Shown here one piece after another: positions 1 through 33,195 of a stretch of 33,195 nt of DNA (within the stretch, counting starts at the first letter, position 1; each line of letters begins with the position of its first letter). A program made the position numbers and the translations under genes. The stretch is from Candidatus Aadella gelida (GTDB lineage: Bacteria > Omnitrophota > Gorgyraeia > Tantalellales > Tantalellaceae). The stretch lies in assembly GCA_030765205.1 (NCBI GenBank), contig JAVCDB010000037.1, positions 1 through 33,195 on the forward strand, read 5' to 3'. Under the pieces are notes generated by a model. It was not told the origin of the DNA. It made no database searches and was given only the letters and a program-made list of their open reading frames with translations.

Positions 1-2
1 AA

Positions 3-1487
3 AGTAAAAAAGAAGATAAATATGAGTTTGAGTTAGACGGTGAATATTGCACGCGTATAAAAGGATATGATTCCAAGGGGCAGAAGACGGAGCTCGGAGA
101 CGCTGTTTGCTGGACGGAAGACCTTGTAGTGATTTCTTTGCACGAGAGAGGAGAGAGCGGAGGACAAAACAGGGGCAACTTTCTTATGAAAACTTACATG
201 ATCAACAGGTGGGCGCGTGGAGACAAAGCGCTCAATTCCTTTATAGGGTACAATGAAAACGCACAAGACGCCTATGCCCTGAAGAAGACCCACGAAACCA
301 TGGGGGCGGAGATAGATCCAAAGGGAGAAAAGGCATTATATAACCTGCAAGGAGGGATAGATGCCGGGATAATGACTAAAGCTGAAGCAGAAAGGATAAA
401 AGGACTTAACAAGTATGTCTGGCGCGTGTGGAGCCAAAGAAAGATAGACAGGTATTTTAGCGCCATAAAGAACGTGGACCAAGCTACATTATTCGAGGCC
501 AACAAAGCTTTTACAGAAGAGACAAAAGAAATTGGGAAAGAGGATCTAAGAAAAATACAACCCGAAAAAGTCACAAAATTTATTGAAGAATATCTAAAAA
601 AAGAAAAAGTAGAGCAAAAAGAAGCAAAGATGACAATTAAGAAAACGGGAGAGATCTTTAAGGAGATCGTTCGGAAAAGGGAAGCCCATCAAGAGGAGAA
701 GGTGGCCGTTCCCGTTGATGTTGCAGTAGATTTGTCTCTTTTCCCGGTAGACGAAGAGGAGCTAAAAGGAGAAATAGAAACCTGGGCCTATCTCATTCTT
801 CTGTGCAGGGATCTCAATAACGTTAATTTTATTTTTGAAAAAGGCTCAAGACTTACAAGGGGACGCAAAATGACAGAAAGCCTTGAGAAGGAAAAGCTTT
901 TGGCTCCGGGAGAAGCCAAAGTCGTTAGAGATATAAAAGACGCGATTGGAGAAAAAGCCATATTTTTTGATATAGATCCTTTAAAGATCGATGCTATTCT
1001 TAACGAAAGGATCAACCCTGAAATAATGGGTAGTAAGACGGGTAGAATAGAGGTTCCGATAGTATCCGTGGATCTTTTGAAGTGGATCAGAGAAGAAAAG
1101 AACAGGGGAGAAAATATTGGGGTAGCTGAAAATCAATATCCGGTTGCAATGGAAGGATCTCTGCCCGGAGTTAACAAAACGCCGACCTTAAAGAACTTTG
1201 AAGCGGCTCTGGCTTTAGGTCTTATGAAAGCAGCACTTGTCATGATCCCGAGCGACGAAAACGCCGAGGAAAGAAGAGATATCTCGACTAAAATAAAGAA
1301 GTTATATGAAATACTTAGGCCAGGATTCGAAGTGGGAGAAGAAGCCGTCAGGAATATGATCTCATCTGACCTTGTCCGCAGGCTAAATAGGGCAATAGAA
1401 TTCGCCCTGCCGCCCATAACGAGAACAAATATAGAGGAGCTCCGGAACTTAAGAGAAGGTCTAAACCTAGCCCTACAAGCCGCCTAA
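3..1487 (+). CDS. C-terminal part of an unrecognised large charged protein (5' end outside window)
   Basis: The frame is open from the first bases of the window, so about 494 residues are visible and the true start lies upstream. The GTG at 129 and the ATGs at 186 and 198 are internal; none has a convincing Shine-Dalgarno, and the upstream codons read as ordinary protein. The visible part is mostly alpha-helical and very rich in Lys and Glu, with a strongly charged stretch at about 1/3 of its length that could be a coiled coil. No membrane segment or catalytic motif is recognisable. It ends just before a G4/C4 hairpin at 1491-1515. I do not recognise the family. Very long proteins of this style are known from Omnitrophota, so this could be the tail of one, but that is inference. 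The coding call is secure; the function is unknown. Confidence 0.8.
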   Translation, partial: SKKEDKYEFELDGEYCTRIKGYDSKGQKTELGDAVCWTEDLVVISLHERGESGGQNRGNFLMKTYMINRWARGDKALNSFIGYNENAQDAYALKKTHETMGAEIDPKGEKALYNLQGGIDAGIMTKAEAERIKGLNKYVWRVWSQRKIDRYFSAIKNVDQATLFEANKAFTEETKEIGKEDLRKIQPEKVTKFIEEYLKKEKVEQKEAKMTIKKTGEIFKEIVRKREAHQEEKVAVPVDVAVDLSLFPVDEEELKGEIETWAYLILLCRDLNNVNFIFEKGSRLTRGRKMTESLEKEKLLAPGEAKVVRDIKDAIGEKAIFFDIDPLKIDAILNERINPEIMGSKTGRIEVPIVSVDLLKWIREEKNRGENIGVAENQYPVAMEGSLPGVNKTPTLKNFEAALALGLMKAALVMIPSDENAEERRDISTKIKKLYEILRPGFEVGEEAVRNMISSDLVRRLNRAIEFALPPITRTNIEELRNLREGLNLALQAA

Positions 1488-1490
1488 TCT

Positions 1491-1515
1491 TTAATTGGGG
1501 ACAGATCCCCATTAA
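1491..1515 (+). terminator. Palindromic hairpin after the first gene, possible terminator or REP-like element
   Basis: TTAAT-t-GGGG pairs with CCCCATTAA around the loop acagat, giving 9 bp with one bulge, only a few bases after the stop codon at 1485-1487. No T-run follows, so intrinsic termination is doubtful. The GGGGACAGATCCCC core also looks like a small dispersed palindrome. Confidence 0.4.
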
Positions 1516-1540
1516 TAAGAGAACAGAAAGATAGAAATCA

Positions 1541-1568
1541 GTCGATAGAGGGTAGTCGGTAGTGTAGA
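1541..1568 (+). repeat. Heptanucleotide-periodic array in the pyr upstream region
   Basis: The bases read as consecutive 7-mers GTCGATA, GAGGGTA, GTCGGTA, GTGTAGA, imperfect but in phase. Similar 7-nt periodic arrays occur in other gaps of this window (13011-13097, 13226-13267, 15130-15150, 26041-26068, 30100-30160). Confidence 0.5.
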
Positions 1569-1584
1569 TTGACTGATGTGCATA

Positions 1585-1645
1585 TTTGTACCGTTTGCTA
1601 ATTCGTGAGGGCAAGTGTCCCCTTTTTTGTGTTTAAAGGTGGCCC
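1585..1645 (+). repeat. Dispersed 61-nt repeat, copy 1
   Basis: This stretch matches 30601-30661 with only two differences over 61 nt. It contains a short GGG-loop-CCC hairpin followed by six or seven Ts (about 1609-1628), which resembles a weak terminator. Both copies lie in gene-free DNA upstream of an operon. It may be part of a non-autonomous mobile or REP-like family. Confidence 0.8.
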
Positions 1646-1786
1646 TTTGGGGAGGGAGGGGAACAGAGGGTAGAAGATAGAAGTCCTTGCAATGGTACCA
1701 GGACGATTAGGTAAAGCAGTATCACGAATGAAAGTGTGACATATTTAGTGAGCTAGCACAGACGTCTCCATGTAACGATAAAAAGC

Positions 1787-1814
1787 TTGACTTTTAGGTG
1801 AAAAAGAGGACAAT
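1787..1814 (+). promoter_or_regulatory. Probable promoter of the pyr operon
   Basis: TTGACT at 1787-1792 is followed after 16 bp by GACAAT at 1809-1814, a sigma70-like pair with five of six and four of six consensus matches. Transcription would start near 1821, leaving about 140 nt of leader before pyrR, enough for the PyrR hairpin, leader ORF and terminator described separately. Confidence 0.4.
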
Positions 1815-1847
1815 GGTACTAGTAATTGGAAGAGATACCTTTTAAAG

Positions 1848-1863
1848 CGGTCCAGAGAGATCG
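1848..1863 (+). promoter_or_regulatory. PyrR-binding RNA hairpin (anti-antiterminator type)
   Basis: CGGTC (1848-1852) pairs with GATCG (1859-1863), one G-U pair included, closing the hexaloop CAGAGA (1853-1858). The PyrR site of Bacillus pyr leaders has a conserved CNGNGA hexaloop within a UCCNGNGAGG context; this hairpin matches the loop exactly and the flanking TCC and GAGA. It sits just upstream of pyrR, whose product is the expected ligand when bound to UMP. The hairpin ends four bases before the Shine-Dalgarno of the leader ORF at 1880. Confidence 0.7.
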
Positions 1864-1879
1864 AAAAAGGAGAAAAAAA

Positions 1880-1918
1880 ATGAAGAAAAACAAAAAATGC
1901 AGCCTACTTGTCGTTTGA
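1880..1918 (+). CDS. Putative 12-residue pyr leader peptide
   Basis: An ATG at 1880 follows a good Shine-Dalgarno AAGGAG (1867-1872) with 7-nt spacing and opens the frame MKKNKKCSLLVV, stopping at TGA 1916-1918. The last six codons run through the 5' arm and loop of the terminator hairpin at 1901-1928. A ribosome reaching the stop would therefore cover the 5' arm and prevent terminator formation, as in leader-peptide attenuators. The arrangement is visible; that it is translated is inference. Its role is probably regulatory, not as a stable peptide. Confidence 0.6.
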   Translation: MKKNKKCSLLVV

Positions 1919-1934
1919 CGGGGAGGCTTTTTTT
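1901..1934 (+). terminator. Intrinsic terminator / attenuator before pyrR
   Basis: AGCCT (1901-1905) pairs with AGGCT (1924-1928), and inside it CTTGTC (1907-1912) pairs with GACGGG (1917-1922), including two G-U pairs, around a four-base loop. Seven Ts (1928-1934) follow. This is a good Rho-independent terminator placed 30 nt before the pyrR start, so it must be read through for the operon to be expressed. Confidence 0.8.
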
Positions 1935-1963
1935 GTGCCCATAATTAGACAGGAGAAGACAAA

Positions 1964-2503
1964 ATGACAGAACAATCACAAATATTAGATAAAGCAGGCA
2001 TAAAAAGGACCTTGATGAGGATATCTCATGAAATTATAGAGAAAAATCAGGGAACGGAATCTTTAGCGGTTATAGGGATAAAGACCAGAGGCGCATACCT
2101 GGCTGAACGTATCGCAAAGAATATAAAGGAGATAGAAGGGAACGAAGTCTCCGTAGGGGCAATAGATATTAATCTCTATAGAGATGATTTGACGGAAGTT
2201 GGAGAGCAGCCCGTGGTTCGGTCAACAGAGATCGATTTCGACATAAACAAAAAACGAATAATACTGGTAGATGATGTTCTTTTTTCCGGAAGAACCGTAA
2301 GATGCGCATTGGATGAGCTGATAGATTTTGGGAGACCCGAGACGATACAGTTAGCCGTCCTTGTTGATAGAGGGCATAGAGAACTTCCCATAAGGCCGGA
2401 TTTTGTAGGTAAAAACATACCTACTTCCAAAAAGGAAAGCGTAGAAGTAAGGCTAAAGGAAACGGATGACGAGGAAGAAGAAGTGGTAGTGGTTGGAGGA
2501 TGA
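1964..2503 (+). CDS. pyrR: Bifunctional pyr regulatory protein PyrR / uracil phosphoribosyltransferase
   Basis: PyrR binds pyr leader RNA when loaded with UMP and represses transcription; many members also make UMP from uracil and PRPP. The 179-residue length is typical. Family marks are [11 protein letters not shown] near residue 40, LYRDDL near 71-76, the PRPP-binding motif [11 protein letters not shown] at 101-111, and the [12 protein letters not shown] segment near 144-155. The start at 1964 has AGGAG at 1951-1955. It is the first gene of the operon, directly behind a hairpin that matches its own binding site and a terminator, so the operon is very likely autoregulated. The C-terminal tail is unusually acidic (DDEEEEE) before VVVVGG. 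Confidence 0.95.
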
Positions 2504-2524
2504 GAACAAAAAAGGATTGAAACC

Positions 2525-3490
2525 ATGAATACGACAGAAACCGTTAAATGGACAAAAAAGAATCTCTTGGGCATTCAGGACTTAAGTGCGGAGGAAATAT
2601 CGCTTATTCTTGACCAGACGAAGAATTTTAAGGAAGTTCTGGCAAGGTCGATACCAAAAGTGCCCGCACTCCGGGGGAAGACTATAGTGAATCTTTTCTG
2701 CGAAGCCTCCACGCGAACAAGAGCTTCTTTTGAGCTAGCGGCTAAAAGGTTAAGTGCGGATACATTGAGCGTTAACGCATCCACGTCAAGTTTTCTTAAA
2801 GGGGAGACCTTGAGAGATACAGCTCAAAACCTCGAAGCCATGAATATCGATATGATAGTTATGCGGCACGGATGCGCCGGAGCTACGAAGTTTCTCTCTA
2901 AATGCGTTAATGCCTCGGTGATCAACGCGGGAGACGGGATGCATGAACACCCCACGCAGGCGCTTTTGGATGTCTATACCATAAAAGAGAAGCTAGGAAA
3001 AATAAAAGGGCTTAACGTAAGCATAATAGGAGATATAGCGCATTCACGTGTAGCCAGAAGCAATATCTGGGCGCTAACAAAACTTGGCGCGAAAGTAAAG
3101 GTGTGCGGACCAAAAACTCTGATGCCGGATGAAATAGAAAAGATGGGATGCGAAGTAACATATGATTTAGGCAGCGCCCTAAAAGGGGCCGACGCGGTAA
3201 ACGTTCTAAGAATACAGCTTGAGAGACAAAAAAAATCACTATTCCCGACAACAAGAGAATATGTCCAGAATTTTGGGATCAACAGAGAAGTATTAGATAA
3301 ATATGCGAAAAAGGATATGCTTCTTTTGCACCCGGGACCGATAAACCGAGGAGTAGAGCTTAGTCAAGATGTTGCGGATTCAGAATATTCGGTCATACTT
3401 AACCAGGTGACCAATGGAGTAGCGGTAAGAATGGCCGTACTTTTTCTTCTGAGTCATGCTAAAGAACAAATAAAACCGAAAAACAAATAA
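2525..3490 (+). CDS. pyrB: Aspartate carbamoyltransferase catalytic subunit
   Basis: PyrB joins carbamoyl phosphate and aspartate to N-carbamoyl-aspartate, the committed step of UMP synthesis. The 321 residues include the carbamoyl-phosphate loop STRTR at 62-66, the HPTQALLD motif near 140-147, and the C-terminal [13 protein letters not shown] near 270-283, all diagnostic. A weak AAGGA precedes the ATG at 2525. It follows pyrR by 21 nt and precedes pyrC by 13 nt. No regulatory subunit gene (pyrI) is present, so the enzyme is probably an unregulated trimer, possibly associated with PyrC as in some bacteria; the last point is inference. Confidence 0.96.
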
Positions 3491-3503
3491 AACGGAGTAA
3501 AAT

Positions 3504-4781
3504 ATGAATATTTTGATAAAAAACGGTAGGATTATCGACCCGGCAAACGGAATAGATAAGAAGGGCGACATCTTAATAGAGAAAGGTAAGATAGTTAAAG
3601 TCGGAGAAAATATTAAGGCAAAGGATGCTGCTCTAATAGACGCTAAAGGGAAGATTTGCGCCCCCGGATTCATAGATATGCATACTCATTTAAGGGAGCC
3701 GGGAAGAGAAGACGCGGAAACAATAGAAACAGGCGTAAAAGCCGCGATTGCCGGAGGGTTTACAACGGTATGCGCTATGCCGAACACTACGCCGCCATGT
3801 GATGATCAGTCTATTGCCGAACTTATAATAAGAAAAGCGGAAGAGATAGGGCTAGCCAGAGTCGTTCCTATCGGGACAATAACAAAAGAAAGAAAAGGAG
3901 AGGAATTGTCTCAGATGGCCGAGATGAAAAAAGCGGGATGCAAGGCTATGTCAGACGACGGGGATACCGTGCAAGACGCCTCTCTTATGAGACGAGCTCT
4001 AGAATATGCTTCGATGATGGATCTTTTGGTTATTACGCATTGCGAAGATAAAGCGCTGGCCTCGGACGGAGTTGCTAGAGAAGGATACTATTCAACTATA
4101 CTGGGCTTGTCCCCCATACCGGCGGAAGCCGAAAGCACAATAGTCGAGCGAGACATACGCCTTGCGGAAAAGGCCGAAGCAAACATACATATAGCTCACG
4201 TATCTACGAGTAGCAGCATAGAAATAATTAGAGCTGCAAAAAAAAGAGGAGTTAAGGTAACTGCGGAAGTAACTCCTCATCACCTTAGTTTGCGAGACGC
4301 GGATCTTACGGAATACGATACTAATCTAAAAGTTAATCCACCGCTTGCTCCGGAAGAAGATGTAAAAGCATTGAAAATGGCGCTTAAAGACGGTACGATA
4401 GATGTCATTGCAACCGATCACGCTCCGCATCCCGAGAATGAGAAAGAAAAAGAATTTGACTATGCTCCGTTCGGGATGATAGGATTGGAAACTGCGCTGC
4501 CCGTAACAAGGAAAGCTCTTTTGGATGAGAAGCATCTAGAGTGGAACGAGCTCATAGAAAAGTTCACCTGTAATCCTGCCAGGATTTTGGGATTGGACAG
4601 AGGAACTCTTGGAGAAGGGAAGGCAGCGGACATAATAATCATCGATCCCGAAGAAGAATGGGTATACAAAAAAGAGGAGATAATATCAAAATCTAAAAAT
4701 TCACCTTTCGTAGGGAAAAAGATGAAGGGCAGGGTAACTGACGTTATCGTAGCCGGGAAACATGTTTTAAAGGGAAGCTGA
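3504..4781 (+). CDS. pyrC: Dihydroorotase
   Basis: This enzyme cyclises carbamoyl-aspartate to dihydroorotate. The 425-residue amidohydrolase fits the long type-I dihydroorotases. It has the metal-binding HTHLREPG with H60 and H62, and the ATDHAPH motif at 303-309 with catalytic Asp305. An ACGGAG Shine-Dalgarno precedes the ATG. It is tightly packed between pyrB (13 nt) and pyrK (9 nt). The metal residues look intact, so it is likely catalytically active and not a structural pseudo-dihydroorotase. Confidence 0.96.
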   Translation: MNILIKNGRIIDPANGIDKKGDILIEKGKIVKVGENIKAKDAALIDAKGKICAPGFIDMHTHLREPGREDAETIETGVKAAIAGGFTTVCAMPNTTPPCDDQSIAELIIRKAEEIGLARVVPIGTITKERKGEELSQMAEMKKAGCKAMSDDGDTVQDASLMRRALEYASMMDLLVITHCEDKALASDGVAREGYYSTILGLSPIPAEAESTIVERDIRLAEKAEANIHIAHVSTSSSIEIIRAAKKRGVKVTAEVTPHHLSLRDADLTEYDTNLKVNPPLAPEEDVKALKMALKDGTIDVIATDHAPHPENEKEKEFDYAPFGMIGLETALPVTRKALLDEKHLEWNELIEKFTCNPARILGLDRGTLGEGKAADIIIIDPEEEWVYKKEEIISKSKNSPFVGKKMKGRVTDVIVAGKHVLKGS

Positions 4782-4790
4782 GAAAAATAA

Positions 4791-5582
4791 ATGAAAAAAG
4801 TGATAAAGGGCATTATAAAAGAAAACAAAAACGTGGGAGCGGATCACTTCAGGATTACCGTAGAAGAGCCGCACATAAGCAGCACTTCTTGTCCCGGGCA
4901 GTTTGTTAACATAAAAATAGGAGACAGCGGCTCCTCTGAGCATCTCCTAAGAATACCGCTAGGAGTACACACGACAAGAAAGAACGAAACGAGTTTTCTG
5001 TATAAAGTTGTAGGAGAGGGAACAAGGGAGCTTAGCCGGAGAAAGAAGGGCGAAACATTAGACGTCCTCGGGCCCCTGGGGAAAGGATTCGATATATCAG
5101 GCTTAGAAGAGGGAAGCTGCGCTTTAATTGCGGGAGGAGGACATGGAGCCGCGCCTCTATACGGACTTGTAGAAAGCTTGACCAAAAAGAACATAAAAAC
5201 AGTTTTCTTTATGGGCGCATGTTCCGGAGACCATATTGTTCTGGAAGATGAGATCAAAAATCTCGGAGCGGAACTGATAATTTCGACAGACGACGGATCT
5301 TGCGGCACCAAAGGGTATGTTACGGAATCACTGGAAAAACATCTTACCCGAGACCCGAGACCCGAGACCCGAGAGACGATCTATGCCTGCGGACCTAACC
5401 CAATGCTGAAAGAAGTCGCGCGAATAGCGGAAACATATAAAATTCCCGCACAAACATCTATAGATGAATATATGGCATGCGGTATAGGGGCATGTCTCGG
5501 ATGCGCCGTGAAGACAAAAAATGGATACAAACTTGCATGTAAAGACGGGCCCGTCTTTGATGCACAAGAAATTGTGTGGTGA
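4791..5582 (+). CDS. pyrK: Dihydroorotate dehydrogenase electron-transfer subunit
   Basis: PyrK carries FAD and a [2Fe-2S] cluster and passes electrons from PyrD to NAD+. The 263-residue protein shows a ferredoxin-reductase fold: FAD-binding segment near 30-60, nucleotide-binding segment GGGHGAAPLYGL near 115-126, and YACGPNPMLK near 197. Four cysteines, C230, C235, C238 and C250, form the C-terminal cluster motif. An oddity is four perfect copies of ACCCGAG at 5346-5373 inside the gene. They encode a DPRPETRE-like loop just before YACGP and keep the frame. The gene ends 7 nt before pyrD, its functional partner. Confidence 0.95.
   Translation: MKKVIKGIIKENKNVGADHFRITVEEPHISSTSCPGQFVNIKIGDSGSSEHLLRIPLGVHTTRKNETSFLYKVVGEGTRELSRRKKGETLDVLGPLGKGFDISGLEEGSCALIAGGGHGAAPLYGLVESLTKKNIKTVFFMGACSGDHIVLEDEIKNLGAELIISTDDGSCGTKGYVTESLEKHLTRDPRPETRETIYACGPNPMLKEVARIAETYKIPAQTSIDEYMACGIGACLGCAVKTKNGYKLACKDGPVFDAQEIVW
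5346..5373 (+). repeat. Four tandem copies of ACCCGAG inside pyrK
   Basis: Four exact 7-nt units lie head to tail in the coding region of pyrK. The repeat resembles the heptamer arrays of the intergenic regions in unit length. It encodes a Pro/Arg/Glu-rich loop between the cofactor-binding motifs and leaves the rest of the protein in frame. Confidence 0.9.
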
Positions 5583-5589
5583 GAAAATA

Positions 5590-6525
5590 ATGGCAGACAA
5601 AAAAATGGAAATAAAAATAGGTGAAGCAGTCTTTAAAAACCCCATATGGGTAGCGTCCGGGACTTTCGGGAACGGTGAAGAGTTCCGGGACTTTGTTGAT
5701 CTCGAAAAAGTAGGCGCTATTATCACAAAGACGGTAACCTTAAATGCCAGAGAAGGAAACCCTCCGCCTCGAATAGTTGAAACGTCTTCAGGACTTCTTA
5801 ACTCAATTGGACTGGAAAACGGAGGGGTTGAGTTTTTCATTAAAGAGCACTTGCCTCTCTTAAAAAAAATAGATACAAGAGTGATTGTTAGTATAGCCGG
5901 CCAAGATGATGAAGACTTTGTAAAATGCACCTTGAAAATAATGGAAGGCGCTTTAGCGCCTGACGGAATAGAGGTAAACTTATCATGCCCCAACGTATCT
6001 CACGGCAAGACAAAGTATAGACTGTTAGCGCAGGACCCGAAAGGGACCGAAAGAATAATAAGAAAGATAAAAAAAGAGACTGATAAAATAATTATCGCAA
6101 AACTGTCACCAAACGTTACGGATATAGCCGAGATTGCCTATGCCGCCGAGCAAGGCGGCGCAGACGCTGTGTCACTAGTAAATACGTATCTCGGGTTAGC
6201 GGTGGACGCGAATGAAAGGAAACCTATTTTGGGAAACGTTGCCGGAGGATTAAGCGGCCCGGCAATAAAACCCTTGGCGTTAAGAGCGGTATGGGACGCG
6301 TATAAAAAGATCAAAATACCGATTATAGGGATAGGCGGAATAATGAACGGAACGGATGTGGCTGAATTTATGTTATGCGGCGCCCGGGCCGTTCAGATCG
6401 GGACGGCAAACTTAGCGTCACCCGATGCGTATGAAAGAATACTCGGAGAATTCGAAGATTATTTGGACAAACAAAAAATTGAAAAAGCAGAGAACCTGAC
6501 AGGAGCGTTAAAAGTAAAAGGATAG
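5590..6525 (+). CDS. pyrD: Dihydroorotate dehydrogenase catalytic subunit, class 1B
   Basis: PyrD oxidises dihydroorotate to orotate with FMN. The reading frame is open further upstream (to 5521), but that part overlaps the end of pyrK; ATG 5590 starts 7 nt after the pyrK stop and gives the usual N-terminus and a normal length of 311 residues. Seen are the substrate loop around NSIGLENGG, NLSCPNVSHG with the likely catalytic base Cys133, and the FMN-phosphate segments GGLSGPAIKP and GIGGIMNG. The adjacent pyrK makes this the NAD-dependent 1B heterotetramer. It is cytoplasmic, not the membrane class 2 enzyme. Confidence 0.95.
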   Translation: MADKKMEIKIGEAVFKNPIWVASGTFGNGEEFRDFVDLEKVGAIITKTVTLNAREGNPPPRIVETSSGLLNSIGLENGGVEFFIKEHLPLLKKIDTRVIVSIAGQDDEDFVKCTLKIMEGALAPDGIEVNLSCPNVSHGKTKYRLLAQDPKGTERIIRKIKKETDKIIIAKLSPNVTDIAEIAYAAEQGGADAVSLVNTYLGLAVDANERKPILGNVAGGLSGPAIKPLALRAVWDAYKKIKIPIIGIGGIMNGTDVAEFMLCGARAVQIGTANLASPDAYERILGEFEDYLDKQKIEKAENLTGALKVKG

Positions 6526-6533
6526 GAGAAAGA

Positions 6534-7247
6534 ATGGAAGCGAGAGAACGCCTTATAGTTGCACTTGATGTAAAAAATTATGAGCATGCAGTAGACCTGA
6601 TCGAAGAACTTGCTCCCGAAGTTGATATTTTTAAAGTAGGGATAGCGCCTTTCACATTATTTGGGGAAGCTATTCTGGACAAACTGGAATATGAAGGGAA
6701 AAAATGTTTTCTGGATCTTAAGTTTCATGACATTCCTAATACAGTTGCCAATGCTGCAAGATCTGCCATGAAAAGACGCATTTTTATGACGAACTTTCAT
6801 TGTTTAGGCGGAAGACATATGCTTGAAGCGGCTACTGAAGGGATAAAAGAAAAAGACGAAGGCGACACTCCTCCTATACTCTTAGGAGTTACTATTCTTA
6901 CAAGTATGAATGCATCAGAAATGAATGAATTGGGATTCGAAGGTAATCTTGAAGAAAAGGTACTTGATCTCGCGCATATGGCACAAGAATCAGGCCTTAA
7001 TGGTGTAGTTGCCTCGGCCCGGGAATCCAAGATGATAAAAGAACATTTGGGAGACGACTTTATTGTAGTTACTCCGGGCATCAGACCCGAATGGGCAAAG
7101 CAAGGTGACCAGAAGAGAATCTTGACCCCCAAGCAGGCCATTAAGGAAAAAGCTGATTATATTGTTGTGGGAAGGCCCATAATAGAAGCAGACGACCCAG
7201 CTGAGGCGGCAAGACGGATAATAGAAGAGATCGAAGAAGGTTGTTAA
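6534..7247 (+). CDS. pyrF: Orotidine 5'-phosphate decarboxylase
   Basis: PyrF removes CO2 from OMP to give UMP, the last step of the pathway. The 237 residues have the N-terminal LIVALDVKN, the catalytic LDLKFHDIPNT motif near 62-72 (Lys and Asp alternating), VVTPGIRP near 180, and the phosphate loop DYIVVGRPI near 212. The start is 8 nt after the pyrD stop, with GGAGAAAG as ribosome binding site. The gene precedes pyrE by 36 nt. Its lower codon bias towards A/T near the start is within the local norm. Confidence 0.95.
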   Translation: MEARERLIVALDVKNYEHAVDLIEELAPEVDIFKVGIAPFTLFGEAILDKLEYEGKKCFLDLKFHDIPNTVANAARSAMKRRIFMTNFHCLGGRHMLEAATEGIKEKDEGDTPPILLGVTILTSMNASEMNELGFEGNLEEKVLDLAHMAQESGLNGVVASARESKMIKEHLGDDFIVVTPGIRPEWAKQGDQKRILTPKQAIKEKADYIVVGRPIIEADDPAEAARRIIEEIEEGC

Positions 7248-7283
7248 GGAATAAAGCGTGCTACAAACAGAAAGGGTCAAAAG

Positions 7284-7862
7284 ATGCAAGAAAAAGAAGT
7301 CATTGAGATATTTGCTAAAATAGAAGCGTACAAGCAGGGGCATTTTAAACTTTCAAGTGGATTGCATTCGCCTTCATACCTGCAATGTGCATTGGTTTTA
7401 TCAAACCCGATAATAGCTGCAAAGCTGTGCTCAGCTTTAGCTAAAAAGTTCAGCATGGAAGAACCCGACGTCGTTATTGGGCCGGCCTTGGGAGGGATAG
7501 TATTTGCCTATGAAATGGCAAGAGCCTTTAAGGCGAGAGCTATCTTTTCTGAAAGAGACGAAAACGGAAAAATGACCTTAAGAAGAGGGTTTAGCGTCTC
7601 TCCGGGAAGCAAAGTACTGATTGCAGAGGATGTTCTTACCACGGGCGGTTCCGTCAAAGAGGTTATCGCGCTTTTAAGACAGGACGGGATCGAACCCGTT
7701 GCGGTTGCTGCATTAGTTGACAGAAGCAGTACCCCTTTGGATTTTGGTGGTATAAAATATAAAAGTCTGATAAAATTGGATGTTCCGTCTTTCGCGGAAG
7801 ATAAATGCCCTTTGTGCCAGGAAGGGATTCATATAGTTAAGCCCGGATCACGGAAAGAATAA
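7284..7862 (+). CDS. pyrE: Orotate phosphoribosyltransferase
   Basis: PyrE attaches ribose 5-phosphate from PRPP to orotate, giving OMP. The 192-residue protein has FKLSSGLHSPSYLQ near the N-terminus, a GPALGGIVFAYEMAR segment near 68-82, and the PRPP motif VLIAEDVLTTGGS near 110-122. It ends with two cysteines in CPLCQEG, a feature of the longer thermophile-type OPRTases. It closes the pyr operon. The downstream 110 nt show no clear terminator, so some read-through into the ATPase operon cannot be excluded. Confidence 0.94.
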   Translation: MQEKEVIEIFAKIEAYKQGHFKLSSGLHSPSYLQCALVLSNPIIAAKLCSALAKKFSMEEPDVVIGPALGGIVFAYEMARAFKARAIFSERDENGKMTLRRGFSVSPGSKVLIAEDVLTTGGSVKEVIALLRQDGIEPVAVAALVDRSSTPLDFGGIKYKSLIKLDVPSFAEDKCPLCQEGIHIVKPGSRKE

Positions 7863-7972
7863 GAAAATACCGTATAAATATCCGGCACCTCGAGTTTAAA
7901 GACCCATATAATTTTATAAACATAAGACAAAGACGTTTTATCTGGATTGAGCTAAGTATAAAGGAGAAGGTC

Positions 7973-8578
7973 ATGGAAATGGATCTAAAAGGAATAATAG
8001 AAAAAATAAAAGAAGAAGGCGTTTCTGAAGCCGACAAAAAAGCCGAAGAAATTATCTCTGGGGCCGAAACAAAGGCTAAAAGTATTATTAAAGAGACTGA
8101 AGAGAAAAAAGATAAGATCCTTAAAAAAGCCGCAGAAGAAGCCGATAAACTGCGCAAAAATGCTGACGAATCCGTAAAGCAAGCTTCACGAGACGCAATG
8201 CTCGCTTTAAAAGCCAGCTTAATCGGACTATTCGACACAGTTATCAAAGAAGAAGTGTCCAAAGAATTAAACCCTGATATTCTCAAGGAAACCATAGTTA
8301 ACTTTGTAGATAAGTTCGGAGACTCAGAACACACATCACTTGAAATATTACTTAATGAGAAAGACAAAAAGTCTCTTGAAAAAACATTATTTGCCAGGTT
8401 CAAGGACCGAATGAAAACCGAAGTAACCTTAAAAGTCTCTCCTTCTGTAGAAAAAGGATTCAGAATAGGCGAAAAAGGAAGCAATTCCTATTATGATGTC
8501 ACCGATGACGCTGTTGCAGAAGCTTTTAAAGCATTTTTGAATCCCAAAATATCCAAAATCATAGATAAAAATGGCTAA
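7973..8578 (+). CDS. atpE: V-type ATPase subunit E
   Basis: Subunit E forms a peripheral stalk that ties the catalytic head to subunit I. The 201-residue sequence begins with a long Ala/Lys/Glu-rich helix (residues 1-85, probable coiled coil) and continues in a mixed alpha/beta C-terminal domain ending in KISKIIDKNG, as in E-type stalks. AAGGAGAAGG precedes the ATG. It is the first gene of the ATPase operon and overlaps the next gene by 8 nt. No subunit G/H partner gene is visible in the operon, so either E works with DUF2764 or the partner is elsewhere. Confidence 0.9.
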   Translation: MEMDLKGIIEKIKEEGVSEADKKAEEIISGAETKAKSIIKETEEKKDKILKKAAEEADKLRKNADESVKQASRDAMLALKASLIGLFDTVIKEEVSKELNPDILKETIVNFVDKFGDSEHTSLEILLNEKDKKSLEKTLFARFKDRMKTEVTLKVSPSVEKGFRIGEKGSNSYYDVTDDAVAEAFKAFLNPKISKIIDKNG

Positions 8579-9080
8579 ATATTACTATCTAAAAGCGTCG
8601 TTGCCGTATATTGAGTTTGGGAAAGAGCCCCCGATAACAGCGGAGGAGTTTATCTCTGAATGCAGCAAGTGGCTGGACGGTAAGGCTCTCCAAATATTAA
8701 TAAACACGCGCCTTAACAATTATGAATTCGGAAAAGACGAAACTTTAGTCTCCAAAGAATGGAAAGAGTTCGACACTGACTTGCGCAAAGAAATAGCGCC
8801 GGCGAGAGTTAAAGGGCAAGGATCAGGGGAGAGACTTACAGCAAGAGTTAAAAGGATCCTAGCGCAAGAGAATCCACTGGAGGCGGAAAAAGAATCAGAA
8901 CGGATAAGATGGGAATATCTCGAAGATAAAGAAATTTTATGTGAATTTGACCTGAACGATTTAATAATTTATTTTCTTAAACTTCAGATCGCTGCGCGTC
9001 TTCATTCTTTTAATAAAGACGAAGGAGAAGGTCTGTTTTATAAACTATGTGAGGTAGGGAATGAGCAAACAAAAGGGTGA
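8571..9080 (+). CDS. DUF2764 protein of the V-type ATPase operon
   Basis: The 169-residue protein begins MAKYYYLKASLPYIEFGKEPPI, the N-terminal pattern of DUF2764 proteins, which in Chlamydiae and Bacteroidetes lie between subunits E and A of V-type ATPases. That position is held by subunit C in other operons, so a role as a short central-stalk or C-like subunit is plausible but unproven. It is mostly helical and has no membrane segment. The gene overlaps atpE by 8 nt and atpA by 20 nt, which indicates translational coupling and fixed stoichiometry. Confidence 0.82.
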   Translation: MAKYYYLKASLPYIEFGKEPPITAEEFISECSKWLDGKALQILINTRLNNYEFGKDETLVSKEWKEFDTDLRKEIAPARVKGQGSGERLTARVKRILAQENPLEAEKESERIRWEYLEDKEILCEFDLNDLIIYFLKLQIAARLHSFNKDEGEGLFYKLCEVGNEQTKG

Positions 9081-10812
9081 AATAATAGCGATCAACAGTA
9101 ACATGATAAGGGTGCGGTTTAAAGACGACATTATGCAAAATGAAGTAGCTTATGTTATCAGCGGACCAAAAAGATTAAAAGCTGAAGTTATTAAGATCCG
9201 GGGCGATACGGCATTTTTGCAGGTCTTTGAGTACACAAAAGGGATAAAGGTAGGCGATAATGTCGAGTTTTCAGGCAAAATGCTTTCAGTCCAGCTCGGG
9301 CCGGGTCTTCTAGCTCAAATATATGATGGGCTGCAAAACTCCTTACCCGACTTAGCTGAAGAGTTTGGTTTTTTTCTGCCGGCAGGGGTAGAACTCGATG
9401 CGATAGACCAGAAACAAAACTGGTTATTCACGCCGCTCGCAAAAAAAGGTGATAAAGTCACAGCAGGCAGCGTTTTAGGTTTCGTGCCTGAAGGAATCTT
9501 TCAGCACAAGATCATGGTGCCTTTCTACTTGAACGAAGAATACGTAGTCGAAGACGTAAAAGGAAAGGGCGAGTATAACGTCAACGAGAAAATAGCTGTT
9601 CTAAAAAGCGCGAAAGGCAAAGAAATTGACGTAACAATGATGTTTGAGTGGCCCGTAAAGATACCGATCGACGCTTATAAAGAAAAAATGCAGCCAACAG
9701 AATCTTTAATCACGAAAATCAGAATAATAGATACATTGTTCCCAATAGCCAAAGGAGGAACCTATTGTATTCCGGGGCCGTTTGGAGCAGGAAAGACCGT
9801 TTTGCAGCAGATCACGAGCCGGCATGCTGATGTTGACATAGTTATTGTAGCAGCTTGCGGGGAAAGAGCCGGAGAAGTGGTTGAGACGCTTAAAGAGTTC
9901 CCTAAACTTACAGATCCGCGTACGGGGAAAAGTTTGATGGAAAGAACGATAATAATATGCAACACTTCCTCAATGCCCGTAGCGGCACGAGAAGCCTCAG
10001 TTTATACCGCCTCAACAATAGCAGAATATTACCGGCAAATGGGGTTGAATGTTCTTCTGCTCGCCGACTCAACGTCAAGATGGGCACAGGCTATGAGAGA
10101 GATTTCGGGTAGACTTGAAGAAATCCCGGGAGAGGAAGCATATCCGGCATATCTTGAATCGCGTATAGCGAGCTTTTATGAGAGAGCCGGTGTTGTGAAG
10201 CTTCATGACGGCGCCATGGGGAGCCTTACCATAGGAGGCACCGTCTCACCTGCCGGAGGGAATTTTGAAGAACCGGTAACTCAAGGAACACTAAAAGTTG
10301 TTGGAGCGTTTCATGGGCTCTCGAGAGAAAGAGCAGATGCCAGGAAATTTCCTTCGGTCAACCCTCTTGAAAGCTGGAGTAAATATAAAAATTTTATTGA
10401 TGACGAATTGGTGAATAGAGCTAAAGCAATACTTAAGCAAGGGGAAGAAGTTGATCAGATGATGAAAGTTGTCGGAGAAGAAGGGACAAATCTGGAAGAC
10501 TTTCTCATCTTTTTAAAAAGCGCATTTCTGGATGGTATATACCTCCAGCAGAACGGATTTGACGAAGTTGATGCGGCAACTACCGGGGAGAGGCAGAAAT
10601 ATGTTTTTGAAAAAATAGATACCATTCTACAAAAAGAATTTAGTTTTAAAGATAAAACACAAGCCAGACAATTTTTTTATGCTTTAAGACATAAATTCAT
10701 AGATTGGAACTATATAAAATGGGATTCCGATAAGTTTAAGAGTCAGGAAAAAGAGATCGATAACTTTTTAGGGACGGGAAAAGTGCTCATGCAGGCAGAG
10801 CAAAATATATAA
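9061..10812 (+). CDS. atpA: V-type ATPase catalytic subunit A
   Basis: Subunit A carries the catalytic nucleotide sites of the head. The 583 residues contain the N-terminal beta-barrel, the long non-homologous insert typical of A subunits (about 110-200), the P-loop GPFGAGKT at 239-246, the [14 protein letters not shown] segment near 345-358 and the [10 protein letters not shown] segment just after it. The C-terminal helical domain follows. The length is normal. It overlaps the DUF2764 gene by 20 nt and is followed by atpB after 19 nt. Confidence 0.97.
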
Positions 10813-10831
10813 AATTAAGGAAGGAAATCAA

Positions 10832-12127
10832 ATGAGAAAAGTATGCACCAAGATACTTAATATAACCGGGAATGTGGTCACAGTTAAAGCTGACGGCATA
10901 GCTTATGAAGAACTTGCTCAAATATCCACGCAAAGAGGATCATCCCTTGCGCAGGTCATTAGGCTTGACGGAGGGCTTGTTCATCTTCAGGTTTTCGCGG
11001 GGGCAAGAGGGGTTTCTACGGGTGACGAAGTACTTTTTCTGGGACACCCCATGAGAGTAGGATTTTCATACGATATGCTTGGCAGAATTTTTTCGGGAAG
11101 CGGAGAGCCTCGAGATAACGGCCCTGCCATTAAAGACAATGAAATAGAAATTGCGGGTCCGGCGGCAAATCCGTCAAAAAGAGTTATACCTTCAAACATG
11201 GTCCGGACCAATATTCCCATGATAGACGTTTTTAACTCGCTTGTAGAATCGCAAAAACTGCCAATCTTCTCGGTTTCAGGTGAACCGTATGATGAGCTTT
11301 TAGCAAGAATAGCCCTCCAGGCCGAAGTAGACATAATCTTGCTGGGAGGAATAGGCCTGAAATATGATCAGTACATGTATTTTAAAAATACTCTGGAAGA
11401 AGGGGGAGCTCTCAGCAGAACGATATTCTTTGTGCATACAGCCGCTGACCCTATCGTAGAAGGACTTATGGTTCCGGACCTTACATTAGCAGTTGCAGAA
11501 AAATTTGCGCTTGATGGTAAAAAAGTACTTGTTCTTCTTACTGACATGACAAATTTCGCTGATGCGCTTAAGGAAATAGCGATAACCATGGAGCAAGTTC
11601 CTTCTAACAGAGGTTATCCCGGAGATCTTTACAGCCAGCTCGCGGCGCGTTACGAAAAAGCTGTTGATTTTGAAGGCGCAGGCTCTATAACCATTTTAGC
11701 TGTGACAACAATGCCGGGCGATGATGTTACTCATCCGGTTCCGGATAATACGGGGTATATAACAGAAGGACAATTTTATCTTCGTAACGGAAGAATAGAA
11801 CCGTTTGGTTCGCTTAGCAGGCTTAAACAATTAGTAAACAAGAATACCCGTAAAGACCATAGAGCCGTCATGGACGGGATGATACAGCTTTATGCGCAGT
11901 ATAAGGAAACAGAAGAGAAGCGCTCTATGGGTTTCAGGATGAGCGATTGGGATAAAAAACTTTTAAAATACGGGGATCTCTTCGAAAAAGAGATGATGGA
12001 TCTTAAGGTGAACATTCCCCTAGAAAAGGCACTGGACAATGGGTGGAGAATATTAGCGGATTGTTTTAATCCTGAAGAAACTAATTTTAGGACAGAACTT
12101 GTAAAAGAATTCTGGCCAAATAAGTAA
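10832..12127 (+). CDS. atpB: V-type ATPase subunit B
   Basis: Subunit B alternates with A in the hexameric head and holds the non-catalytic nucleotide sites. The 431 residues lack a P-loop, as expected for B, and show the family segments [54 protein letters not shown] and [16 protein letters not shown]. The start at 10832 follows AAGGAAGG. The 280 nt up to atpD contain the small ORF at 12167, an interruption of an otherwise tight operon. Confidence 0.96.
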
Positions 12128-12166
12128 GTAAGGCGAGGGCGAGAGCTCCTATTAAGAGGAGGAATA

Positions 12167-12394
12167 ATGCAATGTAGTTTTGAACAATTAAAAATTTACC
12201 AACAGTCCCTTGAGCTAGCGGACAAAATATATACCATAACTAAAAAGTATCCGCAAGAAGAGACCTCCGGGCCGGTTTCTCACGTGAGAAGAAAAGCTGT
12301 TTCAATGTCCTTAAATAGAGCGGTGGAAAAGATGCAAGTACCTGTTGAGCAAACCAATGAGATTAATAGAATAAAGACGTACTACCAACAGTAG
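12167..12394 (+). pseudogene. Truncated four-helix-bundle (S23/IVP-like) protein inserted between atpB and atpD
   Basis: A GGAGGAATA ribosome binding site precedes an ATG that opens a 75-codon frame. The first half, FEQLKIYQQSLELADKIY, matches the start of the four-helix-bundle family known from 23S rRNA intervening sequences and many bacterial genomes. The family core, usually RRAAVSIPSNIAEG, reads RRKAVSMSLNRAVE here, and the protein stops about 40 residues short of the usual 115-125. Only 13 nt separate its stop from atpD, so the missing part is deleted, not frame-shifted. It is probably a decaying remnant, but an intact start and Shine-Dalgarno leave a short functional peptide possible. 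Confidence 0.65.
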
Positions 12395-12407
12395 CCCTCG
12401 AACTATT

Positions 12408-13013
12408 ATGCCAAAAATAAGATTAACAAAAAACGAACTAAAAAAGCAGAAAGATGCGCTTAAAAGGTACAACCAGTATCTGCCAACCCTTGTTCTTAAA
12501 AAGCAGCAGCTTCAAACCGAACTGGCGAGAACGCATAACGGGCTGGAAGAGATCAAAAAAGAAAAAGCGCATGAGAAAGCAAAAATATATATATGGGTAG
12601 ACGTTTTTGCGGAAGAGGTCGGAATAGAAAACATGATATCTTTAAAAGAAGTTGTTACCGCGCCCGGCAATATAGCAGGAATAGATATCCCGATTTTTGA
12701 AAAGGTTATCTTTGAAGAAAAATCTTACAACCTTGAAACCACGCCTTTATGGGTAGATGAGGGCATAGAGGCGCTTAAAAAAATTATAATCATTAACGCT
12801 CAAATGAGAACATTACAAGAACAAGAGACGCTTGTCGCGGAAGAACTAAGAATAACAACTCAACGAGTTAACTTGTTTGAAAAGGTCATGATCCCTAAAG
12901 CAAAAGAAAACATAAGAAAAATACAGATTTATCTGGGGGACCTTCAGACTGCGGCAGTAGTAACGGGCAAAATAGCCAAAGAAAAAATATTAAGAAATAC
13001 GCATGGTGCATAG
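12408..13013 (+). CDS. atpD: V-type ATPase subunit D
   Basis: Subunit D is the rotating central shaft. The 201 residues form two long helices at the N- and C-terminal ends (about 1-60 and 120-195), with the family segments LTKNELKKQKDALKRY at the start and RVNLFEKVMIPKAKENIRKI near the end. The stop codon TAG (13011) is itself the first triplet of a 7-nt periodic array that fills the following gap. No clear Shine-Dalgarno is seen upstream of the ATG. No separate subunit F gene, which usually caps D, is present here. Confidence 0.92.
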   Translation: MPKIRLTKNELKKQKDALKRYNQYLPTLVLKKQQLQTELARTHNGLEEIKKEKAHEKAKIYIWVDVFAEEVGIENMISLKEVVTAPGNIAGIDIPIFEKVIFEEKSYNLETTPLWVDEGIEALKKIIIINAQMRTLQEQETLVAEELRITTQRVNLFEKVMIPKAKENIRKIQIYLGDLQTAAVVTGKIAKEKILRNTHGA

Positions 13014-13097
13014 GAAATAGTGAATAGTAGAAGATAGAAATTAGAGGGTAGAGGTTAGAAAATAGACCATTGACTATTGACCATAGACTATAGAATG
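13011..13097 (+). repeat. Heptanucleotide array (TAGANNN) after atpD
   Basis: Starting with the atpD stop codon, the DNA reads as about twelve 7-nt units of the form TAGANNN or TTGANNN in phase (for example TAGAAGA, TAGAAAT, TAGAGGG, TAGAGGT, TAGACCA, TTGACTA), with one 3-nt phase break at 13025. The units are variants, not exact copies. Confidence 0.8.
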
Positions 13098-13106
13098 ACT
13101 GCTCTC

Positions 13107-13150
13107 TACGTCATTGCGGGCGAATGATAACGAGTGTGGCAATCTCTACA
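13107..13150 (+). repeat. Diverged REP-like element in the atpD-atpI gap
   Basis: The stretch contains CGTCATTGCGGGCGAAT at its start and GGCAATCTCTAC at its end. The order CGTCATTGCGAG...GCAATCTC is that of a REP-type palindrome I know from several bacterial groups. This is an old, degenerated copy with weak pairing. Related bases occur in reverse orientation at 27911-27950. Confidence 0.45.
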
Positions 13151-13225
13151 ATAAGAGGGCAAGTTTGTGTACTGTTGAATGTGTAAAGATAAATAGACAA
13201 TAGTCAATTGTCAAGGGTCTATTAA

Positions 13226-13267
13226 CACTGCTCACTGTTTACTGTTCACGAATCACGGGTCACGAAT
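13226..13267 (+). repeat. Heptanucleotide array (CACNNNN) directly before atpI
   Basis: Six consecutive 7-mers, CACTGCT, CACTGTT, TACTGTT, CACGAAT, CACGGGT and CACGAAT, end one base before the atpI ATG at 13269. The array replaces the place where a Shine-Dalgarno would normally be. Confidence 0.8.
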
Positions 13268-13268
13268 T

Positions 13269-15062
13269 ATGATTGAAAAGATGAAAAAAATAACATTACT
13301 AGTTTCCGAGAAAGAAAGGGAACGCTTTGTATCCGCATTAAGGAAGGAAGGGGTAGTTCATATAAAAAGAACAAAAACGGTTACTTCGAGAGAAAGAGAA
13401 TTTGTCTCTGACAGAATAACAAGAGCAGAGAATACAATTAATCTTCTCCGGCCCTTTAGAATTAAGCCTTCCGGGAAGGCGCGTGATCTGAGCGAGAAAG
13501 AAATTAGAGAGAAAGAAGATAAAATTGAGTCTCTTCTAGAGGAACATGAAGGGATAGGAGAAGACCTCAGCTTGATAAAAAAAGATCTGGAATGGTTTGA
13601 CGTTTGGGGAGAATTTGATCCAAGAGAGCTCGAGTTTGTCAACAAGAGCGGCGCAGATATAGGTCTATACAAACTCACTATCCCGGAATATAAACTTGTT
13701 AAAAACACCTGCGCTCATACCGCACTCGCAAAACAAAGCGGATATGTTTTTGCTATATTGAGCGGAAAAGATATAAAAGAATCAGCACCGCTTGACAAAC
13801 AGACTGTCCCGGAAAGGTCCCCGGAAAGTTTAAGGGCAAAAGAAAAAGACTTAACAGCCAAGCTTGAAAGGATAGAAAAAGATCTAAACAAGGAAGCCTC
13901 TTTTGCTGAAACGTTCGAACAATATAAAAAGACCCTGGAAAAGGATAAAGAATTCATTTCGGTCAAAAACGGCATGGGAGTCGCGGAAAAGCTTTGTTAC
14001 ATAGAAGGCTTTTGTCCCGACAAGAAAAAAGAGAATATTATTGAGCTTACTAAAAAAAACGGAGCAGGATATCTGATAGAAGATCCGGACGACCCTGACA
14101 TTACACCTACACTTATAACTAATCCGAAATGGATAAAGATAATAGATCCCGTTTTTAATTTTATGAACACTCTTCCCGGATACGATGAATTCGATATTAG
14201 CCCTTATTTTTTAATTTTTTTCAGTCTCTTTTTCGCAATGCTGATAGGCGACGCCGGATACGGTATTATATTTCTTGTAGTAACTTTTTTAGCAAGACGA
14301 AAGATGAAACACTTACCACAAGAACCATTTTTTCTTTTATATCTTTTAAGCGCGGGAACAATAGTCTGGGGCGCGGTAACGGGGACATGGTTCGGAGCCG
14401 AAAAAATTGCCACTCTTCCCGGATTTGACAAGTTAGTTATAAGTAAGATAAGCAGCTTCAACGGAACAAATCAAAATTTCATGATATACATATGCTTTGT
14501 TATCGGTGTCATACAATTAACGATAGCACATATTTTGAGGTGCATAAGAGTCATTAATTCGCCGAAAGCTTTAGCTGAAATAGGATGGATCTCTGTTTTG
14601 TGGGGAATGTTTTTTGCGGCAGGAACTTTTGTCATAGGTAAAGAGTTTCCGCAACAGGCAGGATGGGCTCTTATGGGGGGCATAGTTTTAGTACTCTTCT
14701 TTGCCAACATAGAAAAAGGGGTAGTAAAGGGAGCGCTCACTACTTTGACAGATCTGCCCTTAAGCGTGATAAGTTCTTTTTCAGACATAGTATCGTATTT
14801 AAGACTATTCGCGGTAGGATATGCGTCCGTCATCGTGGCTCAAAGCTTCAATGATATGGCGCTTTCCGGAGGCATAAACAGTATTGTTGGAGCGGCCGGG
14901 GCCGCCTTAATTCTGTTTTTCGGCCATCTTTTGAATATTGCGTTAGGATGTATGGCTGTTGTAGTGCACGGCATTAGGCTTAACATGCTCGAGTTTTCGG
15001 GGCATATGGGCATGCAGTGGTCAGGGAAAAAATATAAACCGTTCAGAGAAGAACAGAAGTAG
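13269..15062 (+). CDS. atpI: V-type ATPase membrane subunit I (a-type)
   Basis: Subunit I holds the ion half-channels and the stalk attachment. The 597 residues divide into a soluble, coiled-coil-rich N-terminal half (about 1-300) and a membrane half with about seven hydrophobic segments from residue 305 on. The conserved SYLRLFAVG near 509-517 carries Arg512, the counterpart of the essential stator arginine. An in-frame ATG at 13281 is an alternative start; neither start has a good Shine-Dalgarno because a heptamer array abuts it. The last codons and the stop lie in a perfect 38-nt palindrome (15053-15090). Confidence 0.94.
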   Translation: MIEKMKKITLLVSEKERERFVSALRKEGVVHIKRTKTVTSREREFVSDRITRAENTINLLRPFRIKPSGKARDLSEKEIREKEDKIESLLEEHEGIGEDLSLIKKDLEWFDVWGEFDPRELEFVNKSGADIGLYKLTIPEYKLVKNTCAHTALAKQSGYVFAILSGKDIKESAPLDKQTVPERSPESLRAKEKDLTAKLERIEKDLNKEASFAETFEQYKKTLEKDKEFISVKNGMGVAEKLCYIEGFCPDKKKENIIELTKKNGAGYLIEDPDDPDITPTLITNPKWIKIIDPVFNFMNTLPGYDEFDISPYFLIFFSLFFAMLIGDAGYGIIFLVVTFLARRKMKHLPQEPFFLLYLLSAGTIVWGAVTGTWFGAEKIATLPGFDKLVISKISSFNGTNQNFMIYICFVIGVIQLTIAHILRCIRVINSPKALAEIGWISVLWGMFFAAGTFVIGKEFPQQAGWALMGGIVLVLFFANIEKGVVKGALTTLTDLPLSVISSFSDIVSYLRLFAVGYASVIVAQSFNDMALSGGINSIVGAAGAALILFFGHLLNIALGCMAVVVHGIRLNMLEFSGHMGMQWSGKKYKPFREEQK

Positions 15063-15090
15063 CTGGGGTTTAAACCCCAGCTACTTCTGT
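15053..15090 (+). repeat. Perfect 38-nt palindrome at the end of atpI
   Basis: The stretch is self-complementary over all 38 positions, centred on GTTTAAAC at 15071/15072, and spans the atpI stop codon (15060-15062). The core AGCTGGGGTTTAAACCCC recurs at 23773-23810. No T-run follows. It could make a very stable RNA hairpin on either strand, protecting the 3' end of the upstream message or lowering expression of atpK relative to atpI. Confidence 0.85.
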
Positions 15091-15129
15091 GGATAACTTA
15101 TAAAGAGTGAAACAGATCTTACAACTGTT

Positions 15130-15150
15130 TACGAGTCACGAGTCACGAAA
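15130..15150 (+). repeat. Short heptanucleotide array before atpK
   Basis: TACGAGT, CACGAGT and CACGAAA lie in phase directly before the AGGGAGGA Shine-Dalgarno of atpK. The units are nearly identical to those before atpI. Confidence 0.7.
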
Positions 15151-15165
15151 AAGGGAGGACAAAAT

Positions 15166-15603
15166 ATGGTTCAGGGACTAGGAGACATGGGATTATCGTT
15201 AACATTTGCTGCAGTAGGTTCGGCGCTGGGAACAGGAGTTGCCGGTATGGCCGCTATAGGTGCCTGGAAAAGAGCGTTTATGCAGAACAAAATGGCACCC
15301 TTCATCTTAATAGCCTTTGTTGGGGCGCCGCTGTCTCAGACCATTTATGGGATGATATTAAGAAACGCTATACAGGCATCAAATTTTACTTCCACAGCAT
15401 CTTCATATCAGATGATCTTTGGTCTTGCTGCCGGGCTTGCAATGGGAGCTTCAGCCTGGATGCAAGGAAAAGCGGGCGCTTCCGCAGCAGATGCTTTAGC
15501 TGAAACAGGCAAAGGGTTCGGGAATTACATCATGGTTCTAGGTGTCATAGAAACAGTAGCGCTTTTTGTAATGGTGTTCTCCATGACAGCTTTACCAAAA
15601 TAG
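15166..15603 (+). CDS. atpK: V-type ATPase rotor subunit K (proteolipid)
   Basis: Subunit K forms the membrane ring that carries the coupling ion. The 145 residues make four hydrophobic helices, i.e. two fused hairpins as in the V-type. Ion-site residues align with the Na+ ligands of Enterococcus hirae NtpK: Ser57 and Gln58 (for Thr64, Gln65) in APLSQ, Gln100 (for Gln110) in MQGKAG, and the carboxylate Glu129 (for Glu139) in VIET. This favours Na+ coupling. AGGGAGGAC precedes the ATG at 15166. It is the last gene of the ATPase operon; rsmI follows after 5 nt. Confidence 0.94.
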   Translation: MVQGLGDMGLSLTFAAVGSALGTGVAGMAAIGAWKRAFMQNKMAPFILIAFVGAPLSQTIYGMILRNAIQASNFTSTASSYQMIFGLAAGLAMGASAWMQGKAGASAADALAETGKGFGNYIMVLGVIETVALFVMVFSMTALPK

Positions 15604-15608
15604 AATTA

Positions 15609-16286
15609 ATGGTTACTCTTATGAAAAGCGGGACATTATTTGTAGTTGCAACTCCTATAGGGAATCTTGAGGATATATCGTCCAGGGCTATAAAAACGCT
15701 TAAGGAAGTAGATCTTGTAGCGGCGGAAGACACAAGAAGGGCTTCTATCTTGTTTAAAGCGAACGATATAAGTCCCAAAGTAACGAGCTATCATTCCCAT
15801 AACTTGAAAAGGAAGACGCCTTCGCTCATAAAAGAGCTTAAAGGGGGAGTGAGTATAGCCGTTATTTCTGATTCGGGTACGCCTGGGATATCAGACCCCG
15901 GAAGCGTGCTGGTTGCGGAATGCGTGAAGAATGACATTGATATCACTACCATTCCGGGCCCCGCAGCGCTGATCTCGGCACTGGTCTTATCCGGCAAACC
16001 TACCAATAAATTTGTATTTGAAGGGTTTCTCTCAAACAAGAAAGCTAGAAGGAGGCGCCAGCTAAAAGACCTAGCGGCAGAAAAGCGTACTGTTATAGTT
16101 TATGAATCCCCGCATAGGATATTGAAGTTTTTAGCAGATTTTAATGAGATATTTGGCGATAAAGAGATAATTGTGGCCCGAGAGATCACAAAAAAATTCG
16201 AACAAGTCTTGAGAGGAAACGCCGCATCGCATATTCAGCATTTTACCGAGCACAAACCCCGAGGAGAGTTCGTACTTGTCTTTTGA
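15609..16286 (+). CDS. rsmI: 16S rRNA (cytidine1402-2'-O)-methyltransferase
   Basis: RsmI methylates the 2'-OH of C1402 in the decoding centre with SAM. The 225 residues start with the SAM-dependent tetrapyrrole-methylase-type motif LFVVATPIGNLEDIS, then AAEDTRRA, the loop SDSGTPGISDPG near 91-102 and TTIPGPAALISAL near 115-127. ATG 15621 is an equally good start giving four fewer residues. The protein is shorter at the C-terminus than E. coli RsmI (286), lacking the terminal extension, as in several other phyla. It sits 5 nt after atpK and may be transcribed with it. Confidence 0.93.
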   Translation: MVTLMKSGTLFVVATPIGNLEDISSRAIKTLKEVDLVAAEDTRRASILFKANDISPKVTSYHSHNLKRKTPSLIKELKGGVSIAVISDSGTPGISDPGSVLVAECVKNDIDITTIPGPAALISALVLSGKPTNKFVFEGFLSNKKARRRRQLKDLAAEKRTVIVYESPHRILKFLADFNEIFGDKEIIVAREITKKFEQVLRGNAASHIQHFTEHKPRGEFVLVF

Positions 16287-16328
16287 CCTTCCCTAAGCCT
16301 CAAAAATAGCTGCCGGCGACTATATATA

Positions 16329-16356
16329 TTGACTTTCTACTATTAATTGTTAAAAT
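16329..16356 (+). promoter_or_regulatory. Probable promoter of the ndk-yicC-gmk operon
   Basis: TTGACT (16329-16334) is followed after 16 bp by TAAAAT (16351-16356). The pair fits a sigma70 promoter and sits in the only sizeable gap before ndk, about 100 nt upstream of the start. Confidence 0.5.
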
Positions 16357-16451
16357 AATCACTAAAATGGATATCTTTACAGTAGCAAATGGTTTAGAAT
16401 CGTGTGCTGCGGGGTGTTTTTGTCTTTATTGAAAGGTGGGAGGACATATTT

Positions 16452-16952
16452 ATGGAACAGACACTTATTCTCATTAAGCCTGATGGGCTGAAAAAGTCTT
16501 TAACCGGGAATATTTTGACCAGGCTTTCCGAGACCAAACTCGAGATCATAGGAGCAAAAATGGTAAGAGTCTCACGCGAGATGGCTGAAGAGCATTATCG
16601 GGAACTTAAAGAAGAGCCATTCTTTGATGAACTTGTGAAATATATTATGGGGGAATATCATAAGAAAAAGGTTATGGCTCTTGTTTATTCAGGGGAAGAC
16701 TCCACCAGAAAAGTCAGGGACATATGCGGAAAGACTAATCCCGAGGAAGCAGATTCCGTTTCGATTAGAGGCGCTTATGGAAGAATAACGACTAAAGGGG
16801 TATATGAAAACGTTATACACGCTTCCGCCAATTCCGAAGAAGCCGAGCGGGAAATAAAATTATGGTTCAAGCCCGACGAGATAATAGACGAAGATAGATA
16901 TCCTGTAGAAACAGTCAAAGAAATCGTAGAACATAAAAGATGGGCGGAATAA
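16452..16952 (+). CDS. ndk: Nucleoside diphosphate kinase
   Basis: Ndk moves the terminal phosphate between nucleoside triphosphates and diphosphates through a phospho-histidine. The frame opens earlier (16404), but ATG 16452 follows GGGAGGAC with good spacing and gives the canonical start MEQTLILIKPDG. The catalytic histidine is His123 in NVIHAS, and EEAEREIKLWF follows as in the family. The 166-residue length exceeds the usual 140 by a C-terminal tail (PDEIIDEDRYPVETV onward) and a few inserted residues near 85-110, a pattern seen in other long-type Ndks. Confidence 0.94.
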   Translation: MEQTLILIKPDGLKKSLTGNILTRLSETKLEIIGAKMVRVSREMAEEHYRELKEEPFFDELVKYIMGEYHKKKVMALVYSGEDSTRKVRDICGKTNPEEADSVSIRGAYGRITTKGVYENVIHASANSEEAEREIKLWFKPDEIIDEDRYPVETVKEIVEHKRWAE

Positions 16953-16953
16953 T

Positions 16954-17838
16954 ATGATAAGATCTATGACCGGGTTTGGTAAGGGAAGAGAAACGTTTAA
17001 AAATGGGAGAGTCGAAGTCGAGATAAAAAGCCTTAATCATAAGGCTTTAAGTGTGGGCTGTAATCCCGGCAGCGATTTTTTTCTTGCAGAACAAAAACTT
17101 CAAAAAATAATAGAAGGCAAAGTTTTAAGAGGAAAAGTTTTTGTCAAAATATCAAAAGATATGAACGCTGACGAAAACGAGTCTCTGGTGCCGGAGATAA
17201 ACGAAAAACTTGCTAAAACGTATCTTCGCAAAATAAAAAGTCTTGGGAAAGCCCTGAAGATCAAGGGAGACATAGAAATAAGAGATATTGTTGGGTACCC
17301 GGGAGTGGTGGGGACCAAAAGAAAAAAGAAAAATGAAAACATATGGCCGCATGTTCAAAAAGCTGCTACTAGAGCTGTAGACAAACTTGTTGAATACAGA
17401 AAAACCGAAGGAAGTAAGCTAGCCAAAGATTTCATCAAACGGTTAAGGTACATTGAACAATATCTTAAAGAAATAAAAAAATACAGCAAACAAAGTATTA
17501 ACGAACACCGAAAAAAGCTTATCCAGTCAACGAAAAATATTTCCAAAGAAGGAAGAGGGGATAAGACCAAGTTAAGCGAAGAAGTAGCCCTTTTTGCGCG
17601 TAATTGCGACGTGACAGAAGAGATCATACGTTTAGGAGGGCACGTTTCGGCTTACAAAAAAACTATAAGCGGAATTCAGAAAGAAGCCGGGAAAAAGCTT
17701 GATTTTGTTGCGCAGGAGATGCAAAGAGAGGCTAACACTATAGGGTCTAAGGCCAGCGACTTTAGAGTTTCAAATTGTGTTATAGAGATAAAGAGCGAGA
17801 TCGAAAAAATAAGAGAGCAGATCAGAAATATAGAGTAA
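16954..17838 (+). CDS. yicC: YicC/YloC-family endoribonuclease
   Basis: YicC-type proteins are RNA-degrading enzymes linked to small-RNA turnover in Escherichia coli and to stationary-phase growth; the family is otherwise poorly known. The 294-residue protein has the diagnostic start MIRSMTGFGKG, the RVEVEIKSLNHKALSV segment, and the conserved C-terminal half ending in KLDFVAQEMQREANTIGSK with a final EIEKIREQIRNIE. The gene starts 1 nt after the ndk stop and precedes gmk by 25 nt. The yicC-gmk-rpoZ-coaBC order is widespread in bacteria and supports the call. Confidence 0.94.
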   Translation: MIRSMTGFGKGRETFKNGRVEVEIKSLNHKALSVGCNPGSDFFLAEQKLQKIIEGKVLRGKVFVKISKDMNADENESLVPEINEKLAKTYLRKIKSLGKALKIKGDIEIRDIVGYPGVVGTKRKKKNENIWPHVQKAATRAVDKLVEYRKTEGSKLAKDFIKRLRYIEQYLKEIKKYSKQSINEHRKKLIQSTKNISKEGRGDKTKLSEEVALFARNCDVTEEIIRLGGHVSAYKKTISGIQKEAGKKLDFVAQEMQREANTIGSKASDFRVSNCVIEIKSEIEKIREQIRNIE

Positions 17839-17863
17839 TCTAGCAGCATAAGGGAAAGAGGAG

Positions 17864-18472
17864 ATGGAAGAAAAATCAAAAAGAGAACCGCTAATCATAG
17901 TTGTTTCCGCCCCTTCTGGGAGCGGGAAGACTACGCTTACGGAGCTGATCTTGGGTAAGATGAAAGGTATAAAAAGATCCGTCTCGTGTACGACTAGAGA
18001 GCCTCGGTATGGGGAAAAAGATAGGCAGGATTATATCTTTATTTCCAAAGAAGAGTTTGAAGAGAAAATTGAAAACGAAGAGTTTCTGGAGTGGGAAAAG
18101 AATTTCGGAAATTATTACGGCACGCCGCTAGACCAATTCCAAAAAGCGGTGGATGATGGGGTTGATATAATCCTTAGCATAGATGTCAAAGGCGGAGCCA
18201 AAATTAAGAAGGCTTTTCCTGAAAGTATAAGCGTTTTTATCACGCCGCCATCAAAAGAGGAGCTTGAAGAGAGGCTCAGGAACCGTAACACGGACGGGGA
18301 AGAGCAGGTAACTATTCGCTTGGAAGAATCAAAAAAAGAAATGTTGGCAGCAGAAGAATATGAGTATCTTATCGTTAACAAGGATATTGAAAAAGCTGCA
18401 GATGAACTGAAAACGATAATTGAAGACCAGAGAAAAAACAGAAAAAAGAAAAAGGAAGGTGCCGGGAAATAA
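17864..18472 (+). CDS. gmk: Guanylate kinase
   Basis: Gmk phosphorylates GMP to GDP. The 202 residues carry the P-loop SAPSGSGKTTL at 15-25 (Lys22), the GMP-binding SVSCTTREPRYGEKDRQDY near 41-59 and the NYYGTP segment near 84-89. The ribosome binding site AAAGAGGAG is followed directly by the ATG. The C-terminus is a Lys/Arg run (RKNRKKKKEG). The stop codon overlaps the rpoZ start by one base (TAATG), so rpoZ translation is probably coupled. Confidence 0.96.
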   Translation: MEEKSKREPLIIVVSAPSGSGKTTLTELILGKMKGIKRSVSCTTREPRYGEKDRQDYIFISKEEFEEKIENEEFLEWEKNFGNYYGTPLDQFQKAVDDGVDIILSIDVKGGAKIKKAFPESISVFITPPSKEELEERLRNRNTDGEEQVTIRLEESKKEMLAAEEYEYLIVNKDIEKAADELKTIIEDQRKNRKKKKEGAGK

Positions 18473-18669
18473 TGGAAGAACACACAAGAGCGAGTCTTAT
18501 TGAAAAGACGGGAAGTATTTACAAATTGTGTAATCTCGCAGCAAGTAGAGCCATAGAACTAAATGGAGGCTTGAAAAAATTAATAGACGCGGATCCGCGC
18601 GAAAAGGTAACCACAACGGCCATTAGAGAAATAGGACAAGATAAAGTTCGAATAAAATTAGATAAATAA
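18472..18669 (+). CDS. rpoZ: RNA polymerase omega subunit
   Basis: Omega helps assemble and hold the beta' subunit of RNA polymerase. The 65-residue protein has the short-type omega pattern: YKLCNLAASRAIELNGG, where the Ala-Arg-Ala-like helix (AASRA) is the conserved part, then a variable tail with KVTTTAIREI. It shares its start base with the gmk stop (TAATG). Small omegas diverge strongly, so identity rests on both the motif and the gmk-rpoZ-coaBC context. Confidence 0.88.
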   Translation: MEEHTRASLIEKTGSIYKLCNLAASRAIELNGGLKKLIDADPREKVTTTAIREIGQDKVRIKLDK

Positions 18670-18688
18670 TTTAAACCGGATAGGAGAG

Positions 18689-19234
18689 ATGGGAAAAACA
18701 ATATTATTAGGAGTTACCGGAAGCATTGCCGCTTTTAAAGCGTGCGACCTTATCGGCATGTTCAGGAAAAAGGGATATACGGTAAAGTGCGTAATGTCCC
18801 AAGACGCGAAATGGTTTATTACGCCTCTTACCCTGGAGACCTTGACCGGAGAAAAAGTAGCAAAGGATATGTTCGAGTTACCCGAGAAGCGCACTCCCGA
18901 ACATATAGCTCTTGCGGACGAGGCGGACATCATTCTTATAGCTCCGGCAACGGCAGACGTTATGGGGAAAATAGCTGGAGGCATGTGCCCGGATATCCTT
19001 ACTTGTACCGTGCTTGCTTCGGATAAACCGGTAGTATTTGCTCCTGCGATGAACGACAAGATGTTTAAGAATGCTATGGTTAGGGAAAATATAGAAAAAC
19101 TTAAGAAAAATGGATACCATTTTATAGATCCCGTGAAGGGACGTCTTGCTTGCGGGAAAGAAGGTATCGGTCACCTGGCTCCCTTGGAGACCGTAGTGAG
19201 CGAGACCGAGATAATTTTAAAAAAAAGAGGATGA
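18689..19234 (+). CDS. coaC: Phosphopantothenoylcysteine decarboxylase (separate CoaC)
   Basis: CoaC is an FMN enzyme that decarboxylates 4'-phosphopantothenoylcysteine on the way to CoA. The 181 residues have the start LLGVTGSIAAFKA, the catalytic-His segment HIALADEADIILIAPATA near 70-87, the PAMNDKMF substrate motif near 116-123 and the LACGKEGIGHLAP redox loop near 152-164. AGGAGAG precedes the ATG. In most bacteria CoaC and CoaB are fused; here the protein ends after CoaC and the synthetase follows as its own gene 15 nt downstream. Confidence 0.94.
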   Translation: MGKTILLGVTGSIAAFKACDLIGMFRKKGYTVKCVMSQDAKWFITPLTLETLTGEKVAKDMFELPEKRTPEHIALADEADIILIAPATADVMGKIAGGMCPDILTCTVLASDKPVVFAPAMNDKMFKNAMVRENIEKLKKNGYHFIDPVKGRLACGKEGIGHLAPLETVVSETEIILKKRG

Positions 19235-19249
19235 AAAGGACCTTCATAT

Positions 19250-19915
19250 ATGACGCAGGGAAAGAAAGAACGAGGAACGCTTCTTAAAAAGATATTAATA
19301 ACATCAGGACCCACAATAGAGCCTTTGGACCCCGTCAGATATATAACTAATCATTCTTCCGGGAACATGGGACGCGAGATTGCGGAGCAAGCTGTTAATG
19401 CGGGATATGATGTGTCTGTGATAACGGGACCAGTTAATGTATCTTATCCCGAAGGAGCCGAGATAATAAATGTTTTAACGGCTCGCGAAATGAAAGAAGA
19501 AGTGGACAAAAGAGCGGAAGAGTATGATTGCATTGTAATGACAGCTGCTGTATGTGATTTTCGTCCGGAAGAAGTAGCTCTACAAAAGATCAAAAAAGAA
19601 GAAAAGCACAGTTTGGAACTGATAAAAAACCCCGACATCTTAAGCGGGATAAAGGGTAATAAAGACATAAAAAAAATAGGATTTGCCCTGGAAACGCATA
19701 ACGCTTTTGAGAACGGGAAGAAAAAACTCGAAGAAAAGGGTTTGGACATAATAGTTATTAACGAGAAAACCGAAAAGAACGATCCTTTCGGGGGAGGACC
19801 AGCTCCCAGAGATTATACGGTTATAGGCAAAAAGGGCGAGAACGAACACTTTGAGAAAATTGAAAAGAACAAAATGGCTCAAATAGTAGTGGAGAGGATA
19901 GGACAATTGTTATGA
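19250..19915 (+). CDS. coaB: Phosphopantothenate-cysteine ligase (separate CoaB)
   Basis: CoaB condenses 4'-phosphopantothenate with cysteine using a nucleotide triphosphate. After about 12 leading residues, the 221-residue protein shows ILITSGPTIEPLDPVRYITN, SSGNMGREIAEQA, MTAAVCDFRP and the IVINEKTE segment, all from the CoaB half of CoaBC. ATG 19250 opens a short extension; a later start near 19286 (TTG) is possible. It is separate from coaC, which is the less common arrangement. Its stop overlaps the next gene start by 4 nt (ATGA). Confidence 0.94.
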   Translation: MTQGKKERGTLLKKILITSGPTIEPLDPVRYITNHSSGNMGREIAEQAVNAGYDVSVITGPVNVSYPEGAEIINVLTAREMKEEVDKRAEEYDCIVMTAAVCDFRPEEVALQKIKKEEKHSLELIKNPDILSGIKGNKDIKKIGFALETHNAFENGKKKLEEKGLDIIVINEKTEKNDPFGGGPAPRDYTVIGKKGENEHFEKIEKNKMAQIVVERIGQLL

Positions 19916-20565
19916 AGATCTCAAAAAGGAATAATAATAAAGGGTTCACTATAAGCGAACTCATAGTGGTGCTTGTGATCGTATTGATAGCAGGAATTTT
20001 GCTTTTTCCTCTCATAAGGTATAGCGGCGAGAGAATGGAAAGAACCGTATGCACAAATAATATGAGAGAAGTAGGTCTAGCGCTTTACATCTATGCGGCA
20101 GAACATGAAGGGAATTTCCCCCCGTCCCTAAAAGCTCTCTATGATGAAAAATATCTGGCGAAGGAGGATCTCGTGGATTGTCCCGCTAGTAAAGACAAAG
20201 GAACGCCGGAAAATCCGGACTACATATATACCGCAGGATTATCAGTCAGGAGCCCCTCAAACAGTGTTTTAGTTGGAGAGGAAGATATGAAAGAAATAGG
20301 TCTGGCGCTTTACATATATGCGGCAGAACATGGAGGGAACTTCCCCGCGTCCTTAAAAGAGCTATATGACGGGAAATACCTAAATGATGAATATCATCCC
20401 CCCGTTAAGAAAAAGGGAGAGGTGGAAGAAGGCGGCCCTCTGCCCGTTGAGGAACCGGAGACCAAAAGTTCCCCAAATAGCATTTTGCTGAGAGATAAGG
20501 AAAAAAACCATTCTTCGGGATGGAAAAACGTTATGGAAGTTAATGGGAAGATAACAGGTGCGTAG
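19912..20565 (+). CDS. Type IV prepilin-like protein with internal tandem duplication
   Basis: The N-terminus is a class III prepilin signal: a short basic leader, then KG|FTISELIVV with cleavage expected after Gly11 and Glu at mature +5, followed by a hydrophobic helix to about residue 34. The exported part holds two copies of one ~36-residue module (about residues 59-95 and 124-160), beginning MREVGLALYIYAAEH and MKEIGLALYIYAAEH; the copies are also alike at DNA level. The module is the pseudopilin region of type II secretion or PEP-type proteins. A Pro/Glu-rich tail follows. No assembly genes lie nearby, so the machine it serves is unknown. It overlaps the coaB stop by 4 nt. Confidence 0.8.
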   Translation: MKISKRNNNKGFTISELIVVLVIVLIAGILLFPLIRYSGERMERTVCTNNMREVGLALYIYAAEHEGNFPPSLKALYDEKYLAKEDLVDCPASKDKGTPENPDYIYTAGLSVRSPSNSVLVGEEDMKEIGLALYIYAAEHGGNFPASLKELYDGKYLNDEYHPPVKKKGEVEEGGPLPVEEPETKSSPNSILLRDKEKNHSSGWKNVMEVNGKITGA

Positions 20566-20643
20566 AAGGAAGCAGTTAGATAATAGATAAAAAACGGCTA
20601 CCAAATACATAACCCTAAACGCTGAACCGGATTATAACGATCA

Positions 20644-20670
20644 TTGACAATTTTAAGGTATTGTGATAAC
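20644..20670 (+). promoter_or_regulatory. Possible promoter of the tRNA array
   Basis: TTGACA (20644-20649) is a perfect -35 hexamer. After 15 bp GATAAC (20665-20670) is a weak -10. It lies about 75 nt before tRNA-Cys, the first of three same-strand tRNA genes. The short spacer makes it a tentative call. Confidence 0.35.
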
Positions 20671-20742
20671 TTAACTGGTTATTCCAGAATAGCTTATAAA
20701 CTAAAGTAAGAAAAAAGGCTATTTTGGCCCGTTAAACAGTCT

Positions 20743-20816
20743 GGCGCGGTGGCCGAGAAGCTAGGCAGCGGTCTGCAAAACCGTGTACACCGGTGCGAAT
20801 CCGGTCCGCGCCTCCA
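20743..20816 (+). tRNA. tRNA-Cys (GCA)
   Basis: A cloverleaf of 74 nt: acceptor GGCGCGG pairs with CCGCGCC, the anticodon is GCA at 20775-20777, GGTGCGAATCC forms the T-arm region, and CCA is encoded at 20814-20816. The D-loop is compact. The encoded CCA is also the first three bases of a repeat that follows each tRNA of this cluster. Confidence 0.93.
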
Positions 20817-20863
20817 GCTTGCGCCTACTTATAAAAAGAGCATATCTGGCTCCAGCTGGCAGG
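20814..20863 (+). repeat. tRNA-tail repeat, copy 1 (related bases continue to about 20932)
   Basis: The 50-nt unit begins with the CCA of tRNA-Cys and is identical to 21074-21123. Its ends pair: CCAGCT (20814-20819) with AGCTGG (20854-20859) and GCC with GGC inside. An alternative pairing is TATCTGGC (20843-20850) with GCCAGATA (20898-20905). A further 7-bp stem joins GTCCGCC (20888) with GGCGGAC (20926). No T-run follows. Confidence 0.85.
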
Positions 20864-20998
20864 CTATTAAAGGAAAAGGCGAAAGCTGTCCGCCGTTGCC
20901 AGATACAATGTAATAAATAGGCGAAGGCGGACCTATATGTTTCGCCTTTAGAAAAAGGGTAGTTCTTTGTTATAAGACGTATTATTGCGATTAAAGTG

Positions 20999-21076
20999 GG
21001 GCGGTTAGCTCAGCCCGGTTAGAGCGCCACGTTGACATCGTGGAGGTCACTGGTTCGATCCCAGTATCGCCCACCA
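20999..21076 (+). tRNA. tRNA-Val (GAC)
   Basis: A 78-nt cloverleaf: acceptor GGGCGGT pairs with ATCGCCC, the D-arm contains TAGCTCAG, the anticodon is GAC at 21034-21036, the T-arm contains GGTTCGATCCC and CCA is encoded at 21074-21076. It lies 182 nt after tRNA-Cys and 94 nt before tRNA-Leu. Confidence 0.95.
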
Positions 21077-21123
21077 GCTTGCGCCTACTTATAAAAAGAG
21101 CATATCTGGCTCCAGCTGGCAGG
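21074..21123 (+). repeat. tRNA-tail repeat, copy 2
   Basis: Identical over 50 nt to 20814-20863, again starting with the tRNA CCA. After GGCAGG the following bases diverge, and this copy lacks the longer downstream part seen in copies 1 and 3. Confidence 0.9.
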
Positions 21124-21170
21124 TTATTGAAGAAAGGGCGTAGGAATAGGATAACAGATAGCTTAATCGT

Positions 21171-21257
21171 GGGCGAGTGGCGGAATTGGCAGACGCAAAG
21201 GACTTAAAATCCTTCGGTTGCAAGGCCGTGAGGGTTCGAGTCCCTCCTTGCCCACCA
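21171..21257 (+). tRNA. tRNA-Leu (TAA)
   Basis: An 87-nt class II tRNA: acceptor GGGCGAG pairs with CTTGCCC, the anticodon loop holds TAA at 21205-21207, a variable arm follows, the T-arm contains GGGTTCGAGTCCC, and CCA is encoded at 21255-21257. The long variable arm and UAA anticodon make it leucine. Confidence 0.95.
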
Positions 21258-21302
21258 GCTTGCGCCTACATATTTTAATATTATCTGGCTCCAGCTGGCA
21301 GG
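21255..21302 (+). repeat. tRNA-tail repeat, copy 3 (related bases continue to about 21360)
   Basis: Same arms as copies 1 and 2 (CCAGCTTGCGCCTA and TATCTGGCTCCAGCTGGC), but the loop between them is changed. The alternative partner reads GCCGGATA (21331-21338), a G-U-preserving change from copy 1. It ends close to the thrS start. Confidence 0.85.
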
Positions 21303-21390
21303 CCATTGCAAGAAAAGGCGAAGGCTGATTGCCGGATAGAATATAATAAATAGGCGGGCTGAACATAGAAAGAGGGACGAAAAGAAAGAA

Positions 21391-23133
21391 ATGAAGAAGA
21401 TTGACGAAAAATTACAGGTTTTGCGGCATAGCACGGCGCATGTTATGGCTGATGCTGTTAAAAAACTGTATCCAGGAGTTAAATTGGGTATAGGGCCGGC
21501 AATAGAAGGCGGATTTTATTATGATTTTGATTTTTCCGGATGTAAGCAAACTATGCTTATTCCCGAAAATCTCAGGAAAATAGAAAAAGAGATGAGACGT
21601 ATAATCTCGAAGAAAGTGCCCTTCGGGAAGAAAGATATAGGAAAAAAAGAGGCGCTTAAAAAATTCAAGGACGAGCCGTATAAAATCGAGCTTATAAAAG
21701 AGCTCGAGGATGAGACAGTTTCTGTATATGATCATGGGGAATTTGAAGATCTTTGCAAGGGGCCGCATGTTGAGAATACTGGAGACATAAAAGCGTTCAA
21801 ACTGTTATCTCTTGCCGGGGCGTATTGGAGAGGCGACGAAAAGAATGCTATGTTGCAACGCATATACGGTACAGTTTTTGAAACGGTCGAAGAATTAGAG
21901 AAACATCTTGAGCTTATAGAAGAAGCCAAAAAGAGGGATCACAGAAAGCTTGGCAAAGAGCTCGATCTTTTTAGCTTTAATGATCTTACAGGAGCGGGTC
22001 TTGTATTATATCATCCAAAAGGGGCCATGCTCAGGCAGGTAATATCGGACTACATAACAAAAGAGCATATTAAAAAAGGATATCAGCTGATCTCCAGCCC
22101 GCATATCTTGAAAAGCGATATTTGGGTGCAATCAGGGCATTATGAATATTACAAAGACAACATGTATATTTTTGAGAGCGAGAAACAAGAATATGCAGTA
22201 AAACCCATGAATTGTCCCGGACATATCTTGGTATATGGATCCAAGATGAGAAGCTACCGGGAACTTCCCATAAGATATTTTGAACTCGGGAACGTATATC
22301 GCCATGAAAAGTCAGGAGTTTTGCATGGACTACTTAGAGTAAGAGGATTTACGCAGGATGACGCACATATTTTTTGTTTGAGAGAGCAAGTAGAAGAAGA
22401 AGTCGTCAAGGTAATCGATTTTGTTGAAGAGACATTAAAGGTTTTCGGATTTAATGATTTTGAAGTTGAACTGAGCACTAGACCGGAAAAATATATTGGC
22501 GAAGAAAAAGATTGGGAAACGGCCACAGGCGCACTTAAAAAAGCTTTAGAGATGAAGGGCGTAGAATACGACATAAACGAAGGTGACGGCGCGTTTTACG
22601 GCCCAAAGATAGATATTAAACTTAAGGATGCGCTGGGAAGATCCTGGCAATGCGCTACTGTTCAGTGTGATTTCGCTTTGCCCGAAAGATTCGATCTGAA
22701 ATATACCGATTCTGACGGGAAAGAAAAGAGACCGATAATGCTTCACCGGGTCATTCTGGGGAGTTTGGAAAGGTTTATAGGCGCTCTTATAGAGCATTAC
22801 GGGGGAGACCTCCCCGTGTGGCTCGCTCCCGTACAAGTTAAAGTGATACCTATAGCCGAAGCCCATAAGGGGTATGCAGAAAAGTTAACGGAAAAGTTAT
22901 GCGAGGCGGGAATAAGAGCGGAGATCGACGGGAAGAACGAAAAAATGCAGAAAAAGATACGTAATGCAGAAAAAGAAAAAATTCCTTATATGACAGTTTT
23001 GGGCACCAGAGAGATGGAAGAAAACAAAGTTTCTGTGCGCAGCAGGAAAAATGGCGATGAAGGAACTAAAGGCCTGCAGGAATTTATTGACATGATAAAA
23101 AAAGAGAACGAAAATAAAGAGGACAGGAGCTAA
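21391..23133 (+). CDS. thrS: Threonyl-tRNA synthetase without TGS domain
   Basis: ThrRS charges tRNA-Thr. The 580 residues start directly at the editing domain, with HSTAH (His13, His17) as its metal-like motif, and lack the N-terminal TGS domain of about 60 residues found in the 640-residue standard form. The catalytic domain is complete: KPMNCPGHILVYG with the zinc cysteine near 274, YRHEKSG and RVRGFTQDDAHIF for motif 2, and the C-terminal anticodon-binding domain. No in-frame upstream start is available to add a TGS domain. No T-box was found before it, only tRNA-tail repeat copy 3. Confidence 0.95.
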   Translation: MKKIDEKLQVLRHSTAHVMADAVKKLYPGVKLGIGPAIEGGFYYDFDFSGCKQTMLIPENLRKIEKEMRRIISKKVPFGKKDIGKKEALKKFKDEPYKIELIKELEDETVSVYDHGEFEDLCKGPHVENTGDIKAFKLLSLAGAYWRGDEKNAMLQRIYGTVFETVEELEKHLELIEEAKKRDHRKLGKELDLFSFNDLTGAGLVLYHPKGAMLRQVISDYITKEHIKKGYQLISSPHILKSDIWVQSGHYEYYKDNMYIFESEKQEYAVKPMNCPGHILVYGSKMRSYRELPIRYFELGNVYRHEKSGVLHGLLRVRGFTQDDAHIFCLREQVEEEVVKVIDFVEETLKVFGFNDFEVELSTRPEKYIGEEKDWETATGALKKALEMKGVEYDINEGDGAFYGPKIDIKLKDALGRSWQCATVQCDFALPERFDLKYTDSDGKEKRPIMLHRVILGSLERFIGALIEHYGGDLPVWLAPVQVKVIPIAEAHKGYAEKLTEKLCEAGIRAEIDGKNEKMQKKIRNAEKEKIPYMTVLGTREMEENKVSVRSRKNGDEGTKGLQEFIDMIKKENENKEDRS

Positions 23134-23181
23134 CTTACTGCTCCCGAAAAAAAGTAAGGCACTATTAAAAGGAGGCGGACT

Positions 23182-23736
23182 ATCGGGTACAATAAAAGTT
23201 ATAATAGCAAGGGTTCTAAATACAAGGATTACACCAGGGTTAATGATAAGATAAGGGCGGCAAAAGTAAGGTTGGTCGATGACGAAGGAGCCCAGCTTGG
23301 AGTAAAAGAGATCAGAGAGGCAGTCGCTATAGCCAAAGAAAAAGGTTTGGATCTAGTAGAAGTCGCGTCAAAAGTAGATCCGCCAGTATGCCGGATCATG
23401 GATTACAGTAAGTACAAGTACGAACAGGAGAAAAAACACAAATTAGCTAAGAAAAAGCAGCATATCACACATGTAAAAGAAATAAGATTTAAACCGAAAA
23501 TCGAAGCACATGATTATCAGGTTAAGTTGAAACACATAAAAGAATTTTTAGAGATAAAAGACAGAGTTAGAGTATCGTTACGTTTTAGAGGGAGAGAAAA
23601 CGCACACAAAGAGATAGGAATGGAGCTTTTAAACCGGATAGCTAAAGATGTTTCCGGTCTAGGGGAAATGGAATCCCCGCCGCAAGCTATGGGGAGGACC
23701 ATGACGATGACGCTACTACCTAAAACAGAAAAATAA
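23182..23736 (+). CDS. infC: Translation initiation factor IF-3 with ATC start
   Basis: IF-3 splits ribosomes and proofreads the start codon. The conserved N-terminal domain begins YTRVNDKIRAAKVRLVDDEG, which requires a start well before the TTG at 23272; no ATG, GTG or TTG exists in frame upstream. ATC 23182 lies six bases after GGAGG (23171-23175), so I read it as the start, giving 184 residues. Non-AUG starts (AUU, AUC, AUA) are a known autoregulation device of infC, because IF-3 rejects them. The gene is followed by rpmI and rplT, the classic order, but separated by 247 nt. Confidence 0.85.
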   Translation: MGYNKSYNSKGSKYKDYTRVNDKIRAAKVRLVDDEGAQLGVKEIREAVAIAKEKGLDLVEVASKVDPPVCRIMDYSKYKYEQEKKHKLAKKKQHITHVKEIRFKPKIEAHDYQVKLKHIKEFLEIKDRVRVSLRFRGRENAHKEIGMELLNRIAKDVSGLGEMESPPQAMGRTMTMTLLPKTEK

Positions 23737-23772
23737 GACAGTAGTAGTTTTTTGAAGTTTGTAGATGATAAT

Positions 23773-23810
23773 TTTTAAGTAGCCGGGGTTTAAACCCCAG
23801 CTACTTAAAA
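23773..23810 (+). repeat. Near-perfect 38-nt palindrome after infC
   Basis: Same length and core as 15053-15090, centred on GTTTAAAC at 23791/23792, with one C/A mismatch. The outer eight bases on each side differ from those of the first copy, yet pair with each other (TTTTAAGT and ACTTAAAA). It lies 37 nt after the infC stop. Confidence 0.85.
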
Positions 23811-23917
23811 TCGGAGAATTAGTTAAAGAGGATAAACGGAGAAAAACACAATTTGTGTAAAATGAAAACAATACTGGAAAGAATAGGGGAAAGATCAGCG
23901 TAGGCGCGATCAAGTAA

Positions 23918-23933
23918 AAGGGCAGTGACCCTT
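23918..23933 (+). promoter_or_regulatory. Short hairpin in the rpmI leader
   Basis: AAGGG pairs with CCCTT around the loop CAGTGA, 50 nt before rpmI. Leaders of rpmI-rplT often carry an L20-binding site, but I cannot match this hairpin to a known one. Confidence 0.25.
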
Positions 23934-23983
23934 GAGCTTATAAAACCCGTAAATCCGACAAACTCAGAAGAGGGAGACAGATA

Positions 23984-24181
23984 ATGCCAAAACTAAAAAC
24001 TAAAAAAGGTGTACAAAAAAGAGTTAAAGTAACTGCGACAGGTAAGGTGAAAAGAAAAAAAGAAGGTGCAAGACACCTTTTAACAAAAAAATCTCGCAAA
24101 CGGAAAAGATCACTTAAGGCATCGACCTTGGTAGACAAGACTATAGAGAAAAAGATAAAAAGTCTGTTGCCGTATGCGTAA
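23984..24181 (+). CDS. rpmI: 50S ribosomal protein L35
   Basis: L35 is a small, basic protein of the large subunit. The 65 residues start [32 protein letters not shown], closely the family pattern (MPKxKTxKgaaKRfkvTgsGKikR), and end [18 protein letters not shown] precedes the ATG. It follows infC and precedes rplT by 142 nt. Confidence 0.96.
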
Positions 24182-24184
24182 ACG

Positions 24185-24300
24185 GTTTAAAGGTTTAAAA
24201 AGTTAAAAGGTTGAAAGGTCTGATGATTCGAAAGGCAACAAAGAATATAAAGAATTTTCCCAATCAACTTTGTAACTTTTAAAACTTTTTGGCTTTTAAA
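24185..24300 (+). repeat. Imperfect inverted repeat with 7-8 nt periodicity between rpmI and rplT
   Basis: GGTTTAAA-type units at 24185-24215 (GGTTTAAA, AAGTTAAA, AGGTTGAA) are followed by complementary-looking bases at about 24266-24300 (AACTTTTAAAACTTTTTGGC). The arms are A/T-rich and pair imperfectly. Leader regulation or a decayed element are both possible. Confidence 0.4.
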
Positions 24301-24323
24301 ACTGATAAAAACAAGGAGATAAA

Positions 24324-24671
24324 ATGGCAAGAGTAAAACACGCAGTCAGTTCGCTTAAAAGAAAGAAAAAGGTCCTCAAGGCCGTAAAGGGTCAAAGAGG
24401 CGCGCGATCCAAACTGCTTAGAACCGCTAAAGAATCTATGAGAAAAGCCTTAGTCAATAGCTACGGAGCCCGGAAAAAGAAAAAGAGCGATTTCAGGGCC
24501 TTGTGGATAACGCGCATAACAGCGGCTTGTCAGGCAGAAGGAACGTCTTACAGCAAGCTTATGGCTGCGCTTAAAAAGGCTAACATAGCTCTAAATAGAA
24601 AGATGCTCGCTGATCTTGCTGCGACCGACGATAAGGCGTTCAAGACTATTTTAAAGACGACAAAACTGTAA
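24324..24671 (+). CDS. rplT: 50S ribosomal protein L20
   Basis: L20 binds 23S rRNA early in large-subunit assembly and represses its own operon in many bacteria. The 115 residues start MARVKHAVSSLKRKKKVLKAVKGQRGARSKL and contain RKKKKSDFRALWITRITAACQ, the family signature. Length is typical (115-119). AAGGAG lies at 24313-24318. It ends 8 nt before ktrB, so the potassium uptake genes may be read from the ribosomal operon. Confidence 0.97.
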   Translation: MARVKHAVSSLKRKKKVLKAVKGQRGARSKLLRTAKESMRKALVNSYGARKKKKSDFRALWITRITAACQAEGTSYSKLMAALKKANIALNRKMLADLAATDDKAFKTILKTTKL

Positions 24672-24679
24672 AAAAAATT

Positions 24680-26026
24680 ATGAAAAAGCTGACCCCTCCG
24701 CAGCTTCTAATTCTTAGTTTTCTATGTGTCATTATTTTGGGCACAGCGGTCCTGTCCCTACCTATGGCGACATCGGGAACAGAGAAGCTGTCTATTACAG
24801 ATAGCCTTTTTACGGCAGCCAGCGCTACCTGTGTAACGGGGCTTGTTGTCAAAGATACCGGGACTACTTTCACTCCTTTCGGAAAATGGGTTATCTTTGC
24901 GCTTTTCCAGGCGGGAGGCTTAGGGATAATGACGTTCTCAACTTTATTTGCCGTTCTCCTAGGACGGAAGATAGGGTTCAGGGAAACGGACATCATTAAA
25001 GGTACGCTGGACAATCATAATATTCTCGGCCTCAAAAAACTAATAACATACATACTTGGCATTACTTTCGCAGCTGAAGGCCTGGGGGCTTTATTTCTGT
25101 TCGTAAGATGGAAAGTATCTACCGACTGGGGCGTTTGGGAAATACTGGAAAAATCCATTTTTCATTCAGTATCGGCATTTTGTAACGCAGGGTTCTCTCT
25201 CTTTAGCAATAATCTCGCATCATTCCAGGCTGATCCTTACATTAATCTGATAATGATAGTTTTGATATTCCTCGGCGGGATAGGGTTTATTGTTATCATG
25301 GATGCGATGGGTCTTTTGTTCAAAAAAGGTCCTGCAAAAAGAGTGAGCCTGCAGACAAAGATAGTATTGACGGTCTCGGTAGCTTTGATCATATTAGGGG
25401 CAGTGCTGCTTTTAGTGTTTGAGAGAAATAATGCTCTTAAAGGGATGACCGCAGCAGAAAGAGGGCTTGGCGCTATTTTTCACTCTGTAGCCGCCAGGAC
25501 TGCGGGATTCAATACTTTAGATATAGGTAGTTTTACTGCGCCTTCTCTAATGTCACTAATATTTCTTATGTTCATAGGGGCCTCGCCCGGGTCGACCGGA
25601 GGAGGGATAAAGACTTGTACTTTCGCGGTTGTCATGGCATTGACATTTGGCATGATGAAGAACAGAAAAAAAGTTATGTTTTTCGGAAGAAGTGTCCCGA
25701 AACAGGTAATAAGAGAGGCGCTAGTAATCTTCTTTTTGGCGTTGGCCTGGATCTTTATAGGAACAATGGTACTTACTGTTATAGGCGGCTCTTTTACGCG
25801 TGGGGACAATGTTTTTATTAAGGCATTATTTGAGATAGTTTCGGCTTTCGGTACAGTGGGGCTTTCAACCGGTATTACCGGTACGCTTAGCGGGGCCGGA
25901 AAGATTCTTGTTATTGTGACTATGTTTGCGGGCCGCGTGGGCCCATTAACATTGGCTCTAGCGGTAGCTTCCAGGGAACGGAAAGATAATTATTTTTATC
26001 CCGAAGAAAATTTAATGGTGGGATAG
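24680..26026 (+). CDS. ktrB: K+ uptake channel subunit, TrkH/KtrB family
   Basis: This membrane protein imports K+, often coupled to Na+. The 448-residue length fits KtrB/NtpJ better than TrkH (about 480). The four pseudo-repeats of the pore are visible: TCVTGLVV at 50-57, CNAGFSLF near 168-175, ARTAGFNTLD in the middle of the second half and FGTVGLSTG near the end, each with the filter glycine. About eight hydrophobic segments flank them. There is only a weak ribosome binding site (it starts 8 nt after rplT). The partner ktrA follows after 49 nt. Confidence 0.92.
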   Translation: MKKLTPPQLLILSFLCVIILGTAVLSLPMATSGTEKLSITDSLFTAASATCVTGLVVKDTGTTFTPFGKWVIFALFQAGGLGIMTFSTLFAVLLGRKIGFRETDIIKGTLDNHNILGLKKLITYILGITFAAEGLGALFLFVRWKVSTDWGVWEILEKSIFHSVSAFCNAGFSLFSNNLASFQADPYINLIMIVLIFLGGIGFIVIMDAMGLLFKKGPAKRVSLQTKIVLTVSVALIILGAVLLLVFERNNALKGMTAAERGLGAIFHSVAARTAGFNTLDIGSFTAPSLMSLIFLMFIGASPGSTGGGIKTCTFAVVMALTFGMMKNRKKVMFFGRSVPKQVIREALVIFFLALAWIFIGTMVLTVIGGSFTRGDNVFIKALFEIVSAFGTVGLSTGITGTLSGAGKILVIVTMFAGRVGPLTLALAVASRERKDNYFYPEENLMVG

Positions 26027-26040
26027 TTTAAGCATTGATG

Positions 26041-26068
26041 AAGGATAAAGGTTAAAGGATAAAGGTGA
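26041..26068 (+). repeat. Heptanucleotide array before ktrA
   Basis: AAGGATA, AAGGTTA, AAGGATA and AAGGTGA are four in-phase 7-mers ending eight bases before the ktrA ATG; each holds an AAGG that could serve as a Shine-Dalgarno core. Confidence 0.75.
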
Positions 26069-26075
26069 TGATACT

Positions 26076-26762
26076 ATGAAACAATATGCAGTTATAGGAT
26101 TAGGCAGGTTTGGATCAAGTGTTGCAAGAACCTTGGCGGAAAAAGGACAGCAGGTTATAGCTATTGATAAGAATGAGGAACTTGTTCACGATATAATGGA
26201 TAGCGTAGCGAAAGCGGTATGTCTGGATGCAAGCGATGAAAAAGCAGTTAAATCGGTTGGCTTGCAGAACGTAGACGCTGCTATATGCGGAGTAGGAACA
26301 GATGTAGAATCAAGTATTCTGGTGACGCTTCTGCTAAAAGACCTTAATATTCCGCAAATAGTATGTAAAGCTACAAGTCCCGCTCATAAAAAAGTTTTGG
26401 AAAAGATAGGAGCTACCAAAGTTGTTCTCCCGGAAAAGGATATAGGGGAAAGACTTGCCGCCTCTCTGATATCACTATCAGATACGGTACGTGAACATAT
26501 TGGTCTTTCAGGGAACTCTAGCATCATAGAGATCATAGTTCCTGCGGAATTCATAGGAAAGACATTAAGGGAGCTGGATATAAGATCAGAATTCGGAGTG
26601 AATGTTATTGCGATCAAGAAAAAAGACCAGGGAAGCGATGAAGAAAAGATCAATGTAACGCCTCAAGCTGATGACATTGTTGTTAAAGGAGATATTCTGG
26701 TAGTTTTTGGCGAGAACAGTAAGATCGATGCGCTGAAACTTAAGAGTGAAGAGAAAGAGTAG
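26076..26762 (+). CDS. ktrA: K+ uptake regulatory subunit, TrkA/KtrA family
   Basis: A cytoplasmic ring protein that gates KtrB with nucleotide binding. The 228 residues contain one RCK_N Rossmann domain (AVIGLGRFGSSVARTLAEKG at the start, then VIAID with the nucleotide-binding Asp) and one RCK_C domain (about 140-222). E. coli TrkA is twice as long with two such units, so this is KtrA-like. It follows ktrB and ends 10 nt before pheS. Confidence 0.92.
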   Translation: MKQYAVIGLGRFGSSVARTLAEKGQQVIAIDKNEELVHDIMDSVAKAVCLDASDEKAVKSVGLQNVDAAICGVGTDVESSILVTLLLKDLNIPQIVCKATSPAHKKVLEKIGATKVVLPEKDIGERLAASLISLSDTVREHIGLSGNSSIIEIIVPAEFIGKTLRELDIRSEFGVNVIAIKKKDQGSDEEKINVTPQADDIVVKGDILVVFGENSKIDALKLKSEEKE

Positions 26763-26772
26763 GGGCCGAGGT

Positions 26773-27789
26773 ATGGATGTTATCAAAAAGCTAGAAGAGA
26801 TAAAAGAAACATTTGAACAAGAACTCGGATCTTGCCGCAACTTAAGAGATGCGGAAAAGGTGAGGATAAAATATGCCGGACGCAAGGGAGAGCTTACGTC
26901 AGTTTTAAGATCGTTATCTGGCCTTTCTGCCGAACAAAAAAAAGAAGCTGGCCAAAAAGCTAACGTTCTAAAAAACAATATTAACGAACAACTTGAAAAA
27001 GCTATCAGGGATCTGAAACCGACAGACGCAAAAAAGAAAGAGCTTGATATTACTTTACCCGGAACAGGAAAGAGGCCAGGAACACTGCATCCCTTGACAA
27101 GAGTGCTGGACAGAATAAACGAAATATTTATTTCTATGGGGTTCAGTATAGCCGAAGGCCCGGAAATAGAAACCGAATTTTATAATTTTGAAGCGTTAAA
27201 CATGCCGCTTGACCATCCCTCTAGAGATGCTTTTGACACTTTTTATATAGATAAGGAGCATCTCTTAAGGAGTCATACCTCAAATGTGCAGATACATATA
27301 ATGCAGCATCAGAAGCCGCCAATACAGGCGATCATGCCGGGAAGAGTTTACAGGCCCGATGCAGTTGATGCGTCACATTCTTTTATGTTTCACCAGGTTG
27401 AAGGATTAATGGTGGACAAGAATATAACCTTTTCGGACCTTAAAGGAGCTCTTTCCTTTTTTATAAGGAGCATGTTCGGAGAAGACGTCAAAATGAGATT
27501 AAGACCTCATTTTTTTCCGTTCACGGAACCTAGCGCCGAAGTAGATATATCATGTATCATATGCGGCGGAGCAGGATGCAGGGTATGTTCGGGGAACGGG
27601 TGGCTTGAGATATTGGGCGCAGGCATGGTAGACCCCAAAGTTTTTGAAGCCGTAGGATATGACCCGGAAGAATACAAAGGATTTGCGTTTGGCATGGGAG
27701 CTGAAAGAATAGCAATGCTTCTTTATGGGATAGAAGACATACGTCTTTTCTATGAAAACGATGTCAGGTTTTTGGAACAATTTAAATGA
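26773..27789 (+). CDS. pheS: Phenylalanyl-tRNA synthetase alpha subunit
   Basis: PheS carries the aminoacylation site. The frame extends to 26746 inside ktrA, but ATG 26773 fits the family start MDVIKKLEEI and a normal length of 338 residues. An N-terminal coiled coil (about 1-90) is followed by the class II core: motif 2 around VYRPDAVDASHSFMFHQVEG, with AERIAMLLYGIEDIR as motif 3 near the C-terminus. The Cys residues CIICGGAGCRVC near 265-276 are an uncommon cluster that could bind zinc. A 207-nt gap separates it from pheT. Confidence 0.95.
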   Translation: MDVIKKLEEIKETFEQELGSCRNLRDAEKVRIKYAGRKGELTSVLRSLSGLSAEQKKEAGQKANVLKNNINEQLEKAIRDLKPTDAKKKELDITLPGTGKRPGTLHPLTRVLDRINEIFISMGFSIAEGPEIETEFYNFEALNMPLDHPSRDAFDTFYIDKEHLLRSHTSNVQIHIMQHQKPPIQAIMPGRVYRPDAVDASHSFMFHQVEGLMVDKNITFSDLKGALSFFIRSMFGEDVKMRLRPHFFPFTEPSAEVDISCIICGGAGCRVCSGNGWLEILGAGMVDPKVFEAVGYDPEEYKGFAFGMGAERIAMLLYGIEDIRLFYENDVRFLEQFK

Positions 27790-27795
27790 AATGAG

Positions 27796-27836
27796 CACAT
27801 AACTTATGCGACCAAAGGGAGCATAAGTTATAAGTG
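27796..27836 (+). repeat. Perfect 11-bp hairpin after pheS
   Basis: ATAACTTATGC (27799-27809) pairs with GCATAAGTTAT (27821-27831), extended by CAC/GTG across a bulge. It lies directly after the pheS stop and could stabilise the 3' end or attenuate read-through to pheT; it lacks a T-run. Confidence 0.55.
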
Positions 27837-27844
27837 CGTATTTC

Positions 27845-27979
27845 ATCCCGAGCGAGCAATGGGATCTCACGAACAAAGTGAGTAATACGGGAAGTTTTTG
27901 AAATAACTAAAGATTGCTTCGTCGGCCTTTGGTCTCCTCGCAGTAGGACGCGAGCGAAACGAGCGACGGGATCTCACGA
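27845..27979 (+). repeat. REP-like palindromes between pheS and pheT
   Basis: CATCCCGAGCGAGC with GGGATCTCACGA (27845-27872), then a stretch 27911-27950 which, read on the opposite strand, resembles the CGTC...TGCGAGGAG...GAAGCAATCT pattern of a common REP element, then GCGAGCGAAACGAGCGACGGGATCTCACGA (27950-27979, quoted here only as a position range of one GC-rich unit). The order suggests two REP types nested in one gap. Confidence 0.5.
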
Positions 27980-27996
27980 TTCACAAAGGACATACA

Positions 27997-30033
27997 ATGA
28001 AATTAAGCTACGAATGGATAAAAGAATATGTAAACATCGATGTTAGCCCGAAGACGCTTGCTGAAGGACTTACTTTATCCGGATCCGAAGTGGAGTGTGC
28101 TGAAGAAAAAGACGGAGATACCGTCATGAGTCTTGAAATAACGTCTAATAGACCGGATTGCCTAAATATGTTGGGACTGGCACGAGAAGTCTCCGCGGTT
28201 TTTGATGCCGAAGTAAAGCTTCCGGAGCTGACGGTTCAGAATGCGCCTAGTGAAGATCAAAAGAGCTCCGTTAAATGTGTTATCGAGAGCTCAGACTTAT
28301 GCCCATTATACACAGCGAAAATAATCAAGAATGTAAAGATAACTGAGACAAGTAAAAAAATAAAACGAAGACTTCTGTCTATAGGATCCCGCGCGGTTAA
28401 CAACATTGTTGATATTACCAACTATTGTTTAATGGAAACAGGTCATCCCTTACATGCTTTTGATCTTGATAAGATAGCTGGAGACACTATCTTTATTAGG
28501 GAAGCTGTGAAGGGGGAGAAGATCGTTACTATAGATGACGTTGAAAGAACTCTTAAAAAAGGCATGCTCGTTATAGCCGATAAAGATAAGCCCATAGCAA
28601 TAGCCGGCATTATGGGCGGGAAGCACGCGGAAGTCACGGAAAAAACAAAGAACATACTTCTTGAAAGCGCTTATTTTGATCCGCTTTCCGTAAGACATAC
28701 TTCCCGGGATCTCGCGCTTACAACTGATTCCAGCTATAGGTTTGAAAGAGGAGTGAACAAAGAGGGAGTTGAAACTGCTTCTTTGAGGGCGTCAGGATTG
28801 ATTTTAGAAGAAGCCGGAGGAGAAATAGAGTGCGCAATAAAAGAAGGGGAGATACGCGCCGAAAAGAATGTCGTTTCATTTGATTCCGTAAAAGCCGGGA
28901 ATATTCTAGGTGTAAAAATTGATCCAGAAGAGATAAAACGAATATTTTCTAGGTTAGGAATGAAGGTTACATCGGAAAAAGAGACTCTAACAGTTGAAGT
29001 CCCGGCCTTCAGGGAAGACCTTACCAGAGAAATAGATCTCGTCGAAGAAGCGGCAAGAATATATGGATACGAAAATATACCGGCCAAGCTAAATAGGTTC
29101 GTACCTCAAGTTAAAAGGAAAGAAAGGTCTCGCAAAACAGAGGAAAAGGTCAAAGATCTTTTAGTTTCTTCCGGGTGCAACGAAATAATGACATATAGCC
29201 TGATAAGCGAGGCGGCCGCGGAAAAGTTCAAGATGGTCTCTCAAGAAAAAGTAACTCTCATGAATTCTCTTTCAGAAGAGCAAAAAGTTCTTACTCCAAA
29301 TCTTATCGACGGTATGCTAAAAACGATTTCATGGAACCTGAATAGAAAAAATAGTGATCTCAGGCTATTTGAGTCAGGGAAAATCTATGTAAAAGAGAAA
29401 AAAGAGTTCGGTGAATACTCAGCTTTATGCATTGGAGCAACCGGGAACGCTCAAAGTAACTGGAAAGACGGATCAAGGAAAACCGGACTATACGATCTTA
29501 AAGGTCTTGTCGAAACGGTCCTTGACGGGTTATCTCTTGAGGCAGACTTTAGGCCCATCAAGATCAAGGGACTCGTAAATTGCGCCGGGATCAGTCTGGC
29601 CTCTGGAGGCAAAAAGTTAGGATTTCTGTGTGAGGTAGGAAGAGATATACTTGATTCATATGATATCAATCAAGAGGTATATGTTTGCCAGGTGAGGTTA
29701 GATAGTCTTGCAAAAGATGCCGCACTGAAAAATAAATACAAGGCAATTGATAAATTCCCGTCATCCGAAAGAGATATTTCCGTTCTCTGCGACGAGACGG
29801 TCTCCTCAGGCAGAATAATGGATGTTATCAAAAAAACCGGGGGCGACATGATTAGATCTATAACCTTCAAAGACATATATGAGGGAGAACAGATCCCTGC
29901 GGGCAAAAAGAGCCTTACATATAGCATAAATTATGGGCTGGATACACGTACCATAACAGATGAAGATACAGAAAAAACCAATAGTAAGATCAAAGACGCT
30001 TTGACCCGTCACCTGAAAGTTTCTTTCCGATAA
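27997..30033 (+). CDS. pheT: Phenylalanyl-tRNA synthetase beta subunit lacking the tRNA-binding OB domain
   Basis: PheT edits Tyr-tRNA-Phe and binds tRNA. The 678-residue protein is about 110-120 shorter than the 800-residue standard. After the start MKLSYEWIKEYVNIDVSPKTLAEGLTLSGSEVEC, the sequence passes directly to LEITSNRPDCLNMLGLAREVS (near 46-66), so the OB-type tRNA_bind domain is missing. The B3/B4 editing part, B5 and the C-terminal FDX-ACB domain (KFPSSERDISV near 587 on) are all present. The start is preceded by a weak AAAGGA. The loss is in-frame and clean, so the protein is likely functional. Confidence 0.93.
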   Translation: MKLSYEWIKEYVNIDVSPKTLAEGLTLSGSEVECAEEKDGDTVMSLEITSNRPDCLNMLGLAREVSAVFDAEVKLPELTVQNAPSEDQKSSVKCVIESSDLCPLYTAKIIKNVKITETSKKIKRRLLSIGSRAVNNIVDITNYCLMETGHPLHAFDLDKIAGDTIFIREAVKGEKIVTIDDVERTLKKGMLVIADKDKPIAIAGIMGGKHAEVTEKTKNILLESAYFDPLSVRHTSRDLALTTDSSYRFERGVNKEGVETASLRASGLILEEAGGEIECAIKEGEIRAEKNVVSFDSVKAGNILGVKIDPEEIKRIFSRLGMKVTSEKETLTVEVPAFREDLTREIDLVEEAARIYGYENIPAKLNRFVPQVKRKERSRKTEEKVKDLLVSSGCNEIMTYSLISEAAAEKFKMVSQEKVTLMNSLSEEQKVLTPNLIDGMLKTISWNLNRKNSDLRLFESGKIYVKEKKEFGEYSALCIGATGNAQSNWKDGSRKTGLYDLKGLVETVLDGLSLEADFRPIKIKGLVNCAGISLASGGKKLGFLCEVGRDILDSYDINQEVYVCQVRLDSLAKDAALKNKYKAIDKFPSSERDISVLCDETVSSGRIMDVIKKTGGDMIRSITFKDIYEGEQIPAGKKSLTYSINYGLDTRTITDEDTEKTNSKIKDALTRHLKVSFR

Positions 30034-30099
30034 TTTGTGAACAGTGTTAAGAGACAATTGACTATTGTCCTTTTTAATTCGGGTTTCAGTCTTTTTCTG

Positions 30100-30160
30100 T
30101 CTATAGTCCAGTTTCCCTGACTTCTACCTTCTAGCCTCTTTTTTAACTACGAACTACCTG
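30100..30160 (-). repeat. Heptanucleotide array, opposite orientation
   Basis: Read on the minus strand, the stretch gives in-phase 7-mers such as CTAGAAG, GTAGAAG, TCAGGGA, AACTGGA and CTATAGA, the same family as 13011-13097 in the other orientation. It follows the pheT gene in gene-free DNA. Confidence 0.6.
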
Positions 30161-30191
30161 CCATGAAATCATAGCCCTTCAAAAATAACTG

Positions 30192-30218
30192 TTGCAAAAC
30201 ATTCCCTGGTGTTATAAT
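30192..30218 (+). promoter_or_regulatory. Strong promoter of the 6S-like RNA
   Basis: TTGCAA (30192-30197) and a perfect TATAAT (30213-30218) are 15 bp apart (16 if the -35 is read as GTTGCA). Transcription is expected at about 30225, just before the base of the RNA rod described next. No protein start follows. Confidence 0.65.
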
Positions 30219-30224
30219 AAACAG

Positions 30225-30375
30225 GTACTGTTTAGTTCGTGAAGTGGGAAATAGAATTTGACCAACACTTTATTTTGGGGAACCTAACTTTGGGTGTTCT
30301 TTAAGGGCGCCCAAGAGGGTACCCACCTGGGATACCAGGTCGCAATTCTCTTCCTGTGCACGGCTAAATGGTTTG
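30225..30375 (+). ncRNA. ssrS: 6S RNA-like small RNA
   Basis: The predicted transcript folds into one long rod. Helices from the base inward: TTTAG (30231-30235) with CTAAA (30364-30368); CGTG (30238-30241) with CACG (30359-30362); GGAA (30247-30250) with TTCC (30351-30354); AGAATT (30253-30258) with AATTCT (30344-30349); GACC (30260-30263) with GGTC (30338-30341); then AACAC (30264-30268) with GTGTT (30294-30298), leaving a large asymmetric inner region. 6S RNA is such an interrupted rod of about 150-200 nt that mimics an open promoter and binds RNA polymerase. The GACC-ACAC-GGGGAACCT order also resembles 6S RNAs I remember from proteobacteria. In E. coli ssrS lies next to a 5-formyltetrahydrofolate cyclo-ligase gene; one lies 2.2 kb downstream here. 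Not verified by a covariance model. Confidence 0.58.
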
Positions 30376-30400
30376 GGGCCGGATTCGTCCGGCCCTACTA
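30376..30400 (+). terminator. Stable UUCG hairpin ending the 6S-like RNA
   Basis: GGGCCGGA (30376-30383) pairs with TCCGGCCC (30388-30395) around a TTCG tetraloop, 8 bp of mostly G-C. The following TACTATTT is only partly T-rich, so it is a less-than-ideal intrinsic terminator, but position and stability fit the 3' end of the small RNA. Confidence 0.6.
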
Positions 30401-30414
30401 TTTACAACGATATT

Positions 30415-30503
30415 GTTTCTAACAAGGTGTTTTGTCCCCACTCAGACAGTCCTCGTCCTTTGGACTGCGGAACTCGTGGAGGACAAAACACCTTGTTAGA
30501 AAC
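30415..30503 (+). repeat. 89-nt hairpin element with 23-bp perfect inverted repeat
   Basis: Left arm 30415-30437 and right arm 30481-30503 are perfect reverse complements over 23 bp. Four more pairs (CCAC 30438-30441 with GTGG 30476-30479) follow across a one-base bulge, and CAGTCC (30447) pairs with GGACTG (30462) in the loop. No ORF is credible inside. The size and symmetry suggest a MITE-like or REP-like non-autonomous element; no target duplication is obvious. Confidence 0.7.
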
Positions 30504-30600
30504 AGAGATAATATAAAAATTTTATATAGGTCACGGACGGGATCCTCTCTGGCTGGCGGGAAAAATAGGAAGTACCCGGGGAGACTCAAGGCTTGCCAAT

Positions 30601-30661
30601 TTTGTACCGTTTGCAAATTCGTGAGGGCAAGTGTCCCCTTTTTTGTGTTTAAAGGTGTCCC
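30601..30661 (+). repeat. Dispersed 61-nt repeat, copy 2
   Basis: Two differences from 1585-1645 over 61 nt, in the same orientation. This copy lies downstream of the 89-nt hairpin and 80 nt before the RseC-like gene. Confidence 0.8.
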
Positions 30662-30741
30662 TAAGGACTTTGCCGATAGCACATGGACGAGATTCTTTAT
30701 TAGGACGGGAAGAATAGGAAGTAGGGAGACAGGAAAAGGCA

Positions 30742-31149
30742 ATGGAAGAGACTGGGAAGATTGTTAGCATTGATGGCGGGAAGATGGTTATTGAGATTTG
30801 TGCGAATGAAGCTTGTTCTAAGTGCTGTTCATGCGGGGCTTCTGGGGTGCGGACTATAGACGCTGACAGCGTGAAAGAAAAGGGTTTTGAAGTTGGGGAT
30901 AATGTTAAAATAAGTTTGCAAACCGCGATATTTATGCGGATGAATATACTGTTATATCTTGCGCCGCTCATTGTTTTTGCGGGCGTAACTCTTGCGGCGT
31001 ATGGGGCGTCGGGCAGCCCGGGAAAAAGTTTTTTAGCGGGTTCGGCCTGTACGGGGTTAGTTTATTTTGCGGCGGGCAAGATAATAAAGAAGGATAAAAG
31101 ATTCGCGCCGGAGATAATAAAGATTGATAAACAAAAGCAGGAGGAATAA
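30742..31149 (+). CDS. rseC: SoxR-reducing system protein RseC family
   Basis: RseC-like proteins are small inner-membrane proteins linked to the Rnf/Rsx electron-transfer complexes and to stress-sensor regulation. The 135 residues show a cytoplasmic start EETGKIVSIDGGKMVIEI, then a Cys cluster (C20, C25, C28, C29, C31), then two hydrophobic helices (about 68-90 and 95-112) and a Lys-rich tail. The Cys pattern is the family mark. No rnf genes are in this window. It overlaps the next gene by one base (TAATGG), coupling it to the Fe-S genes. Confidence 0.85.
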   Translation: MEETGKIVSIDGGKMVIEICANEACSKCCSCGASGVRTIDADSVKEKGFEVGDNVKISLQTAIFMRMNILLYLAPLIVFAGVTLAAYGASGSPGKSFLAGSACTGLVYFAAGKIIKKDKRFAPEIIKIDKQKQEE

Positions 31150-31370
31150 TGGAAGACCAGGTAAAACAAGCTATAGAAAAAGTGCGTCCTTTACTTCAGA
31201 GAGATGGGGGAGACGTAGAATTTGTTGCGCTGGAAGGCGCTGTTGTTAAAGTGAGATTAAAAGGCGCTTGCTGCGGATGTCCAATGAGTCAGATGACCTT
31301 AAAAAGCGTTGTCGAAAAGACTATTAAAGAAGAAGCTCCAGGAGTAGAATCTGTTGAAACCGTGACGTGA
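31149..31370 (+). CDS. NifU C-terminal-domain Fe-S scaffold protein
   Basis: Proteins of this type carry a transient Fe-S cluster between subunits. The 73 residues match the NifU C-terminal domain alone: LLQRDGGDVEFVALEGAVVKVRLKGAC and the cluster pair C41 and C44 in ACCGCPMSQMTLK, with an extra Cys42. It starts on the last base of rseC and ends just before the cysteine desulfurase, which supplies its sulfur; the context makes a scaffold or carrier role very likely. Confidence 0.93.
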   Translation: MEDQVKQAIEKVRPLLQRDGGDVEFVALEGAVVKVRLKGACCGCPMSQMTLKSVVEKTIKEEAPGVESVETVT

Positions 31371-31372
31371 TT

Positions 31373-32518
31373 ATGAAAACCATATATTGCGACGCGAATG
31401 CGACCACGAGGTTAGACCCTGAAGTGCTTCAGGAAATGATGCCTTTTTTGACTGAAAAATACGGGAACCCTTCAAGCATACATGCTTTGGGGAGAGACGC
31501 GAAAAAGTATCTGTCAAAAGCCAGAAGACAAGTAGTAGCGCTTATTCAGGCAGAATCCCCCGAAGAAATAGTATTCACTTCAGGCGGTACCGAATCCGAC
31601 AATCTTGCTATAAAGGGCACAGCCGAACGCCTTAAAGAAAAAGGCGGGCATATAATAACTTCAAGCGTCGAGCATTCAGCTGTTCTAAATACTTGCAGAG
31701 CTCTTAATGAAAAAGGATATAAGGTTACCTATCTTAAGGTGGACGAGTTTGGTCTGATTGATCCGGATGAACTTCGCGAGAAAATCGGAGAGAAAACTAT
31801 ACTTGTCACTATCATGACAGCTAACAACGAAACCGGAACTATTTTACCAGTTGAGGAGATCTCTTCTATAGCGAGTGCGCAAGGAGTGCTGTTTCATACA
31901 GATGCAGTGCAGGCCGCGGGAAAGATTCCGGTGACAGTAAAAGGTAAGGGGGTTGACATGATCTCCTTATCTTCACATAAGATAAACGGACCAAAAGGCG
32001 TAGGTGCGCTGTACGTGAAGGAAGGCACCAAGATAAGCGCCCTGCATAGCGGAGGGTATCAAGAAAGCGGCCGAAGGGCCGGGACAGAGAACCTTGCAGG
32101 AATAGTTGGGTTCGGGAAAGCATGTGAGGTAGCATTAAAAAATTTGGACAAAAGATCTTTAAAAACAAAAAAGCTGAGAGATATGCTTTTCGAGGGCATA
32201 AAAGAGCATATTGGCGGAGCAGAACTTAATGGGCATATTAGCGAAAGGCTCCCGAACACTCTAAATATTAGTTTCAGGGGCATAGAGGGAGAATCTTTAG
32301 TCAGGGCGATGGACCTTGAAGGGATATATGCCGGAGCAGGTTCGGCATGTAAGGCAGGAAGCCCTGAGGCGTCGCATGTTCTTGAAGCTATGGGGCTTTC
32401 TCCCGAAAGAGTGAGAAGTGCGGTAAGATTTTCTGTCGACAAGTTCAACTCCGAAGAAGATATAAGTGAGATTATTAGGAAGTTACCAGGCATCGTAAGC
32501 AGGATAAGAGACTTATAA
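31373..32518 (+). CDS. nifS: Cysteine desulfurase, NifS/IscS family
   Basis: The PLP enzyme takes sulfur from cysteine for Fe-S clusters and tRNA thiolation. ATG 31373 follows the NifU stop by 2 nt; a GTG at 31367 overlapping that stop is an alternative. The 381 residues have the N-terminal YCDANATTRLDPEVL, FTSGGTESDNLAI near 62-74, VEHSAVLNT, the PLP lysine Lys203 in SSHKINGPKG, and the persulfide Cys326 in GSACKAGSPEASHVL. Loop length between Cys326 and SHVL suits group I (IscS/NifS). Its proximity to the NifU-type scaffold suggests a dedicated Fe-S pair. Confidence 0.95.
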   Translation: MKTIYCDANATTRLDPEVLQEMMPFLTEKYGNPSSIHALGRDAKKYLSKARRQVVALIQAESPEEIVFTSGGTESDNLAIKGTAERLKEKGGHIITSSVEHSAVLNTCRALNEKGYKVTYLKVDEFGLIDPDELREKIGEKTILVTIMTANNETGTILPVEEISSIASAQGVLFHTDAVQAAGKIPVTVKGKGVDMISLSSHKINGPKGVGALYVKEGTKISALHSGGYQESGRRAGTENLAGIVGFGKACEVALKNLDKRSLKTKKLRDMLFEGIKEHIGGAELNGHISERLPNTLNISFRGIEGESLVRAMDLEGIYAGAGSACKAGSPEASHVLEAMGLSPERVRSAVRFSVDKFNSEEDISEIIRKLPGIVSRIRDL

Positions 32519-32570
32519 CTTTCTAAAATACTAACATATTAAAAAAGTAGGAATATTTATATTATTGGTG

Positions 32571-32576
32571 TATAAT
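32571..32576 (+). promoter_or_regulatory. -10 element of the cyclo-ligase gene
   Basis: A perfect TATAAT sits 9 nt before the GTG at 32585. The start of transcription (about 32583) would then be nearly at the first codon. No good -35 is visible, only A/T-rich DNA. Confidence 0.45.
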
Positions 32577-32584
32577 ATTATACG

Positions 32585-33154
32585 GTGAAGAGCGAGAAAA
32601 TGGTAAGAAAATCAGAATTAAGAAAGGAGATAACAAGGCGTCTACAGGACCAAGATCCTGTATCTAGGGGCATAAATAGCCGTAAAATACAGGAAAAAGT
32701 ACTTTCGAGCGAGATATTTCAAACCTGTAAGACTGTCATGACGTACGTTTCCTTGACAACAGAAGTTAGTACAGAGTTAATCAATGAAGAAACGTTTAAA
32801 TTGGGTAAAAGGGTAGCGGTTCCTTACATGGAACCTACGGAAGAGACTATAATAGCTTCTAAGCTTACAGCAATAAAGAACCTGGAAAAAGGACCTTTTG
32901 GTATATTTCAACCCAGAAGGGACCTTGTGGAGGAGATACCACCGGAAGAGATCGATCTGATCCTGGTGCCGGCAATAGCGTATGGGAAAAATAACATGCG
33001 TCTAGGAAGAGGAAAAGGATGTTACGATAAGTTTCTTGCTAGATGTGCATTGTCCCGGACACCAACTATCGGTTTAGCTTTCAGATTTCAGGTAATTGAA
33101 GAGCTTCCCTCAGACCCTCATGACAGGCCAGTTTCCCTGGTCATTACAGAATGA
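32585..33154 (+). CDS. fthC: 5-formyltetrahydrofolate cyclo-ligase
   Basis: The enzyme converts 5-formyl-THF to 5,10-methenyl-THF with ATP, recycling a dead-end folate. The 189 residues show KSELRKEITRRLQ at the N-terminus, the central VAVPYMEP, IDLILVPAIAYGKNNMRLGRGKGCYDKFL with the loop GRGKGCYD (usual GRGGGYYD), and a C-terminal DRPVSLVITE. GTG 32585 is the longest start; ATG 32600 is an alternative with GAGCGAG upstream. The mRNA may be nearly leaderless for the GTG start. It is the last gene of the window; the remaining 41 nt show no feature. Confidence 0.92.
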   Translation: MKSEKMVRKSELRKEITRRLQDQDPVSRGINSRKIQEKVLSSEIFQTCKTVMTYVSLTTEVSTELINEETFKLGKRVAVPYMEPTEETIIASKLTAIKNLEKGPFGIFQPRRDLVEEIPPEEIDLILVPAIAYGKNNMRLGRGKGCYDKFLARCALSRTPTIGLAFRFQVIEELPSDPHDRPVSLVITE

Positions 33155-33195
33155 ATCAATAACTCGTTTCCTAAGGTCACAGTAGAGCCTTCTTA

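Follow-up and report, generated by a model that had tools for sequence, protein, structure and literature searches.

The window, by which we mean the whole stretch of 33,195 nucleotides that was analysed, belongs to an Omnitrophota genome assembly of 1.59 Mb in 113 contigs, to which Candidatus Omnitrophota genomes are the nearest named relatives, and carries the pyr operon pyrR-pyrB-pyrC-pyrK-pyrD-pyrF-pyrE, each gene of which was identified by an NCBIfam match. The pyrR product scores above the curated cut-off of the PyrR family, and the solved structure closest to it by sequence is 1UFR, a pyr mRNA-binding attenuation protein (E 3e-64). The sequence ahead of pyrR contains, from 5' to 3', a probable promoter, a PyrR hairpin, a Shine-Dalgarno sequence, an open reading frame of 12 codons and an intrinsic terminator:

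1787..1814, forward strand: probable sigma-70 promoter (TTGACT, 16 nt, GACAAT; 9/12 consensus match)
1838..1870, forward strand: predicted PyrR-binding hairpin (RNA fold, RF00515, class model R1, covariation)
1838-1843/1865-1870, forward strand: lower stem of the hairpin, CCUUUU/AAAAGG (RNA fold)
1844-1847/1864, forward strand: purine-rich internal loop of the hairpin, AAAG/A (RNA fold)
1848-1852/1859-1863, forward strand: upper stem of the hairpin, CGGUC/GAUCG (RNA fold)
1853-1858, forward strand: CAGAGA hexaloop (RNA fold)
1867..1872, forward strand: Shine-Dalgarno sequence AAGGAG of the leader (sequence, fold)
1880..1918, forward strand: leader open reading frame of 12 codons, MKKNKKCSLLVV (ATG at 1880, TGA at 1916-1918)
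1901..1934, forward strand: intrinsic terminator (stem 1901-1912/1917-1928, T-tract of seven T at 1928-1934)
1964..2503, forward strand: pyrR, pyr mRNA-binding attenuation protein / uracil phosphoribosyltransferase (254.9 bits against NCBIfam NF003549, for which the cut-off is 138)
2525..7862, forward strand: pyrB, pyrC, pyrK, pyrD, pyrF and pyrE, the controlled operon (NCBIfam matches)

PyrR is present in 74/79 relatives, and 70 regions upstream of pyrR, that of the window included, were extracted. A pattern search found the hairpin in 65 of these leaders and a covariance model added one more (L026); counts that involve the terminator refer to the 61 leaders of the class that have one. The promoter at 1787-1814 is probably of the sigma-70 type. 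Taken alone, a match of 9/12 is weak, and a promoter of at least this quality is found at the corresponding place in 61/65 leaders against 10 in shuffled sequences, with a median of 17 nt between the -10 box and the PyrR hairpin. From its position we infer that transcription starts near 1821. Upstream of this promoter, Pfam and NCBIfam searches gave no match for an open reading frame of 452 amino acids (129-1487). Elsewhere in the window, a 6S RNA at 30222-30378 exceeds the Rfam gathering score with 59.7 bits and is flanked by long open reading frames at 27997-30033 and 31367-32518, while a match to RF02980 (freshwater-2) scored far under its threshold and was discarded as chance.

The binding of PyrR needs the hexaloop, the top of the upper stem and a purine-rich internal bulge (PMC7430163), and the properly folded hairpin in the window has the CAGAGA loop, the UCCAGAGAG core and the AAAG internal loop. 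Against the Rfam model RF00515 (PyrR), the stretch 1834-1935 scores 44.1 bits (E 7e-5), short of the curated gathering score of 54 bits; of five named control genomes with a match, only two reached this score, which is therefore to be taken as a stringent cut-off and not as a property of the biology. Genome-wide, RF00515 gave six weak matches, among which the pyr leader was the best and the next had 29 bits. Against R1, the covariance model built from the class, the window hairpin scored 44.2 bits, and the class model matched 65/77 of the relatives' genomes, nearly all with a single site. Over 65 distinct hairpin sequences there were 57 double-sided changes, compared to 16.5 after shuffling, and 96% of the cells in the hairpin alignment were paired, compared to at most 68% when the alignment was slid. 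By its structure, position and covariation the hairpin is thus assigned as the predicted PyrR site, below the Rfam threshold. The preliminary description had recognised a PyrR site in the CAGAGA hairpin and placed it at 1848-1863. The identification is borne out by the hexaloop, the RF00515 match and the covariation, and the upper stem-loop stands as described, whereas the full extent does not, since folding adds a lower stem and the hairpin runs from 1838 to 1870.

The lower stem changes the relation between the hairpin and the ribosome-binding site. It had been proposed that the hairpin ends 4 nt before the Shine-Dalgarno sequence, and this has to be given up, because in the fold of the window, and likewise in the class, the AAGG of the Shine-Dalgarno (1867-1870) is itself the 3' strand of the lower stem. 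In the modelled nascent RNA of the window this AAGG pairs with the CCUU strand at a probability of 0.94. PyrR would consequently lock the Shine-Dalgarno directly and not block it from upstream. Even without protein the hairpin hides the site, the AAGG being unpaired at only 0.31 in the window and at a mean of 0.14 in the class, and a ribosome would therefore have to open the hairpin. AAGG also belongs to the general consensus of PyrR sites; Bacillus velezensis has it with no start codon behind it. For this reason the Shine-Dalgarno alone is weak evidence, and the start codon and the open frame have to carry the argument for translation.

Both are conserved. The preliminary description had named a lack of conservation of leader start and Shine-Dalgarno in relatives as a finding that would speak against it, and the comparison gave the opposite: hairpin, Shine-Dalgarno and leader start are kept in 65/65 hairpin-carrying leaders, and the start codon (ATG in 58, GTG in 7) always lies 6-12 nt past the AAG of the stem, with ATG at this position in 58/65 leaders compared to 8.8 in shuffled sequence. 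From the start codon to the terminator arm the median distance is 23 nt. Over this distance the leader frame is free of stops up to the 5' arm of the terminator in 60/61 leaders and interrupted in 1/61 (L050 is a leader with a stop just ahead of the arm), while the other two frames are interrupted in 30/61 and 36/61, close to the 29.7 +/- 3.6 of shuffled sequences (Fisher p 3e-14 for stops in frame versus the other frames). Giving one vote to each of 32 families, the stops amount to 0.5 in frame versus 15.5 and 21.8. The openness of this one frame compared to the other two indicates that it has been selected for translation into the terminator. The peptide itself is not conserved and the frame in which the terminator is read varies; among members of the window's family, the conserved arm GCCTGCTTGTC encodes SLLV or ACLS depending on the frame of the leader. 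This points to the act of translation as what matters, and the product of the leader seems unimportant. A control by peptide-specific stalling was rejected on the same grounds.

The terminator agrees with the preliminary description, which gave it a stem of 11 bp: it forms at 1901-1928 with one mismatch (A1906/G1923), a GUUU loop at 1913-1916 and the T-tract behind it, and its fold of -14.3 kcal/mol has a z of -3.16 against shuffles. A terminator with a T-tract is found at the corresponding place in all 61 leaders. Also as described, the Shine-Dalgarno is followed by a 12-codon frame whose stop codon, at 1916, lies inside the terminator; the frame starts with the ATG at 1880, and the final loop nucleotide is the first of its TGA. 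This geometry is in the minority, with 16 leaders (the window included) ending inside the terminator hairpin and 44 running past it.

Among leaders that extend beyond the terminator and have pyrR close by, 28/37 have their stop between -14 and +12 nt relative to the pyrR start, whereas the other frames give 15 and 9 (p 2e-5). Eight of these 28 stops overlap the pyrR start by -4 or -1, ATGA-type overlaps included. This pattern suggests that many relatives combine attenuation with translational coupling to pyrR. One could go further and suppose that control is translational only, with PyrR blocking the leader Shine-Dalgarno, the leader coupled to pyrR and 1901-1928 irrelevant as a terminator. 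The clustering of leader stops at pyrR agrees with this, and so do five upstream regions that carry the hairpin, Shine-Dalgarno and start directly on pyrR, with no leader frame and no terminator (L036 and L065, from one Omnitrophota family, and L147, L144 and L155). These five apparently represent direct translational repression, in Omnitrophota and in Acidobacteria-type genomes. A likeness to Mycobacterium smegmatis can also be adduced, for which PyrR-dependent translational repression is reported (Fields and Switzer 2007, cited in PMC13328217). There the PyrR hairpin reportedly overlaps a ribosome-binding site and sits on the operon itself, a layout shared by the five direct forms, whereas in the window the hairpin sits on a leader frame and a terminator intervenes. 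Moreover, the leader of the window stops 45 nt before the pyrR start, too distant for close coupling, so that coupling to pyrR does not apply to the window. Since 61 leaders retain a hairpin with a T-tract at this position, termination is very likely involved, and we regard purely translational control of the window operon as quite improbable.

A second alternative is the mechanism of Bacillus, in which the PyrR hairpin is an anti-antiterminator, an antiterminator pairs the 3' half of the hairpin or the linker with the terminator arm, and the leader frame would be incidental. B. subtilis PyrR works in this way (PMC7430163), and the protein family and the hairpin type are shared. The likeness to B. 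subtilis and B. velezensis (RF00515) extends to the hexaloop, the purine internal loop, a lower stem of the CCUUU/AAGG type and an intrinsic terminator downstream. We modelled the nascent RNA by computing the ensemble up to, and without, the 3' arm of the terminator. Under these conditions the hairpin of the window stayed at 0.94, unchanged, and the pairing probability between arm and hairpin was 0.00. Across the 61 leaders the mean for the hairpin was 0.79 in the nascent RNA compared to 0.92 for the hairpin alone, and a drop of more than 0.5 occurred in 6/61. In B. velezensis, used as the positive control, the lower stem fell from 0.83-0.98 to 0.00 in all three attenuators. Complementarity between the 3' half of the hairpin and the terminator arm was at chance level (mean z -0.11 over the 61 leaders). 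An antiterminator between linker and arm was likewise dismissed, as the arm paired to the same degree with upstream sequence (0.38) and with shuffled linkers (0.40). The hairpin lies close to the predicted 5' end, leaving little upstream sequence for another partner. A competing antiterminator was thus found neither in the window nor conserved across the 61 leaders, as had been stated earlier for the window from inspection of the sequence. The Bacillus scheme also leaves the conserved start codon and the open frame unexplained; the B. velezensis pyrR leader has no such frame.

Arm-hairpin pairing is strong (0.63-0.77) in three leaders from Chloroflexi/SAR202 (L131, L136 and L151), where a GGCAA in the 3' half of the hairpin is complementary to CCTTGCC in the 5' arm of the terminator. 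These appear to be attenuators of the antiterminator type outside the Firmicutes. For the window we consider control of this type very unlikely. A Clostridia bacterium (L106) has a leader frame, MNIVVYSWYIMPSY, with its stop in the terminator loop, together with strong antiterminator pairing; this is possibly a hybrid or a coincidence, and it was left out as evidence for either side.

In pyrBI of Escherichia coli and Salmonella, a leader frame runs into or through the attenuator and the ribosome prevents the terminator from forming, the sensor being UTP-dependent pausing of the polymerase. That polymerase pausing at low UTP, or stalling by the nascent peptide, sets termination in the window with PyrR in a secondary role is the least probable reading, since a short leader frame into the attenuator before pyr genes is what the two have in common, while the region from start codon to terminator (1880-1900) is A-rich with no U-run and hence no pause region of the pyrBI type, and a conserved PyrR site, the sensor we propose here, is present.

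We conclude that pyrRBCKDFE is very probably controlled by a PyrR-gated, translation-coupled transcription attenuator. The hairpin, the Shine-Dalgarno inside it, the conserved start, the open frame and the lack of an antiterminator come from the sequence and its comparison with relatives; that PyrR-UMP binds, that the leader is translated, that ribosomes load in time and that the operon is regulated as a result is what we infer from them. When UMP is ample, PyrR-UMP would bind and stabilise the hairpin at 1838-1870 and so close the leader Shine-Dalgarno. No ribosome would then load, the untranslated RNA would fold into the terminator at 1901-1928 and RNA polymerase would stop before pyrR. When UMP is low, a ribosome would open the unbound hairpin, translate the leader and, on reaching the stop codon by the terminator loop, cover the 5' arm of the terminator, which would not form, and pyrRBCKDFE would be transcribed. 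In relatives whose leader frame runs through the terminator, the same ribosome may pass on to pyrR. That UMP-PyrR keeps ribosomes from entering had been suggested before, and the part that stands is the gating of the Shine-Dalgarno, in line with the retention of start and Shine-Dalgarno in every hairpin-carrying leader; a block from upstream does not fit a Shine-Dalgarno that lies in the lower stem. The proposed covering of the terminator arm by a ribosome is supported by the frame that is open into the arm in nearly all leaders. The T-tract follows about 50 nt after the leader start codon, which would give a ribosome little time to load. Each pyr attenuator of Bacillus has a NusA-stimulated pause (PMC7430163).

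The arrangement is not restricted to pyrR or to this phylum. One relative (G063) carries the entire module a second time, ahead of carB (L160, G063:C3:5000-8000, 451-660), with the PyrR hairpin, the same Shine-Dalgarno, a leader frame, MIDCNEKITGIRPTRDNGQVIFLPFFDGRYIK, and a terminator, and by this copy the module is portable within the predicted regulon. Outside the phylum, some loci of Zixibacteria (L097, L115), Nitrospirae (L114, L135) and WOR-3 (L117, L123) likewise combine a leader frame with a terminator.

A literature search found no description of PyrR control in Omnitrophota. For Thermus strain ZO5, Van de Casteele and coworkers reportedly proposed in 1997 a system of a PyrR site, a leader ribosome and a terminator with no antiterminator. 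In that system pyrR is the first gene, the PyrR site is followed by a leader frame and a terminator, and a translating ribosome was proposed to prevent the terminator. The window has the features of this type, namely a PyrR site overlapping the ribosome-binding site of the leader, a frame running into the terminator and no antiterminator. The principle has thus reportedly been proposed before, and the window would be a further case of it. The Thermus case is one leader from a distant phylum, whereas the scheme in Omnitrophota rests on more than 60 genomes; here, in addition, one strand of the hairpin is seen to be the Shine-Dalgarno, and in many leaders the frame extends as far as the pyrR start. 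What we add is class-wide evidence for selection on the leader frame, the Shine-Dalgarno as a hairpin strand, the tendency of leaders to reach pyrR, and the direct and antiterminator forms found alongside in relatives.

To our knowledge, the idea that PyrR acts through a ribosome on a leader has until now been proposed from the one Thermus leader only. With a conserved start and open frame over about 30 families, and an antiterminator excluded against a positive control, the present scheme is the best-supported account of pyr control for a large uncultured class. Since the lower stem resembles a Shine-Dalgarno, the same hairpin can switch its output between antiterminator competition, translation-coupled termination and a direct block of translation. 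Tentatively, and with somewhat less than even confidence, we suggest a class-wide module whose single ribosome would prevent termination and then be handed over to pyrR. This module is portable, as the carB copy illustrates, and may interconvert with direct repression inside the class and, from one phylum to another, with antiterminator control. Across much of the bacterial tree, PyrR would then normally act through leader translation and not through an antiterminator.
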